Shown one piece after another: positions 1-64,000 of a stretch of 64,000 nucleotides of DNA. Each line of letters opens with the position of its first letter. Position 1 is the stretch's first letter. The notes under the pieces are model-generated. The model did no database searches. It was not told the origin of the DNA and saw nothing but the letters and a program-made list of their open reading frames with translations. The stretch is from Pseudomonas hydrolytica (GTDB lineage Bacteria > Pseudomonadota > Gammaproteobacteria > Pseudomonadales > Pseudomonadaceae), in NCBI RefSeq assembly GCF_021495345.1, contig NZ_CP099397.1:1736001-1800000 (forward strand). Direction: 5' to 3'. A program made the translations under genes and the position numbers.

Positions 1-1367
1 ATGTCGTCGAGCAGGGTGCGCGGGCTGGGCCCGCTCTGCGCTGCACGCTGGATCGCCGGTTGCCGACGGGCGTGCCACCACAGGCCGAAGCCGAGCAGGG
101 TGCTCAGGCTGAGCAGGGCGCACGCCAGCTGCCAGGGCCACAGCTCCGGACCCTCGATCACCTGAGTCGTCACCATCGGCGTGTTGGGCTGTTCCTCGTT
201 CTGCAGTTGCGGGTTCTCCGCGACCTGCAGGGTGCGCGGCGACAGGGTGGTGCGCTCCAGGCTGTCGGTCTGGGTGTTCCACCACACCACTTCGAGCGGC
301 GGCAGGTCGAAGCTGCCGCTGCGGCTGGGCACCAGTGCCTCGCGTTCCTCGCGGGTGCCGATGACGCCGTTTTCGCTCTTCTGATCGCTCAGTTGCGGCT
401 GGTCGGGATACCGGCGCAGCCCTTCCACCTGGGTGGCCGGTAGCGGTGGCAGCTGTGCGCTGGAGAGGCCGTCGACCTTGAGAATGAGGCGGCGGGTCAG
501 CGAGTCGCCGACCTGGCTCTGCTCCGGTTGCGGGTTCCAGGTTTCCGCCAGGCCCAGGGCGCGAGCCGGCAACCAGGGCGCGTCGGCGGGGTAGTCGGCG
601 GGTTTGGCCTTGACCTGCAGGGGGATGTCCGGCGACTTCACTCGCGACACTCGACCCGAACGGGGGCCGAAGGGCAGGAAATCGCTGCCGCCGGAACGGT
701 CGACCAGGGTGGCGCTGAACGTCTGGCCGGGAATGACCAGCTCACCGCTACGCTGCGGGTAGATGGCGTACTGCAGTTCGATCACGCCGTGACGCACGCC
801 GCCGATGCTTTTTTCGTAGGTGCGCGGCTCGCCGAGTTGCTCGATGCGCGCATCCTTCATCTGCAGCGGGGTCAGGCTGTTGTCGTCATACATCGAGACC
901 GAATGGTAGATGCGCAGGGTCAGTACGGCCTGGGCCTGCACGTAGACGCTGTCCTGATCGAGGCTGGCGTCGATGAACACCGGGGCCAGTTTCTCACCGT
1001 TGCCGCGGTCGCCGGCCGCTTCGACCTGCAGCGTGATCGGCAGGGTTTCGGCGTCTTCCAGGCGAATCGGCGGAATCACCACCTCGCCACTGCGCCTGGG
1101 CTGCAGTGTCAGGATCCAGCGCGTGCTGGCGCGCGGCGTATCGCCGATGCTGCTGAGGCGATTGACCTGACGGCTGCCGACGATCTCGAAGTGCTCGTCC
1201 AGCGGGCTCAGGTCGGGGCGGCCGAAGCGGGTGGGGTCGGTGGATTCGAGGGTCAGCACCACGGTCTCGCCCTCGCTGAGGCGGGTGCGGTCGACGCTGG
1301 CGAAGAAGGCTTCGGCGCTGGCCTGGCCCGCGACCAGTAGGAGAAGCAGGATGGCGAGACGCTTCAT
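1..1367 (-). CDS. BatD-like protein (partial, C-terminus off the window)
   Basis: Reading leftward from ATG at 1367 gives an open frame of about 455 residues that runs off the left edge. It starts with a clear signal peptide (MKRLAILLLLLVAGQASA), followed by a beta-rich periplasmic region with repeated Arg-Ser-Gly-Glu turns (RRSGEVVIPP, QRSGELVIPG, RSGSFDLPP), typical of BatD (oxygen tolerance) proteins. A membrane segment lies near residues 406-432. The start codon overlaps the stop of the upstream VWA-TPR gene as ATGA, so the two are translationally coupled. BatD proteins accompany BatA/BatB VWA proteins and a MoxR ATPase in the envelope; their molecular role is not settled. Family assignment comes from architecture and operon position. 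Confidence 0.8.
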   Translation of the reverse strand, partial: MKRLAILLLLLVAGQASAEAFFASVDRTRLSEGETVVLTLESTDPTRFGRPDLSPLDEHFEIVGSRQVNRLSSIGDTPRASTRWILTLQPRRSGEVVIPPIRLEDAETLPITLQVEAAGDRGNGEKLAPVFIDASLDQDSVYVQAQAVLTLRIYHSVSMYDDNSLTPLQMKDARIEQLGEPRTYEKSIGGVRHGVIELQYAIYPQRSGELVIPGQTFSATLVDRSGGSDFLPFGPRSGRVSRVKSPDIPLQVKAKPADYPADAPWLPARALGLAETWNPQPEQSQVGDSLTRRLILKVDGLSSAQLPPLPATQVEGLRRYPDQPQLSDQKSENGVIGTREEREALVPSRSGSFDLPPLEVVWWNTQTDSLERTTLSPRTLQVAENPQLQNEEQPNTPMVTTQVIEGPELWPWQLACALLSLSTLLGFGLWWHARRQPAIQRAAQSGPSPRTLLDD

Positions 1368-3130
1368 CGATTTGGGTCCTGACGCTGTTGCTGTTCGTAC
1401 CAGAATTTGCGCCGCAGCAGTTCGCCCGGATCGTCCGGGATCTGCCGCAGCCATTGCTCCAGGGCCTGGCGACGTTCGTCGGCGCTGCCCAGGTCGGCTT
1501 CGCCGCGTGGGCGTTCGAGCGCCTCGCTGTCGTTCGCCGGCTGCGGCTCGCCGGTCTGGGGCAACGCTTGCGCGGCGCTGTCGTTGCCGTTATCGGCGCT
1601 TTGCGCTTCGTCACCTCCCGCCGGCTCACCCGGTTTGCTCGGCTGCGCCGGTTGGCCGGGCTGGGGCTCGTTGCCCTGGCTGGCTGGAGATTCGTTGGCC
1701 GTGTCGGATTCGCCGTCCTGTTCCGCCTGCTGCGTCTGGTCGCTGTCGGCCGAGCTCTGCTGCTGTTCGCGTTGGCGCAGCGCCTCTTCGACCAGGGCCT
1801 TGTTGTGCTGTGCGGCGCTCAGGTCGGGCTGGCGTTCCAGCGCCTGCTCGAAGGCGTCCAGCGCCGCCTCCAGTTCGCCGGCCTTGGCCAGCGCGTTGCC
1901 GCGGTTGTAGTGATCCGCGGCGCTGTCGCCCTGGGCGAAGCGCTCGGCCGCGGCGGCGTAATCGCCGGCCTCGTACAGTGCCTTGCCCTGCCATTGGCGG
2001 TCGTGGAAACGCTGCGCCGCCTCGGCGGGGCGCTGCGCGTCGAGCAGGCGCTGGCCCTGCTGGTCCGGGCGCAGCCAGAGATCGTCGAAGCTGAACGCGT
2101 GGCTGGCCTGCGGCGGCAACATCAGCAGCAGCGGCAGGCAGAACAGCCAGCCACGGCGTCCGGCAAAGGCGGCGAGCAACAGAAGCGGCAGGAGCAACCA
2201 ATAGCCCTGATCGATCTGGGCATCGAGCTGGGTCGGCTCTCCCGCGGCACGCAGCGCCTGCGGGCTGTCGAGCAGGCCAAGGCGGCGCAGGTCCTCGTCA
2301 TCCAGGCGCATCGATGCGTAGCGCCCGGCATGCGCCTCGGCGGTCTCACGCAGGCCGCGGGCATCGAGGCGGGGAATCAGGATGGCGCCGCGCTCGTCCT
2401 TGAGAAAGCTGCCGTCTTCCTGCACCACCGGCGCGCCTTCGCGGCTGCCGACACCGAGGATGAGCAGCGGCACGGTGCGTTTCTCCAGCGCCTGGCGGAT
2501 GCCGCTGCGCTCCTGCTCGTCCAGCGCGCTGGTGATCAGCAGCAGACGTCCCTGACCCAGCTGCGCCTGATCCAGCAGTTGCAGGGCGCGGACCACGGCC
2601 AGATCGGCGCGGCGGCCCGGTTCGGGCATCAGGGACGGCTTGAGCGCTTCGAGCAGATTGCTGCTGGTGGCCAGGTCGTCGGACAGCGGCACCAGGCCAT
2701 GGGCGCTGCCGGCATAGACGATGATCGCGGTCTGCGCGTCGCGCCGGGCTTCGAGCAGGTCGAGCAGCTTGCGCCGCGCCTGCTCCAGACGATTGGGCGG
2801 GCCGTCGGTGGCGAGCATCTGCGGGGTCAGCTCCAGCAGCACCAGCAGCGGGTCGGCCGGCTTCTGGTTGCTTTGCTCGACGCGCTGCCAGCTGGGGCCG
2901 AGCAGGGCCAGCAGCGCCAGTGCCCAGGCCAGGCCGAGGGCGAGCCAGGGCAGCTTGCTGGTGCGGCCGCTACCGCCCTTGAGCAGGGTCTGGTGAAAGG
3001 CTTCCGGCAGCAGCAGCTGCCAGCGCCCGCTCTGCCGCTTGCGGTGCCACAGCCGCCAGAGCAGCCAGGCCAGCAGGGGCACCAGCGCCAGCCATAGCGG
3101 GCGCAGCCAGTCCGGCCAGAGCAGGCTCAT
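1364..3130 (-). CDS. VWA domain and TPR protein (BatB/BatC-like fusion)
   Basis: This 588-residue membrane protein has N-terminal hydrophobic segments (about 10-28 and 60-80), a von Willebrand factor A domain (about 94-285), a second hydrophobic stretch near 300-345, a TPR region (NRGNALAKAGELEAALDAF) and a long Gln/Glu/Ser/Pro-rich tail. It combines in one chain what Bacteroides encodes as BatB and BatC. The expected MIDAS motif DxSxS is replaced at residues 100-104 by ELTPQ, so divalent metal binding is probably lost in this copy, unlike in its neighbour. It overlaps the gene before it by 4 bp and the BatD gene after it by 4 bp. The role is inferred to be scaffold or regulator of a MoxR-Bat envelope complex. 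Confidence 0.85.
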   Translation of the reverse strand: MSLLWPDWLRPLWLALVPLLAWLLWRLWHRKRQSGRWQLLLPEAFHQTLLKGGSGRTSKLPWLALGLAWALALLALLGPSWQRVEQSNQKPADPLLVLLELTPQMLATDGPPNRLEQARRKLLDLLEARRDAQTAIIVYAGSAHGLVPLSDDLATSSNLLEALKPSLMPEPGRRADLAVVRALQLLDQAQLGQGRLLLITSALDEQERSGIRQALEKRTVPLLILGVGSREGAPVVQEDGSFLKDERGAILIPRLDARGLRETAEAHAGRYASMRLDDEDLRRLGLLDSPQALRAAGEPTQLDAQIDQGYWLLLPLLLLAAFAGRRGWLFCLPLLLMLPPQASHAFSFDDLWLRPDQQGQRLLDAQRPAEAAQRFHDRQWQGKALYEAGDYAAAAERFAQGDSAADHYNRGNALAKAGELEAALDAFEQALERQPDLSAAQHNKALVEEALRQREQQQSSADSDQTQQAEQDGESDTANESPASQGNEPQPGQPAQPSKPGEPAGGDEAQSADNGNDSAAQALPQTGEPQPANDSEALERPRGEADLGSADERRQALEQWLRQIPDDPGELLRRKFWYEQQQRQDPNR

Positions 3131-4131
3131 GCGCGCCTCCGCAGGCGCAGGGGCAGATCGGGCCAGAGCGTACGACCTGCCAGCACCACCGAACCGAGCA
3201 GCGCCAGGGCCAGCGGCCAGGCATACAGGGCCTTGGCCGGACGGGCCAGGGTGGGCTGCTGGGCGACCGGCTCGAGACGATCCAGGGTCAGCTCGATCTG
3301 GGTCAGCTCGGCCTGATTGCGCGCGCGAAAGTACTCGCCGCCGGTGGCCTCGGCGATGGCGCGCAGGCTGGTTTCGTCCAGGTCCAGCGCGCTGAAGCCG
3401 AAGGCGCCGAGCACGCCGCTCTGGCGAGGGTCGGCGCCGATGCCGATGGCATAGATGCGCACCCCTTCCTCGGCCGCCAGTTGCGCGGCGACCATCGGGT
3501 CGATCTCGCCGCCGTTGTTGGCGCCATCGGTGATCAGCACCAGCACGCGGCTCTGCGCCGGGCGCTGGCGCAGGCGCTTGACCGCCAGGCCGATGGCATC
3601 GCCGATGGCGGTGTTCTTGCCGGCGATGCCGATCATGGCTTCGTCCAGCCAGGTGCGCACGGTGTGGCGGTCGAAGGTCAGCGGCGCCTGCAGATAGGCC
3701 TGGCTGCCGAACAGGATCAGGCCGACCCGATCGCCTCGTCGGTCCTCGATGAAGTCACCGAGCAGGCGTTTGACCAGTTCCAGGCGACTGATCGGCTGCT
3801 CGTCCCAGTGCATGTCTTCGTAGGCCATGGAGCCGGAGACATCCACCGCCAGCAGCAGGTCGCGGCCGCTGGCCGGCAGTGGTAGCGGTTCACCGACCCA
3901 TTGCGGGCGGGCCGCGGCGCACAGCAGAAGGAGCCAGAGCAGGGCCAGCGGCGCCTGCTGGCGCCAGCTCGGCAGGCCGACGCGGGCACGGCGTCCACTG
4001 AGCGCCTGCAGTTCGTCGAGGAAGCTGACGCGCAGCGCCGCATCACCGCTGTCGGCCGGCGGCAACAGCAGGCGCAACAGCCAGGGCAGCGGCGCGAGCA
4101 GGAAGATCCACGGCCAGGCGAGCTCAAACAT
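3127..4131 (-). CDS. VWA domain-containing membrane protein (BatA-like)
   Basis: The 334-residue protein has hydrophobic N-terminal segments (about 5-24 and 60-75), a VWA domain with an intact MIDAS (D97-V-S99-G-S101, then TDGANNGG) and a C-terminal membrane helix near 303-322 followed by an Arg-rich tail. This is the BatA/YfbK-like architecture with the VWA domain facing the periplasm between two anchors. The intact metal site contrasts with the degenerate site of the downstream VWA-TPR gene, so the pair probably divides ligand-binding and structural roles. It overlaps the DUF4381 gene by 8 bp and the next VWA gene by 4 bp, within a tightly coupled operon. Confidence 0.88.
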   Translation of the reverse strand: MFELAWPWIFLLAPLPWLLRLLLPPADSGDAALRVSFLDELQALSGRRARVGLPSWRQQAPLALLWLLLLCAAARPQWVGEPLPLPASGRDLLLAVDVSGSMAYEDMHWDEQPISRLELVKRLLGDFIEDRRGDRVGLILFGSQAYLQAPLTFDRHTVRTWLDEAMIGIAGKNTAIGDAIGLAVKRLRQRPAQSRVLVLITDGANNGGEIDPMVAAQLAAEEGVRIYAIGIGADPRQSGVLGAFGFSALDLDETSLRAIAEATGGEYFRARNQAELTQIELTLDRLEPVAQQPTLARPAKALYAWPLALALLGSVVLAGRTLWPDLPLRLRRRA

Positions 4132-4614
4132 GCTTGCGAATCCAGATGGCGATGGCCTGGTCGAGCTCGCCTATGGCCTTGTCGCTGAGGGTGCACTGCG
4201 GCTTGTAGGCGCCTTCCACCAGGATCATCCAGCGCGTCAGGCCGGCCGCCGGGCAGCGGTTGTCGAGAAAGGCCAGCCAGGCGCGGCTGCTCAGCACATG
4301 GCTGTGGCTGTCCGGGTAGCGCTCGCGGCACAGGCGCTTGAGCAGCGCGTTGATCTGCTGCAGCCAGGGGCCGGCCGCGGCGCCGTCGTAGGGTTTGCGC
4401 AACTGCGCCAGCTCCTGCAGGGCGGCCTGGCGCAGCGGGTCGAGGGGCTGTTCGACAGCCACCTTGCGCTGTCGCCGGTGCCAGCGTCGCAGCAGGTGCC
4501 AGAGCCCCCAGCCGAGCAGGGGCAGCAGCACGGCGAGCAGCCACCAGCCCGGTGCGGGCGGCCACCAGAGCACGGGCGGCGGATCGATCGGCGGCAGCAA
4601 CTGGTCGATGGGGT

Positions 4615-4618
<4 letters not shown>
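4124..4618 (-). CDS. DUF4381 domain-containing protein
   Basis: The 164-residue protein has a Pro/Trp-rich N-terminus (LLPPIDPPPVLWWPPAPGWW) running into one membrane helix (about 24-44), a basic stretch (RRWHRRQRK) and a soluble cytoplasmic domain. This matches the DUF4381 family found only in MoxR/VWA operons. Start ATG at 4618 overlaps the stop of the DUF58 gene (ATGA), and the end overlaps the BatA-like gene. No enzymatic motif is visible; it is probably a membrane accessory of the complex. Confidence 0.8.
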
Positions 4619-5559
<941 letters not shown>

Positions 5560-5571
5560 GAGCTTCAGCCC

Positions 5572-5630
5572 GTAGCCCGGATGTAATCCGGGGAGGCCGC
5601 GCAATCAGTCCCGGATTGCATCCGGGCTAC
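5572..5630. repeat. REP-like inverted repeat (GTAGCCCGGATG family), copy 1
   Basis: Two 21-nt arms, 5572-5592 starting GTAGCCCGGATG and 5610-5630 ending CATCCGGGCTAC, are inverted and match at 20 of 21 positions, with a 17-nt spacer. The same element recurs at 27192-27249, 35172-35235 and 57966-58025. It lies in the gap between moxR and the DUF58 gene, where a stem could affect mRNA stability or termination. Confidence 0.85.
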
Positions 5631-5659
5631 GTGGGGCGAGCGCATGGGGCGCGGCTGCA

Positions 5660-6619
<960 letters not shown>

Positions 6620-7058
6620 CGTCGGGCTCTTCTGGCGGATGAGCGAGGCTGACTGCTGCCTCGCATGCAGACCGCCGACTTTAATGCATTTGCCGCTTCA
6701 GCCGCTATGCATGGCACCCTGCGTTATGCCGGGACGGTCACAGGAATGGCCGATGGCGACAGTTGGCCCGGTGCAGAGCGGCGTTCAGGTGGCCTGCGCA
6801 CCTGCGCAGGCCGTCATCTGCAAGCGATCCGCACTATCTCGGTGCGCCCTTGAAAGAAAATGTCGCAGCGCCGCAAGCGGTTGTCGGCCATCCCTCGTTA
6901 AGCTCAGCGGCTATATGTGACCAGTCGGTCGCTTGGCTCGCGCCGGTCCGCATGCGACTCGCAGATGTCATTGTCGCTTCATGGACTAACGTTGAACTAA
7001 CACCGAGCGGCATCGATCCAGACTTCCTGTCGAACCATCAGCCCAATGGAGCAAAACC
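6620..7058. other. Intergenic region between moxR and gdhB (divergent promoters)
   Basis: This 439-bp gap between divergent genes has no convincing coding frame; the short frames present lack ribosome sites and family features. It holds an ArgR-like site at 6861-6887 and, just before gdhB, a GGAG ribosome site near 7048. A further isolated TGTCGC at 6972 lacks the AA and a partner half-site. I could not place sigma-70 boxes with confidence. Confidence 0.6.
6861..6887 (+). promoter_or_regulatory. Candidate ArgR binding site upstream of gdhB
   Basis: TGTCGC at 6861-6866 is followed by 8 nt, AA at 6875-6876, 5 nt, and TGTCGG at 6882-6887. This fits the P. aeruginosa ArgR pattern of two directly repeated half-sites TGTCGC-N8-AA-N5, except that the second half lacks the AA. 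It lies about 170-200 bp before the gdhB start. In P. aeruginosa gdhB is an ArgR target, which supports the reading. Confidence 0.6.
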
Positions 7059-10000
7059 ATGGCGTTCTTTACGGCGGCCAGCAAAGCCGACTTCCAGCAC
7101 CAACTGCAAGCGGCCCTGGCGCAGCACGTGAGTGAGCAGGCACTGCCACAAATGGCCCTGTTCGCCGAACAATTCTTCGGCATCATCGCCCTCGAAGAGC
7201 TGACTCAGCGGCGCCTGTCCGATCTGGTCGGCTGCACGCTGTCGGCCTGGCGCATGCTGGAGCGTTTCGATCACGGCTCGCCGCAGGTTCGCGCCTTCAA
7301 CCCCGACTACGAGAAGCACGGCTGGCAGTCCACCCATACGGCGGTGGAAATTCTGCATGGCGATATTCCGTTCCTGGTCGATTCGGTGCGCATGGAGCTC
7401 AACCGTCGCGGCTACAGCATCCATACCCTGCAGAACAGTGTGTTCAGCGTGCGCCGTGACGCGAACGGCGAACTGCTGGAAATCCTCCCGCGCGGCACCC
7501 AGGGCGAGGGTGTGCTGCAGGAAGCGCTGATGTTCCTGGAGATCGATCGCTGCTCCAGCTCCGCCGAGCTGAAAACCCTGGAAAAGGCCATTCACGAAGT
7601 CTTCGGCGACGTGCGCATGAGCGTCGCCGACTTCCAGCCGATGAAGGCCAAGGCGCGCGAGCTGCTGGCCTGGCTGGATCGCGCCAAGCTCAAGGTGGAC
7701 AAGGCCGAGCTCGAGGAAATCAAGGTCTACCTCAACTGGCTGCTGGACAACCACTTCACTTTCCTCGGTTACGAGGAGTTCACCGTCGCGCCCAGCGCCG
7801 ACGGCGGCACCATGGTCTACGACGAGAAGTCCCTGCTCGGTCTGTCCAAGCGCCTGCGCACCGGGCTGACCGCCGAGGAGCTGCACATCGAGCCGGAGGC
7901 CGTGGCCTACCTGCGCGAGCCGCAGCTGCTGTCCTTCGCCAAGGCGGCGGTACCGAGCCGCGTGCACCGTCCGGCCTACCCGGATTTCGTCTCCATCCGC
8001 GAACTCGATGCCAAGGGCAACGTGGTCAAGGAATGCCGCTTCATGGGCCTGTACACCTCGGCGGTGTACGCCGAGAGCGTGTGGAACATCCCCTACATCC
8101 GCCGCAAGGTGGACGTGATCAAGCAGCGCTCGGGCTTCGACAGCAGCGCCCACCTGGGCAAGGAACTGGCCCAGGTGCTGGAAGTGCTGCCGCGCGACGA
8201 CCTGTTCCAGACTCCGGTGGACGACCTGTTCAATACCGCGCTGGCCATCGTGCAGATTCAGGAGCGCAACAAGATTCGCGTGTTCCTGCGTCGCGATCCC
8301 TACGGCCGCTTCTGCTACTGCCTGGCCTACGTGCCGCGCGACGTCTACTCCACCGAAACCCGCCTGAAGATCCAGCAGGTGCTGATGGATCGTCTGCAGG
8401 CCACCGATTGCGAGTTCTGGACCTTCTTCTCCGAGTCGGTGCTGGCGCGCGTGCAATTCATCCTGCGCGTCGACCCGAAGAACAAGACCCAGATCGACCC
8501 GGTGCGCCTGGAGAAGGAAGTCATCCAGGCCTGCCGTTCGTGGAAGGACGACTACGCCAGCCTGATGGTGGAGAGCTTCGGCGAGGCCCAGGGCACCAAC
8601 GTGCTGGCCGAGTTCCCCGGCGGCTTCCCGGCCGGCTACCGCGAGCGTTTCGCCCCGCATTCGGCGGTGGTGGACATGCAGCACCTGCTCAGCCTGAGCA
8701 ACGACAAACCGCTGGTGATGAGCTTCTACCAGCCGCTGGCGCAGGGCGATCAGCAGCTGCACTGCAAGCTGTACCATGCCGACACGCCGCTGCCGCTGTC
8801 CGACGTGCTGCCGATTCTGGAGAACCTCGGCCTGCGCGTGCTCGGCGAGTTCCCCTACAAGCTGCGCCGCAATGACGGCCGCGAATTCTGGATTCACGAC
8901 TTCGCCTTTACCTACGCCGAAGGCCTGGATGTCGACATTCAGCAGCTCAACGACACGCTGCAGGACGCCTTCATCCATATCGTCGGCGGCGATGCCGAGA
9001 ACGATGCCTTCAACCGCCTGGTGCTGATCGCCGCCATGCCCTGGCGTGACGTCGCCCTGCTGCGTGCCTATGCGCGTTATCTCAAGCAGATCCGCCTGGG
9101 CTTCGACCTCAGCTACATCGCCTCGACCCTGATCAACCACGCCGATATCGCCAAGGAGCTGGTGCGCCTGTTCCGCACCCGTTTCTACCTCGCGCGCAAG
9201 CTCACCGCCGAGGATCTGGAAGACAAGCAGCAGAAGCTCGAGCAGGCCATCCTGGCTGCGCTGGACAACGTCGCCGTACTCAACGAAGACCGCATCCTGC
9301 GTCGCTACCTGGACCTGATCAAGGCGACCCTGCGTACCAACTTCTTCCAGGCCGATGCCAGCGGCGCGGCCAAGTCCTATTTCAGCTTCAAGCTCAGCCC
9401 GCGCCTGATCCCGGAGATTCCGCGGCCGGTGCCGAAGTTCGAGATCTTCGTCTACAGCCCGCGCGTCGAGGGCGTGCACCTGCGCTTCGGCGACGTCGCC
9501 CGCGGCGGCCTGCGCTGGTCGGACCGCGAGGAGGATTTCCGTACCGAGGTGCTCGGCCTGGTCAAGGCGCAGCAGGTGAAGAACGCGGTGATCGTGCCGA
9601 TGGGCGCCAAGGGCGGCTTCGTGCCGCGCAAGATGCCGGTTGGCGGTTCGCGTGACGAGGTGATGGCCGAGGGCATCGCCTGCTACCGCATCTTCATCAG
9701 CGGCTTGCTGGATATCACCGACAACCTCAAGGAAGGCGAGGTGGTGCCGCCGGTCAATGTGGTGCGCCACGACGCCGACGATCCCTACCTGGTGGTGGCG
9801 GCGGACAAGGGCACCGCGACCTTCTCCGACATCGCCAACGGCATCGCTGCCGAATACGGCTTCTGGCTCGGCGACGCGTTCGCCTCCGGCGGTTCGGCCG
9901 GTTACGACCACAAGGGCATGGGCATCACCGCCAAGGGCGGCTGGGTCTCGGTGCAGCGCCACTTCCGCGAGCGCGGCATCGACGTGCAGAAGGACAACGT

Positions 10001-11900
10001 CACCGTGATCGGCATCGGCGACATGGCCGGCGACGTGTTCGGCAACGGCATGCTGCTGTCGGACAAGCTGCAGCTGGTGGCCGCCTTCAACCACATGCAC
10101 ATCTTCATCGATCCGAACCCGGATGCGGCCAAGAGCTTCGCCGAGCGCAAGCGTCTGTTCGACCTGCCGCGTTCGAGCTGGGCCGACTACGACAGCAAGC
10201 TCATCTCCGAAGGCGGCGGCATCTTCCTGCGCAGCGCCAAGAGCATCACCATCACCCCGCAGATGAAGGCGCGCTTCGACATCGCCGCCGACAAGCTGGC
10301 GCCCACCGAGCTGCTCAATGCGCTGCTCAAGGCACCGGTCGACCTGCTGTGGAACGGCGGCATCGGCACCTACGTCAAGTCCAGCAAGGAAAGCCACGCC
10401 GACGTCGGCGACAAGGCCAACGACGCGCTGCGCGTGGACGGTCGTGAACTGCGCGCCAAGGTGGTGGGCGAGGGCGGCAACCTGGGCATGACCCAGCTCG
10501 GCCGCGTCGAGTTCGGCCTGCATGGCGGCGCCAGCAACACCGACTTCATCGACAACGCCGGCGGTGTGGACTGCTCCGACCATGAAGTGAACATCAAGAT
10601 TCTGCTGGGCGAGATCGTCTCGGGCGGCGACATGACCGAGAAGCAGCGCAACAAGCTGCTGGCCGAGATGACCGATGACGTGTCCGAGCTGGTGCTGGGT
10701 AACAACTACAAGCAGACCCAGGCGCTGTCGCTGGCCGAACGCCGCGCCCGCGAGCGCGTCGGCGAGTACAAGCGCCTGATGAACGCGCTGGAGAGCGCCG
10801 GCAAGCTCGACCGCGCCCTGGAGTTCCTGCCCTCGGACGAGGAGCTGAACGAGCGCGCCACCAACGGCCAGGGCCTGACCCGCCCGGAGCTGTCGGTGCT
10901 GATCTCCTACAGCAAGATCGACCTCAAGGAATCCTTGCTCAAGTCCCTGGTGCCGGACGACGACTACCTGGCGCGCGAGATGGAAACCGCCTTCCCGGAA
11001 ATTCTCACCGAGAAGTTCGGCGACGCCATGCGCCGTCACCGCCTCAAGCGCGAGATCGTCAGCACGCAGATCGCCAACGACCTGGTCAACCACATGGGCA
11101 TCACCTTCGTGCAGCGCCTGAAGGAGTCCACCGGCATGAGCGCGGCCAACGTCGCCGGCGCCTACGTCATCGTGCGTGACCTGTTCCGCCTGCCGCACTG
11201 GTGGGCGCAGATCGAGGCGCTGGACTACAAGGTGCCGGCCGAGCTGCAGCTGCAGCTGATGGACGAGCTGATGCGTCTGGGCCGCCGTGCCACCCGCTGG
11301 TTCCTGCGCAGCCGCCGCAACGAGCTGGACGCCGCCCGCGACGTGGCGCACTTCGCGCCGCGCATCGAGGCGCTGGTCGGTCGTCTGGACGAGCTGCTCG
11401 AAGGCCCGGCCCGCGAACAGTGGCTGGCGCGTTACCAGAGCTTCGTCGAAGCCGGCACGCCGGAAGAGCTGGCGCGTGTGGTGGCCGGCACCAGCCATTT
11501 GTACACCCTGCTGCCGATCATCGAAGCGGCGGATGTCACCGGCAAGGACGCCAGCGAGGTGGCCACCGCCTACTTCGCCGTCGGCGGTGCGCTGGAGCTG
11601 TCCTGGTACCTGCAGCAGATCACCAACCTGCCGGTGGAGACCAACTGGCAGGCGCTGGCCCGCGAAGCCTTCCGTGATGATCTGGACTGGCAGCAGCGTG
11701 CGATCACCGTCTCGGTATTGCAGATGGCCGAGGGGCCGCAGGAGATCGAGGCACGCGTGGCGCTGTGGCTGGAGCAGCACCACCGCCTGGTGGAGCGCTG
11801 GAAGGCGATGCTGACCGAGCTGCGCTCGGCCACCGGCACCGACTACGCCATGTACGCCGTGGCCAACCGCGAGCTGATGGATTTGGCGCAGAGCGCCTGA
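7059..11900 (+). CDS. gdhB: NAD-specific glutamate dehydrogenase, 180 kDa class
   Basis: The 1613-residue protein matches the large NAD-dependent GDH class (about 1,600 residues) known from Streptomyces and P. aeruginosa. It oxidises glutamate to 2-oxoglutarate and ammonia with NAD in the cytoplasm. An N-terminal regulatory half with ACT-like segments precedes the catalytic core; the substrate-site segment PMGAKGGFVPRKM begins near residue 847, followed by the dinucleotide-binding region (GIGDMAGDVFGNGM) and GGIGTYVK. The start ATG at 7059 has GGAG about 8 nt upstream. It stands alone between moxR and the convergent gspD. An ArgR-like site upstream and the nearby aot/aru genes place it as the last step of arginine breakdown to 2-oxoglutarate. 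Confidence 0.97.
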   Translation: MAFFTAASKADFQHQLQAALAQHVSEQALPQMALFAEQFFGIIALEELTQRRLSDLVGCTLSAWRMLERFDHGSPQVRAFNPDYEKHGWQSTHTAVEILHGDIPFLVDSVRMELNRRGYSIHTLQNSVFSVRRDANGELLEILPRGTQGEGVLQEALMFLEIDRCSSSAELKTLEKAIHEVFGDVRMSVADFQPMKAKARELLAWLDRAKLKVDKAELEEIKVYLNWLLDNHFTFLGYEEFTVAPSADGGTMVYDEKSLLGLSKRLRTGLTAEELHIEPEAVAYLREPQLLSFAKAAVPSRVHRPAYPDFVSIRELDAKGNVVKECRFMGLYTSAVYAESVWNIPYIRRKVDVIKQRSGFDSSAHLGKELAQVLEVLPRDDLFQTPVDDLFNTALAIVQIQERNKIRVFLRRDPYGRFCYCLAYVPRDVYSTETRLKIQQVLMDRLQATDCEFWTFFSESVLARVQFILRVDPKNKTQIDPVRLEKEVIQACRSWKDDYASLMVESFGEAQGTNVLAEFPGGFPAGYRERFAPHSAVVDMQHLLSLSNDKPLVMSFYQPLAQGDQQLHCKLYHADTPLPLSDVLPILENLGLRVLGEFPYKLRRNDGREFWIHDFAFTYAEGLDVDIQQLNDTLQDAFIHIVGGDAENDAFNRLVLIAAMPWRDVALLRAYARYLKQIRLGFDLSYIASTLINHADIAKELVRLFRTRFYLARKLTAEDLEDKQQKLEQAILAALDNVAVLNEDRILRRYLDLIKATLRTNFFQADASGAAKSYFSFKLSPRLIPEIPRPVPKFEIFVYSPRVEGVHLRFGDVARGGLRWSDREEDFRTEVLGLVKAQQVKNAVIVPMGAKGGFVPRKMPVGGSRDEVMAEGIACYRIFISGLLDITDNLKEGEVVPPVNVVRHDADDPYLVVAADKGTATFSDIANGIAAEYGFWLGDAFASGGSAGYDHKGMGITAKGGWVSVQRHFRERGIDVQKDNVTVIGIGDMAGDVFGNGMLLSDKLQLVAAFNHMHIFIDPNPDAAKSFAERKRLFDLPRSSWADYDSKLISEGGGIFLRSAKSITITPQMKARFDIAADKLAPTELLNALLKAPVDLLWNGGIGTYVKSSKESHADVGDKANDALRVDGRELRAKVVGEGGNLGMTQLGRVEFGLHGGASNTDFIDNAGGVDCSDHEVNIKILLGEIVSGGDMTEKQRNKLLAEMTDDVSELVLGNNYKQTQALSLAERRARERVGEYKRLMNALESAGKLDRALEFLPSDEELNERATNGQGLTRPELSVLISYSKIDLKESLLKSLVPDDDYLAREMETAFPEILTEKFGDAMRRHRLKREIVSTQIANDLVNHMGITFVQRLKESTGMSAANVAGAYVIVRDLFRLPHWWAQIEALDYKVPAELQLQLMDELMRLGRRATRWFLRSRRNELDAARDVAHFAPRIEALVGRLDELLEGPAREQWLARYQSFVEAGTPEELARVVAGTSHLYTLLPIIEAADVTGKDASEVATAYFAVGGALELSWYLQQITNLPVETNWQALAREAFRDDLDWQQRAITVSVLQMAEGPQEIEARVALWLEQHHRLVERWKAMLTELRSATGTDYAMYAVANRELMDLAQSA

Positions 11901-11907
11901 TACCCAG

Positions 11908-11955
11908 CCTGAAACGCAACAGGCCCCGCATCTGCGGGGCCTGTTGCGTTTCAGG
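11908..11955. terminator. Perfect 23-bp inverted repeat between convergent gdhB and gspD
   Basis: Arms 11908-11930 and 11933-11955 are exact reverse complements with only TC between them, starting 8 nt after the gdhB stop. In RNA the loop would open to about four bases. There is no downstream T-run; only the AAAC/GTTT inside the stem is A/T. The most likely role is termination of gdhB and possibly of the convergent gspCD transcript. Confidence 0.7.
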
Positions 11956-12034
11956 GGTTAGCAAAAGCGGCGTCAGCCTGCCGGCTTACAGTCCCGGCCG
12001 GGTGCGCGTGGGCGACCCAGGCGCTGCGCCGCGA

Positions 12035-13972
12035 TCACTCGCGCAGATCAACCGCCGGTGCGCCCTGGCCATCGAACAGCTGCGCCGGCTGGCTGGGCAG
12101 GATGCTCGGGCGGCCGTTGCTGCCATCACCGAGAATGCGGATGTCGCTGTACTTCTTGCCTGACAGCGCCGCCAGACCGGCACCGTCGCGGACCACCGTG
12201 GGCCGCAGGAAGACCATAAGGTTGCGCTTGACGTGGGAGTCGCGGGTGGAGCGGAACAGCCCGCCGATCAGGGGAATGTCGCCCAGCAACGGCACCTTGG
12301 AGATGGATTGGGTGACGTCGTCCTGAATCAGCCCACCGAGCACGATCACCTGGCCGTCGTCGGCGAGGATGGTGCTCTTGATCGAGCGCTTGTTGGTCAC
12401 CAGGTCCACCGCCTGGGCGTTGAGCCCGGTGCTGGGAGCGATGGAGGAGATTTCCTGCTCGATCTCCAGGCGCAGGGTGGCGCCTTCGTTGATGCTTGGG
12501 GTGACCTTGAGGGTCACGCCGATGTCCTTGCGCTCGATGGTGGTGAAGGGGTTGCCGGCGCCCGAGGCATCGGTGGTGTAGGAGCCGGTCTGGAAGGGCA
12601 CGTTCTGCCCCACGAGGATTTCCGCCTTCTGGTTGTCCAGGGTCAGCAGGCTGGGCGTGGACAGCAGGTTGCTCTTGCTGTTGGCCGACAGGGCGGTGAT
12701 CAGCGCGCCGAAGCGGTCGCTGCCGATGCCGATGATGGCGCCGTCGGGCAGGGTGGTGTTCTCGGGTATCTCGCCGCTCTGCAGGATCTGCAGCACGGTG
12801 CCGACCGACAGGCCGGTGCCGCCGAAGTTGACCCCGCCCAGACCGCCCGTATTGCCGCGGGCGTCCACCGCCCACTGCACGCCGACGGCGTCGGTGATGT
12901 CGCCGGAGACCTCGACGATGGCCGCCTCGACCATCACCTGCGCGCGCGGCACGTCGAGCTGGCGCACGATGTCTTCGAGGGTGGCCACCAGATCCGGCTC
13001 GGCCAGCAGCACCAGGGCGTTCAGGCTCTCGTCGGCGCGGATGAGGATGTTGGACTGGCGACCGGTGGTTTCGCTGCCCTCCTTGTTCTTCAGGCCTTCG
13101 GAGATATCGCCGAGGGTTTCGGCCAGCGACTTGGCGTCGTTGTGGCGCAGGCGGATCACCCGGGTGTTGGCCGAGCGGCTGGAGGGGCTGTCCAGCGAGC
13201 GGGCGAGGTCGGCCAGTTTGGCGCGTGCCTCCGGTGGGCCGAGGAGGATCAGGCGATTGGTGCGAGCGTCGGCCACCACCTGGGTGGCGCTGGTGCCCTT
13301 GGCCTGGCCGCGGGCGATGGAGGTGTTGAGCACCTCGGCGGCGTCCATCACCCAGGCGTGCTGCAGGGTGACCACGCTGAAGTCCTGGGCGCCGCTCTGG
13401 TCGAGCTGGCGCATCAGGTCCTGGATGCGCGCGATGTTGGCGCTGCGGTCGCTGATGATCAGCGCGTTGGACGAGGTCACGGCGGCCAGATGGCCGTATT
13501 GCGGCACCAGCGGGCGGATCAGCGGAATCAGTTCCGCCACCGGCGCGTGCTGCACCTGGATCAGGCGGGTTTCCAGGCGGTCCGGGGCGGGGCGGCCTTC
13601 GCCGGCTTCGGCCTTGGCCTCGGCATTGGGCACGATGCGCGCCTGGTCGCCCTGGGTCAGTACGCTGAAGCCGTGGGTGGCCATGACCGAAAGGAACAGC
13701 TGGTAGACCTCGGACAAGCCCAGCGGCGTGTTGGACACCACGTTGACCTGGCCCTTCACGCGCGGGTCGACGACGAATGTCTGCCCGGTGATGGCGGCGA
13801 TCTGGTCGACGAATTCGCGGATGTCCGCGCCCTTGAGGTTGATGGTCCAGCTTTCTTCCTGCTGGCTGGCGCTGCTGGGCACCTGTTCGATCTGTGCGAG
13901 TAGCGGCACAGGCGCGGTGGCCAGGCTGGCGGCGAATAGGGCGGGGGTCAGTCGGCTACGGAGGGCGTGCAT
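12035..13972 (-). CDS. gspD: Type II secretion system secretin GspD (XcpQ)
   Basis: The 645-residue outer-membrane secretin has a signal peptide (MHALRSRLTPALFAASLATA, cleaved near residue 26). An N0 domain (INLKGADIREFVDQIAAITG) and N1-N3 domains follow, then the secretin core with VPLLGDIPLIGGLFRST near the C-terminus. It forms the exit pore of the Xcp-type machine. Start ATG at 13972 was chosen because it gives a proper signal peptide; an in-frame extension upstream reads through gspC in another frame. It follows gspC by 4 bp, the same order as P. aeruginosa xcpP-xcpQ, and converges on gdhB. Confidence 0.96.
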   Translation of the reverse strand: MHALRSRLTPALFAASLATAPVPLLAQIEQVPSSASQQEESWTINLKGADIREFVDQIAAITGQTFVVDPRVKGQVNVVSNTPLGLSEVYQLFLSVMATHGFSVLTQGDQARIVPNAEAKAEAGEGRPAPDRLETRLIQVQHAPVAELIPLIRPLVPQYGHLAAVTSSNALIISDRSANIARIQDLMRQLDQSGAQDFSVVTLQHAWVMDAAEVLNTSIARGQAKGTSATQVVADARTNRLILLGPPEARAKLADLARSLDSPSSRSANTRVIRLRHNDAKSLAETLGDISEGLKNKEGSETTGRQSNILIRADESLNALVLLAEPDLVATLEDIVRQLDVPRAQVMVEAAIVEVSGDITDAVGVQWAVDARGNTGGLGGVNFGGTGLSVGTVLQILQSGEIPENTTLPDGAIIGIGSDRFGALITALSANSKSNLLSTPSLLTLDNQKAEILVGQNVPFQTGSYTTDASGAGNPFTTIERKDIGVTLKVTPSINEGATLRLEIEQEISSIAPSTGLNAQAVDLVTNKRSIKSTILADDGQVIVLGGLIQDDVTQSISKVPLLGDIPLIGGLFRSTRDSHVKRNLMVFLRPTVVRDGAGLAALSGKKYSDIRILGDGSNGRPSILPSQPAQLFDGQGAPAVDLRE

Positions 13973-13976
13973 CGGT

Positions 13977-14627
13977 TCAGTCGCTTTCCATGGGCTGATC
14001 GGAGGGGGTGTCTTCGGACAGGGTGCCGGAGGCTTCCATTTGTTCGCGCAGCGCCTGCATGCGCTGACGCAGTTGCTCGAGATTGTCCTGGTCGAGTTGG
14101 TCGAGCTGTTCGACGGGGTCTTCGCTGACCTCGTCCGGGGGGGTATACAGACTGTACTGGCCGCTCTGCTGGCGAGGGAAGGCCAGGCTTTCACGACGGC
14201 CGTTGCGCAGCAGCTCGACGCGGTCGGCGTATACCGCATCGAGGCGCACGCCATTGTCCACTTCGCCGCCGACGGCATAGCGTTGGGCCGTGCCGCCCTG
14301 GCGCTGGATCACCGCACTGGAGCGTTGCGGGTCGCTGTGCACGAAGCTGCCGAGCAGCGTCAGCTGCAGGTTGGTGGCGGGAGGAGGGCCGCTATCGGCC
14401 AGGCGCGGGGTACCGAACAGCTGGGCGATGGGCGCCTGCTCGCGTTGCTGCTCGGTGCTGGCAGTGCGCTCCGCGCTTTGCTGCAACGGGCTGCGTACCA
14501 GGCGCAGGAGCTCGGCGCTCTGCCAGGCCAGACTCACGCTCAGGGCAGTCAGCGCCAGCATGCCGATCAGGATCGGGGCATTGTCCTTGAGGCGCTGAGG
14601 GAGGGCCGGGATGGGCAAATGTGTCAC
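13977..14627 (-). CDS. gspC: Type II secretion system protein GspC (XcpP)
   Basis: The 216-residue inner-membrane protein has a short cytoplasmic N-terminus, a membrane helix (about 18-37), the homology region near 66-150 (APIAQLFGTP ... LTLLGSFVH) and a C-terminal heptad stretch (EQLDQLDQDNLEQLRQRM) rather than a PDZ domain, as in Pseudomonas XcpP. GspC links the inner-membrane platform to the secretin. It is the first gene of the leftward gspCD pair, divergent from gspE-M. Confidence 0.93.
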   Translation of the reverse strand: MTHLPIPALPQRLKDNAPILIGMLALTALSVSLAWQSAELLRLVRSPLQQSAERTASTEQQREQAPIAQLFGTPRLADSGPPPATNLQLTLLGSFVHSDPQRSSAVIQRQGGTAQRYAVGGEVDNGVRLDAVYADRVELLRNGRRESLAFPRQQSGQYSLYTPPDEVSEDPVEQLDQLDQDNLEQLRQRMQALREQMEASGTLSEDTPSDQPMESD

Positions 14628-14974
14628 TCCGAAAACGACGTTTCAGTCTCTGTAGGCAAGTGTCTGCGCTGTGCCGCCGCGGGTCCGCAAATCGTTTCAC
14701 TCAGCCTCGGGCTGTGCATACGCGGGTTTTCTACTTCGCTTGGGCGTCGCTGACGACTTGTCTCACAGACCCTGGTTGTTTTTATGTGCTGTGCGTCGCG
14801 GGCCGATCATAACAGCCTACGCTGCGTTGGCATCCCCCTTCTGGGGTGGATGTGCTGCATTGGGCAATGTGTTAAAGGTAATCCAATAAGCATTACAGAA
14901 AAGAACCCTGCGCGAGGCAAACAGTCAGATTGGGCTGTAATACTCGCGATAAGGTTCCGTTTAAGGCTCACTTT
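14628..14974. other. Divergent promoter region between gspC and gspE
   Basis: This 347-bp gap has no credible gene. It must hold the promoters for gspCD (leftward) and gspE-M (rightward). The part near 14860-14960 is distinctly AT-richer than its surroundings (for example GTGTTAAAGGTAATCCAATAA), as expected of a promoter. In P. aeruginosa the equivalent xcpP-xcpR region is quorum-controlled, but I could not identify a convincing LuxR-type box here. Confidence 0.5.
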
Positions 14975-16462
14975 ATGAACGCTTCGCTGCTCGAAACTCC
15001 CCTGCGCCGCCTGCCCTTCAGCTTTGCCAAGCGTCACGGCGTGGTGTTCATGCTCCACGAGGGGCAGGCCTGCCTGGGCCATCGGGCCGATTGCGACCCC
15101 GTGGCGCTGGCCGAGGCGCAGCGCTTTGCCGGACGTGCATTGCCCCTGCAGCTGCTGGCTCCCAGCGAGTTCGCCCAGGTGCTGGGCACGGCCTATCAGC
15201 ACGATTCGGCGTCCATGCAGCTGGCCGAGGACATCGGCGGCAGCTTCGATCTGGCCTCGCTGGCCGACCAGGTGCCGGAAACCGAAGACCTGCTCGAGCA
15301 GGAGGACGACGCGCCGATCATCCGCCTGATCAACGCCATCCTCGGCGAAGCGATCAAGGAGAACGCCTCCGACATCCACCTGGAGACCTTCGAGAAACGC
15401 CTGGTGGTACGTTTTCGCGTCGACGGCATTCTCCGCGAGGTGCTCGAGCCCAAGCGCGAGCTGGCGGCGCTGCTGGTCTCGCGGGTCAAGGTGATGGCTC
15501 GGCTGGACATCGCCGAGAAGCGCGTGCCGCAGGACGGACGTATTTCGCTCAAGGTGGGTGGGCGCGAGGTGGACATCCGCGTCTCCACGCTGCCTTCGGC
15601 CAACGGCGAGCGGGTGGTGCTGCGTCTGCTCGACAAGCAGGCCGGGCGCCTGTCGCTGCAGCACCTGGGCATGCGCGCCGAGGACCGCGCGCTGATGGAG
15701 GAGACGGTGCGCAAACCGCACGGCATCCTGCTGGTCACCGGCCCCACCGGCTCGGGCAAGACCACCACGCTCTATGCCAGTCTGGTCAGCCTCAACGACC
15801 ACACGCGCAACATCCTCACGGTCGAGGATCCCATCGAATATCACCTCGAAGGCATCGGCCAGACCCAGGTCAACGCCAAGGTGGACATGACCTTCGCCCG
15901 TGGCCTGCGCGCCATCCTGCGTCAGGACCCGGACGTGGTGATGGTCGGCGAGATCCGCGACAAGGAAACCGCCGAGATCGCCGTGCAGGCCTCGCTCACC
16001 GGTCACCTGGTGCTTTCGACCCTGCACACCAACAGCGCCATCGGCGCCATCACCCGTCTGGTGGACATGGGCGTGGAGCCCTTTCTGCTGTCCTCGTCGC
16101 TGCTCGGTGTGCTGGCCCAGCGTCTGGTACGGGTACTGTGCCCGGCGTGCAAGGAACCATATCCGGCCGATGCGGCCGAATGTACGCTGCTGGGCGTGCC
16201 GGCCAGCCCGCCGCCGACGCTCTACCATGCGCGCGGCTGTGCCCAGTGCCACCAGCAGGGCTATCGCGGGCGTACCGGCATCTACGAGCTGGTGGTGTTC
16301 GACGAGACCATGCGCACCCTGGTGCACAGCCGCGCCTCGGAGCAGGAAATGACCCGCCACGCGCGCACGCTCGGCCCGAGCATCCGCGACGACGGCCGGC
16401 GCAAGGTGCTCGAAGGGGTGACCACGGTGGAAGAAGTGCTGCGGGTGACGCGCGAGGAATGA
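14975..16462 (+). CDS. gspE: Type II secretion system ATPase GspE (XcpR)
   Basis: The 495-residue cytoplasmic ATPase has Walker [11 protein letters not shown] starting at residue 256, the Asp box and Walker B downstream ([23 protein letters not shown]), and a tetracysteine zinc element CPAC at about 388-391 paired with CAQC at about 421-424, typical of GspE. It powers pseudopilus assembly by driving GspF/GspL. I chose ATG at 14975 ([10 protein letters not shown]); an upstream in-frame ATG at 14930 adds 15 residues unlike the family. It is first in the rightward gspEFGHIJKLM operon. Confidence 0.96.
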
Positions 16463-16484
16463 TGAACGGATATCAGAGCTAGCC

Positions 16485-17702
16485 ATGGCTGCCTTCGAAT
16501 ACATCGCCCTGGATGGGCGCGGTCGCCAGCAGAAGGGCGTGCTGGAGGCCGACAGCGCGCGCCAGGTGCGCCAGTTGTTGCGCGAGCGCCAGCTGGCCCC
16601 GCTGGAGGTCAAGGCCACGCGCACCCGCGAGCACGCCGGCGGCAGCGCGCGTCTGGGCTTCGTCCGCGGGCTTTCGGCGCGCGACCTGGCGCTGGTAACC
16701 CGGCAGTTGGCCACCTTGGTGCAGGCGGCCCTGCCCATCGAGGAGGCGCTGCGCGCCGCGGCTGCGCAGTCGACCAACGCCCGTATTCAGGGAATGCTGC
16801 TGGCGGTGCGCGCACGCGTGCTGGAAGGTCACAGCCTGGCCGGCAGTCTGCGCGAGTTTCCCGCCGCCTTTCCCGAGCTCTACCGCGCCACGGTGGCGGC
16901 GGGCGAGCATGCCGGGCATCTCGGGCCGGTGCTGGAACAGCTGGCCGATTACACCGAGCAGCGCCAGCAGTCGCGGCAGAAGGTCCAGCTGGCGCTGCTG
17001 TATCCCTTGATTCTGATGTGCGCATCCTTGCTGATCGTCGGCTTTCTGCTGGGTTACGTGGTGCCGGACGTGGTCAAGGTCTTCGTCGATTCCGGGCAGA
17101 CCCTGCCGACGCTGACCCGCGTGCTGATCGCCGTGAGCGACTGGGTCAAGGCCTGGGGGCTGGTGGCCGTGGTGGTGCTGGCGCTGGCGATCATCGCGCT
17201 ACGCGCGGCGCTGCGCGATGAGGCGATGCGCTTGCGCTGGCATGCCTTTTTGCTGCGCGTGCCGCTGCTCGGCCGTCTGGGTCGTGCCACGGACTGCGCA
17301 CGTTTCGCGTCCACCCTGGCGATCCTCACGCGCAGCGGCGTGCCGCTGGTCGAGGCGCTGGCAATCGCCGGCGAGGTGATCGGCAACCGGGTGATTCGCG
17401 GCGAGGTGCTGGTGGCTGCGCAGAAGGTGCGCGAGGGCGGCAGTCTGACCCGCTCGCTGGAAGCCACCGGGCAGTTTCCGCCGATGATGCTGCACATGAT
17501 CGCCAGCGGCGAGCGCTCCGGCGAGCTGGACCAGATGCTGGCACGCACGGCGAAGAACCAGGAAAACGACCTGAGCGCGCAGATCGCCCTGCTGGTCGGA
17601 TTGTTCGAACCGTTCATGCTGGTATTCATGGGGGCGGTGGTGCTGGTCATCGTACTGGCCATCCTGCTGCCGATTCTTTCGTTGAACCAAATGGTGGGAT
17701 AA
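16485..17702 (+). CDS. gspF: Type II secretion system inner membrane protein GspF (XcpS)
   Basis: The 405-residue polytopic protein begins MAAFEYIALDGRGR, the usual GspF/PilC N-terminus, and carries two repeated GspF cytoplasmic domains and three membrane segments (about 169-191, 223-243 and 373-398). It is the platform protein that couples the GspE ATPase to pseudopilin assembly. It lies 22 bp after gspE and 3 bp before gspG. Confidence 0.95.
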   Translation: MAAFEYIALDGRGRQQKGVLEADSARQVRQLLRERQLAPLEVKATRTREHAGGSARLGFVRGLSARDLALVTRQLATLVQAALPIEEALRAAAAQSTNARIQGMLLAVRARVLEGHSLAGSLREFPAAFPELYRATVAAGEHAGHLGPVLEQLADYTEQRQQSRQKVQLALLYPLILMCASLLIVGFLLGYVVPDVVKVFVDSGQTLPTLTRVLIAVSDWVKAWGLVAVVVLALAIIALRAALRDEAMRLRWHAFLLRVPLLGRLGRATDCARFASTLAILTRSGVPLVEALAIAGEVIGNRVIRGEVLVAAQKVREGGSLTRSLEATGQFPPMMLHMIASGERSGELDQMLARTAKNQENDLSAQIALLVGLFEPFMLVFMGAVVLVIVLAILLPILSLNQMVG

Positions 17703-17705
17703 CAG

Positions 17706-18131
17706 GTGAGTAAACGTCAGGCGGGTTTCACCCTGATCGAGATCATGGTGGTGGTGGTCATCCTCGGCATTCTGGCGGCGCTGGTGGTGCCGCAGGTGAT
17801 GAGCCGGCCGGATCAGGCCAAGGTCACGGCAGCGCAGAACGATATTCGTGCCATCGGCGCGGCGCTGGACATGTACAAGCTCGACAACCACAACTACCCC
17901 AGCACCCAGCAGGGGCTGGAGGCGCTGGTGAGCAAGCCGGGCGGCAATCCGCCGGCGAAGAACTGGAACAAGGACGGTTATCTCAAGCGTCTGCCCATCG
18001 ATCCCTGGGGCAACCCGTACCAGTACCTGGCACCGGGCACCCGCGGTGCCTACGACCTGTATTCGCTCGGCGCCGATGGCAAGCAGGGCGGCAGCGATCT
18101 GAATGCCGATATCGGCAACTGGGATCTCTGA
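17706..18131 (+). CDS. gspG: Type II secretion system major pseudopilin GspG (XcpT)
   Basis: The 141-residue prepilin has leader MSKRQAG followed by FTLIEIMVVVVILGILAALV, with peptidase cleavage expected at G7/F8 and the conserved Glu5 of the mature protein. The C-terminal part (LPIDPWGNPYQYLAPG, GADGKQGGSDLNADIGNWDL) matches the calcium-binding loop of GspG. The start is GTG at 17706, 3 bp after the gspF stop; no ATG gives a correct leader. No PilD-type peptidase gene is in the window. Confidence 0.96.
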   Translation: MSKRQAGFTLIEIMVVVVILGILAALVVPQVMSRPDQAKVTAAQNDIRAIGAALDMYKLDNHNYPSTQQGLEALVSKPGGNPPAKNWNKDGYLKRLPIDPWGNPYQYLAPGTRGAYDLYSLGADGKQGGSDLNADIGNWDL

Positions 18132-18138
18132 CCCCATC

Positions 18139-18684
18139 ATGCCCGCGGCGGCATCCTTCGGACGCAGGCACGGCTCTGCCCAGCGCGGCTTTACCCTGAT
18201 CGAGCTGCTGGTGGTGCTGGTCATCCTCGGCAGCTTGATCGGCCTGGCTGTGCTCAGCAGCGGCGTTGCCGGGCCGGGGCGCGAGCTGCGCAGCGAGGCG
18301 GAGCGCCTGAGTGGGTTGATCGGCGTGCTTAGCGAGGAGGCGGTGCTGGACAATCGCGAGTACGGCCTGAGCTTTACCCGCGAGGGCTATCGCGTGCTGC
18401 GCTACGATCCGCAGCGCGGCGAATGGCAGACGCTCGACCGGCAGGCCCATCGTCTGCCGGAGTGGGCCGAGCTGCAGTTCGAAGTGGAAGGGGAGGCCCT
18501 GAACCTGCCGACCACCACCGGCTCGGCCACGGCGCCGCAACTGCTGATTCTTTCCAGCGGCGAGCTCACCCCCTTTCGTCTGCGCCTGGCCGAGCGCCGC
18601 CGCGATGGCTTGCGCCTACAGCTGTCCAGTGACGGTTTCGCGCTGCCGCGTCTGGAGGAATTGCCGACGGGACGGGCCGGATGA
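18139..18684 (+). CDS. gspH: Type II secretion system minor pseudopilin GspH (XcpU)
   Basis: The 181-residue minor pseudopilin has a leader ending QRG and mature start FTLIELLVVLVILGSLIGLA. I chose ATG at 18139, 7 bp after the gspG stop; an in-frame ATG at 18103 lies inside gspG and gives an overlong leader. The GspH domain is recognisable in the body (DNREYGLSFTREGYRVLRYD). The stop overlaps the gspI start as ATGA. Confidence 0.92.
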   Translation: MPAAASFGRRHGSAQRGFTLIELLVVLVILGSLIGLAVLSSGVAGPGRELRSEAERLSGLIGVLSEEAVLDNREYGLSFTREGYRVLRYDPQRGEWQTLDRQAHRLPEWAELQFEVEGEALNLPTTTGSATAPQLLILSSGELTPFRLRLAERRRDGLRLQLSSDGFALPRLEELPTGRAG

Positions 18685-19064
18685 AACACGCCCGCGGTTT
18701 CACCCTGCTCGAGGTGCTGGTGGCACTGGCCATCTTCGCCCTGATCGCCGCCAGCGTGCTCACCGCCAGCGCGCGCAGCGTCAGAACGGCCGCGCAGCTG
18801 GAGGAGCGCACCCTGGCCATGTGGGTGGCCGACAATCAGCTGGTGGAGCTGCAACTGGCCGAGACGCCGCCCGCCGATGGCCGCGACCAGGGCCAGGTGG
18901 AGTTCGCCGGGCGGCGCTGGCTGTGGCAGAGCGAGATCCAGGCCACCAGCGAGCCGGCCATGCGTCGTGTGACCCTGTGGGTCGCCGCCGAGCAACGCGG
19001 CGTCAGCGGCGATCTGCGCGAGCGGGCCGTGGTCAGCCTTAGCGGTTTTCTGGGGGCGCCATGA
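18681..19064 (+). CDS. gspI: Type II secretion system minor pseudopilin GspI (XcpV)
   Basis: The 127-residue minor pseudopilin has leader MKHARG and mature FTLLEVLVALAIFALIAASV. The body with TMWVADNQL-like spacing (LAMWVADNQLVELQLAE) is typical of GspI. GspI nucleates the tip complex with GspJ and GspK. It overlaps gspH and gspJ by 4 bp on each side, indicating translational coupling. Confidence 0.94.
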   Translation: MKHARGFTLLEVLVALAIFALIAASVLTASARSVRTAAQLEERTLAMWVADNQLVELQLAETPPADGRDQGQVEFAGRRWLWQSEIQATSEPAMRRVTLWVAAEQRGVSGDLRERAVVSLSGFLGAP

Positions 19065-19780
19065 ACCGTAGCGGCGAGCGTCTTCGTGAGCGGAGTGGTC
19101 GCGCGCCAAGCGGCCGGGCGATGCGCGGCTTCACCCTGCTCGAGCTATTGATCGCCATCGCCATCTTCGCCCTGCTGGGGCTGGCCACCTACCGCATGCT
19201 CGACAGCGTGCTCAGTGCCGATGCCGCCACACGCGCCCATGAACAGCAGTTGCGCGAGCTGACGCGGGCCATGGCGGCCTTCGAGCGCGACCTGCGCCAG
19301 GTGGTGGTGCGGCCGATTCGCGACGGTTTCGGCGATCCCCAGCCGGCACTGCGCAGCGATCTGGCTGACGCCAGCGCCCTGGAGCTGACCCGTTCCGGCT
19401 GGCGCAACCCGCTGGGCCAGCCGCGTGCCGAATTGCAACGGGTACGCTGGCAGCTCAGTGGTGAGCGCTGGCAGCGCCGCTACTGGCGCGTGCTGGACCG
19501 CGCTCAGGACAGCCAGCCGCAGGTGCAGCAGGCGCTGGATGGGGTTCAGTCCGTGAGCCTGCGCTACCTGGACAAGGACGGCCAGTGGCAAGCCGACTGG
19601 CCACCGGCCAATGCTTCGGGCGATGGCCTGCTGACCGGGCTGCCGAAGGCGGTGGAGCTGCGCCTGCAGCACCGACGGCACGGCGAGCTGCGCCGTCTGC
19701 TGCGATTGCCGGATATCGCCCCGGAGAATCTCGGCGGGCCCGAGGTTCCCAACGAAGAGCCCGAGGAGCCGCAGACATGA
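19061..19780 (+). CDS. gspJ: Type II secretion system minor pseudopilin GspJ (XcpW)
   Basis: The 239-residue minor pseudopilin has mature start FTLLELLIAIAIFALLGLAT after Gly22. The 22-residue basic leader from ATG 19061 is long, and an internal ATG at 19121 would leave only Met-Arg before the cleavage Gly. The 4-bp overlap with gspI supports the longer form. The GspJ body is recognisable (FERDLRQVVVRPIRD, GVQSVSLRYLDKDG). It overlaps gspK by 4 bp. Confidence 0.93.
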   Translation: MNRSGERLRERSGRAPSGRAMRGFTLLELLIAIAIFALLGLATYRMLDSVLSADAATRAHEQQLRELTRAMAAFERDLRQVVVRPIRDGFGDPQPALRSDLADASALELTRSGWRNPLGQPRAELQRVRWQLSGERWQRRYWRVLDRAQDSQPQVQQALDGVQSVSLRYLDKDGQWQADWPPANASGDGLLTGLPKAVELRLQHRRHGELRRLLRLPDIAPENLGGPEVPNEEPEEPQT

Positions 19781-20751
19781 CGCGGCAACGGGGTGTGGCG
19801 TTGATCACCGTGCTGCTGGTGGTCGCCGTGGTGACGGTGGTCTGCGCCGGATTGATCGCCCGCCAGCAGCTGTCCATCCGCAGCAGCGCCAATCATCTGC
19901 ACGTGAGCCAGGCCTGGCAGTACGCCCTGGGTGGCGAGACGCTGGCCAAGGCCATTCTTCAGCGCGACCTGCGCCAGGGCGATCCGCGCCAGCCGGTCGA
20001 TCACCTTGGCGAGCTCTGGGCCAGACCGCTGCCGCCTTTCCCGCTGGACGAAGGTGGCGAGCTGCGCGTGCGCATCGTCGATCCCAGCGGGCGCTTCAAC
20101 CTCAACAGCCTGGTGCGCCAGGGGCAGCCCAACGAGCTGGCGCTGCTGCGTCTGCGTCGCCTGATGTTGCGCCTGGGTATCGAGAAGCCCTATGCCGAGC
20201 GCCTGGTCGATTGGCTCGATAGCAACAACGAGCCGCAGGGCAGCAACGGCGCCGAGGACAACCAGTACCTGCTGGCCACGCCGCCCTATCGCAGCGCCAA
20301 TCGCGAACTGGCCGACGTGAGCGAACTGCGCCTGCTGTTGGACATGGACGAGCTCGATTATCGCCGCCTGCTGCCCTACGTCAGTGCTTTGCCCGGCGAC
20401 GTGCTGCTCAACGTCAATACTGCCGGTGCCATGGTCCTTTCCAGTCTGGCCGACAGCCTTACCCCGGATGTGGCGCTATCGCTGATCGCCGTGCGAGGCA
20501 GCGAGGGCTTTCCCAGCCCCGCGGCCTTCGCCGCGCAGCCGGCGCTGGCTGGCCTTGGCGAGCAGGCCGTGCAGGGGCTGGCAGTGGGTAGTCAGTTTTT
20601 CGAGGTGTTCAGTGAGGTCAGTCTCGGCGAACGCCGTGTGGTGTTGCGCAGCCTGTTGCAGCGCAGCAATGATGGCCGGGTCAGTATCCTGGCGCGTGAT
20701 CTGGGGCAGTCTGGCGCACCGCCGGTGCCGGTTGAGGAACAGCAACAATGA
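19777..20751 (+). CDS. gspK: Type II secretion system minor pseudopilin GspK (XcpX)
   Basis: The 324-residue pseudopilin has leader MTRQRG then VALITVLLVVAVVTVVCAGL, the GspK type that lacks Glu5 and caps the pseudopilus. The body shows GspK features (VDPSGRFNLNSL, RLVDWLDSNNEPQGSNGAED). ATG at 19777 overlaps the gspJ stop as ATGA; longer in-frame extensions run inside gspJ and would bury the leader. It overlaps gspL by 4 bp. Confidence 0.94.
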   Translation: MTRQRGVALITVLLVVAVVTVVCAGLIARQQLSIRSSANHLHVSQAWQYALGGETLAKAILQRDLRQGDPRQPVDHLGELWARPLPPFPLDEGGELRVRIVDPSGRFNLNSLVRQGQPNELALLRLRRLMLRLGIEKPYAERLVDWLDSNNEPQGSNGAEDNQYLLATPPYRSANRELADVSELRLLLDMDELDYRRLLPYVSALPGDVLLNVNTAGAMVLSSLADSLTPDVALSLIAVRGSEGFPSPAAFAAQPALAGLGEQAVQGLAVGSQFFEVFSEVSLGERRVVLRSLLQRSNDGRVSILARDLGQSGAPPVPVEEQQQ

Positions 20752-21887
20752 ATCAGTCATGGATCTTTCTGCCGCCGGAGGCCTGTCACGCTCTGTCGCT
20801 GGAGCTTGCGGTGCAGCGGGTGACACCGGAGCAGAGCCAGACCCTGAGTCTGGCAGAGGCCTTGCGCGAGCTGCCCGCCAGCTGGGAGCTGGTGCTGCCG
20901 GTGGAGGCGGTGACCACCTGCGCGGTGCAGCTGCCGACGCAGAAGGCGCGCTGGCTGCGCCAGGCGCTGCCTTTTGCGGTGGAAGAGCTGCTCGCCGAGG
21001 ATGTCGAACTGATGCATCTGGCGCTGGGCGAGAAAATGGCCGATGGCCGTCATCGCGTCTATGCGCTGCGGGCCGACTGGCTGCGCGAGTGCCTGGCGCT
21101 CTGCGCCGCGCAGCCGCCGCAGGCGATTCGTGTGGATGCCGATCTGCTGCCGCAGCAGGGCAGTCAGCTGCTCTGGCTCGGTTCGCGCTGGTTGCTGGGC
21201 GGTGAGGTGCCCTGGCGGCTGGCCCTGCAGACGGAGAACTGGTCGGCGCTGGCCGGACGCTGCCCTTCTCCCCGTATCGCCAGTGCGCCGGCCGGGCAGG
21301 CGCTGCCCGAGCCGGTCGACGAGGTGCACCTGCTGGAGCAGCCGCACCAGTGGCTGGTGCGGCAGGGGGCAGGCGTCGACCTGGCGCAGGGTGAGTTCGC
21401 CCAGGTGCAGACGGGGGCCGGCTGGCAGCGCTGGCGGCCGCTGGCCGGGGTCGTGGCGCTGTGCCTGATGCTGCAGGGGGGCTTCAATCTGGCTCAGGGC
21501 TGGTACCTGCAGCGTGAGGCCGATGCCTATGCCGCCTCCAGCGAGGCGCTGTATCGCCAGCTGTTTCCCGAAGATCGCAACCTGATCAACCTGCGGGCGC
21601 AGTTCGATCAGCATCTGGCGCAGACGGGGGGTGGCGACAGCCTGGTGCTAGAGCTGCTGGCGGAGGTGGCCGATGCGCTGCACGCCGATGGCGCACCCCA
21701 GGTGCAGATCAATCAACTGGACTACAGCGCCATTCGTGCCGACATGGCACTGCAGATTCAGGCGCCCGGCTTTGCCGAGCTGGAACGCCTGCGCGAGCGC
21801 CTGGAGCAGGCCGGCCAGGCAGTGCAGATGGGCTCGGCGAGCCGTGAGGCGGATGGCGTCAGCGCGCGCCTGGTGATAGGAGGATGA
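20748..21887 (+). CDS. gspL: Type II secretion system protein GspL (XcpY)
   Basis: The 379-residue bitopic inner-membrane protein has an actin-like cytoplasmic domain (about 1-225), a membrane helix near 233-250 (AGVVALCLMLQGGFNLA) and a periplasmic ferredoxin-like domain. GspL recruits the GspE ATPase and pairs with GspM. Start ATG overlaps gspK as ATGA, and the stop overlaps gspM. Confidence 0.93.
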   Translation: MNQSWIFLPPEACHALSLELAVQRVTPEQSQTLSLAEALRELPASWELVLPVEAVTTCAVQLPTQKARWLRQALPFAVEELLAEDVELMHLALGEKMADGRHRVYALRADWLRECLALCAAQPPQAIRVDADLLPQQGSQLLWLGSRWLLGGEVPWRLALQTENWSALAGRCPSPRIASAPAGQALPEPVDEVHLLEQPHQWLVRQGAGVDLAQGEFAQVQTGAGWQRWRPLAGVVALCLMLQGGFNLAQGWYLQREADAYAASSEALYRQLFPEDRNLINLRAQFDQHLAQTGGGDSLVLELLAEVADALHADGAPQVQINQLDYSAIRADMALQIQAPGFAELERLRERLEQAGQAVQMGSASREADGVSARLVIGG

Positions 21888-22414
21888 GCATGGCGTCGTG
21901 GCGTGAATTCAATCAGAACCTGCAACTGCAGTGGCAGCGCTCGACGCTGGCGCAGCGCTGGCAGGGTTTGCCCGCCCGGGACCGCCTGGCCCTGCTGGCG
22001 CTGAGCCTGTTTCTTCTGCTGGTGCTGTTCTACCTGCTGTTGTGGCAGCCGGCGCAGCGCCATGCCCAGGCGGCGCGGGCGGCCTTCGAGGAGCAGCGCG
22101 CCCTGTATGCCTACCTGCAGAGCAGGGCGCCGGAGGTGCGTGGACGAGATCTGCAGCCGCGCAGCAGTCCCGACCCGGCGCGTCTGCAGGGCCTGGTCAC
22201 GGCCTCGGCAGCGGAGCAGGGGCTGGTGATCGAGCGTCTGGATGGCGAAGGGCAGGGTGCGGTGCAGGTCAGTCTGCAGCCGGCTGCCTTCGCCCAGTTG
22301 CTGCGCTGGATCGAGCTGCTGGAAGGGCAGGGCATTCGCGTCGAGGAGCTGGGCCTCGATCGCCGCGAGGAAAACCAGGTGGCGGCGCGTCTCAGCCTGC
22401 GGGTGGGGGGCTAG
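21884..22414 (+). CDS. gspM: Type II secretion system protein GspM (XcpZ)
   Basis: The 176-residue inner-membrane protein has a cytoplasmic N-terminus with LPARDRLALLALSLFLL entering the single membrane helix (about 29-52) and a small periplasmic ferredoxin-like domain, as in GspM. It stabilises GspL. Two ATGs, 21884 and 21890, are both possible; the first overlaps the gspL stop. It is the last gene of the operon, and no gspN follows, as usual in Pseudomonas. Confidence 0.92.
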   Translation: MSMASWREFNQNLQLQWQRSTLAQRWQGLPARDRLALLALSLFLLLVLFYLLLWQPAQRHAQAARAAFEEQRALYAYLQSRAPEVRGRDLQPRSSPDPARLQGLVTASAAEQGLVIERLDGEGQGAVQVSLQPAAFAQLLRWIELLEGQGIRVEELGLDRREENQVAARLSLRVGG

Positions 22415-22564
22415 AGCCGCTTACCCGGCCCATCAGCGTTCATCGCTGTCCCGCTCGGTGTGCATGCGGTAACAGTGCGCACCGCGATTGGGCGGTTAGG
22501 GAACGTCGCCGCCCCGATGCAGTGCCGTTTGCGGTGACAGGGGAATTTGCCGAGACGCGTTAAC

Positions 22565-22583
22565 GCCCATGGAATGGGCTTTT
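22565..22583 (+). terminator. Candidate terminator downstream of gspM
   Basis: GCCCAT (22565-22570) and ATGGGC (22574-22579) form a 6-bp stem with a 3-nt loop, followed by TTTT. It is short, so it may be weak. Confidence 0.5.
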
Positions 22584-22679
22584 CGCGATGTATGGCCTGA
22601 GTCTTGCTGTAGATTACCGTTTGATCTTTTTCTTCTTGATCACCCCTTTGCCGGACTGTCAATATCCGCGCCTGGCGCT

Positions 22680-22716
22680 TCCTGCGCTTCTGTAATTAGT
22701 TGTCGCATTGAGGAAA
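22680..22716 (+). promoter_or_regulatory. Candidate ArgR binding site upstream of aotJ
   Basis: TGTCGC at 22701-22706 with N8 and AA at 22715-22716 is a perfect ArgR half-site. Exactly 21 nt upstream is a weaker half (TCCTGC at 22680-22685, N8, AA at 22694-22695), as expected of the tandem Pseudomonas ArgR operator. The segment CTGTAA-N2-AGTTGTCGCAT is shared with the site before aruC. ArgR is encoded at the end of this operon, so autoregulation is likely. Confidence 0.7.
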
Positions 22717-22869
22717 TATCGCCTCAATGCCTGCCGCTAGAATGCCGCTCACCCAGCCAAGGCCCTGCGTCGCCTGTCGCACATGACGGCGCACGACTGC
22801 TTCTACAATCCATAAAAGGCCCGGGCCCTCACTGCCATCGATGCCATACCCAATTCGAAGGAGCAAAGA

Positions 22870-23643
22870 ATGAAGAAGATCGCACTGCTCGGCGCCCTGG
22901 CGCTGTCCATGTTGTCGCCCCTGGCCATGGCCGAGAAGCCGCTGCGTATCGGCATCGAGGCGGCCTATCCTCCCTTTGCCTTCAAGACCCCGGACGGCCA
23001 GATATCCGGTTTCGACTACGACATCGGCAACGCCCTGTGCGAAGAGATGAAGGTCGAGTGCAAGTGGATCGAGCAGGAGTTCGATGGCCTGATCCCGGCG
23101 CTCAAGGTGCGCAAGTTCGACGCCGTGCTGTCGTCCATGTCGATCACCGAAGATCGCCTGAAATCCGTGGACTTCACCGGCAAGTACTACCACACCCCGG
23201 CCAAGCTGGCGATGAAGGCCGGTACCGAGCTGAAAGATCCGCTGGTCGACCTCAAGGGCAAGAAGGTCGGCGTGCAGCGCGCCTCCATCTACGACCGTTA
23301 TGCCACCGACGTCTTCGCACCGGCGGGTATCGAGGTGGTGCGTTACAGCTCGCAGAACGAAATCTTCCTCGATCTGCAGTCCGGTCGCCTGGATGCCACC
23401 CTGGCCGACTCGGTGAACATCGACGACGGTTTCCTCAAGACCGATGCCGGCAAGGGCTTTGCCTTCACCGGCCCGGACTACACCGAGACCAAGTATTTCG
23501 GTGAGGGTGCCGGTATCGCCGTGCGCAAGGGTGACAAGGAGTTGGCCGACAAGATCAGCGCCGCCATCCTGGCCATTCGCGCCAACGGCAAATACAAGGA
23601 AGTGCAGGACAAGTACTTCGACTTCGACGTTTACGGCGAGTAA
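22870..23643 (+). CDS. aotJ: Arginine/ornithine ABC transporter substrate-binding protein
   Basis: The 257-residue periplasmic protein has signal peptide MKKIALLGALALSMLSPLAMA and the SBP_bac_3 fold of the HisJ/ArgT/AotJ group (RIGIEAAYPPFAFKTPDGQ, GFDYDIGNALCEEMKVEC). It captures arginine and ornithine for import. A GAAGGAG ribosome site precedes the ATG. A strong hairpin with a T-run follows the gene, which would keep the binding protein in excess over the membrane parts. It is first in aotJQMP-argR. Confidence 0.93.
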   Translation: MKKIALLGALALSMLSPLAMAEKPLRIGIEAAYPPFAFKTPDGQISGFDYDIGNALCEEMKVECKWIEQEFDGLIPALKVRKFDAVLSSMSITEDRLKSVDFTGKYYHTPAKLAMKAGTELKDPLVDLKGKKVGVQRASIYDRYATDVFAPAGIEVVRYSSQNEIFLDLQSGRLDATLADSVNIDDGFLKTDAGKGFAFTGPDYTETKYFGEGAGIAVRKGDKELADKISAAILAIRANGKYKEVQDKYFDFDVYGE

Positions 23644-23657
23644 GCGTTCGTAGGCAG

Positions 23658-23698
23658 AAAAGGTGGCACTGACTCCGCAACGGGCGGTGCCACTTTTT
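23658..23698 (+). terminator. Terminator/attenuator between aotJ and aotQ
   Basis: 23658-23669 (AAAAGGTGGCAC) pairs with 23687-23698 (GTGCCACTTTTT), 12 bp with one G-U and an embedded T-run. Partial termination here would set a high AotJ to AotQMP ratio, a common design for binding-protein transporters. Confidence 0.7.
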
Positions 23699-23862
23699 AC
23701 TGGTTCATGCTGTACGGCGTCGTGGCGTCTCGCCTGCGGCGCTCTGTGATCGTCATTGCCGGCGGTCGCCCTGTGGGCGCCGCGGGGCGGTAGCGAACCT
23801 GCTCCCGGCAATTTTCATTGTGCTATGCGGCGCCGCTGCGGTGCCCGACGAGGTATTAGCGC

Positions 23863-24552
23863 ATGCTTCAAGGCTATGGCTCGACCATACTCGATGGTGC
23901 CTGGCTCACCCTGCTTCTGGCGCTTACGTCGATGGCAGTGGCGATCTTTCTCGGTCTGCTCGGGGCGGCCTTTCGCCTGTCGCCGGTCAGGTGGCTGGCG
24001 ATGCTCGGCGAGGCCTACGCCACGGTGATCCGCGGCATTCCCGACCTGGTGCTGATCCTGCTGATCTTCTACGGCGGCCAGGACATCGTGAACCGCGTCG
24101 CGCCGCTGCTCGGCTACGACGAGTACATCGACATCAACCCCTTCGTCGCCGGCGTGTTCACCATGGGCTTCATCTTCGGCGCCTACCTGTCGGAGACCTT
24201 CCGCGGCGCCTTCATGGCCATTCCCAAGGGGCAGGGCGAGGCCGGCGCAGCCTACGGCATGAGCGGGATGCAGGTGTTCTTCCGCATCCTCGTGCCGCAG
24301 ATGATCCGTTTCGCCATTCCCGGCTTCACCAACAACTGGCTGGTGCTGACCAAGGCCACTGCGCTGATCTCGGTGGTCGGCCTGCAGGACATGATGTTCA
24401 AGGCCAAGAACGCGGCTGACGCGACCCGCGAGCCGTTCACCTTCTATCTGGCGGTGGCGGCGCTGTATCTGGTGCTGACCAGCGTGTCGCTGCTGGCGCT
24501 GCGTTTCCTCGAGAAGCGTTACTCGGTAGGTACCAAGGCGGCTGACCTATGA
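23863..24552 (+). CDS. aotQ: Arginine/ornithine ABC transporter permease AotQ
   Basis: The 229-residue inner-membrane permease of the HisQ/ArtQ type has about five hydrophobic segments and the EAA loop (EAGAAYGMSGMQVFFRILVPQ) that contacts the ATPase. It forms a heterodimeric channel with AotM. ATG at 23863 follows 219 bp after aotJ, across the attenuator. The stop overlaps the aotM start as ATGA. Confidence 0.92.
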   Translation: MLQGYGSTILDGAWLTLLLALTSMAVAIFLGLLGAAFRLSPVRWLAMLGEAYATVIRGIPDLVLILLIFYGGQDIVNRVAPLLGYDEYIDINPFVAGVFTMGFIFGAYLSETFRGAFMAIPKGQGEAGAAYGMSGMQVFFRILVPQMIRFAIPGFTNNWLVLTKATALISVVGLQDMMFKAKNAADATREPFTFYLAVAALYLVLTSVSLLALRFLEKRYSVGTKAADL

Positions 24553-25247
24553 TCTTCGACTATCAAATGATCTGGGAGAACCTGCCGCTGTATTTCAGTG
24601 GCGTGCTGGTCACCCTGAAAATCCTGCTGATTTCCCTGGCCGCTGGCCTCAGCCTGGCGCTGCCGCTGGCCCTGATGCGGGTGTCGAAGTCGCCCCTGGT
24701 CAACTTCCCGGCCTGGCTCTACACCTACGTGATCCGCGGCACGCCGATGCTGGTGCAGCTGTTTCTGATCTACTACGGCCTGGCCCAGTTCGACGTCATT
24801 CGCGACAGCTTCATGTGGCCGTACTTCTCCAGCGCCACCTTCTGCGCCTGCCTGGCCTTCGCCATCAACACCAGCGCCTACACCGCAGAGATTCTCGCCG
24901 GCAGCCTCAAGGCCACGCCCCATGGCGAGATCGAGGCAGCCAAGGCCATGGGCATGTCGCGGGCCAAGCTCTATCGTCGCATCCTGCTGCCGTCGGCGCT
25001 GCGCCGCGCGCTGCCGCAGTACAGCAACGAGGTGATCATGATGCTGCACACCACCTCGCTGGCCTCCATCGTCACCCTGATCGACATCACCGGGGCGGCG
25101 CGTACGGTCAGTTCGCAGTACTACATGCCCTTCGAAGCCTTCATCACCGCCGGCCTGTTCTATCTGGTGCTGACCTTCATTCTGGTGCGCCTGTTCAAGC
25201 TGGCCGAGCGTCGCTGGCTGGCCTACATGGCCCCGCGCAAGACCTGA
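24549..25247 (+). CDS. aotM: Arginine/ornithine ABC transporter permease AotM
   Basis: The 232-residue inner-membrane permease of the HisM type carries the EAA motif (EIEAAKAMGMSRAKLYRRIL) and several hydrophobic segments. It pairs with AotQ. It is separated from aotP by only 27 bp; in P. aeruginosa an extra gene, aotO, stands at this point and is missing here. Confidence 0.92.
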   Translation: MIFDYQMIWENLPLYFSGVLVTLKILLISLAAGLSLALPLALMRVSKSPLVNFPAWLYTYVIRGTPMLVQLFLIYYGLAQFDVIRDSFMWPYFSSATFCACLAFAINTSAYTAEILAGSLKATPHGEIEAAKAMGMSRAKLYRRILLPSALRRALPQYSNEVIMMLHTTSLASIVTLIDITGAARTVSSQYYMPFEAFITAGLFYLVLTFILVRLFKLAERRWLAYMAPRKT

Positions 25248-25274
25248 CCCGTGCCGATTCAAGAGAACGCAACC

Positions 25275-26039
25275 ATGTACAAACTAGAAGTTCAGGACCT
25301 GCACAAGCGCTACGGCAGCCATGAAGTGATCAAGGGCGTGTCGATGGCAGCCAAGGCTGGCGACGTGATCAGCATCATCGGCTCCAGCGGCTCGGGCAAG
25401 AGTACCTTCCTGCGTTGCCTCAACCTGCTGGAACAGCCGCATGCCGGCAAGATCCTGCTCAACGGCGAAGAACTGAAGCTGGTGCCGGCCAAGGACGGTT
25501 CGCTGCGCGCCGCCGATGCCAAGCAGCTGCAGCGCATGCGCTCGCGCCTGTCGATGGTGTTCCAGCACTTCAACCTGTGGTCGCACATGAGCGCCCTGGA
25601 GAATGTCATGGAAGCGCCGGTGCACGTGCTCGGCGTAAGCAAGGCCGAAGCCCGCGACAAGGCCGAGCACTACCTGGCCAAGGTTGGCGTGGCGCATCGC
25701 AAGGACGCCTATCCGGCGCACATGTCCGGCGGCGAGCAGCAGCGCGTGGCCATCGCCCGTGCCCTGGCCATGGAACCGGAGGTGATGCTGTTCGACGAGC
25801 CCACCTCGGCCCTCGACCCCGAACTGGTTGGCGAAGTGCTCAAGGTGATGCAGGACCTGGCCACCGAAGGCCGCACCATGGTGGTGGTGACCCACGAGAT
25901 GGGCTTTGCCCGCGAGGTCTCCAACCAGCTGGTGTTCCTGCACAAGGGTCTGGTGGAGGAGCGCGGTTGCCCGAAGGAAGTTCTGGTCAATCCGCAATCC
26001 GAACGTCTCAAGCAGTTTCTTTCCGGCAGTCTCAAGTAA
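25275..26039 (+). CDS. aotP: Arginine/ornithine ABC transporter ATP-binding protein
   Basis: The 254-residue ATPase of the HisP family has Walker [10 protein letters not shown], signature [14 protein letters not shown], Walker B VMLFDEP and the switch His in VVTHEMG. It energises AotQM. I chose ATG at 25275 ([14 protein letters not shown]) with GAGAAC upstream; a GTG at 25251 would add 8 residues not typical of the family. Confidence 0.94.
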
Positions 26040-26114
26040 GAAACGACTAGACTTCGTCCAGGGTCCGCTGCAAGGCGGCTGGCCCGGCGCGTAGCAGACT
26101 TTGAACAGGCACTC

Positions 26115-27095
26115 ATGACCCCCCATCGAATTGGCTTCCTCTACTGGCCCGGTACCAAGGCCCTGACCCTGTCCCTGGCCGAGGAAGCCCTGCGTGTCGC
26201 CCAGCGCGTGCATCCTGAAGTGGTGTACGAGCTGGTCTTCCTCCAGGCCGAGCCGCTGGTGGCGGGTGACTGGCGCCTGCCGGGCGAGCCCTGGGCGGGG
26301 CATCTGGATGGGCTGGACAAGCTGTTCCTGCTCGCCGATACACCGCCGGCGCAGGTCTCTGCCGGGCTGGCGGCGGCGCTGAAGCAGCAGGTGCGTGCCG
26401 GCTGCGTGATTGGCGGGCTGTCCGCCGGGGTCTATCCGCTGGCCCAGCTCGGCCTGCTCGATGGCTATCGCGCGGCGGTGCACTGGCGCTGGCAGGACGA
26501 TTTCGCCGAGCGCTTTCCCAAGGTCATCGCCACCAGCCATCTGTTCGACTGGGATCGTGATCGCCTGACTGCCTGCGGCGGCCTGGCGGTGCTCGATCTT
26601 CTGCTGGCGCTGCTGGCGCGCGACCACGGTGCCGAGCTGGCCGGGGCGGTGAGCGAGGAGCTGGTGGTCGAGCGCATCCGCGAAGGCGGCGAGCGTCAGC
26701 GCATTCCGCTGCAGAATCGCCTCGGCTCCAGCCATCCCAAGCTGACCCAGGCAGTGCTGCTGATGGAGGCCAATATCGAAGAGCCGCTGACCACCGACGA
26801 GATCGCCCAGCATGTGTGCGTCTCGCGTCGTCAGCTCGAGCGCATCTTCAAGCAGTACCTCAATCGCGTGCCCAGCCAGTACTACCTGGAGCTGCGCCTG
26901 AACAAGGCGCGCCAGCTGCTGATGCAGACCAGCAAGTCGATCATCCAGATCGGCCTGTCCTGCGGCTTCTCCTCCGGGCCGCATTTCTCCAGCGCCTACC
27001 GCAACTTCTTCGGCGCCACCCCGCGCGACGATCGCAACCAGCGGCGCAGCAACAGCCCCTTCGAACTGACCTCCACCCCGGTCGAGCGCGGCTGA
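26115..27095 (+). CDS. argR: Arginine-responsive AraC-family regulator ArgR
   Basis: The 326-residue regulator has an N-terminal DJ-1/PfpI-like ligand domain (about 1-190, GCVIGGLSAGVYPLAQLGLL) and a C-terminal AraC-type double helix-turn-helix (about 215-310, TTDEIAQHVCVSRRQLERIF, then GLSCGFSSGPHFSSAYRNFF). This is the Pseudomonas ArgR, unrelated to the E. coli ArgR. It responds to L-arginine, activates catabolic and uptake genes and represses some biosynthetic ones. It closes the aot operon directly before aruC. Candidate target sites are at aotJ, aruC and gdhB. Confidence 0.95.
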   Translation: MTPHRIGFLYWPGTKALTLSLAEEALRVAQRVHPEVVYELVFLQAEPLVAGDWRLPGEPWAGHLDGLDKLFLLADTPPAQVSAGLAAALKQQVRAGCVIGGLSAGVYPLAQLGLLDGYRAAVHWRWQDDFAERFPKVIATSHLFDWDRDRLTACGGLAVLDLLLALLARDHGAELAGAVSEELVVERIREGGERQRIPLQNRLGSSHPKLTQAVLLMEANIEEPLTTDEIAQHVCVSRRQLERIFKQYLNRVPSQYYLELRLNKARQLLMQTSKSIIQIGLSCGFSSGPHFSSAYRNFFGATPRDDRNQRRSNSPFELTSTPVERG

Positions 27096-27108
27096 TCCTT
27101 GCTGCTTT

Positions 27109-27174
27109 AGCGAGCACTGCTCGCGAGGCCTCGGCGTTTCCCTCATTCCGTACGGTTCGCGAGCAGCGCTCGCT
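27109..27174. repeat. REP-like inverted repeat (GCGAGCA..GCTCGC family)
   Basis: 27109-27127 (AGCGAGCACTGCTCGCGAG) and 27156-27174 (TTCGCGAGCAGCGCTCGCT) are inverted and match at 17 of 19 positions. It resembles REP elements of Pseudomonas whose core reads GCGAGC..GCTCGC. It sits downstream of argR. Confidence 0.7.
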
Positions 27175-27191
27175 CCTGCGCCAACCTGGAT

Positions 27192-27249
27192 GTAGCCCGG
27201 AAGCCATCCGGGTGCGATCTCTGGCCGCTCCCGGATTTCATGGCGAGCC
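27192..27249. repeat. REP-like inverted repeat (GTAGCCCGGATG family), copy 2, right arm decayed
   Basis: The left arm 27192-27212 (GTAGCCCGGAAGCCATCCGGG) is well kept; the right arm starting CCCGGATTTCAT at 27230 diverges after about 12 nt. It directly follows a second, different REP-like element between argR and aruC. Confidence 0.6.
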
Positions 27250-27352
27250 AAGCAAGCGTTCCGATACCAGCCAGTCAGCCTGCGGAGAATTTTTCCGTCG
27301 GCGTGCGCTCTGGTATCGAACTGCGTTTAAACTGCGCCTTTCCGACGGTTTC

Positions 27353-28742
<1,390 letters not shown>

Positions 28743-28748
28743 GCGAAC

Positions 28749-28771
28749 GCCCGGCGCAGGTAGTGCCGGGC
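28749..28771 (+). other. Intra-operon hairpin between aruC and aruF
   Basis: GCCCGGC (28749-28755) pairs with GCCGGGC (28765-28771). There is no good T-run, so it is more likely to influence processing or partial termination than to end the transcript. Confidence 0.4.
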
Positions 28772-28875
28772 TTCTCCCACGGATGATGTTCCTGTGTGTG
28801 CCGGGCCTCTGGCCTGGCGTTCTCCGGCTGCCCGTGCGCGGTCACCGGAGCTTTTCTTGAAAAAGGAGTGACCCC

Positions 28876-29892
28876 ATGCTGGTAATGCGCCCTGCGCAAA
28901 TGGCGGACCTGGCGGATGTGCAGCGACTTGCCGCCGATAGCCCGGTGGGCGTCACTTCACTGCCGGACGACGCCGATCGGCTGCGTGACAAGATCGCTGC
29001 CTCCGAGGCGTCCTTCGCTGCCGAAGTCAGCTTCAACGGCGAGGAAAGCTATTTCTTCGTCCTCGAGGACAGCGACAGCGGGCGCCTGGTCGGCTGCTCG
29101 GCCATCGTCGCCTCGGCCGGCTACTCCGAACCGTTCTACAGCTTCCGCAACGAGACCTTCGTGCACAACTCGCGCGAGCTGAAGATCCACAACAAGATTC
29201 ACGTGCTGTCGCTGTGTCACGACCTGACCGGCAACAGCCTGCTCACCAGTTTCTACGTCGAGCGGCCGCTGGTCAGCAGCGTGTTCGCCGAGCTCAACTC
29301 GCGTGGCCGCCTGCTGTTCATGGCCGGTCATCCCGAGCGCTTCGCCGACGCGGTGGTGGTGGAGATCGTCGGCCACAGCGACGAGCACGGCGATTCGCCG
29401 TTCTGGGACGCCGTGGGGCGCAACTTCTTCGACATGAACTACGCCGAGGCCGAGCGTCTGTGCGGGCTCAAGAGCCGCACCTTCCTCGCCGAACTCATGC
29501 CGCATTACCCCATCTACGTGCCGCTGCTGCCGGACGAGGCGCAAGAGGCCATGGGACAGGTGCATCCGCGGGCGCAGATCACCTTCGACATCCTGATGCG
29601 TGAAGGTTTCGAGACCGACCACTACATCGACATCTTCGATGGCGGTCCGACCCTGCACGCCCGCACTTCGGGCATTCGCAGCATCGCCCAGAGCCGTCTG
29701 GTGCCGGTGAAGATCGGTGAGGCCGAGACGAGTGGGCGCCAGTACCTGGTCAGCAACGGCCAGTTGCAGGATTTCCGCGCCATCGTCGCCGACCTCGACT
29801 GGGTGCCGGGCAAACCCGTGACGCTCAGCCCGCAGGCTGCCGAGGCGCTGGGTGTCGGCGAGGGCGCCAGCGTCAGGCTGGTGGCGGTTTAA
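28876..29892 (+). CDS. aruF: Arginine N-succinyltransferase, alpha subunit
   Basis: The 338-residue AstA-family protein (MLVMRPAQMADLADVQRLAA) belongs to the GNAT-like arginine succinyltransferases that join succinyl-CoA to L-arginine, the first step of the pathway. Pseudomonas uses a heteromer of AruF (alpha) and AruG (beta), encoded by this gene and the next. A AAAAGGAG ribosome site precedes the ATG. Shared blocks between the two subunits (DMTGNS/DLTGNS, SPFWE/SPFWD, AELMP) show their origin by duplication. Confidence 0.95.
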   Translation: MLVMRPAQMADLADVQRLAADSPVGVTSLPDDADRLRDKIAASEASFAAEVSFNGEESYFFVLEDSDSGRLVGCSAIVASAGYSEPFYSFRNETFVHNSRELKIHNKIHVLSLCHDLTGNSLLTSFYVERPLVSSVFAELNSRGRLLFMAGHPERFADAVVVEIVGHSDEHGDSPFWDAVGRNFFDMNYAEAERLCGLKSRTFLAELMPHYPIYVPLLPDEAQEAMGQVHPRAQITFDILMREGFETDHYIDIFDGGPTLHARTSGIRSIAQSRLVPVKIGEAETSGRQYLVSNGQLQDFRAIVADLDWVPGKPVTLSPQAAEALGVGEGASVRLVAV

Positions 29893-29949
29893 ACCGAGGC
29901 GGCGAGTCGACACTGGCCGCTTCAAGCAAATAGCTGATCCGGAGGATCC

Positions 29950-30966
29950 ATGATCGTTCGTCCCGTGCGCAATGCCGACTTGCCGGCCTTGATCGACCTG
30001 GCGCGCAGTACCGGCACCGGCCTGACTACCCTGCCGGCCAACGAGGAGCGCCTGGCGCATCGGGTTGACTGGGCCGAGAAGGCCTTCCGCGGCCAGGCCG
30101 AACGAGCCGACGCCGACTATCTGTTCGTGCTGGAGGACGATGCCGGCAAGGTGGTCGGCATTTCCGCCGTGGCCGGCGCGGTGGGGCTGCGTGAGCCCTG
30201 GTACAACTACCGGGTCGGCCTGACCGTGTGCGCCTCGCAGGAGCTGAACATCCATCGCCAGGTGCCGACCCTGTTCCTGGCCAACGACATGACCGGCAAC
30301 TCCGAGCTGTGCTCGCTGTTCCTGCACGCCGATCATCGCACCGGCTTGAACGGCCGCCTGCTGTCGAAGGCGCGCTTTCTGTTCATCGCCGAGTTCCGCG
30401 AGCTGTTCGGCGACAAGGTGATCGCCGAGATGCGCGGCATGTCCGATGCCAGCGGCCGCTCGCCGTTCTGGGAAAGCCTTGGCCGGCACTTCTTCAAGAT
30501 GGAGTTCTGCCAGGCGGACTACCTCACCGGGGTCGGCAACAAGGCCTTCATCGCCGAGCTGATGCCCAAGTTTCCGCTCTACACCTGCTTCCTTTCCGAC
30601 GAGGCACGTGCGGTGATCGGCCGCGTGCATCCCGATACCGAGCCCGCCCTGAGCATGCTCAAGGCCGAGGGCTTCAGCTACCAGGGGTACGTCGACATCT
30701 TCGACGCGGGCCCGGCCATCGAGGCGGAAACCGCGAAAATCCGCGCCGTGCGCGATAGCCAGAACCTGGTGCTGGCGATCGGCACGCCGGGCGACGATGC
30801 CGCGCCCTTCCTGGTGCACAACCGCAAGCGCGAGGGCTGTCGCATCACCGCGGCCCCGGCGCGCCTGGCCGCCGGCACCCTGGTGGTCGACCCGCTGACG
30901 GCCAGGCGTCTGCAGCTGTCGGCAGGCGATCAGGTGCGCGCCGTAGCGCTGTCGGCAAAGAGTTAA
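29950..30966 (+). CDS. aruG: Arginine N-succinyltransferase, beta subunit
   Basis: The 338-residue second AstA-family subunit (MIVRPVRNADLPALIDLARS) has exactly the same length as AruF and a parallel motif order. It forms the active succinyltransferase with AruF. The ATG at 29950 has GGAGG just upstream. Divergence between the two proteins is large, so the duplication is old. Confidence 0.95.
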   Translation: MIVRPVRNADLPALIDLARSTGTGLTTLPANEERLAHRVDWAEKAFRGQAERADADYLFVLEDDAGKVVGISAVAGAVGLREPWYNYRVGLTVCASQELNIHRQVPTLFLANDMTGNSELCSLFLHADHRTGLNGRLLSKARFLFIAEFRELFGDKVIAEMRGMSDASGRSPFWESLGRHFFKMEFCQADYLTGVGNKAFIAELMPKFPLYTCFLSDEARAVIGRVHPDTEPALSMLKAEGFSYQGYVDIFDAGPAIEAETAKIRAVRDSQNLVLAIGTPGDDAAPFLVHNRKREGCRITAAPARLAAGTLVVDPLTARRLQLSAGDQVRAVALSAKS

Positions 30967-31024
30967 GAGTCTTTCGTTTTCCGCGGCGGGCCTCCGGGAG
31001 CGCCGATGAATGCTGGAGTGATAG

Positions 31025-32493
<1,469 letters not shown>

Positions 32494-32494
<1 letters not shown>

Positions 32495-33840
32495 TGACTG
32501 CCTATGAAATGAACTTCGACGGCCTGGTGGGGCCGACCCACAACTACGGTGGGCTGTCCTACGGCAACGTCGCATCGCAGAGCAACAGCCAGGCGATCTC
32601 CAATCCGAAGGAGGCCGCCAAGCAGGGTCTGGCGAAGATGAGGGCGCTCATGGACATGGGCTTCAAGCAGGGCGTTCTGGCCCCGCAGGAGCGTCCGGAT
32701 GTGGCCGCGCTGCGCCGTCTGGGCTTCACCGGCAGCGATCCCGAGGTGATTGCCCGTGCCGCGCGCGAGGCCATGCCGCTGCTGGTGGCGAGCTGCTCGG
32801 CGTCGAGCATGTGGACGGCCAACGCCTGCACCGTCAGCCCCAGCGCCGATACGGCCGACGCTCGCGTGCATTTCACGGCCGCCAACCTCAACTGCAAGTT
32901 CCACCGCTCGATCGAGCATCCGACCACCAGTCGCGTGCTGCAGGCCATGTTCGCCAGCCAGGAGCATTTCGCGCATCACCCGGCCTTGCCGGCGGTCAGT
33001 CAGTTCGGCGACGAGGGCGCGGCCAACCACACGCGCTTCTGCAAGAGCTATGGCGAGCCTGGCGTGGAGTTCTTCGTCTACGGCCGCAGCGCCTTCGACA
33101 GCCGCTACCCGGCACCGGCACGTTATCCGGCGCGGCAGACCCTGGAGGCCAGCCAGGCGGTGGCGCGCCTGCACGGGCTGAGCGAGGAGGGCGTGGTGTA
33201 CGCCCAGCAGAACCCGGCGGTGATCGACCAGGGCGTGTTCCACAACGACGTGATCGCCGTGGGCAACGGCGAAGTGCTGTTCTATCACCAGGACGCCTTC
33301 CTCGACACCGACAAGGTACTGGGCGAACTGGGTAGCAAGCTGGCCGGTCGTGGCGGCAACTTCCAGGCGGTCTGCGTGCCCAACAGCGCAGTGAGCGTGG
33401 AGGATGCGGTCAAGTCCTACCTGTTCAACAGCCAGCTGCTGACCCGCGCCGACGGCAGCATGCTGCTGGTGGTCCCGGAGGAGTGCCGTAACAACGCCAG
33501 CGTCTGGCGCTACCTGGAGCAGCTGACTGCCGGCAATGGTCCGATCCGCGAAGTACGGGTGTTCGACCTCAAGCAGAGCATGCAGAACGGCGGTGGTCCG
33601 GCCTGTCTGCGCCTGCGCGTGGCGCTCAAGGAGCAGGAACTGGCCGCGGTCAATCCGGGGGTGGTGATGAGCCTCGAATTGCATGACAGGCTGGTGGCCT
33701 GGGTCGACAAGCATTACCGTGACCGTCTCAGCGAGGCCGATCTGGCCGATCCGCAATTGCTGATCGAGTGCCGCACGGCATTGGATGAACTGACGCAGAT
33801 CCTTAAACTGGGCTCGGTCTATCCTTTCCAGATGACCTGA
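32494..33840 (+). CDS. aruB: N-succinylarginine dihydrolase
   Basis: The 448-residue AstB enzyme hydrolyses N2-succinylarginine to succinylornithine, 2 NH3 and CO2. The N-terminus ([19 protein letters not shown]) and the catalytic Cys in [12 protein letters not shown] near residue 370 mark this member of the pentein superfamily. It overlaps aruD by 1 bp. Confidence 0.96.
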
Positions 33841-33865
33841 ACCTGGCCCCCACCTCGGAGATTTT

Positions 33866-34144
33866 ATGAGCGACGCCCTGCAACTGATTCTCGAAGATAA
33901 CGACGGCACCCAGCTGGAAACCTCCTGCAGCCGTTTTGCCGTGGTCTGGCAGGGCAAGGAGCTGTGGGTCCAGGCCGTTGGCGATCAGTTGCTGATCGGC
34001 GTCGACGTGGAGGAGGGCGACAGCGAGTACGCCAACCTGCTGCTGCGCCCCCAGGCCACCAATCTGGTCAGCCTGCAGCTGGAGATGGAGCCGGCGATCG
34101 CCGACGAGGATGATCATGTTCACGGCCCGGACTGCAATCACTAA
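33866..34144 (+). CDS. Small conserved hypothetical protein in the aru operon
   Basis: This 92-residue acidic protein has no signal peptide or membrane segment and no catalytic motif I recognise. Its C-terminus, HVHGPDCNH, holds three His and one Cys and could bind metal. It sits 25 bp after aruB and 17 bp before aruE in the same direction. P. aeruginosa has a similar-sized uncharacterised gene between aruB and aruE (PA0900, recalled from memory). Co-localisation suggests a link to arginine breakdown, possibly as a metal donor or partner of the zinc enzyme AruE; this is inference only. Confidence 0.8.
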
Positions 34145-34161
34145 GCCCTGAGGAGTGTCCG

Positions 34162-35175
34162 ATGCTTGCTCTCGGCAAACTGCTTGAACTGACCCTGGCC
34201 GGCCACGAGCCGTCGGCGAAGATCCAGCTGACCCCCGATGGCACGCGCTTGCGCTGGCTGGATGAGGGTGCGCTGGAGATTACCCCGCCGGCTGCGCGCG
34301 ACAACGGCCTCGACCTGCTGCTGTCGGCCGGCATCCACGGCAACGAAACCGCGCCCATCGAGTTGCTCGACCGCCTGTTGCGCGGTATCGCACGCAACGA
34401 GCTGCATCCGGCGGCGCGCATTCTCTTCCTGTTCGGCAATCCCGAGGCCATGCGCCGCGGCGAGCGCTTCGTCGAGCAGGACATCAACCGCCTGTTCAAC
34501 GGTCGCCACGAGCAATCCAGCGGCTTCGAGGCCATCCGTGCCTGCGATCTGGAACACCTGGCGGCCACCTTCTTTGGCAAGGACACCGGTCGCACCCGTC
34601 TGCATTACGACCTGCACACCGCCATCCGCGGCTCGAAGATCGAGCAGTTCGCCCTCTATCCCTGGCACGAAGGGCGTACCCACTCGCGCCGCGAACTGCA
34701 GCGTCTGCGCGCCGCCGGGATCGAAGCCGTGCTGCTGCAGAACAAGGGTTCGATCACCTTCAGTTCCTACACCTACGGACAGCTCGGCGCCGAGGCTTTC
34801 ACCCTCGAACTGGGCAAGGCGCGTGCGTTCGGCCAGAACCAGCTGGTCAATCTCGACCTGCTGGAAAATGCCCTGCAGGCGCTGATCGAAGGACGCGAGG
34901 TGATCGACGACGAGCCGACGCTCGACGGCCTGCAGCTGTTCGCCGTATCGCGCGAGATCATCAAGCACAGCGACAGCTTCCAGCTGCACCTGCCGGCCGA
35001 TATCGAGAACTTCACCGAGCTCGAACCCGGCTACCTGCTCGCCGAGGACATCGCCGACACCCGCTGGGTGGTGGAAGAGCAGAATGCGCGCATCATCTTC
35101 CCCAATCCCAAGGTCAAGAACGGTCTGCGTGCGGGCATCCTGATCGTGCCGGACGACGGCGCAGGCTTGGCGTAG
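34162..35175 (+). CDS. aruE: Succinylglutamate desuccinylase
   Basis: The 337-residue AstE/aspartoacylase-family zinc hydrolase splits N-succinylglutamate into succinate and glutamate, the last pathway step. Zinc ligands are visible in [11 protein letters not shown] and [10 protein letters not shown], and the catalytic Glu is likely in [14 protein letters not shown] precedes the ATG. It is the last gene of the operon, and a REP-like repeat follows. Confidence 0.95.
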
Positions 35176-35235
35176 CCAGGGCGCCTTCCGGGAACTGACG
35201 TTGCGTCTGCCATCCCCGGATTTGCTCCGGGCTAC
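35172..35235. repeat. REP-like inverted repeat (GTAGCCCGGATG family), copy 3, left arm decayed
   Basis: The right arm 35215-35235 (CCCGGATTTGCTCCGGGCTAC) is well preserved, while the left arm 35172-35192 (GTAGCCAGGGCGCCTTCCGGG) is degenerate and starts within the aruE stop codon. It closes the aru operon. Confidence 0.6.
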
Positions 35236-35333
35236 GTCGCTGGGCAAGCAGCTTTATTGCTCAACTGTACCTTGTGATTGTCCGGGCGACCTCTTTAGCA
35301 TGAGCCTTTCGCCAATTGCCGGGAAAGCCTGCC

Positions 35334-36338
35334 ATGCCTCTGATCGACCTGCGTAGCGACACCGTCACCCAACCCACTGCCGCCATGCGCGAAGCCATGA
35401 TGGCTGCCGAGCTGGGCGACGATGTCTATGGCGAAGACCCCAGCGTCAACCGTCTGGAAGCCTGGTTGGCCGACCAGCTGGGCTTTGCAGCCGGATTGTT
35501 CGTGCCGACCGGCACCATGAGCAACCTGCTCGGCCTGATGGCCCACTGCGAGCGTGGCGACGAGTACATCGTCGGCCAGCAAGCGCATACCTACAAGTAC
35601 GAGGGCGGCGGTGCGGCCGTGCTCGGCTCCATCCAGCCGCAGCCCATCGACGGCGAGGCCGATGGCTCGCTGGACCTGGCCAAGGTCGAGGCGGCGATCA
35701 AGCAGGACGACTTCCACTTCGCCCGTACCCGCCTGCTGGCGCTGGAAAACACCATGCAGGGCAAGGTGCTGCCGCTCGACTACCTGGCTGCCGCCCGCGA
35801 GCTGACGCTGCGCCGAGGTCTGGGCCTGCACCTGGACGGCGCGCGGCTATACAACGCCGCGGTCAAGCTGGGCGTGCCGGCACGGGAGATCACCCGGCAT
35901 TTCGATTCCGTCTCGGTGTGCCTGTCCAAGGGCCTCGGTGCGCCGGTCGGTTCGGTGCTGTGCGGCAGCGCGGCGCTGATCGGCAAGGCGCGGCGTCTGC
36001 GCAAGATGGTTGGCGGCGGCATGCGCCAGGCCGGCGTGCTGGCGGCGGCGGGGCTGTATGCGCTGCAGCATCAGGTCGAGCGCCTGGCCGAGGATCACGC
36101 CAACGCCGCACGTCTGGGCGAGGGCCTGGCCGCACTGGGCTACAGCGTCGAACCGGTGCAGACCAACATGGTTTATGTGCAGCTCGGCGAGCGCGCCGGG
36201 CAGATCAAGGCCTTCATGGCCGAACGCGGCATCGCCGTCAGCGCGGCGCCACGCCTGCGTCTGGTCACCCATCTGGACGTCAGCGCCGAGCAAATCGAGC
36301 AGGTGATCGAGGCCTTTGCCGTTTTTCGCTCGCTTTGA
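35334..36338 (+). CDS. ltaE: Low-specificity L-threonine aldolase
   Basis: The 334-residue PLP enzyme starts [13 protein letters not shown], the classic threonine aldolase N-terminus. It holds the PLP lysine in [13 protein letters not shown] and the cofactor Asp in [11 protein letters not shown]. It cleaves threonine or allo-threonine to glycine and acetaldehyde. I took ATG at 35334; an in-frame start 18 bp earlier adds 6 residues. It stands alone between aruE and alaS. Confidence 0.92.
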
Positions 36339-36406
36339 GTCGTAACCGCAGCGTCTGATAGGCGCCTGCTATCAACAAAGGCACTAGCCGCGCGCGGTGG
36401 GCCCGA

Positions 36407-36412
36407 TATAAT
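36407..36412 (+). promoter_or_regulatory. Candidate sigma-70 -10 box for alaS
   Basis: A perfect TATAAT lies 53 bp before the alaS ATG in GC-rich surroundings. No good -35 box is seen at 16-18 bp upstream (CTAGCC). Confidence 0.5.
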
Positions 36413-36464
36413 GCGGCCCTTTGCCGGCTTTTGCCGTGGCCGCCTGTTTCCTTGGAAGACCCCT

Positions 36465-39089
36465 ATGAAAAGCGCAGAAATCCGTGAAGCCTTCCTGAGC
36501 TTCTTCGAAGAAAAAGGGCACACCCGTGTCGCTTCCAGCTCGCTGATCCCGGCGAACGACCCGACCCTGCTGTTCACCAACGCGGGCATGAACCAGTTCA
36601 AGGATTGCTTCCTGGGCCTGGAAAAGCGCGCCTACACCCGCGCCACCACCAGCCAGAAGTGCGTGCGTGCCGGCGGCAAGCACAACGACCTGGAAAACGT
36701 CGGCTACACCGCGCGCCACCACACCTTCTTCGAAATGCTGGGCAACTTCAGCTTCGGCGACTACTTCAAGCGCGATGCCATCCATTACGCCTGGGAATTC
36801 CTCACCTCCGACAAGTGGCTGAACCTGCCCAAGGAAAAGCTCTGGGTCACCGTCTATGCCACCGATGACGAAGCCTACGAGATCTGGAACAAGGAAATCG
36901 GCGTACCGGCCGAGCGCATGATCCGCATCGGCGACAACAAGGGCGCGCCCTATGCGTCCGACAACTTCTGGGCAATGGGCGACACCGGCCCGTGCGGCCC
37001 GTGCACCGAGATCTTCTTCGACCACGGCGAGCACATCTGGGGCGGCCCGCCCGGCAGCCCGGAGGAAGATGGCGACCGCTACATCGAGATCTGGAACAAC
37101 GTGTTCATGCAGTTCAACCGTACTGCCGATGGCGTGCTGCACCCGCTGCCGGCGCCCTCGGTGGACACCGGCATGGGCCTGGAGCGCATCAGCGCCGTGC
37201 TGCAGCACGTCAATTCCAACTACGAGATCGACCTGTTCCAGAACCTGCTGGCCGCCTCGGCCAAGGCCATCGGCTGTGCCAACGAAGGCCAGGCTTCGCT
37301 GAAGGTGGTGGCGGACCACATCCGCTCCTGCAGCTTCCTGATCGCCGACGGGGTGACCCCGTCCAACGAAGGCCGTGGCTACGTGCTGCGCCGCATCGTG
37401 CGTCGCGCCTGCCGTCACGGCAACAAGCTGGGTGCCAAGGGCAGCTTCTTCTACCAGATCGTCGCCGCCCTGGTGGCCGAGATGGGCGAAGCCTTCCCCG
37501 AGCTCAAGCAGCAGCAGGCGCACATCGAGCGCGTGCTGAAGACCGAGGAAGAGCAGTTCGCCAAGACCCTGGAACAGGGCCTGAAAATCCTCGAGCAGGA
37601 TCTGGCCGGCCTGCAGGGCTCGGTCATCCCGGGCGACATCGTGTTCAAGCTGTACGACACCTACGGCTTCCCGGTCGACCTGACTGCCGACATCGCCCGC
37701 GAGCGCGAACTGTCGGTGGACGAAGAAGGCTTCGAGCGCGAGATGGAGGCGCAGCGCGAGCGCGCCCGTTCCGCCAGCGCCTTCGGCATGGATTACAACG
37801 CGCTGGTCAAGGTCGACGCCGACACCCGCTTCCTCGGCTACGAAGGCACCAGCGGCAGCGGCAAGATCATTGCCCTGTTCAAGGCAGGTGCTGCGGTCGA
37901 CAGCCTCGCCGAAGGCGAGGAGGGCGTGGTGGTGCTGGATCAGACTCCGTTCTACGCCGAATCCGGCGGCCAGATCGGCGACTGCGGTTATCTCGAGAGC
38001 GCCGGCGTGCGCTTCGACGTGCGTGACACCACCAAGGCCGGCGGCGCCTTCCTGCACCACGGGGTAGTGGTCAAGGGCGGCCTCTCCGTTGGCACCAGCG
38101 TCAAGGCCGAGGCCGAGGCCAGCGTGCGTCAGGCCACCGCGCTGAACCACTCTGCCACCCACCTGCTGCACGCCGCGCTGCGTCAGGTGCTGGGCGATCA
38201 CGTACAGCAGAAGGGCTCGCTGGTTGACAGTCAGCGTCTGCGCTTCGACTTCAGCCACTTCGAGGCGATCAAGCCCGAGCAGCTGAAACAGCTGGAAGAC
38301 ATCGTCAACGCCGAGATTCGCAAGAACTCCGAGGTCGAGACCGAGGAAACCGACATCGAAACCGCCAAGGCCAAGGGCGCCATGGCGCTGTTCGGCGAGA
38401 AGTACGGCGACCAGGTGCGCGTGCTGAGCATGGGCGGCGACTTCTCCGTCGAGCTGTGCGGCGGTACCCACGTCTCGCGTACCGGCGACATCGGCCTGTT
38501 CAAGATCACCAGCGAAGGTGGCGTGGCTGCTGGCGTGCGCCGTATCGAAGCGGTGACCGGTGCCGCTGCGCTGGCCTGGCTGAACGCGGCCGAGGAGCAG
38601 CTCAAGGAAGCCGCTTCCCTGGTCAAGGGCAGCCGCGACAACGTGCTGGACAAGCTCTCTGCCCTGATCGAGCGCAACCGTCAGCTGGAAAAGGAACTGG
38701 AGCAGCTCAAGGCCAAGGCCGCCAGCGCCGCCGGCAACGATCTGGCCGGTTCCGCCGCGGACGTGAAAGGCACCAAGGTGCTGGCTGCGCGTCTTGACGG
38801 CCTGGACGGCAAGGCACTGCTGGCGCTGGTCGACCAGTTGAAGAACAAGCTGGGCAGCGGCGTGATCCTGCTCGGCGGCGTGTTCGACGAGAAGGTGGTG
38901 CTGGTGGCCGGCGTGACCCAGGACCTGACTGCCAAGCTCAAGGCTGGCGACCTGATGCGTCAGGCCGCAGCTGCCGTGGGCGGCAAGGGTGGTGGTCGTC
39001 CGGACATGGCCCAGGGCGGCGGCGTCGATGCCGGCAAGCTGGACGAAGCGCTGGCACTGGCTGCGACTTTCGTCGAGCAGGGCCTGTAA
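36465..39089 (+). CDS. alaS: Alanyl-tRNA synthetase
   Basis: The 874-residue class II synthetase charges tRNA-Ala. The aminoacylation domain starts at the N-terminus ([20 protein letters not shown]). The editing domain has HSATH near residue 561 and CGGTH near 665, the zinc-binding set that clears mischarged Ser and Gly. The C-terminal C-Ala domain includes the conserved [15 protein letters not shown] at 36465 ([10 protein letters not shown]) matches the family; the frame extends 18 codons upstream over the promoter and is not coding. Confidence 0.97.
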
Positions 39090-39191
39090 CAGGTGGGAAA
39101 GCGGGGCCCGCAGTGCGTCCGGCGGGCCTTGGCAGTGTGACCCGATGCGGGTTTAATGGGCGCCCTTCGAGGAATCAGGCGGCTTTTTGAA

Positions 39192-40430
39192 ATGGCTTTG
39201 ATCGTACAGAAGTTTGGGGGCACCTCCGTCGGCACCGTCGAGCGTATCCAGCAGGTGGCCGAGAAGGTTAAGAAGTTCCGCGAGAAAGGCGACGACATCG
39301 TCGTCGTGGTTTCTGCCATGAGCGGCGAAACCAACCGCCTGATCGATCTGGCCAAACAGATCAGCGACGGCGAGCCGGTCCCGCGTGAACTGGATGTCAT
39401 GGTCTCCACTGGTGAGCAGGTGACCATCGCCCTGCTGGCCATGGCGCTGATCAAACGTGGTGTGCCGGCGGTGTCCTACACCGGCAACCAGGTGCGCATC
39501 CTCACCGACAGCGCCTACAACAAGGCGCGCATTCTGCAGATCGATGACCAGAAGATTCGCGCCGATCTCAAGGCCGGTCGTGTGGTCGTCGTCGCCGGTT
39601 TCCAGGGCGTGGACGAGCACGGCAGCATCACCACCCTCGGTCGTGGCGGTTCCGATACCACCGGCGTGGCCCTGGCGGCAGCGCTGAAGGCCGACGAATG
39701 CCAGATCTACACCGACGTCGATGGCGTCTATACCACCGACCCGCGCGTGGTGCCCAAGGCCCAGCGTCTGGAGAAGATCACCTTCGAGGAAATGCTGGAA
39801 ATGGCCAGCCTCGGCTCCAAGGTGCTGCAGATCCGCTCGGTGGAGTTCGCCGGCAAGTACAACGTCCCGCTGCGCGTCCTGCACAGCTTCCAGGAGGGGC
39901 CGGGCACCCTCATTACCCTTGATGAAGAGGAATCCATGGAACAGCCGATCATTTCCGGCATCGCTTTCAATCGCGACGAAGCCAAGCTGACCATCCGTGG
40001 GGTACCGGATATCCCCGGCATCGCCTTCAAGATTCTCGGCCCGATCAGTGCCGCCAACATCGAAGTGGACATGATCGTGCAGAACGTCTCGCACGATAAC
40101 ACCACCGATTTCACCTTCACCGTGCACCGCAACGACTACAACAACGCCCTGGGCGTGCTGCAGAAGACCGCAGACGAGCTGGGCGCCCGTGAGGTGGTCG
40201 GTGACACCAACATCGCCAAGGTCTCCATCGTCGGTGTCGGCATGCGCTCTCACGCCGGTGTCGCCAGCCGCATGTTCGAAGCGCTGGCCAAGGAGACCAT
40301 CAACATCCAGATGATCTCCACCTCGGAAATCAAGGTCTCCGTGGTCATCGAGGAGAAGTACCTGGAACTGGCGGTGCGTGCCCTGCACACGGCGTTCGAA
40401 CTGGACGCGCCGTCCCGACAGGGCGAGTGA
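39192..40430 (+). CDS. lysC: Aspartate kinase (lysine-sensitive, alpha with likely internal beta)
   Basis: The 412-residue aspartokinase phosphorylates aspartate at the entry to lysine, threonine and methionine synthesis. KFGGTSVG opens the kinase domain, and two ACT domains fill the C-terminal third. ATG at 39192 (MALIVQKFGG) fits the family; a frame extension of 12 codons is not conserved. An internal in-frame ATG at 39936 (codon 249), preceded by GAAGAGG at 5 nt, could give a separate regulatory beta subunit, as in alpha2beta2 aspartokinases. It lies about 100 bp after alaS and is closed by a strong terminator. Confidence 0.96.
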   Translation: MALIVQKFGGTSVGTVERIQQVAEKVKKFREKGDDIVVVVSAMSGETNRLIDLAKQISDGEPVPRELDVMVSTGEQVTIALLAMALIKRGVPAVSYTGNQVRILTDSAYNKARILQIDDQKIRADLKAGRVVVVAGFQGVDEHGSITTLGRGGSDTTGVALAAALKADECQIYTDVDGVYTTDPRVVPKAQRLEKITFEEMLEMASLGSKVLQIRSVEFAGKYNVPLRVLHSFQEGPGTLITLDEEESMEQPIISGIAFNRDEAKLTIRGVPDIPGIAFKILGPISAANIEVDMIVQNVSHDNTTDFTFTVHRNDYNNALGVLQKTADELGAREVVGDTNIAKVSIVGVGMRSHAGVASRMFEALAKETINIQMISTSEIKVSVVIEEKYLELAVRALHTAFELDAPSRQGE

Positions 40431-40442
40431 TACCTGTTACCC

Positions 40443-40478
40443 GAAAGGCGCGGCTGGTTCCGCGCCTTTCGTCTTTTT
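40443..40478 (+). terminator. Rho-independent terminator after lysC
   Basis: GAAAGGCGCGG (40443-40453) and CCGCGCCTTTC (40460-40470) form a perfect 11-bp stem with a 6-nt loop, followed by GTCTTTTT. Confidence 0.9.
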
Positions 40479-40618
40479 GCCCAGCTCGCGGGAACTTTCT
40501 TTCTGCGCGGGCTGGTCAATACTTGGGTGAGGTTTCCCGGCTTGATTTAGCAGGAAGCTGACACCATTTTCTTTTTTGCAGACTGTTGTCCCGAAATGTA
40601 ATCCGTAAGGAGAAAGGA

Positions 40619-40804
40619 ATGCTGATTCTGACTCGCCGGGTCGGAGAGACCCTGATGGTCGGTGATGATGTGACTGTCACCGTGTTGGGCGTGAAAGGTA
40701 ACCAGGTGCGTATTGGTGTCAATGCGCCGAAAGAGGTTGCCGTACACCGTGAAGAAATCTACCAGCGCATCCAGAAAGAGAAGGGTGACGAACCAAGCCA
40801 CTAA
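40619..40804 (+). CDS. rsmA: Post-transcriptional regulator RsmA/CsrA
   Basis: The 61-residue RNA-binding protein has the full CsrA sequence pattern ([20 protein letters not shown] ... [19 protein letters not shown]) with the RNA-contacting Arg44 region intact. It binds GGA motifs in mRNA leaders and controls secretion, motility and biofilm genes. ATG at 40619 was chosen because it starts the family; the frame extends 11 codons upstream. The leader ends AAGGAGAAAGGAATG, with two GGA motifs at the ribosome site. It lies between lysC and tRNA-Ser, the same place as in P. aeruginosa. Confidence 0.97.
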
Positions 40805-40823
40805 TTTTTCTACAAATTTTTGT

Positions 40824-40851
40824 TTGCAAACGGGGAAAACATGTTTATCAT
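40824..40851 (+). promoter_or_regulatory. Candidate tRNA operon promoter
   Basis: TTGCAA (40824-40829), a 16-bp spacer and TATCAT (40846-40851) are followed by the GC-rich stretch GCGCCCCG before tRNA-Ser. A GC-rich discriminator is typical of stringently controlled stable-RNA promoters. Confidence 0.6.
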
Positions 40852-40865
40852 GCGCCCCGTGTTGC

Positions 40866-40956
40866 GGAGAGGTGGCCGAGTGGCCGAAGGCGCTCCCCTG
40901 CTAAGGGAGTACACCTCAAAAGGGTGTCGGGGGTTCGAATCCCCCCTTCTCCGCCA
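40866..40956 (+). tRNA. tRNA-Ser (GCT)
   Basis: The 91-nt cloverleaf has acceptor arm GGAGAGG paired with CTTCTCC, anticodon loop CTGCTAA with anticodon GCT (AGC/AGU codons), a long variable arm typical of tRNA-Ser, TTCGAAT in the T-loop and an encoded CCA end. Confidence 0.96.
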
Positions 40957-41027
40957 TTATTCAGCGAGTCGGGCGTAGGTCGGGCTGGCGAATCAACCAG
41001 AGGTGATCTGGTATAAAAGCACCACAC

Positions 41028-41104
41028 GGACTCATAGCTCAGCTGGATAGAGTACTCGGCTACGAACCGAGCGGTCGGAGGTTCGAATCCTCCTGAGTCC
41101 GCCA
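41028..41104 (+). tRNA. tRNA-Arg (ACG), copy 1
   Basis: The 77-nt cloverleaf has GGACTCA paired with TGAGTCC, the D-arm TAGCTCAGCTGGATAGAGTA, anticodon ACG, TTCGAAT and an encoded CCA. A34 would be edited to inosine to read CGU/CGC/CGA. Confidence 0.97.
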
Positions 41105-41109
41105 TATTC

Positions 41110-41138
41110 AAATGGCTTGCATCGCTGCAAGCCATTTT
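41110..41138 (+). terminator. Hairpin with T-run after tRNA-Arg copy 1
   Basis: AAATGGCTTGC (41110-41120) pairs perfectly with GCAAGCCATTT (41127-41137). It resembles a terminator yet lies between tRNA copies, so either it is partial or each copy has its own promoter. Confidence 0.55.
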
Positions 41139-41176
41139 GCTTCAACCAGCGGTGATCTGGTCTAAAAGCGCCAAAC

Positions 41177-41253
41177 GGACTCATAGCTCAGCTGGATAGA
41201 GTACTCGGCTACGAACCGAGCGGTCGGAGGTTCGAATCCTCCTGAGTCCGCCA
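41177..41253 (+). tRNA. tRNA-Arg (ACG), copy 2
   Basis: This 77-nt gene appears identical to copy 1 over its whole length, with anticodon ACG and encoded CCA. The upstream 30 bp (TGATCTGGTCTAAAAGCGCC) also resemble those before copies 1 and 3. Confidence 0.97.
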
Positions 41254-41323
41254 TATTCAATGGCACTGCAGCGATGCAAGCCATGTCTCAACCAGCGGTG
41301 ATCTGGTCTAAAAGCGCCAAAAC

Positions 41324-41400
41324 GGACTCATAGCTCAGCTGGATAGAGTACTCGGCTACGAACCGAGCGGTCGGAGGTTCGAATCCTCCTGAGTCCGCCA
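41324..41400 (+). tRNA. tRNA-Arg (ACG), copy 3
   Basis: This third 77-nt copy appears identical to the other two, with anticodon ACG and CCA encoded. It is followed directly by a strong terminator. Confidence 0.97.
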
Positions 41401-41405
41401 TACCC

Positions 41406-41439
41406 AAAGGGCCTGCAGCAATGCAGGCCCTTTTTCTTT
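41406..41439 (+). terminator. Terminator of the tRNA cluster
   Basis: AAAGGGCCTGCA (41406-41417) pairs with TGCAGGCCCTTT (41422-41433) around a GCAA tetraloop, followed by TTCTTTG. It could also serve the convergent DUF4124 gene. Confidence 0.85.
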
Positions 41440-41444
41440 GCCCG

Positions 41445-41939
41445 TCATTTCTTCACGCAGCCGGCTTCGTCGAAGCTGACCTGCCGGCTGCCGCCGCCCT
41501 TGCGTTTTTCGCGGTAGTGGTAGCGCTGCTGTCCGTTACTGGCCGTAACTCTGTCCGGTTTGCCCAGGCTGTTTTCCACGTCGGCACGGCTCATGCCGCT
41601 GCGGATCTCTTGGCGGATGATGGCCTGGCGTCGTTCACTACTGGTCAGCAGGTTGCCGCAGCCATCATCCTGTTGGCCGACTATCACCACTTCGCCGGGG
41701 CTCGCTGGGGTGGTGGTTACGCGTCGGCCGGGATCGGCCAGGGGGATGGCCTCGCCGCCGCCGGGCGTCGGGTTGCGTGCATCCTGCAGACGCTGCAGCT
41801 GGTCGCTGGCGCAGCCGTGACGGGTGAAGGTGACATGGCCGTTGGCGTCCTCGCAGCGGAACACGCTGGCGGCCGAGCTGTCTGGAATAGGGTGGAGAAA
41901 CGCAGCGGCAAGCAGCGCTGCGAAGTGCAATCCTCGCAT
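41445..41939 (-). CDS. DUF4124 domain-containing exported protein
   Basis: The 164-residue protein has a signal peptide (MRGLHFAALLAAAFLHPIPDS) and, right after it, a DUF4124-type motif (VFRCEDANGHVTFTRHGC). This is followed by a linker and a C-terminal SmpA-like stretch (SGMSRADVENSLGKPDRV) with paired Cys. It is probably periplasmic; the function is unknown. It converges on the tRNA cluster and is divergent from mgtE. Confidence 0.8.
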   Translation of the reverse strand: MRGLHFAALLAAAFLHPIPDSSAASVFRCEDANGHVTFTRHGCASDQLQRLQDARNPTPGGGEAIPLADPGRRVTTTPASPGEVVIVGQQDDGCGNLLTSSERRQAIIRQEIRSGMSRADVENSLGKPDRVTASNGQQRYHYREKRKGGGSRQVSFDEAGCVKK

Positions 41940-42161
41940 GAGTCGTCCTCCATGACGTTTGCCTGGTCAGCGTAGATGGTTTTTTCTCGCTTGCCAGCGT
42001 GTCCCGGTGTTGCTGGCTGGCGTCGCATAGCCAGGTTTTCATGCGGGATCGAAGTTTGCGACGCAAGCAGTTGTTCTTGCCGCGCTTTTGTCACGTACAA
42101 AGCTGGTTTGCGGTGTTATCATTCGCCGCGTCAGTCCCGCCGGGGCTTGTGGAATACCACC

Positions 42162-42221
42162 ATGGACTTACCCAGTAGTTACTCAATACTCCCATCGCAC
42201 AATCGTGTAAGACCTGATTGA
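42162..42221 (+). CDS. Possible leader peptide upstream of mgtE (19 codons)
   Basis: ATG at 42162 opens a 19-codon frame, MDLPSSYSILPSHNRVRPD, ending in TGA at 42219-42221. A weak GGA lies 8 nt before the ATG. It has three prolines and an acidic-proline pair at the end, loosely recalling the proline-rich MgtL peptide in the Salmonella mgtA leader. The stop directly abuts a hairpin that includes the mgtE ribosome site. Coding is unproven; a chance frame of this size is possible. Confidence 0.3.
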   Translation: MDLPSSYSILPSHNRVRPD

Positions 42222-42222
42222 T

Positions 42223-42255
42223 CCCCTTTGGCGCGCCCGCCAGCTGGGGGTGGAG
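42223..42255 (+). promoter_or_regulatory. Hairpin that could mask the mgtE ribosome binding site
   Basis: TGGCG (42229-42233) pairs with CGCCA (42238-42242), and the outer CCCC (42223-42226) can pair with GGGG (42246-42249), part of the purine-rich ribosome site GGGGGTGGAG at 42246-42255. This would lower mgtE translation unless a ribosome ending the upstream frame opens it. Confidence 0.4.
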
Positions 42256-42261
42256 CGCGCT

Positions 42262-43704
42262 ATGACTGAAGTAGAAGCCAAGAAGCCGCAAGAGAGCCTG
42301 CAGGATCGCCTGGCCCAGGTGATCGAGCTGTTGCATCGCCACAAGCTGGTAGAGGGCCTGACCCATCGTCAGGAAGGCCAGCATCAGGACCTGGTGGAAA
42401 ACCTGGTTCATCGGCAGAACCTCGCCGAGCTGCAGCGCAAGCTCGACGATCTGCACCCTGCGGACATAGCGTACATCCTCGAAGCCCTGCCGCTGGACGA
42501 GCGTCTCACCGTCTGGCAACTGGTCAAGGCCGAGCGCGACGGCGATATCCTGCTGGAAGTTTCCGACGCGGTGCGAGAAAGCCTGATCGCCGACATGGAC
42601 GATCACGAAATTCTCGCCGCGGCCAAGGAGATGGACGCCGACGAACTCGCCGATCTGGCGCCGGAACTGCCGCGTGACGTGGTCCACGAACTCATGGAGT
42701 CGCTCGACGCCCAGCAGCGCGAGCGCGTGCGTTCGGCCCTGTCCTACGAAGAGGACCAGGTGGGCGCGCTGATGGACTTCGAGATGGTCACCATCCGCGA
42801 AGACGTCAGTCTGGAAGTGGTGCTGCGCTACCTGCGCCGTCTCAAGGAGCTGCCGGGGCATACCGACAAGCTGTTCGTGGTCGATTACGACGGCGTGCTC
42901 AAGGGCGTGCTGCCGATCAAGCGCCTGCTGGTCAACGATCCGGAGAAGCAGGTCGGCGAGGTCATGGCTGACGATCCGGTGAGCTTCCACCCGGATGAGG
43001 ATGGCTACGACGCCGCCCAGGCGTTCGAGCGCTATGACCTGATTTCCGCGCCGGTAGTGGACAAGAGCGGCAAGCTGATTGGCCGTCTGACCATCGACGA
43101 GATGGTCGACCTGATCCGTGAGGAAAGCGAAAGCGAAGTGCTGAGCATGGCCGGTCTGCGCGAGGAGGAGGACATCTTCGCCTCGGTGTGGAAGTCGGTG
43201 CGCAACCGCTGGGCCTGGCTGGCGATCAACCTGGTCACCGCCTTCCTGGCCTCGCGGGTGATCGGTCTGTTCGAGGGTTCGATCGAGAAGCTGGTGGCGC
43301 TGGCGGCGCTGATGCCGATCGTCGCGGGCATCGGCGGCAACTCCGGCAACCAGACCATCACCATGATCGTGCGCGCCATGGCGCTGGACCAGGTCAGCAC
43401 CGGCAATACCTCGCGCCTGGTGCGCAAGGAGTTGGGCGTGGCGCTGATCAATGGCCTGCTCTGGGGGGGTGTCATCGGCGCAGTCGCCTACGGCCTCTAC
43501 GACAGCTGGTCGCTGGGCGTGGTGATGACCGCAGCGATGACCCTCAACCTGCTGCTGGCGGCGTTGATGGGGGTAATGATCCCCATGACCCTGGCGCGCA
43601 TGGGGCGCGATCCGGCCATGGGGGCCAGCGTGATGATCACCGCCATGACCGACAGCGGCGGCTTCTTCATCTTCCTGGGACTGGCGTCGATCTTCCTTCT
43701 CTAG
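42262..43704 (+). CDS. mgtE: Magnesium transporter MgtE
   Basis: The 480-residue protein has the MgtE layout: an acidic N-domain (about 30-140), two CBS domains (about 150-270) that sense Mg2+, and five membrane segments with PIVAGIGGNSGNQ in the pore region. It is an inner-membrane Mg2+ channel closed by high cytoplasmic Mg2+. I chose ATG at 42262, with GGAG 6 nt upstream; GTG at 42250 would add 4 residues. In P. aeruginosa MgtE also affects type III secretion. It ends 1 bp from the stop of the convergent NTF2-like gene. Confidence 0.95.
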   Translation: MTEVEAKKPQESLQDRLAQVIELLHRHKLVEGLTHRQEGQHQDLVENLVHRQNLAELQRKLDDLHPADIAYILEALPLDERLTVWQLVKAERDGDILLEVSDAVRESLIADMDDHEILAAAKEMDADELADLAPELPRDVVHELMESLDAQQRERVRSALSYEEDQVGALMDFEMVTIREDVSLEVVLRYLRRLKELPGHTDKLFVVDYDGVLKGVLPIKRLLVNDPEKQVGEVMADDPVSFHPDEDGYDAAQAFERYDLISAPVVDKSGKLIGRLTIDEMVDLIREESESEVLSMAGLREEEDIFASVWKSVRNRWAWLAINLVTAFLASRVIGLFEGSIEKLVALAALMPIVAGIGGNSGNQTITMIVRAMALDQVSTGNTSRLVRKELGVALINGLLWGGVIGAVAYGLYDSWSLGVVMTAAMTLNLLLAALMGVMIPMTLARMGRDPAMGASVMITAMTDSGGFFIFLGLASIFLL

Positions 43705-43705
43705 A

Positions 43706-44167
43706 TCACTCCATCAACTGCACCAGCCGCCAGGTATCGAGAAAGGCCGTGACCCGGGTGATCCGGCCATTCTCCAGTTGCATGTGCCAGGAATAGCTGT
43801 TCTCGTAGCGACTGCCGTCCTTGGCGGTCGCCTGGCCATCCCAATGCACGACCACGTGAGGCCCCTGCGCCACGATCTGGCGGACGGTGGGCACGATGGG
43901 CGTGGCCAGTTTGTCGGTGATGGGTTTGACTGCATCTTCCATGAACGCCTCGCGCGTGCGGTAAGTCCCGGAGTACGGGCTGCTGCCGGCCACGACCCAG
44001 ACGGCATCATCGGCTAGCAACTGGAAGATGCCGCCTTGGCCGGCGCGCCAGTCATCGAAAGCTTTCTGAATCAGGGCCTGATTGGCCGCGGTGTTGTCAC
44101 TTGCCCAGGTCGGCAGGCAGAGCGACAGGCTGAGCAGTAGCGCGGCGACAGCTTTTTGCATGTTCAT
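43706..44167 (-). CDS. Exported NTF2-like (SnoaL-type) protein
   Basis: The 153-residue protein has a signal peptide (MNMQKAVAALLLSLSLCLPTWA) and a nuclear transport factor 2-like fold (ALIQKAFDDWRAGQGGIFQLLADDAVW ... here given in parts: ALIQKAFDDWRAGQG, LLADDAVWVVAGSSPYSGTY). The family includes ketosteroid isomerases and many proteins without known reaction. It is likely periplasmic. It is the last gene of a leftward group SDR, Atu4866-like, NTF2-like. Confidence 0.8.
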   Translation of the reverse strand: MNMQKAVAALLLSLSLCLPTWASDNTAANQALIQKAFDDWRAGQGGIFQLLADDAVWVVAGSSPYSGTYRTREAFMEDAVKPITDKLATPIVPTVRQIVAQGPHVVVHWDGQATAKDGSRYENSYSWHMQLENGRITRVTAFLDTWRLVQLME

Positions 44168-44196
44168 AAGCTTCTTTCCTTGGCTGGTGGGTTGCC

Positions 44197-44526
44197 TTAC
44201 TCGTCATTTGGAGTGCTTTTGCGGCGCAGCACCATGCCGCCGTGGTAGAGCACGTCGTCGATGAATTCACCGTCGGCGGTAAAGCCCGTGTCGTCGACGT
44301 AATCGATGTGGTTGCCGGTGACGCGGTAACTGCCCTGGTAGGCGCTTTCGCGGTTGCCGCGTGCCTCGTCATAACGGCCGTTGGCCAATAGCTCATGGCG
44401 GACATGGCCATCGTCCGTTACCCACATGCCCACGTAGGGGGGCGGGTTTTGCGCTTCCGCGCTTGCCGCGCCGGGTAGCAGGGCGCCGCTGATCAGCAGC
44501 GCTGCCAGGTTGTTCTTCGTTGTCAT
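44197..44526 (-). CDS. Exported Atu4866-like protein
   Basis: The 109-residue protein has a signal peptide (MTTKNNLAALLISGALLPGA then ASA) and a compact lipocalin-like domain (YVGMWVTDDGHVRHELLANG, GNHIDYVDDTGFTADGEF) matching the Atu4866 family. The function is unknown. I used ATG at 44526; a second ATG at 44538 overlaps the SDR stop and adds 4 residues. The frame continues far upstream but inside the SDR gene in another frame. Confidence 0.78.
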   Translation of the reverse strand: MTTKNNLAALLISGALLPGAASAEAQNPPPYVGMWVTDDGHVRHELLANGRYDEARGNRESAYQGSYRVTGNHIDYVDDTGFTADGEFIDDVLYHGGMVLRRKSTPNDE

Positions 44527-44537
44527 GCTCGCCTCCA

Positions 44538-45260
44538 TCAATAAGGGCTGGCGGTCGGGCGCACGATGACTTCGCTGACATCGACGTCGTCCGGCTGTTC
44601 GACTGCATAGGCTACCGCGCGGGCGATGGCATCCGGCGTGATGGCGATACGGCGGAAGGCCTTCATCGCATCGCGAGCGCTGGCATCGGTGATGCTGTCG
44701 GCCAGCTCGGACTCGACCACGCCCGGGCAGATGGTGGTGACGCGCACGCGCTCGCTTTCCTGGCGCAGGCCCTCGGAAATCGCCCAGACGGCGTACTTGG
44801 TCGCGCAATAGACCGCGGCGGTCGGCGATACGGCGTGGGCACCGATGGAGGCGATATTGATGATCTGGCCGCGCCCGCGTTTCTCCATGCCTGGCAGCAC
44901 GGCAGCTATACCGTGCAGCACACCGCGTACGTTGACGTCGATCATGCGGTTCCACTCATCCACCTTCAGGGCGTTGAGCGGCGACAGCGGCATCACGCCG
45001 GCGTTGTTGATGATCACGTCGATGGGGCCGTGATGAGTTTCGGCATGCTCGACGAAAGCCTGCATGTCGTGCAGTTGGCTGACATCGAGGGGGCGGCACG
45101 AGGCCTGTTGACCCTGGGCCTGCAGTTCTTCTACCAGCGCCTGCAGACGATCGATGCGCCGCGCGCCCAGTACCACCTGGTGACCCAGGCTTGCGAGATG
45201 TCTGGCGATGGCTTCGCCGATGCCGCTGCTGGCGCCGGTGATGAGAATGACCTTGCTCAT
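44538..45260 (-). CDS. SDR family oxidoreductase
   Basis: The 240-residue classical short-chain dehydrogenase has the cofactor motif TGASSGIG (about 8-15), NNAG, catalytic Ser in NIASIGAHAV and the YCATK active-site pair. Arg residues after the Gly motif (GARRIDRL) suggest NADP(H). ATG at 45260 has GGAGATC just upstream. The substrate is unknown. It is divergent from an AraC-family gene, a typical regulator-target pair. Confidence 0.9.
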   Translation of the reverse strand: MSKVILITGASSGIGEAIARHLASLGHQVVLGARRIDRLQALVEELQAQGQQASCRPLDVSQLHDMQAFVEHAETHHGPIDVIINNAGVMPLSPLNALKVDEWNRMIDVNVRGVLHGIAAVLPGMEKRGRGQIINIASIGAHAVSPTAAVYCATKYAVWAISEGLRQESERVRVTTICPGVVESELADSITDASARDAMKAFRRIAITPDAIARAVAYAVEQPDDVDVSEVIVRPTASPY

Positions 45261-45403
45261 GGCGATCTCCACTGTTGTTGGGAGACTCCATGCTAGGCGG
45301 GAGGCGGGTGGTCGCTAAGTCCGGTTACTCTTTGGTTATTGCCTGTTTCTATTGAATGCTTCTTACAATGCCCCGGTGTTCAGTGCGAGCCGATACCCGA
45401 GCC

Positions 45404-46333
45404 ATGACAACGACACCCGAGAGCATGAAACAGCGTATGGTCGAGCTGATGCTGCGCCTGGCGCCCGAGGAGGGTTACACGGCGTCGCAGCTCGATGGCG
45501 TGACCTTCATGCGTTCCAATCGCCCGCTTCCCGTGACACCGGCACTGTACGAGCCGAGCATCGTGATCGTGATCCAGGGGCGCAAGCGCGGGCTGCACGA
45601 CGGCAACCTGTACGTCTACGATGCGCAGCACTATCTGGTGCTCGCGCTGCCATTGCCCTTTTCCATCGAAACCGAGGCCAGCGCCGAAGAGCCCATGCTG
45701 GGTGTGGCGCTGCGAGTCGATCCGCTGCTGGTGGCGGAGCTTGTGATGGATCTGGACGAGCCCCAGGCTGCCGAGCCTGCAACGCTCTATTCCAGCCCGA
45801 TGGATGCACGCCTGAGCGACGCCACGTTGCGGCTGCTGGAAGCGCTGGCCGACCCTGACGAGGTGCGTCTGCTCGGTCCGTCGATTCTGCGTGAGATCGT
45901 TTTTCGCGTGCTGCAGGGCGAGCAGGGCTGCGGCCTGCGTGCGACCCTGGCGCAGAACAGCCGCTTCGGCCGTATCGCGCGGGTTCTGCAGCGAATTCAT
46001 CGCGATTATCAGGAGTCGCTCGATGTGCCTTCGCTGGCTGAGATCGCCAGCATGAGCGTGCCGGCCTTCCATGTGCACTTCAAGTCCATGACCGGCCGTT
46101 CGCCGCTGCAGTACCTCAAGGCCATTCGCCTGCATCAGGCGCGCCTGCTGATGATTCGCAACGACCTGAGTGCGCTCAGTGCCGCGCAGCGTGTCGGTTA
46201 CGAAAGCCCGTCGCAGTTCAGTCGCGAATTCAAGCGTCTGTTCGGGCGCACGCCGGGCGATGAAACGCGCCATTTCAAACAGCTGCTGGCGCTGGCACCG
46301 GCCGTTGATGGTCGCGAAATGATGGCGTCCTAG
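45404..46333 (+). CDS. AraC-family transcriptional regulator (AraC_N type)
   Basis: The 309-residue regulator has an N-terminal AraC_N effector domain (about 25-180, SIVIVIQGRKRGLHDGN) and a C-terminal HTH pair (about 205-300, LAEIASMSVPAFHVHFKSMT, then GYESPSQFSREFKRLFGRTP). I took ATG at 45404; ATGs at 45356 and 45425 are alternatives. It lies head-to-head with the SDR gene across about 140 bp, so it probably controls the SDR-Atu4866-NTF2 group. Confidence 0.87.
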   Translation: MTTTPESMKQRMVELMLRLAPEEGYTASQLDGVTFMRSNRPLPVTPALYEPSIVIVIQGRKRGLHDGNLYVYDAQHYLVLALPLPFSIETEASAEEPMLGVALRVDPLLVAELVMDLDEPQAAEPATLYSSPMDARLSDATLRLLEALADPDEVRLLGPSILREIVFRVLQGEQGCGLRATLAQNSRFGRIARVLQRIHRDYQESLDVPSLAEIASMSVPAFHVHFKSMTGRSPLQYLKAIRLHQARLLMIRNDLSALSAAQRVGYESPSQFSREFKRLFGRTPGDETRHFKQLLALAPAVDGREMMAS

Positions 46334-46421
46334 TCGCATACGAGCCCTAGCCGCTCCTCCTTTGGTAGTGAAATCGCGCCTCCACTACAAAAATGCCTGA
46401 CCGGGCAGTCTGGGGTTTGCT

Positions 46422-46437
46422 TGAAACACTTGTTTCA
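46422..46437. promoter_or_regulatory. Operator-like palindrome upstream of oadG
   Basis: TGAAACA-CT-TGTTTCA is a perfect 7-bp inverted repeat with a 2-bp centre, 95 bp before the oadG start. The AraC gene ends 89 bp upstream. It looks like a repressor or activator site, but I cannot name the protein. Confidence 0.4.
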
Positions 46438-46531
46438 GGCTAAGGTTCGCCAGCTTTGCCCAGGCGCTGGCCTCGGGCGCTCCTAATCAATAATGAACGC
46501 AGCCCTGCGAGCTGCTGGCAAAGGAGCCAAG

Positions 46532-46789
46532 ATGACCCCCAGTGAACTCCTGCTCGAGGGTGTCGAACTCATGCTATTCGGCATGGGTTTCGTGTTTACC
46601 TTTCTGGTGCTGTTGGTGGCGGTGGTCAGCGCGATGTCGCGCCTGATCAATCTCTTCGCTCCGCACACCCCAGCCCCCGCCATCTCTGCCGCAGCACCCA
46701 GCATCAAGCCGGCCAGCCATGAGCCGGATGCCGAGGTACTGGCTGCCATCCAATCCGCCATTCATCAGCACCGCGCCCGTCGCGGTTGA
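46532..46789 (+). CDS. oadG: Oxaloacetate decarboxylase gamma subunit
   Basis: The 85-residue protein has one N-terminal membrane helix (about 11-33, MLFGMGFVFTFLVLLVAVVS) and a short soluble tail ending HQHRARRG. This matches OadG, which anchors the alpha subunit and binds zinc through C-terminal His. ATG at 46532 has AAGGAG 8 nt upstream; an in-frame start at 46493 adds 13 residues and lacks such a site. It is first in oadGAB. Confidence 0.88.
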   Translation: MTPSELLLEGVELMLFGMGFVFTFLVLLVAVVSAMSRLINLFAPHTPAPAISAAAPSIKPASHEPDAEVLAAIQSAIHQHRARRG

Positions 46790-46813
46790 TCAGGTTCTAG
46801 AGGGAGCTCCTGT

Positions 46814-48595
46814 ATGACTGCCGTAAAACAAGCACTCGGGATTACCGATGTGGTGCTGCGTGATGCTCACCAATCCATTCTGGCCACCCGAGTACGCCTG
46901 GAAGACATGCTGCCGATCGCTGCCAAGCTCGATCAGGTCGGCTTCTGGTCGGTGGAGTCCTGGGGCGGCGCGACCTTCGATGCCTGCATTCGTTACCTCG
47001 GCGAAGACCCCTGGGAGCGCATCCGCGAACTGAAGAAGGCCATGCCCAACACCCGTCAGCAGATGCTGCTGCGTGGGCAGAACCTGCTGGGCTATCGTCA
47101 CTACGCCGACGATGTGGTGGAGAAGTTCGTCGAGCGCGCGGCTGTCAACGGTGTCGACGTGTTCCGCGTGTTCGATGCGATGAACGACCCGCGCAACCTG
47201 GAGACCGCACTCAAGGCCGTCAAGAAACAGGGCAAGCATGCCCAGGGCACCATCTCCTACACCACCAGCCCGGTGCATACCCTGGACATGTGGGTCGATC
47301 TGGCCAAGCAGATCGAAGACATGGGCGCCGACTCGGTGGCCATCAAGGACATGGCGGGCATCCTCACCCCGTACACCGCCTTCGAACTGGTCTCTCGCCT
47401 GAAGGCCAGCCTGGCCATCCCGATTCACATGCAGTGCCATGCCACCGCCGGGCTGTCATCCGTGGCCATTCTCAAGGCGGTGGAAGCCGGTATCGACAAC
47501 GTCGACACCGCCATCTCCTCGCTGTCGATGACCTACGGTCATTCGCCGACCGAGTCGGTGGTGGCCATGTTCCAGGGCACCGAGCGCGACACCGGGCTCA
47601 ACCTGGAACTGCTGGAGGAAATCGCCGCCTACTTCCGCGAGGTGCGCAAGAAGTACGCGAAGTTCGAGGGCAACCTCAAGGGCGTTGATTCACGCATCCT
47701 GGTCGCCCAGGTCCCGGGCGGCATGCTCACCAATATGGAAAGCCAGCTCAAGGAGCAGGGCGCCCAGGACAAGTTCGACCAGGTGCTGGCCGAGATCCCG
47801 CGCGTGCGCGAAGACCTCGGCTTCATCCCGCTGGTGACCCCGACCTCGCAGATCGTCGGCACCCAGGCGGTGATCAACGTGCTCACCGGCGAGCGCTACA
47901 AATCCATCACCAAGGAAACCGCCGGCGTACTCAAGGGCGAATACGGTGCCGCGCCCGCGCCGTTCAATGCCGAGCTGCAGGCTCGTGTACTGGATGGCGG
48001 CGAGGCCATCACCTGCCGTCCGGCCGACCTGCTCGAGGCCGAAATGGACAAGCTGACCGCCGAACTCAAGGGTATCGCCCAGGAGAAAGATATCAAGCTG
48101 GCCGTCGACGAGATCGACGACGTGCTGACCTACGCGCTGTTCCCGCAGATCGGCCTGAAATTTCTGGAAAACCGCGGCAACCCGGCGGCCTTCGAGCCGG
48201 CCCCGACCGGTAAGGAAACCCCGGCTCGCGAGGCCGGCAAGCCCGAGGTCTACACCGTCGAGGTCAATGGCAAGTCGTTCGTCGTGCAGGTGGGCGAAGG
48301 CGGCGATATCGAAGGCATCAAGCCTGTCGGTGGCACGGCGAGCGCCGCGCCTGCGGCGGCCCCGGCGGTCGCGGCGGGCGGTGGCGAGCCGCAGGCCGCA
48401 CCGCTGGCCGGCAATATCTTCAAGGTACTGGTGCAGCCCGGCCAGGCCGTGGAGGAGGGGCAACTGGTGATCATCCTCGAAGCGATGAAGATGGAAACCG
48501 AAATCCGTGCCTTCAAGTCCGGCACCGTCGGTGCCGTCAACGTCAAGGTCGGCGATGCGGTGGCGGTGGGCGCAAGCCTGCTGACCATCGGCTGA
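46814..48595 (+). CDS. oadA: Oxaloacetate decarboxylase alpha subunit (biotin)
   Basis: The 593-residue protein has a carboxyltransferase domain starting [18 protein letters not shown], a PYC_OADA linker, an Ala/Pro-rich hinge and a C-terminal biotinyl domain with EAMKMET (biotin Lys about 559). Alone this layout would also fit pyruvate carboxylase subunit B, but the flanking oadG and oadB identify it as the sodium-pump decarboxylase. It removes the carboxyl of oxaloacetate onto biotin. Confidence 0.93.
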
Positions 48596-48605
48596 GGGGC
48601 ACGTC

Positions 48606-49742
48606 ATGGAAAAGCTGCTCAAGCTCTGGCAGAGCACCGGCCTGTACCATCTGGAGCCCGGTCAGGCGTTCATGATCGCGGTCTGCCTGGTACTGATCTA
48701 CCTGGCCATCAAGAAGGGGTTCGAGCCCTTGCTGCTGGTACCCATCGGTTTCGGCGGTCTGCTGTCGAACATCCCGGTGGCCAACATGGCCGAAGGCGCG
48801 GGTTTTCTGCACCTGATCTATGAGGTGGGCCTGCCGACCAGCATCTTCCCGCTGCTGATCTTCCTCGGCGTCGGCGCCATGACCGATTTCGGTCCGATGC
48901 TGGCCAACCCCAAGACCCTGCTGCTCGGCGCCGCTGCGCAGTTCGGCATCTTCGGCACCCTGCTCGGCGCCCTGGCGATCACCGCGCTGGGCATTCCCGG
49001 CATGGAGTTCACCCTCAAGGAGGCGGCGTCCATCGCCATCATCGGCGGGGCGGACGGGCCGACCTCGATCTTCGTCACCTCCAAGCTGGCGCCCGATCTG
49101 CTCGGTCCCATCGCCGTGGCGGCCTATGCCTACATGGCGCTGGTGCCGCTGCTGCAACCGCCGATCATGCGCGCGCTGACCACCAAGGAGGAGCGCGCCA
49201 TCGTCATGCAGCAACTGCGTCCGGTGGGGCAGACCGAGAAGATCATCTTCCCCATCGTGCTGTGCGTTCTGGTGGGCATGCTGCTGCCCGACGCCGCGCC
49301 GCTGATCGGCATGTTCGCCCTCGGCAACCTGCTGCGCGAATGCGGGGTGGTCGAGCGCCTGGCCGATACCTCGCGCAACGCGCTGATCAACATCGTCACC
49401 ATCTTCCTCGGCCTGACCGTGGGTTCCAAGCTGTCGGCAGAAGCCTTCCTGCAGCTCAAGACCCTGGGCATCCTGCTGCTGGGCATGGTGGCCTTCTGTG
49501 CCGGCACCGCTGCCGGGGTGCTGATGGCCAAGCTGATGAACCTGTTCAGCACGCACAAGGTCAACCCGCTGATCGGCTCGGCCGGTGTGTCCGCGGTGCC
49601 GATGGCGGCAAGGGTTTCGAACAAGGTGGGCCTGGAGGCCAACCCGCAGAACTTCCTGCTGATGCACGCCATGGGGCCGAACGTGGCCGGGGTGATCGGC
49701 TCGGCGGTGGCGGCGGGGGTGTTGCTCAGCTTCGTCGGCTGA
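48606..49742 (+). CDS. oadB: Oxaloacetate decarboxylase beta subunit (Na+ pump)
   Basis: The 378-residue, highly hydrophobic inner-membrane protein has about nine membrane segments and the conserved [15 protein letters not shown], whose Asp is central to sodium transport and decarboxylation of carboxybiotin. It couples oxaloacetate decarboxylation to Na+ export. It starts 10 bp after oadA and ends at a UUCG hairpin and a terminator. Confidence 0.94.
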
Positions 49743-49747
49743 TCAGG

Positions 49748-49767
49748 GCGCGGAGTTCGCTCCGCGC
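49748..49767 (+). other. Hairpin with TTCG tetraloop after oadB
   Basis: GCGCGGAG (49748-49755), TTCG, CTCCGCGC (49760-49767) is a perfect 8-bp stem with a very stable loop, lacking a T-run. It may protect the oad mRNA 3' end. Confidence 0.55.
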
Positions 49768-49810
49768 TTCGCTACGGCCCACGAGGGCCGCTGTCAGGAA
49801 TGGCAGGAAT

Positions 49811-49838
49811 AAAAAAACCGGCTCAAGGCCGGTTTTTT
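49811..49838. terminator. Bidirectional terminator between oadB and amrZ
   Basis: A-run plus ACCGGC, loop TCAAG, then GCCGGT plus T-run. The symmetric A and T tracts allow it to end both the rightward oad and the leftward amrZ transcripts. Confidence 0.9.
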
Positions 49839-49850
49839 CATGGGCTCGCC

Positions 49851-50177
49851 TCAGGCTTCTTCGGCGGCCATTTCCACATCGTGGGCAATCAGAGCAACCA
49901 GGGCGTTCTGCTGGCGGCGCGACAGCTGACGAAAACGCTGCAGCAACTCACGCTCATGGAGGCTCAGTTCGGGGCTGTCAAGGCGCAGACTGAGATCGTC
50001 ATCCAGAGCGCCTTCCTGAAGCATGCTCTGCTCCAGGCGGGCGATGATTTCCGAATTCATGCTGCGGTGATGGTTGCGTGCTACGTCAGCGATACGCTCA
50101 CGCATGCCATCGGGCAAGCGAACGACGAATTTGTCAGCCGTGCGGCTGGAATAGGTAGCCTGTTTCATAGGGCGCAT
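49851..50177 (-). CDS. amrZ: Ribbon-helix-helix regulator AmrZ
   Basis: The 108-residue Arc/MetJ-type DNA-binding protein has a flexible N-terminus, the RHH core ([20 protein letters not shown], then [15 protein letters not shown]) and the conserved C-terminal tetramerisation region ([18 protein letters not shown]). It closely resembles P. aeruginosa AmrZ (AlgZ), which controls alginate, motility and c-di-GMP genes and represses itself. Start ATG at 50177 gives MRPMKQ, matching the known N-terminus. It is divergent from phnC, as in P. aeruginosa. Confidence 0.94.
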
Positions 50178-50182
50178 ACATT

Positions 50183-50268
50183 ACCGGTTAGTTCAGGGAG
50201 CGATACTGGTAGTCAGTGTCAAGATTGTCACCGGTTTGACAACCTTATTCACTAGCCGTTCAACCGGT
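50183..50268 (-). promoter_or_regulatory. amrZ upstream region with repeated ACCGGT motifs
   Basis: ACCGGT occurs at 50183-50188, 50230-50235 and 50263-50268, each within a longer partly shared context (ACCGGTT-A/T-G, the last inverted). The middle one lies inside TTGTCA-N6-TGACAA. The copies fall about 6, 53 and 86 bp before the amrZ start, fitting an autoregulatory region. Confidence 0.4.
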
Positions 50269-50430
50269 ATCGCGTTCTGCGTCGTTATGACCTGAGGGTC
50301 ATCTGAACAGTTCCTTGACGCCAATTACGTGTCGCATTGTGAGCGAGGTGGAGGCTTAATGCCAGCACCGACTGTCAGAAATGCGCATCAATCGGCAGAA
50401 GAGCTGCGCAAGCTGTGCTCAGGCATAAAA

Positions 50431-50481
50431 GATTCAAACGCCCGTCACTCAAACGTCACCTCCGCTTCACGGGGCTGACAC
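50431..50481 (+). promoter_or_regulatory. PhoB (Pho box) repeat array upstream of phnC
   Basis: Seven-base units recur every 11 bp: GATTCAA (50431), CCGTCAC (50442), ACGTCAC (50453), GCTTCAC (50464), CTGACAC (50475). The Pho box consensus is CTGTCAT-N4-CTGTCAT. The middle four units make two adjoining Pho boxes. TACCTT at 50492-50497 is a possible -10 box at the usual distance. Confidence 0.72.
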
Positions 50482-50496
50482 AGGTTCTGCCTACCT

Positions 50497-50508
50497 TGGT
50501 CTACACCA
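50497..50508. promoter_or_regulatory. Candidate PhnF operator upstream of phnC
   Basis: TGGTCTACACCA fits the GntR/HutC pattern GT-N-TA-N-AC and resembles the mycobacterial PhnF operator TGGTATAGACCA (recalled from literature). It lies just after the Pho box array, over the expected transcription start, 55 bp before phnC. Confidence 0.5.
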
Positions 50509-50562
50509 GATGGCGGCCAAGGCGCTGCCTTCTTATCGCCAATGATAGTAGAGGGCCAGCCC

Positions 50563-51387
50563 ATGAGCGCAGTGATTCGAGTCGACCGTCTGAACAAGAC
50601 CTTCGGGCGTAAACAGGCGCTGTTCGATCTGGCCCTGTCGGTACAGCCGGGCGAGATGGTAGCGCTGATCGGCGCCTCTGGCTCGGGCAAATCGACCCTG
50701 CTGCGACATCTGGCCGGCCTGGCACGCGGTGATGGCGGCAGTATCGAGGTACTCGGTCGTCAGGTACAGGCCGAAGGACGCCTCAATGGCGAGGTGCGTC
50801 GCCTGCGCGCCGATATCGGCTACATCTTCCAGCAGTTCAATCTGGTCGGCCGCCTCAGCGTGCTGCAGAACGTGCTGCTCGGCGGCCTGGGCCGCATGCC
50901 GCGCTGGCGCGGCAGCCTCAGCCTGTTCAATGCCGAGGAAAAACAGCGCGCCATGGCGGCGCTGGAGCGCGTCGGTCTGGCCGAGTTCGCTGCCCAGCGC
51001 GCTTCCACTCTGTCCGGCGGCCAGCAACAGCGCGTGGCCATCGCCCGCGCGCTGTGCCAGCAGGCCGAGGTGATTCTCGCCGACGAACCTATCGCCTCGC
51101 TCGACCCGGAGTCGGCACGCAAGGTGATGGAAATTCTCGCCGACATCAACCGTCGCGATGGCAAGACGGTGGTGGTGACCCTGCATCAGGTCGACTACGC
51201 GGTGCGCTATTGCCAGCGCGCCGTGGCGCTAAAGGGCGGGCGCATTCATTTCGACGGCCCCACCGACAGCTTCAACCCCGATTTCCTCAACGACCTCTAC
51301 GGCGGTGATCTCGATATCAGCCTGCTGCTGCCGCAAGGGCAGCGCCCACGTGCCGTGGAGCGTCCACTGACGCTGGCCAAGGCCTGA
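50563..51387 (+). CDS. phnC: Phosphonate ABC transporter ATP-binding protein
   Basis: The 274-residue ABC ATPase has Walker [10 protein letters not shown], signature [14 protein letters not shown], Walker B VILADEP and the switch His in VTLHQVD. It drives phosphonate import with PhnD and PhnE. ATG at 50563 ([10 protein letters not shown]) has GAGGG upstream; an in-frame ATG at 50542 adds 7 residues. It is first in phnCDEFGHIJKLMNP. Confidence 0.95.
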
Positions 51388-51440
51388 CGTCGCCTTCCTC
51401 ATTCGAACCATAACGCCAACCCGCAACAGGAGTGTGCTCC

Positions 51441-52442
51441 ATGTTCAAACGCATCGGCCAGGTGCTGGCTGCCTCTGCGCTCGTCACCGGTTCCCTGCTG
51501 GGCTCGGTCCAGGCCGCCGAGGAACTCAATTTCGGCATCATCTCCACCGAGTCCTCGCAGAACCTCAAGGCCATGTGGGATCCCTTCCTGGCCGACATGA
51601 GCAAGCAGACCGGAGTGAAGATCAACGCCTTCTTCGCGCCTGACTATGCCGGGATCATCCAGGGCATGCGCTTCGACAAGGTCGACGTAGCCTGGTACGG
51701 CAACAAGTCGGCGATGGAAGCGGTGGACCGTGCCGGTGGCGAGATCTTCGCCCAGACCGTGGCGGCCAACGGCGCGCAGGGCTACTACAGCCTGCTGGTG
51801 GCGCACAAGGACAGCCCGATCGACTCGGTCGAGGACATGCTCAAGAACGCCAAGAGCCTGACCTTCGCCAACGGCGACCCGAACTCCACCTCCGGATACC
51901 TGGTGCCCGGTTATTACGTGTTCGCCCAGAACAACGTCGACTCCGGCAAGATCTTCAAGCGCTCGCTCAACGGCAGTCACGAGGTCAATGCACTGTCGGT
52001 GGCCAATAAGCAGGTCGATGTCGGCACCTTCAACAGCGAGGGCATGGAGCGCCTGGAAGTGACCGCGCCGGACAAGGCCGCGCAGCTCAAGGTGATCTGG
52101 ACCTCACCGCTGATCCCCTCCGATCCCATCGTCTGGCGCAAGAACCTGCCGCAAGAAACCCGCGACAAGCTGCGCGACTTCTTCATGACCTATGGCGCCA
52201 AGCCGGAAGAGAAGAAAGTGCTCGAGGGCCTGCAGTGGGGCCAGTTCAAGGCTTCCGACAACGACCAGCTGCTGCCGATTCGTCAGCTCGAGCTGTTCAA
52301 GAAGCGCACCGAAGTGGCCAACAACGACAAGCTCAAGGACGCCGACAAGCAGGCTCAGCTCAAGGAGCTGGACGCCGAGCTGGCCAAGCTGGAGCAGCGT
52401 ATGGCCGAGCGTGAAAAGCAGGGCGGCGCCAGCGCCGGTTGA
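51441..52442 (+). CDS. phnD: Phosphonate ABC transporter substrate-binding protein
   Basis: The 333-residue periplasmic protein has a signal peptide (MFKRIGQVLAASALVTGSLL, cleaved near residue 27) and a PhnD-type fold (LNFGIISTESSQNLKAMWDP, then VDVAWYGNKSAMEAVDRA). It binds phosphonates. The C-terminus is a charged coiled-coil-like stretch (KQAQLKELDAELAKLEQRM). ATG at 51441 has AGGAG upstream; GTG at 51432 is less likely. A strong hairpin follows the gene. Confidence 0.94.
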   Translation: MFKRIGQVLAASALVTGSLLGSVQAAEELNFGIISTESSQNLKAMWDPFLADMSKQTGVKINAFFAPDYAGIIQGMRFDKVDVAWYGNKSAMEAVDRAGGEIFAQTVAANGAQGYYSLLVAHKDSPIDSVEDMLKNAKSLTFANGDPNSTSGYLVPGYYVFAQNNVDSGKIFKRSLNGSHEVNALSVANKQVDVGTFNSEGMERLEVTAPDKAAQLKVIWTSPLIPSDPIVWRKNLPQETRDKLRDFFMTYGAKPEEKKVLEGLQWGQFKASDNDQLLPIRQLELFKKRTEVANNDKLKDADKQAQLKELDAELAKLEQRMAEREKQGGASAG

Positions 52443-52448
52443 TCCTGG

Positions 52449-52476
52449 CAGCCCCTCGGTATCGACCGAGGGGCTG
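52449..52476 (+). other. Intra-operon hairpin between phnD and phnE
   Basis: CAGCCCCTCGGT (52449-52460) pairs perfectly with ACCGAGGGGCTG (52465-52476) around ATCG. CGTTTT follows 10 nt later. It may protect the phnCD message or partly terminate, giving excess binding protein. Confidence 0.65.
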
Positions 52477-52505
52477 ACTGCAGTCGTTTTCCCCGAGATA
52501 CCTTG

Positions 52506-53297
52506 ATGACCACTTTGACCACCCATACCCCGACCGTCGATAGCAAGCGCAGCTGGTTGCAACTGATCGGCTGGGGCCTGTTCTTCGCCGTGCTCGCCTG
52601 GTCCTGGCGGGGTGCGGAAATGAACCCGCTGGCGCTGGTGCGCGATGGCGGCAACATGGCCACCTTCGCCGCCGACTTCTTCCCGCCGGATTTCAGCAAC
52701 TGGCGGCACTACCTCAAGGAAATGGTGGTCACCGTGCAGATCGCCCTGTGGGGCACGGTGCTGGCCATTCTCTGCGCCATTCCGCTGGGCATCCTCTGTT
52801 CCGAGAACATCGTGCCCTGGTGGGTGTACCAGCCGGTACGCCGGGTGATGGATGCCTGCCGTTCGATCAACGAAATGGTCTTCGCCATGCTCTTCGTCGT
52901 CGCGGTCGGCCTCGGCCCCTTCGCTGGCGTGCTGGCGCTGTTCATCAGCACCACCGGGGTGTTGGCCAAGCTGTTCGCCGAGGCGGTCGAGGCCATCGAT
53001 CCGGGCCCGGTCGAAGGCGTGCGCGCCACCGGCGCCAGTGCCCTGCAGGAAGTGATCTTCGGCGTCATCCCGCAGGTGCTGCCGCTGTGGATTTCCTACT
53101 CGCTGTACCGCTTCGAGTCCAACGTGCGCTCGGCCACGGTGGTCGGCATGGTCGGCGCCGGTGGCATCGGGGTGATTCTCTGGGAGGCGATTCGCGGCTT
53201 CCAGTTCGCCCAGACCTGCGCCCTGCTGATCGTGATCATCCTGGTGGTGAGCGCCATCGACATCCTGTCCCAGCGCCTGCGCAAGCTCTTTATCTGA
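52506..53297 (+). CDS. phnE: Phosphonate ABC transporter permease
   Basis: The 263-residue inner-membrane permease has about six hydrophobic segments and the EAA loop ([20 protein letters not shown]). It forms the phosphonate channel. ATG at 52506 was chosen over TTG at 52503. It is followed by phnF after a GGAGGAGGAGGG tract. Confidence 0.93.
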
Positions 53298-53335
53298 AGG
53301 AGGAGGAGGGCGCCTGCGTGCGCCCTTTTCAAACG

Positions 53336-54040
53336 ATGAACTTGTCTAGACAAAGCGAACCGCTGTACCGCGAGCTGGCCGCCGTGCTGCGCGAAGACGT
53401 GCAGCGCATGAGCCCTGGCGACTACCTGCCGGGCGAGATGCAACTGGCCGCGCGCTTTTCCGTCAACCGCCACACCCTGCGCCGTGCGGTGGACGAGCTG
53501 GTGCTCGAAGGCCGCCTGCTGCGCCGCCAGGGCAAGGGCACCCAGGTGCTGGCCAAGCCACTGGTGTACCCGGTGGAGGCGGGCAGTGCCTTCAGCCAGT
53601 CGCTGTCGGCGCTCGGCCACCGGGTTGAAGCGAAACTGATCGAGCGCCTGCGCCGCACTGGCAGCAGTGAGGAATGCCGCCACCTGCAACTGCCCGACGG
53701 CAGCGAGCTGATCGAGCTGACCACCCTGCGCCTGCTCGAGGGCCAGCCGCTGAGCCTGATCCGTCACCGTTTCTGCGCCAGCCTGGCGCCACTGTTGGCC
53801 GACTACCAGGGCGGTTCGCTGCGCCAGTACCTGGCCGAGCGCGACCTGCCGCTGGCGCGCACTTTCAGCCTGATTGGTGCGCGTTTGCCCAGCCGCGAAG
53901 AAGCCGCGCACCTGCTGATGCCGCGCCATGCGCCGCTGCTCAGCGTACTCACATTATCCCGCGATCCCGCTGGCCGGGCGGTGGAGCTGGCGCAGTCCAG
54001 CAGCCGCGCCGACCGCTTCCAGTACCAGGTAGCGACCTGA
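53336..54040 (+). CDS. phnF: Phosphonate metabolism GntR/HutC-family regulator PhnF
   Basis: The 234-residue regulator has an N-terminal winged helix (YRELAAVLREDVQRMSPGDY, then ARFSVNRHTLRRAVDELVLE) and a C-terminal UTRA ligand domain, as in E. coli PhnF. The ATG at 53336 (MNLSRQSEP) matches E. coli PhnF, but the strong ribosome site GGAGGAGGAGGG at 53299-53310 is better placed for GTG at 53318, which would add six residues. A palindrome, TTGTCTAGACAA, covers codons 3-6, suggesting autoregulation. Confidence 0.92.
   Translation: MNLSRQSEPLYRELAAVLREDVQRMSPGDYLPGEMQLAARFSVNRHTLRRAVDELVLEGRLLRRQGKGTQVLAKPLVYPVEAGSAFSQSLSALGHRVEAKLIERLRRTGSSEECRHLQLPDGSELIELTTLRLLEGQPLSLIRHRFCASLAPLLADYQGGSLRQYLAERDLPLARTFSLIGARLPSREEAAHLLMPRHAPLLSVLTLSRDPAGRAVELAQSSSRADRFQYQVAT
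53342..53353. promoter_or_regulatory. Candidate PhnF operator inside the phnF start region
   Basis: TTGTCTAGACAA is a perfect 12-bp palindrome fitting GT-N-TA-N-AC. It lies 4 nt after the phnF ATG and shares GTCTA with the site before phnC. Confidence 0.5.
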
Positions 54041-54051
54041 TGGAGACCCGC

Positions 54052-54501
54052 ATGAACGAAACCGACCCGAACATCGCCGCGCGGCAGCGCTGGATGGGCG
54101 TGCTGGCCCGTGCCGGCAGCGCCCTCGACGCCCATGAGGCGGCGCTGAAAGACAGCGCCTACCAGCTGATCCGCGCCCCGGAGGTGGGCATGACCCTGGT
54201 GCGCGGACGCATGGGCGGCACCGGCAGTGCCTTCAACCTGGGCGAGATGACCGTGACCCGCTGCGTGGTGCGCCTGGCCGACGGCCGCACCGGCTACAGC
54301 TACCTGGCCGGCCGCGACAAGCGCCGCGCCGAGCTGGCCGCCCTGGCCGACGCCCACCTGCAGGGCAGCGACCAGGCGCGCTGGCTCAGTGACCTGATCG
54401 AACCCATGGCTCGCCAGCAGCGCGAGCAGCGCCTGGCCCGGGCCGCGCGCAGCGCCACCACTCAGGTGGAATTCTTCACCCTGGTCAGAGGAGAGGATTG
54501 A
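54052..54501 (+). CDS. phnG: Phosphonate C-P lyase system protein PhnG
   Basis: The 149-residue protein is PhnG (RQRWMGVLARAGSALDAHEA, FNLGEMTVTRCVVRL, GYSYLAGRDKRRAELAAL), part of the PhnGHIJ core that converts phosphonate and ATP to ribosyl triphosphate phosphonate. ATG at 54052 has GGAG 6 nt upstream; ATG at 54040 overlaps the phnF stop and is an alternative. The stop overlaps the phnH start. Confidence 0.94.
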   Translation: MNETDPNIAARQRWMGVLARAGSALDAHEAALKDSAYQLIRAPEVGMTLVRGRMGGTGSAFNLGEMTVTRCVVRLADGRTGYSYLAGRDKRRAELAALADAHLQGSDQARWLSDLIEPMARQQREQRLARAARSATTQVEFFTLVRGED

Positions 54502-55112
54502 TGACTACGCCGCACAGCTCGCACTGGCTGCAACCGGCTTTCGACGACCCGGTGCTCGATGCCCAGGTCAGCTTCCGCGCCGCCCTCGGCGCGCTGGCCG
54601 AACCGGGTCTGCCACGCGCCATGGACCGCGCCCACGCCTTGGGCGACCTGGCCCCGGCCATCTATGGCCTGTGCCTGGCCTTTCTCGACAGCGACACGCC
54701 GCTGTGGTTGGCGCCGCGCTTCGATACGCCGCTGATCCGCGCCAACCTGGCCTTCCATTGCGGCTGCCCGATCGTCGCCGAGCGCGAGATCGCCCTGTTC
54801 GCCCTGCTCGACGAAAGCGAGCTGGATGACCTGTCGGACTTCGACAACGGCAGCGAACGCTACCCGGATCAGTCCTGCACGCTGCTGATTCAACTCGACG
54901 ATCTGCACGCCGGCCCAGCCCTGCGCTGGCGCGGCCCGGGCATCAAGGACGTGCGCAGCGTCAACCTGCCGCTGCCGGCCTCGTTCTGGCAGCAACGCCA
55001 GGCGCGCAGCGCCTTTCCCCGTGGCCTGGATTGCTTCTTCGCCGCGGGCGGCGAGGTGATCGGCCTGCCGCGCAGTACCCGCGTGCTGATCGAAACCGAG
55101 GAGGCTGCCTGA
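54501..55112 (+). CDS. phnH: Phosphonate C-P lyase system protein PhnH
   Basis: The 203-residue protein has the PhnH pattern (WLQPAFDDPVLDAQVSFRAA, LRWRGPGIKDVRSVNLP, FPRGLDCFFAAGGEVIGLPR). It is a structural member of the PhnGHIJ core. ATG at 54501 shares a base with the phnG stop (TGATG), and the stop overlaps the phnI start in the same way, so all three are coupled. Confidence 0.95.
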   Translation: MTTPHSSHWLQPAFDDPVLDAQVSFRAALGALAEPGLPRAMDRAHALGDLAPAIYGLCLAFLDSDTPLWLAPRFDTPLIRANLAFHCGCPIVAEREIALFALLDESELDDLSDFDNGSERYPDQSCTLLIQLDDLHAGPALRWRGPGIKDVRSVNLPLPASFWQQRQARSAFPRGLDCFFAAGGEVIGLPRSTRVLIETEEAA

Positions 55113-56188
55113 TGTATGTCGCCGTCAAGGGTGGCGAACGCGCCATCGACAATGCCCATCAACTGCTGGCCAACCGTCGTCGTGGCGATACCGCCGTCGC
55201 CGAACTGGGCGTGCAGCAGGTGCGCCAGCAACTGCCGCTGGCCGTGGCCCGCGTCATGAGCGAGGGCTCGCTGTACGACGAGGAACTGGCTGCGCTGGCC
55301 ATCAAGCAGGCGGCCGGCGATCTGATGGAAGCCATCTTCCTCTTGCGCGCCTACCGCACCACGCTGCCGCGCTTCGGTGCCAGCGAGCCGCTGGATACCA
55401 CGAAGATGCAGCTGGAACGGCGCATCTCCGCCACCTTCAAGGATCTGCCTGGCGGTCAGCTGCTCGGCCCGACCTTCGACTACACCCACCGCCTGCTGGA
55501 CTTTGCCCTGCTGGCCGAGGGCGAGTATCCGGCGCCAGAAGCGGCCGTTACCGCTGAGCTCAAGCCCTGTCCGCGGGTGCTGGATTTTCTCGCAGGCGAA
55601 GGGCTGATGGCACGCGAGGCGGATGACGGCGCGCCGGTGCCCGATATCACCCGCGAGCCGCTGGCCTTTCCCGTCAGCCGCGCCGAGCGCCTGCAGGCCC
55701 TGGCCCGTGGCGACGAGGGCTTCCTCCTGGCGCTGGGTTATTCCACCCAGCGTGGCTACGGACGCAACCATCCCTTCGCCGGGGAGATCCGCATCGGCGA
55801 CGTTGAGGTGTGGATGACGCCCGCCGAACTGGGGTTCGCCGTGCCGCTGGGCGACATCGAAATCACCGAGTGCGAGATGGTCAACCAGTTCGTCGGTGAA
55901 AGCGCCGAGCAGGCGCAGTTCACCCGCGGCTACGGCCTGGCCTTCGGCTACGCCGAGCGCAAGGCCATGGGCATGGCCCTGGTCGATCGTGCCCTGCGTG
56001 CCGGCGAGTACGGCGAGGAAGTGCAGGGCCCGGCACAGGAGGAGGAGTTCGTGCTGATGCACTGCGACAACGTCGAGGCTGCCGGCTTCGTCTCGCACCT
56101 GAAGTTGCCGCACTACGTCGACTTCCAGGCCGAACTGGAACTGATCCGCAAGCTGCGCCGCCAGGCGTCGGCAGAGGAGAACCGCTGA
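55112..56188 (+). CDS. phnI: Phosphonate C-P lyase system nucleosidase PhnI
   Basis: The 358-residue protein starts MYVAVKGGERAIDNAHQLLA, the PhnI signature. PhnI replaces adenine of MgATP with phosphonate in the core complex. Other conserved parts are LGYSTQRGYGRNHPFAGEIR and DNVEAAGFVSHLKLPHYVDF. The frame is open further upstream, inside phnH, but ATG 55112 overlapping the phnH stop is the family start. It overlaps phnJ by 1 bp. Confidence 0.95.
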   Translation: MYVAVKGGERAIDNAHQLLANRRRGDTAVAELGVQQVRQQLPLAVARVMSEGSLYDEELAALAIKQAAGDLMEAIFLLRAYRTTLPRFGASEPLDTTKMQLERRISATFKDLPGGQLLGPTFDYTHRLLDFALLAEGEYPAPEAAVTAELKPCPRVLDFLAGEGLMAREADDGAPVPDITREPLAFPVSRAERLQALARGDEGFLLALGYSTQRGYGRNHPFAGEIRIGDVEVWMTPAELGFAVPLGDIEITECEMVNQFVGESAEQAQFTRGYGLAFGYAERKAMGMALVDRALRAGEYGEEVQGPAQEEEFVLMHCDNVEAAGFVSHLKLPHYVDFQAELELIRKLRRQASAEENR

Positions 56189-57057
56189 TGAACCTTTCCA
56201 CTGCAAGCGGCGCCCGCGAGGCGTCGGCCTACAACTTCGCCTATCTCGATGAGCAGACCAAACGCATGATCCGCCGTGGCCTGCTCAAGGCAGTGGCGAT
56301 CCCCGGCTACCAGGTGCCTTTCGGTGGTCGTGAGATGCCGCTGCCCTACGGCTGGGGCACCGGTGGCATGCAGCTGACTGCGGCCATTCTCGGTACGGAC
56401 GACGTGCTCAAGGTGATCGACCAGGGCGCTGATGACACCACCAATGCGGTGTCGATCCGCCGCTTCTTCGCCCGCACCGCCGGCGTCGCCACCACCGAGC
56501 GTACGCTGGAAGCCAGCGTGATCCAGACCCGTCACCGCATTCCGGAAACGCCGCTGTCGGCCGGGCAGATCATGGTCTACCAGGTGCCGATCCCCGAGCC
56601 GCTGCGCTTTATCGAGCCCAGCGAGCAGGAGACGCGGACCATGCATGCGCTGGAGGACTACGGCGTGATGCACGTGAAGCTATACGAGGACATCGCCACC
56701 TTCGGCCATATCGCCACTGCCTACGCCTACCCGGTGACGGTGGACGAGCGCTACGTGATGGACCCGTCGCCGATCCCGAAATTCGACAACCCCAAGCTGA
56801 ACATGAGCCCGGCGCTGATGCTGTTCGGCGCCGGCCGCGAGAAGCGCCTGTACGCGGTGCCGCCCTTTACCCGTGTGGTCAGCCTGGATTTTGAGGATCA
56901 CCCCTTCGCCGTGCAGCGCTGGGATGAGTGCTGCGCCTTCTGCGGCAGCAGCGAGTCCTTCCTCGACGAGCTGATTGTCGACGACGCCGGCAGCAAGCGC
57001 TACGTCTGCTCCGACACCGACTACTGCCGCCAGCGTACCGAGGAGAACCTGCAATGA
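56188..57057 (+). CDS. phnJ: Alpha-D-ribose 1-methylphosphonate 5-phosphate C-P lyase
   Basis: The 289-residue radical SAM enzyme breaks the carbon-phosphorus bond. The four Cys that bind the iron-sulfur cluster keep the E. coli spacing: C249-x2-C252-x21-C274-x5-C280, with an extra Cys at 248. The N-terminal part YNFAYLDEQTKRMIRRGLLK and the Gly-rich YGWGTGGMQLT are conserved. It overlaps phnI by 1 bp and phnK by 4 bp. Confidence 0.96.
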   Translation: MNLSTASGAREASAYNFAYLDEQTKRMIRRGLLKAVAIPGYQVPFGGREMPLPYGWGTGGMQLTAAILGTDDVLKVIDQGADDTTNAVSIRRFFARTAGVATTERTLEASVIQTRHRIPETPLSAGQIMVYQVPIPEPLRFIEPSEQETRTMHALEDYGVMHVKLYEDIATFGHIATAYAYPVTVDERYVMDPSPIPKFDNPKLNMSPALMLFGAGREKRLYAVPPFTRVVSLDFEDHPFAVQRWDECCAFCGSSESFLDELIVDDAGSKRYVCSDTDYCRQRTEENLQ

Positions 57058-57863
57058 GCGCCGCCGAACCTCTGCAACCTGCCGTGGCAGCGGCTGAGCC
57101 GCTGTTCTCGGCGCGTGACCTGACCCGCCTGTACGGCCCAGACAAGGGCTGCCAGGGGGTGAGCTTCGACCTCTATCCCGGCGAGGTGTTGGGCATCGTC
57201 GGCGAGTCCGGCTCGGGCAAGTCCACCTTGCTCAGCCTGCTCTCCGGGCGCTGCCCGCCGGATCGCGGTGCGGTCAGTTATCGCGGTCGCGACGGCCAGT
57301 GGCTCGACCTGTACAGCGCCAGCGAGGCCGAGCGGCGCACGCTGCTGCGTACCGAGTGGGGCTTCGTCGAGCAGAACCCGCGTGACGGCCTGCGCATGGC
57401 GGTGTCGGCCGGCGCCAATATCGGCGAGCGGCTGATGGCCCAGGGCGTGCGCCACTACGGCGAACTGCGCGCCGCCGGGCTCGACTGGCTGAGCCAGGTG
57501 GAGATCGACCCGGCGCGTATCGACGACCTGCCGCGCACCTTCTCCGGCGGCATGCAGCAGCGCCTGCAGATCGCCCGCAACCTGGTCTCCGCGCCGCGCC
57601 TGGTATTCATGGACGAGCCGACTGGAGGGCTGGACGTGTCGGTGCAGGCGCGCCTGCTCGACCTGCTGCGCGGCCTGGTACGCGAGCTGGACCTGGCGGT
57701 GGTGATCGTCACCCACGACCTGGCGGTGGCGCGCCTGCTGGCCGACCGCCTGATGGTGATGCGCCGCTCGCGCGTGGTGGAGGCGGGGCTGACCGACCAG
57801 ATTCTCGACGACCCGCAGCATCCCTATTCGCAGCTGCTGGTGTCGTCGGTGTTGCAGCCATGA
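57054..57863 (+). CDS. phnK: Phosphonate C-P lyase system ATPase PhnK
   Basis: The 269-residue ABC-type ATPase has Walker A GESGSGKST, signature FSGGMQQRLQIAR and Walker B LVFMDEP. It binds the PhnGHIJ core rather than a membrane permease. ATG 57054 overlaps the phnJ stop. After it, the operon is interrupted by about 180 bp holding two REP-like repeats. Confidence 0.95.
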   Translation: MSAAEPLQPAVAAAEPLFSARDLTRLYGPDKGCQGVSFDLYPGEVLGIVGESGSGKSTLLSLLSGRCPPDRGAVSYRGRDGQWLDLYSASEAERRTLLRTEWGFVEQNPRDGLRMAVSAGANIGERLMAQGVRHYGELRAAGLDWLSQVEIDPARIDDLPRTFSGGMQQRLQIARNLVSAPRLVFMDEPTGGLDVSVQARLLDLLRGLVRELDLAVVIVTHDLAVARLLADRLMVMRRSRVVEAGLTDQILDDPQHPYSQLLVSSVLQP

Positions 57864-57896
57864 CTGAGAGCTACCCGCTTGCGCATGACGCGGGAT

Positions 57897-57946
57897 GTAG
57901 GGCGGGTGTAACCCGCCACGGCAATGGCGGGTTGCACCCGCCCTAC
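57897..57946. repeat. REP-like inverted repeat (GTAGGGCGGGTG family)
   Basis: Arms 57897-57917 (GTAGGGCGGGTGTAACCCGCC) and 57926-57946 (GGCGGGTTGCACCCGCCCTAC) are inverted with an 8-nt loop. Each arm is itself partly self-complementary. It lies inside the phn operon. Confidence 0.8.
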
Positions 57947-57965
57947 GGCCTGCAACCGTCAACCC

Positions 57966-58025
57966 GTAGCCCGGATGAAATCCGGGAAGCCCGTGCCCGC
58001 CACCCCCGGATTGCATCCGGGCTAC
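57966..58025. repeat. REP-like inverted repeat (GTAGCCCGGATG family), copy 4
   Basis: Arms 57966-57986 (starting GTAGCCCGGATG) and 58005-58025 (ending CATCCGGGCTAC) are inverted. It is nearly the same as the copy at 5572-5630, with an 18-nt spacer, and stands 20 bp before phnL. Confidence 0.85.
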
Positions 58026-58044
58026 GACAGCAATCGAGGTGTGT

Positions 58045-58761
58045 ATGAACAACCTGATCGAGGTCAGCGGCCTCAGCAAGACCTTCACCCTGCACCAGCA
58101 GAACGGCGTCGTCCTGCAGGTGCTGCGTGACCTGAATTTCGCCGTGCGCGGCGGCGAGTGCCTGGTGCTGCATGGGCAGTCCGGCGCCGGCAAGTCGACC
58201 CTGCTGCGCACCCTGTACGGCAACTATCTGGCGGCCGGCGGCAGCATTCGCATCCGCCACCAGGGCGAGCCGGTGGAGCTGGTCGGCGCCGAGCCGCGCC
58301 AGGTGCTGGCGGTGCGCCGGCAGAGCCTGGGTTACGTCAGCCAGTTCCTGCGGGTCATCCCGCGCGTGTCGACCCTGGACGTGGTGATGGAGCCGGCGCT
58401 GGCCCGCGGCTGGACGCGCAGCGATGCCGAGGCGCGGGCCAAGGCCCTGCTGAGTCGCCTGAATATCCCCGAGGCACTGTGGCAACTGGCGCCGGGCACC
58501 TTCTCCGGCGGCGAGCAGCAGCGCGTCAACATCGCCCGCGGCTTCATGGTCGAGTGGCCGGTGCTGCTGCTCGACGAACCCACCGCCTCGCTGGACGACG
58601 CCAACCGCCAGGTGGTGCTGGAGCTGATCCTCGAAGCCAAGGCGGCCGGCAGCGCGCTGATCGGCATCTTCCACGACCGCATCGCCCGCGAGGCGGTGGC
58701 CGACCGTTACCTCGACATGAGCGCCGCCGCGGCGCAACCGGAGTACGTCTATGTCGTCTGA
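58045..58761 (+). CDS. phnL: Phosphonate C-P lyase system ATPase PhnL
   Basis: The 238-residue ABC-type ATPase has Walker A GQSGAGKST, signature [14 protein letters not shown] and Walker B VLLLDEP. In E. coli PhnL docks onto PhnK on the lyase core. ATG at 58045 has GAGGT upstream; GTG at 58039 is an alternative. It overlaps phnM by 11 bp. Confidence 0.95.
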   Translation: MNNLIEVSGLSKTFTLHQQNGVVLQVLRDLNFAVRGGECLVLHGQSGAGKSTLLRTLYGNYLAAGGSIRIRHQGEPVELVGAEPRQVLAVRRQSLGYVSQFLRVIPRVSTLDVVMEPALARGWTRSDAEARAKALLSRLNIPEALWQLAPGTFSGGEQQRVNIARGFMVEWPVLLLDEPTASLDDANRQVVLELILEAKAAGSALIGIFHDRIAREAVADRYLDMSAAAAQPEYVYVV

Positions 58762-59896
58762 ACAGATTCTCAGCAACGCCCGCATCGTCACCGCCGAGCG
58801 CGAGTTCCTCGGTACCCTGCTACTGCGCGACGGGCTGATCGCCGCGGTGGACGAGGGCGCCAGTCGCCTGCCGCAGGCCCAGGACCTGGGCGGCGATTAC
58901 CTCCTGCCGGGGCTGGTGGAACTGCACACCGACAACCTGGAAAAACACATGAGCCCAAGGCCTGGCGTGGATTGGCCCTCGGCCTCGGCGGTGCTGACCC
59001 ACGATGCGCAGATCGTTGCCGCCGGCATCACCACGGTGTTTGATGCGCTGTCCATCGGCGACATCAACCCGCGTGGCCGGCGCATGCAGCAGCTGCCGGC
59101 GATGATCGAGGCCATTGCCGCCAGCGAGGCGGCGGGGCAGACCCGCGCCGAGCACCGCCTGCACCTACGCTGCGAGCTGTGCCACCCCGATGCCCTGACC
59201 ATCTACCGCGACCTGGTGGAGCACCCGTTGGTGGCGCTGGTGTCGGTGATGGATCACTCACCCGGCCAGCGCCAGTTCGCCAAGGTGGAGAAGTACCGCG
59301 AGTACTACATGGGCAAGTACCACCTGAGCCCGGCGGAGATGGAGGAGTTTCTGCAGGAACAGATCGCCAACTCGCGCCAGTACAGCGACCGCCAGCGTCG
59401 CGCCATCGTCGAGGACTGCCACGTCCGCGGCATTTCGGTGGCCAGTCATGACGACGCGACCTTGGCCCACGTGCGGGAGTCGGCCGGCTTCGGCATGGCC
59501 ATCGCCGAGTTCCCCACCACCCTGGAAGCGGCCAGGGCCAGCCACGAGCTGGGGCTGAAGGTGCTGATGGGGGCGCCGAACCTGGTGCGCGGCGGCTCGC
59601 ACTCGGGCAATATCGCCGCCGCGGAGCTGGCGCGCCACGGCGTGCTGGATATCCTCTCCAGCGACTACTACCCGGCCAGCCTGCTGCATGCGGCCTGGCT
59701 GCTCGCCGGGCAGGACAACGACTATGATTTGCCTGCGGCCATCGCTACCGTAAGCCGCGCGCCGGCCAGGGCGGCCGGACTGGATGACCGCGGCGAGATC
59801 CGCGTCGGCCTGCGCGCCGACCTGGTACAGGCCAGGGCGCATGGCCAGCAGCCGGTGATCCAGCAGGTGTGGCGCCAAGCACGAAGGGTATTCTGA
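58751..59896 (+). CDS. phnM: Alpha-D-ribose 1-methylphosphonate 5-triphosphate diphosphatase
   Basis: The 381-residue amidohydrolase-superfamily enzyme removes diphosphate from the ribosyl triphosphate intermediate. Metal-site residues appear in GLVELHTDNLEKH, VMDHSPGQRQF and SVASHDDAT, with the final Asp in ILSSDYYPASL. It overlaps phnL by 11 bp and phnN by 1 bp. Confidence 0.95.
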   Translation: MSSEQILSNARIVTAEREFLGTLLLRDGLIAAVDEGASRLPQAQDLGGDYLLPGLVELHTDNLEKHMSPRPGVDWPSASAVLTHDAQIVAAGITTVFDALSIGDINPRGRRMQQLPAMIEAIAASEAAGQTRAEHRLHLRCELCHPDALTIYRDLVEHPLVALVSVMDHSPGQRQFAKVEKYREYYMGKYHLSPAEMEEFLQEQIANSRQYSDRQRRAIVEDCHVRGISVASHDDATLAHVRESAGFGMAIAEFPTTLEAARASHELGLKVLMGAPNLVRGGSHSGNIAAAELARHGVLDILSSDYYPASLLHAAWLLAGQDNDYDLPAAIATVSRAPARAAGLDDRGEIRVGLRADLVQARAHGQQPVIQQVWRQARRVF

Positions 59897-60453
59897 TGCA
59901 GGGCAGGTTGATCTATCTGATGGGGCCTTCGGGCTCGGGCAAGGACAGCCTGTTGCAAGCCGCGCGCGCGCCGCTGGAGGCGCACGGTTGCCGTTTCGCC
60001 CGGCGGGTGATCACCCGCAGCGCCGAGTCGGTAGGCGAGGACGCGCTGGGGGTCAGTCCCGCGGAGTTCGAGCGCCTGGAAGGCGAGGGTGCCTTTGCCC
60101 TGAGCTGGCACGCCAATGGCCTGGCCTACGGTATCCCGCGCGAGATCGACGACTGGCTGAGCGCCGGTCAGGATGTGCTGATCAATGGCTCACGCGGTCA
60201 TCTCGAGGCTGCGCGCCAGCGCTATCCGGATCTGCTGGCGATTCTTCTGCAGGTCGACGAGGCGGTGCTGCGCCAGCGCTTGCTGGCTCGCGGCCGCGAG
60301 ACGCCGGAGCAGATCGAGCAGCGCCTGGCGCGCAGCCGCCAGTTGCAGCAGGAGGAGGGGGCAGGCACCGTCATCCTCGACAACTCCGGCCCCCTGCCGC
60401 ACACCGTCAGCCGCCTCCTGCACCTGCTCGACGAGATGCGTCGATGCGCCTGA
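59896..60453 (+). CDS. phnN: Ribose 1,5-bisphosphate phosphokinase
   Basis: The 185-residue kinase of the guanylate-kinase fold has P-loop GPSGSGKD at its start. It phosphorylates ribose 1,5-bisphosphate to PRPP, returning the sugar to metabolism. ATG at 59896 overlaps the phnM stop (TGATG); 9 upstream codons lie within phnM and are not conserved. Confidence 0.94.
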   Translation: MQGRLIYLMGPSGSGKDSLLQAARAPLEAHGCRFARRVITRSAESVGEDALGVSPAEFERLEGEGAFALSWHANGLAYGIPREIDDWLSAGQDVLINGSRGHLEAARQRYPDLLAILLQVDEAVLRQRLLARGRETPEQIEQRLARSRQLQQEEGAGTVILDNSGPLPHTVSRLLHLLDEMRRCA

Positions 60454-61208
60454 CCCTGCTCGGCACCGGCGATGCCCGCCAGGTGCCCGTGTACAACTGC
60501 AGCTGCCCGGCCTGCGATGCGGCGCGCGTGTATCCGGCGCGGCGCCGTGGCCCCTGCTGCGCGCTGATCGAATGCGGCGCGCAGCGCTGGCTGATCGACA
60601 GCGGCCTGACCGACCTTACCGAGCGCTTCGCGCCGCACAGCCTCAGCGGCATTCTGCAGACCCACTACCACGCCGACCACGCCCAGGGCCTGCTGCACCT
60701 GCGCTGGGGCCAGGGGCTGATCATCCCGGTCCATGGCCCGAACGACCCCGAAAGGCTGGCCGATCTGTACAAGCACCCCGGCATTCTCGATTTCAGCCAG
60801 CCTTTCGTTGCCTTCGAGCGCCGTCAGCTGGGTGAGCTGAATGTCACCGCGCTGCCGCTGACGCATTCCAAGCCGACCTTTGGGTACTTGTTTGAAGGGC
60901 TGGGGTTCGAAGGGCAGGGCAGGCGTATCGCCTACCTCACCGACACGGTCGGCGTGCCTGAGGCCAGTTGCGCCGAACTTCAGCGTGCACCGCTGGATCT
61001 GCTGGTGCTCGATTGCTCCACCGCGCCGCAGCCGGTGGCGCCGCGCAACCACAACGACCTGACCCGCGCGCTGGAAGTCATCGCACGCCTGCAGCCGACG
61101 CAAGCGGTGCTGACCCATATCGGCCACGCCTTCGACGCCTGGCTGCTGGAGCACCCCGACGCCTTGCCGCCTGGTGTCCAACTGGGCAGTGACGGGCTGG
61201 TGCTGTAA
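60444..61208 (+). CDS. phnP: Phosphoribosyl 1,2-cyclic phosphodiesterase
   Basis: The 254-residue metallo-beta-lactamase-fold enzyme opens the 5-phosphoribosyl cyclic phosphate. The catalytic motif is THYHADHAQG. A structural zinc site is set by NCSCPAC near residues 18-24, as in E. coli PhnP. ATG at 60444 overlaps phnN by 10 bp. It ends the operon; no phnO is present. Confidence 0.95.
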   Translation: MRLTLLGTGDARQVPVYNCSCPACDAARVYPARRRGPCCALIECGAQRWLIDSGLTDLTERFAPHSLSGILQTHYHADHAQGLLHLRWGQGLIIPVHGPNDPERLADLYKHPGILDFSQPFVAFERRQLGELNVTALPLTHSKPTFGYLFEGLGFEGQGRRIAYLTDTVGVPEASCAELQRAPLDLLVLDCSTAPQPVAPRNHNDLTRALEVIARLQPTQAVLTHIGHAFDAWLLEHPDALPPGVQLGSDGLVL

Positions 61209-61254
61209 CCCAGGCATTGGTGCATAGGACGCCCAGATATTCGAGGTATGGCGC

Positions 61255-61527
61255 TCAGCAGCGAGCGCCGCTCAACAACACCCGGCCGAAGCTGGCGCCA
61301 GGGTCCTGCGGGGTGATCGCCAGCAGGCGATCCATGCGCAGGCGTTGCTCGCCTTCTGCCGTGCGCACCAGCAGAAACTCTTCCTTGCTCGCCGTGGTTT
61401 CGGTGTTCAGGGCCTGGCCCAGCATGTGCGTGCCGTCGGTCAGTTCGATGTCCAGGCGGTAGCGGTGCAGGCAGGCGATCTCCAGGTAGTCGTAGAGATC
61501 GCAGGCCAGGGGTTGGTAATCGTCCAT
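61255..61527 (-). CDS. Rof-like Rho-binding antiterminator
   Basis: The 90-residue protein starts MDDYQPLACDLYDYLEIACL, the signature of the Rof/YaeO family that binds Rho and inhibits termination. The body fits the Sm-like fold (YRLDIELTDGTHMLGQALNT, KEEFLLV). It ends 46 bp from convergent phnP. GAGGACG precedes its ATG. Confidence 0.88.
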   Translation of the reverse strand: MDDYQPLACDLYDYLEIACLHRYRLDIELTDGTHMLGQALNTETTASKEEFLLVRTAEGEQRLRMDRLLAITPQDPGASFGRVLLSGARC

Positions 61528-61593
61528 CGAGTCGTCCTCCGCGCTGTTCTGAGCCTAGCCGAGGCTCGCGGGCATTACCGGCTTCGCATGAAA

Positions 61594-61628
61594 AAACGCC
61601 GCAATCCCCAGAGGGCATTGCGGCGTTT
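61594..61628 (-). terminator. Terminator of the OprD-family porin gene
   Basis: AAACGCCGCAAT (61594-61605) pairs with ATTGCGGCGTTT (61617-61628). On the minus strand the stem is followed by a T-run (complement of AAAAAA at 61591-61596), 45 bp after the porin stop. Confidence 0.85.
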
Positions 61629-61672
61629 CTCGTTTCAGTGGCATCGCCCTGCGTGGAGGCGAGGCCTTGGCC

Positions 61673-62920
61673 TTACATCAGCGGGATGGTGTAGCTGACG
61701 ATCAGACGGTTCTCGTCCAGGTCGCCGATACTCGCGTTGGAACGCACCATCGCGTTACGCCAGCGCACGCCGAGGTTCTTCAGCGGGCCTTCCTGAATGA
61801 TGTAGCTGATATCCACATCGCGTTCCCATTCCTTGCCGCTCACGCCGCCTACACCGTCGAAGCCGTCGCCGGTCACGTAGCGCACGAAGGCGGTCAGACC
61901 AGGAATACCGTAGCTGGCGAAGTTGATGTCATAGCGCGCCTGCCAGGATTTCTCGTCCTTGCGGGTGAAGTCGAGAATCTGGAGGTAGTTGACGATGTAC
62001 GGATCGGTTTCGTTCAGGAACGGGAAGGCATTGTCACCACCGACCTTCTGATAGCCCACGCGGAAGGTATGGGCGCCGATGCCGGCCCACAGGTTGACCG
62101 AGGTCAGGTCGTTGTCCAGCTTGCCACCGAGTTTGCGGCCGTTGTCCTGGGAGTCGAAATAGGCCAGGTTGGCGCCCAGCTTCCAGTCGCCGATCGGCTG
62201 CACATGGATCAGGTTGTACAGCTTCTGGTCGTAGATATCTTCCAGTTCGCCGTACCACAGGCCGACCGTGGTGTTGCCGCCGTTGAACTTGTAGTCGCCG
62301 CCGGCATAGTTGTAGCGATCGCTCCTGCCGCCCACGTTGGTGGCAGTGATGTCCTGCCGGTCGGTGGAGTTGCGGAAATTCACTTCGCGCAGTTGCCCGC
62401 CGTTGAGCGTCAGGCCGTCGATCTCCTGCGAGGTCAGCATGCCGCCGGTGAAGACCTGGGGCAGCAGGCGCGAGTCGCCGGAAGCAACGATGGGCAGCTT
62501 GGGCATCAGGCCGCCAACCTTGGCCACGGTCTTGGAGATACGCGCCTTGACCGCCCCGGTGGCTTCGGAATATTCGTCCGGCCCTTCATTGCCGAAGGCG
62601 TTGGGCAGCAGGTTGGTACCGGCGCGCTCGTCGGAGGAGTCCAGTTTCAGGCCCAGGCCGGCATACGCGTCCAGACCAAAGCCAACGGTGCCCTCGGTAA
62701 AGCCTGATTCGGCCTTGAGTATGAAGCCCTGTGCCCACTCTTCGCGTTTGGATTGCTGAGCCGCGGTGGTCTCGCGCAGATCGCGGTTCATGTAGAAGTT
62801 GCGTAGTTCCAGGGTGGCCTTGCTGTCACCAATGAAGTCGGCGTGAGCCAGGCTTGGCATGGTGAGGCTGGCGCCCAGCGTGGCGAGAGCCACGGCGCGG
62901 GCGAGGGGAGTCTTACTCAT
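61673..62920 (-). CDS. OprD-family outer membrane porin
   Basis: The 415-residue porin has a signal peptide (MSKTPLARAVALATLGASLT, cleaved after AHA) and the OprD start DFIGDSKATLELRNFYMNRD. The body holds alternating beta strands and ends in ENRLIVSYTIPLM, as expected for an outer-membrane barrel. OprD-type channels take up amino acids or aromatic/carboxylic acids; the substrate cannot be told from sequence alone. GAGGAG precedes the ATG. Confidence 0.93.
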   Translation of the reverse strand: MSKTPLARAVALATLGASLTMPSLAHADFIGDSKATLELRNFYMNRDLRETTAAQQSKREEWAQGFILKAESGFTEGTVGFGLDAYAGLGLKLDSSDERAGTNLLPNAFGNEGPDEYSEATGAVKARISKTVAKVGGLMPKLPIVASGDSRLLPQVFTGGMLTSQEIDGLTLNGGQLREVNFRNSTDRQDITATNVGGRSDRYNYAGGDYKFNGGNTTVGLWYGELEDIYDQKLYNLIHVQPIGDWKLGANLAYFDSQDNGRKLGGKLDNDLTSVNLWAGIGAHTFRVGYQKVGGDNAFPFLNETDPYIVNYLQILDFTRKDEKSWQARYDINFASYGIPGLTAFVRYVTGDGFDGVGGVSGKEWERDVDISYIIQEGPLKNLGVRWRNAMVRSNASIGDLDENRLIVSYTIPLM

Positions 62921-63240
62921 TATTGTTGTCTCCTCGTTGTTATTGTCAGCTCGGCCACGATGTGACCGGCCAGTTACGGCGCGATGAAATAAAACACTTC
63001 GCCGAGGAGTCGACTCTAAGACTTTAGTCTGGCGGGGCGGCCAAGCCAGCCGGCACCCGGAGGCCCGGAGCCTCTAGGTCGGGTGCTCGCGGGAAATGTG
63101 GCCGTTTCACCGCAAGTCTGAAAAAACTCGTTCGAGCCGAGTGAAAGGGCAATCAGGCAGGGACCGTTGGTCGATAAAGGCTAAAGCTTGCCTCCTGACG
63201 GCCGTTAAGTTCGGCAGATAACCTACTTGGGTACCTCGTC
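62921..63240. other. Divergent intergenic region between the porin and DUF5610 genes
   Basis: This 320-bp gap has no gene. It contains small palindromes (AGACTTTAGTCT near 63019) and, at 63182-63208, a sigma-28-like promoter for the rightward gene. The porin promoter could not be placed. Confidence 0.5.
63182..63208 (+). promoter_or_regulatory. Candidate FliA (sigma-28) promoter
   Basis: TAAAGCTT, 11 nt, GCCGTTAA matches the flagellar sigma-28 consensus TAAAGTTT-N11-GCCGATAA at 14 of 16 positions with exact spacing, 33 bp before the DUF5610 start. Confidence 0.7.
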
Positions 63241-64000
63241 ATGAAACCTCTGGCCTCGCTCAATCCTTCCGCCGCTCGCACCGCGCAAGCCAGTCAGTCC
63301 ATCGCTGCGCGCAACAATGCTGTCGACCCTCAGGCCACGCTGGCCAATCGGCTGGCCGAAAAGCTCGGCCTGCAGCCGGGCGCACTCAATGGCAAGCGCG
63401 ATGACTTCAGCCCCGAAAAGGTCGCGGAGCGGGTCTTGGGTTTCATCGAACAGCGCATCCAGAGCGAGGCGGCCGCCGGTGCCGATCCCGCCAAGCTTGA
63501 GAAACTGCTGTCGCAGGCCCGTGAAGGTGTGGAGAAGGGCTTTGCCGAGGCACGCAAGATTCTCGATGGCATGGGTGTACTGAAAGGCCAGGTGGCCAGC
63601 GATATCGATGACACCTACAAGCGCATCCAGGACGGCCTGGGCGATCTCGACAAGCGCTTCGGCGGTGCGGCGTCGGGTGTCGGCGACAAGGTGGCGGTGG
63701 CTGGTTATCGCGAGCGCTTCAGCGCGGTGGCCGAAACATTCGATCTTTCCGTCACCACGCGCGATGGCGATCGCCTGCGCATTTCCGTGGCGCAGGCTTC
63801 GGCCAGCTGGTCGCAGAGCAGTTTCGCGGCGTCCAGCGATGGCAAGAGCAGCACCCTGGTGGGCGCCAGCCAGTCCGGCAGCATGCGTATCGGCGGTTGG
63901 CAGGTGAATGTCGAAGGCGAGCTGGACGACGACGAGATCAAGGCGCTGGAAAAACTCTTCAGCCAGGTGCAGGAGCTGTCCGACAAGTTCTACGCGGGTG
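63241..64000 (+). CDS. DUF5610 domain-containing protein (partial, C-terminus off the window)
   Basis: At least 253 residues are open to the right edge. The N-terminal part has a helical region (LANRLAEKLGLQPGALNG, FSPEKVAERVLGFIEQRIQS) typical of DUF5610, followed by a more beta-rich segment (DLSVTTRDGDRLRISVAQAS). No signal peptide is seen. The function is unknown. A sigma-28-type promoter upstream suggests expression with flagellar genes. Confidence 0.75.
   Translation, partial: MKPLASLNPSAARTAQASQSIAARNNAVDPQATLANRLAEKLGLQPGALNGKRDDFSPEKVAERVLGFIEQRIQSEAAAGADPAKLEKLLSQAREGVEKGFAEARKILDGMGVLKGQVASDIDDTYKRIQDGLGDLDKRFGGAASGVGDKVAVAGYRERFSAVAETFDLSVTTRDGDRLRISVAQASASWSQSSFAASSDGKSSTLVGASQSGSMRIGGWQVNVEGELDDDEIKALEKLFSQVQELSDKFYAG

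Follow-up and report, generated by a model that had tools for sequence, protein, structure and literature searches.

A known system close to the locus studied here is the Escherichia coli operon phnCDEFGHIJKLMNOP, which has the same gene order. PhoB activates transcription from direct heptamer repeats spaced 11 bp apart, GntR/HutC proteins repress by covering promoters, and HutC-type GntR proteins bind GT-N-TA-N-AC. The E. coli operon is under Pho-box control before phnC, as is predicted here, and the role that the same review gives to PhnF in E. coli rests on work in Mycobacterium (PMC10574752). In Mycobacterium smegmatis, the GntR/HutC regulator PhnF is reported to repress transport genes via two sites in a bidirectional promoter; the locus described there is phnF-phnDCE only, with a divergent phnF and both sites in the promoter region, whereas phnF lies mid-operon here (PMC7866108). 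A PhnF regulon from RegPrecise has been carried over to P. stutzeri RCH2 (PMC5299692), and a Pseudomonas syringae study names PhnF together with three co-bound genes (PMC11957545). Two-input control of phn genes is thus not new in kind, with PhoB, PhnF repression in Mycobacterium, and the RegPrecise PhnF regulon as precedents, and the action of PhnF in C-P lyase operons has been little tested. BguR of Streptococcus pneumoniae is a GntR repressor with the site AAAAATGTCTAGACAAATTT, reported as tested by promoter truncation; it controls a cellobiose operon, and its site overlaps the −35 element, unlike the phn sites considered here (PMC3585215). The dre sites of DasR in Streptomyces coelicolor are HutC-family operators that include TGGTCTACACCA (PMC4398421), the sequence found before phnC in our locus, but DasR governs the GlcNAc regulon.

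The window, i.e., the whole stretch of 64,000 nucleotides that was analyzed (G000:C1:1736001-1800000, within a 5.29-Mb genome), carries the following genes:

49851..50177, minus strand: amrZ, the divergent neighbor (AmrZ match in PDB 3qoq, E 4.1e-29)
50563..51387, plus strand: phnC (TIGR02315, 306.7 bits versus a cutoff of 266.1)
51441..52442, plus strand: phnD (TIGR03431, 328.3 bits versus a cutoff of 261.1)
52503..53297, plus strand: phnE (TIGR01097, 309.7 bits versus a cutoff of 216.7)
53336..54040, plus strand: phnF, encoding a HutC-type GntR regulator (TIGR02325, 164.8 bits versus a cutoff of 156.8)

PhnC, PhnD, PhnE, and PhnF each scored above their NCBIfam cutoffs, and PhnF was the only protein of the genome above the PhnF cutoff (164.1 bits in the genome-wide comparison; next best, 116.9 bits). 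It is not filed under the narrower PRK10079 (NF007486), scoring 154.7 bits against a cutoff of 363. The next-best protein (L124; G000:C1:3797520) is a second HutC-type regulator, below the cutoff as a PhnF; the gene from which it diverges looks by eye like one for an ABC substrate-binding protein. PhoB is also encoded in the genome (TIGR02154, 363.2 bits versus a cutoff of 296.2). The closest named relative by PhnF, among the matches listed, is Pseudomonas toyotomiensis (99%), near-identical records possibly being omitted there. We compared 78 Pseudomonadaceae loci, comprising the window and 77 relatives, every one that gave a match in a set of 298 genomes; these loci share ancestry, and locus counts are not counts of independent events. 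A named-locus set consists of the best 80 matches listed and overlaps the other locus set.

Three elements occupy the region upstream of phnC:

50431..50481, plus strand: five PhoB-type heptamers in 11-bp steps (starting at 50431, 50442, 50453, 50464, and 50475), recognized by consensus scoring and conservation in relatives
50492..50497, plus strand: −10-like TACCTT, 10 nt past the last heptamer (fixed gap; 0.96 identity in clade loci)
50497..50508, plus strand: putative operator TGGTCTACACCA over the −10 end and the presumed start site (GT-N-TA-N-AC palindrome; conserved in relatives)

Scored against the PhoB heptamer consensus CTGTCAC/T, the units GATTCAA, CCGTCAC, ACGTCAC, GCTTCAC, and CTGACAC match at 3, 6, 5, 4, and 6 of 7 positions, respectively. 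With both strands counted, only 1 of 127,890 window positions attained a five-unit sum of 24/35 and only 1 of 127,912 a four-unit sum of 21/28, in each case the array itself. As its first unit matches weakly, the array has four solid units and a probable fifth. When all 78 loci were scanned with gaps of 8 to 12 nt permitted, array and TANNNT were 10 nt apart in each of the 76 loci having a four-unit array plus TANNNT; this combination was not found in L087 and L092. The locus therefore has the 11-bp direct heptamers about 10 nt before a −10 element that mark PhoB-dependent promoters, one of five units being weak, and both spacing and array fit the usual PhoB arrangement. A PhoB-type promoter whose start site is covered by a putative PhnF-type operator is well supported.

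The first base of TGGTCTACACCA is the last base of TACCTT, and the genome of 5.29 Mb holds a single exact copy of the 12-mer, at the phnC promoter. Its 10-bp core, GGTNTANACC, is present in three copies in the window (0.10 expected) and in 51 copies genome-wide (28 for the reversed control), and two-mismatch lookalikes of TGGTCTACACCA are enriched in the window (9 versus 2.0 expected), so that loose matches mean little; GGTNTANACC alone, with its 51 copies, was dropped as an uninformative genome-wide indicator. The upstream neighbor is amrZ in 24 of the 78 loci, and exact TGGTCTACACCA was found in 23 of these 24, window included, the sole exception (L109) having two changes, and in none of the loci of the 78-locus set that lack amrZ upstream. 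The clade alignment of these loci (22 distinct) was anchored on the operator and its members were chosen by operator plus L109, and the mean column identity of 0.99 at the operator is thus partly built in; identity was 0.96 at the −10 element and 0.98 in the last heptamer, compared with 0.45 in the upstream and 0.63 in the downstream flank. The amrZ-linked set, picked independently of the operator, proves to be the same 24 loci. The operator start lies at −56 to −67 relative to the phnC ATG, but its register to the −10 element is constant, which ties the operator to the promoter.

The abundance of GGTNTANACC in the genome and of two-mismatch lookalikes in the window is what speaks for a chance origin of array and palindrome. 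We give that origin virtually no credence, as it is contradicted by the array score, the genome-unique 12-mer, and the conservation in amrZ-linked loci, where the palindrome persists in 23 of 24 between flanks of 0.45 to 0.63 identity and at constant spacing to the −10 element.

A preliminary description of this DNA had named heptamers every 11 bp across 50431-50481, ending in CTGACAC (6 of 7), which here gave the top score in the window, as well as a possible −10 box after the array, which corresponds to TACCTT with its recurrent 10-nt gap, and a GT-N-TA-N-AC palindrome at 50497-50508, which proved exact in nearly all amrZ-linked loci. The comparison of amrZ-phnC regions that it had called for came out mixed, with the palindrome kept in 22 of 23 amrZ-linked relatives and in four of five named amrZ-linked loci, but the fifth, L222, has lost it. 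It had also staked its reading on the palindrome being kept by close relatives that retain phnF, and this holds for most amrZ-linked loci but not for the 24 of 78 loci without a strict phnC site. Its reading is largely sensible, and its two-input gate, with activation through PhoB and blocking by PhnF, is plausible.

Across the 78 loci, a strict phnC site is present in 54, in five forms: TGGTCTACACCA in 23, TCGTCTAGACAA in 20, CTGTTTAGACAA in 7, TTGTATAGACAA in 3, and TGGTCTAGACAA in 1. Near matches to the phnC operator occur in two of the loci without a strict site (L071 and L109). Position varies along with sequence: TCGTCTAGACAA, found in genus g15 (20 loci; Stutzerimonas, judging by named counterparts), sits two bases beyond the TGGTCTACACCA position; CTGTTTAGACAA begins 66 bp before the −10 end and overlaps the first scored heptamer by two bases; and TTGTATAGACAA lies inside phnC. 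The second base of the phnC sites may be G, C, or T. Together, the loci without a strict site and the several forms in the others argue against a universal phnC gate by PhnF. The regulatory site has been rebuilt repeatedly around a constant PhoB promoter. A PhoB heptamer is overlapped by a PhnF-type site in L060, L064, L067, L074, L077, L078, and L122, which suggests direct competition with PhoB in that lineage. Loci L070 and L079, and L075 with a variant, have no strict PhnF-type site at phnC and carry another inverted repeat, CGTTTGAACTCAAACG, just past the −10 element and about 55 bp before phnC, possibly the site of another regulator.

The single gate of the preliminary description is also incomplete, as it overlooked a more conserved PhnF-type site within phnF:

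53342..53353, plus strand: second putative operator, TTGTCTAGACAA, at phnF codons 3 to 6 (conservation and codon-column analysis)

This sequence is likewise a GT-N-TA-N-AC palindrome; neither a second exact copy nor a one-mismatch copy was found elsewhere in the genome. All 78 Pseudomonadaceae loci have the core GTCTAGAC at the same place in phnF, a count that for L093 depends on a phnF start located by a string containing the palindrome. The forms are TTGTCTAGACAA in 58 loci, an ATG-first form in 10, a CTG-first form in 7, and a form with an altered last codon in 3. Within the 660,581 bases of the 78 loci, there are 21 other copies of GTCTAGAC, all at most 80 bp before phnC. By these sequence counts, the putative site inside phnF, not that at phnC, is the most conserved PhnF-type site, and it is located between the transport and lyase genes. 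With it, the model shifts from one gate to two. The literature searched, whose reach excluded most subscription papers, yielded no account of an operator inside phnF. In L093, an inner deletion and a changed end disrupt phnF, and both operators are kept.

Of 106 degenerate phnF columns with a conserved residue, synonymous change is absent only from the three at codons 4 to 6 (TCT AGA CAA; 76 phnF genes aligned, L092 and L093 left out), and the same three columns were invariant in a 70-locus repeat with eight loci omitted. Single-codon columns also occur in phnC (4/175), phnD (3/164), and phnE (3/174), but a three-column run with zero variation is found only at phnF codons 4 to 6, the lowest value in phnC, phnD, and phnE being 0.09. 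AGA accounts for 0.18% of the 3865 Arg codons of phnCDE; elsewhere in phnF, its share is 0.42% of 2156. A run of zero variation containing such a rare codon, within a palindrome, points to selection on the DNA. The arrangement, the conservation, and DNA-level selection are what the analysis shows. It is very improbable that these codons are kept for the protein (LSRQ) or for slow-codon reasons without an operator. Ser-Arg is indeed invariant in 78 of 78 PhnF proteins, and rare codons near starts can influence translation; however, codon 6 is CGA or CAT in three loci that keep the core GTCTAGAC nonetheless, the three single-codon columns all fall within the palindrome, and a near-identical palindrome stands outside the coding frame in what we call leader-type phnF genes. 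A codon-only or protein-only account was rejected on these codon columns and leader-type palindromes.

Conservation of the palindrome beside its regulator extends beyond the family. In 74 phnF loci from 25 other families, a ranking by family of the 1024 palindromic 10-mers near phnF put TGTCTAGACA first when up to two mismatches were allowed (32/74 loci) and second when one was allowed (10/74); no match within two mismatches was found near phnF in 42 of these 74 loci. Alcaligenaceae carry TGTCTAGACA exactly at the phnF coding start in six of six loci, at 44 to 53% protein identity. Among the best 80 named loci listed, 46 have an exact match near the phnF start, 14 a match with one mismatch, 17 with two, and 3 with three, and for L292 the best match lies at a distance of 131 bp. 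Leader-type phnF genes have copies with one or two mismatches upstream of the gene; in L275, L276, L279, L281, and L283, a one-mismatch copy precedes the aligned start by 22 to 31 bp. Most enterobacterial loci have TTATCCAGACAT, TTGTCCAGACAT, or TTGTCTACACAT in the same phnF codons, degenerate versions with one to two mismatches, unlike those of Pseudomonadaceae. In E. coli K-12, phnF codons 3 to 6 read TTGTCTACACAT, which is also GT-N-TA-N-AC, like the site in the window, whereas no GT-N-TA-N-AC was found in its phnC leader. Controls with phnJ but no phnF came down to two, an operon in G225 that is truncated and a second, distant lyase operon in G140 (L180), so that the intact phnF-less control is one operon, and L180 had no GT-N-TA-N-AC in 13 kb. 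L179 and L180 thus represent, respectively, a relative with a truncated lyase operon only and another with a second, distant lyase operon lacking phnF.

The two operators differ in that TGGTCTACACCA has GG and ACA and TTGTCTAGACAA has TG and AGA. DasR and NagR are described as contacting the second guanine through an extra Arg (PMC4918961). In our alignment to NagR, the places of its Arg38 and Arg48 are taken by Met35 and Arg45 in PhnF, and across the family all 78 PhnF proteins have Arg at the Arg48 place and none has it at the Arg38 place. This pattern suggests recognition of one guanine per half-site, which is what TTGTCTAGACAA offers, and the GG of the phnC site would then not be required. 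The GG is thus unexpected for a PhnF without the Arg38 equivalent, and TGGTCTACACCA at phnC might be read by another HutC-type regulator instead: it resembles the DasR consensus TGGTCTAGACCA, the exact 12-mer is given as a DasR site before nagE1 and dasA (PMC4398421), and the paralogue G000:C1:3797520 (116.9 bits) by eye has Arg at the Arg38 place. We regard this as unlikely, given that TGGTCTACACCA is genome-unique and within the phn operon, that genus g15 has at the same promoter, two bases on, TCGTCTAGACAA, which matches the phnF site, and that the second base varies among G, C, and T at phnC sites.

Taking both sites together, we consider it likely that a PhoB-started phnCDEFG... operon is controlled by PhnF at two operators of the same type. 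The PhoB-activated promoter would start the operon, with the heptamer array standing in for a −35 element, and the transcript would begin at the operator. PhnF, encoded mid-operon, would act at TGGTCTACACCA and TTGTCTAGACAA: bound to TGGTCTACACCA (50497-50508), over the −10 end and start site, it would block initiation, and bound to TTGTCTAGACAA (53342-53353), it would block or end transcription ahead of the lyase genes and also set the level of PhnF itself. Starvation would provide PhoB~P, and a phosphonate-derived ligand would presumably release PhnF. Binding of PhnF at both sites and its release by a ligand are predictions, and the inner site may work as a road-block, control an inner promoter, or do both.

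If it were only the latter, the phnF-internal site would serve an inner phnF promoter, as in classical autorepression, and have no effect on read-through from phnC. We consider this narrower role possible but less likely than not. A near copy of the palindrome precedes the gene in leader-type phnF, and the windows of lowest synonymous variation in phnE lie near its 3′ end (0.28 versus a mean of 0.47), but comparable lows occur in phnC (0.30), phnD (0.24), and phnF (0.30). The site occupies the place of codons 3 to 6 in family loci, mostly downstream of the ATG, and by eye there is no conserved −10 element ahead of that ATG. No sigma-70-like promoter was found in 50300-54200, which is weak evidence because the same scan also misses the PhoB-type promoter. 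Under the two-operator model, the phnF-internal operator could explain how phosphonate uptake and C-P cleavage are set separately within one transcript; phosphonate uptake can reportedly bring in phosphate too (PMC6469041). A further reading, which we put forward tentatively and think somewhat doubtful, is that in mid-operon systems the ancestral and essential target of PhnF lies within its own gene, as a ligand-controlled barrier to transcription between the transporter and the lyase genes, and that the phnC operator is a lineage-specific addition made at no fewer than four positions, in one lineage overlapping the PhoB array.

The junction between phnE and phnF has one more candidate element:

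53303..53330, plus strand: hairpin ahead of the phnF ATG, following a Shine-Dalgarno-like GGAGG at the end of phnE (−19.5 kcal/mol, z −2.38)

The position of this hairpin is kept in relatives while its sequence changes: 32 of 64 distinct leaders have a Watson-Crick stem of at least 5 bp at the junction (shuffles, mean of 2.4 and largest value of 6), with several stem sequences. A GGAG-like word stands 4 to 16 nt before the phnF ATG in only 3 of 64 leaders and farther upstream in 56 of 64. A split ribosome site is one possible role of the junction (53295-53336), an attenuator another. A terminator scan of 50300-54200 did not call the hairpin, so we do not claim a terminator, and an Rfam search of 50200-54200 gave no match. 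In the amrZ-linked locus L222 (Pseudomonas dryadis), the phnC operator is lost, by eye together with the PhoB array and the −10 element, and the phnF site is kept. The phnC leader of the window also contains a hairpin, at 50512-50529 right after the operator, and relatives have stems that look similar by eye.
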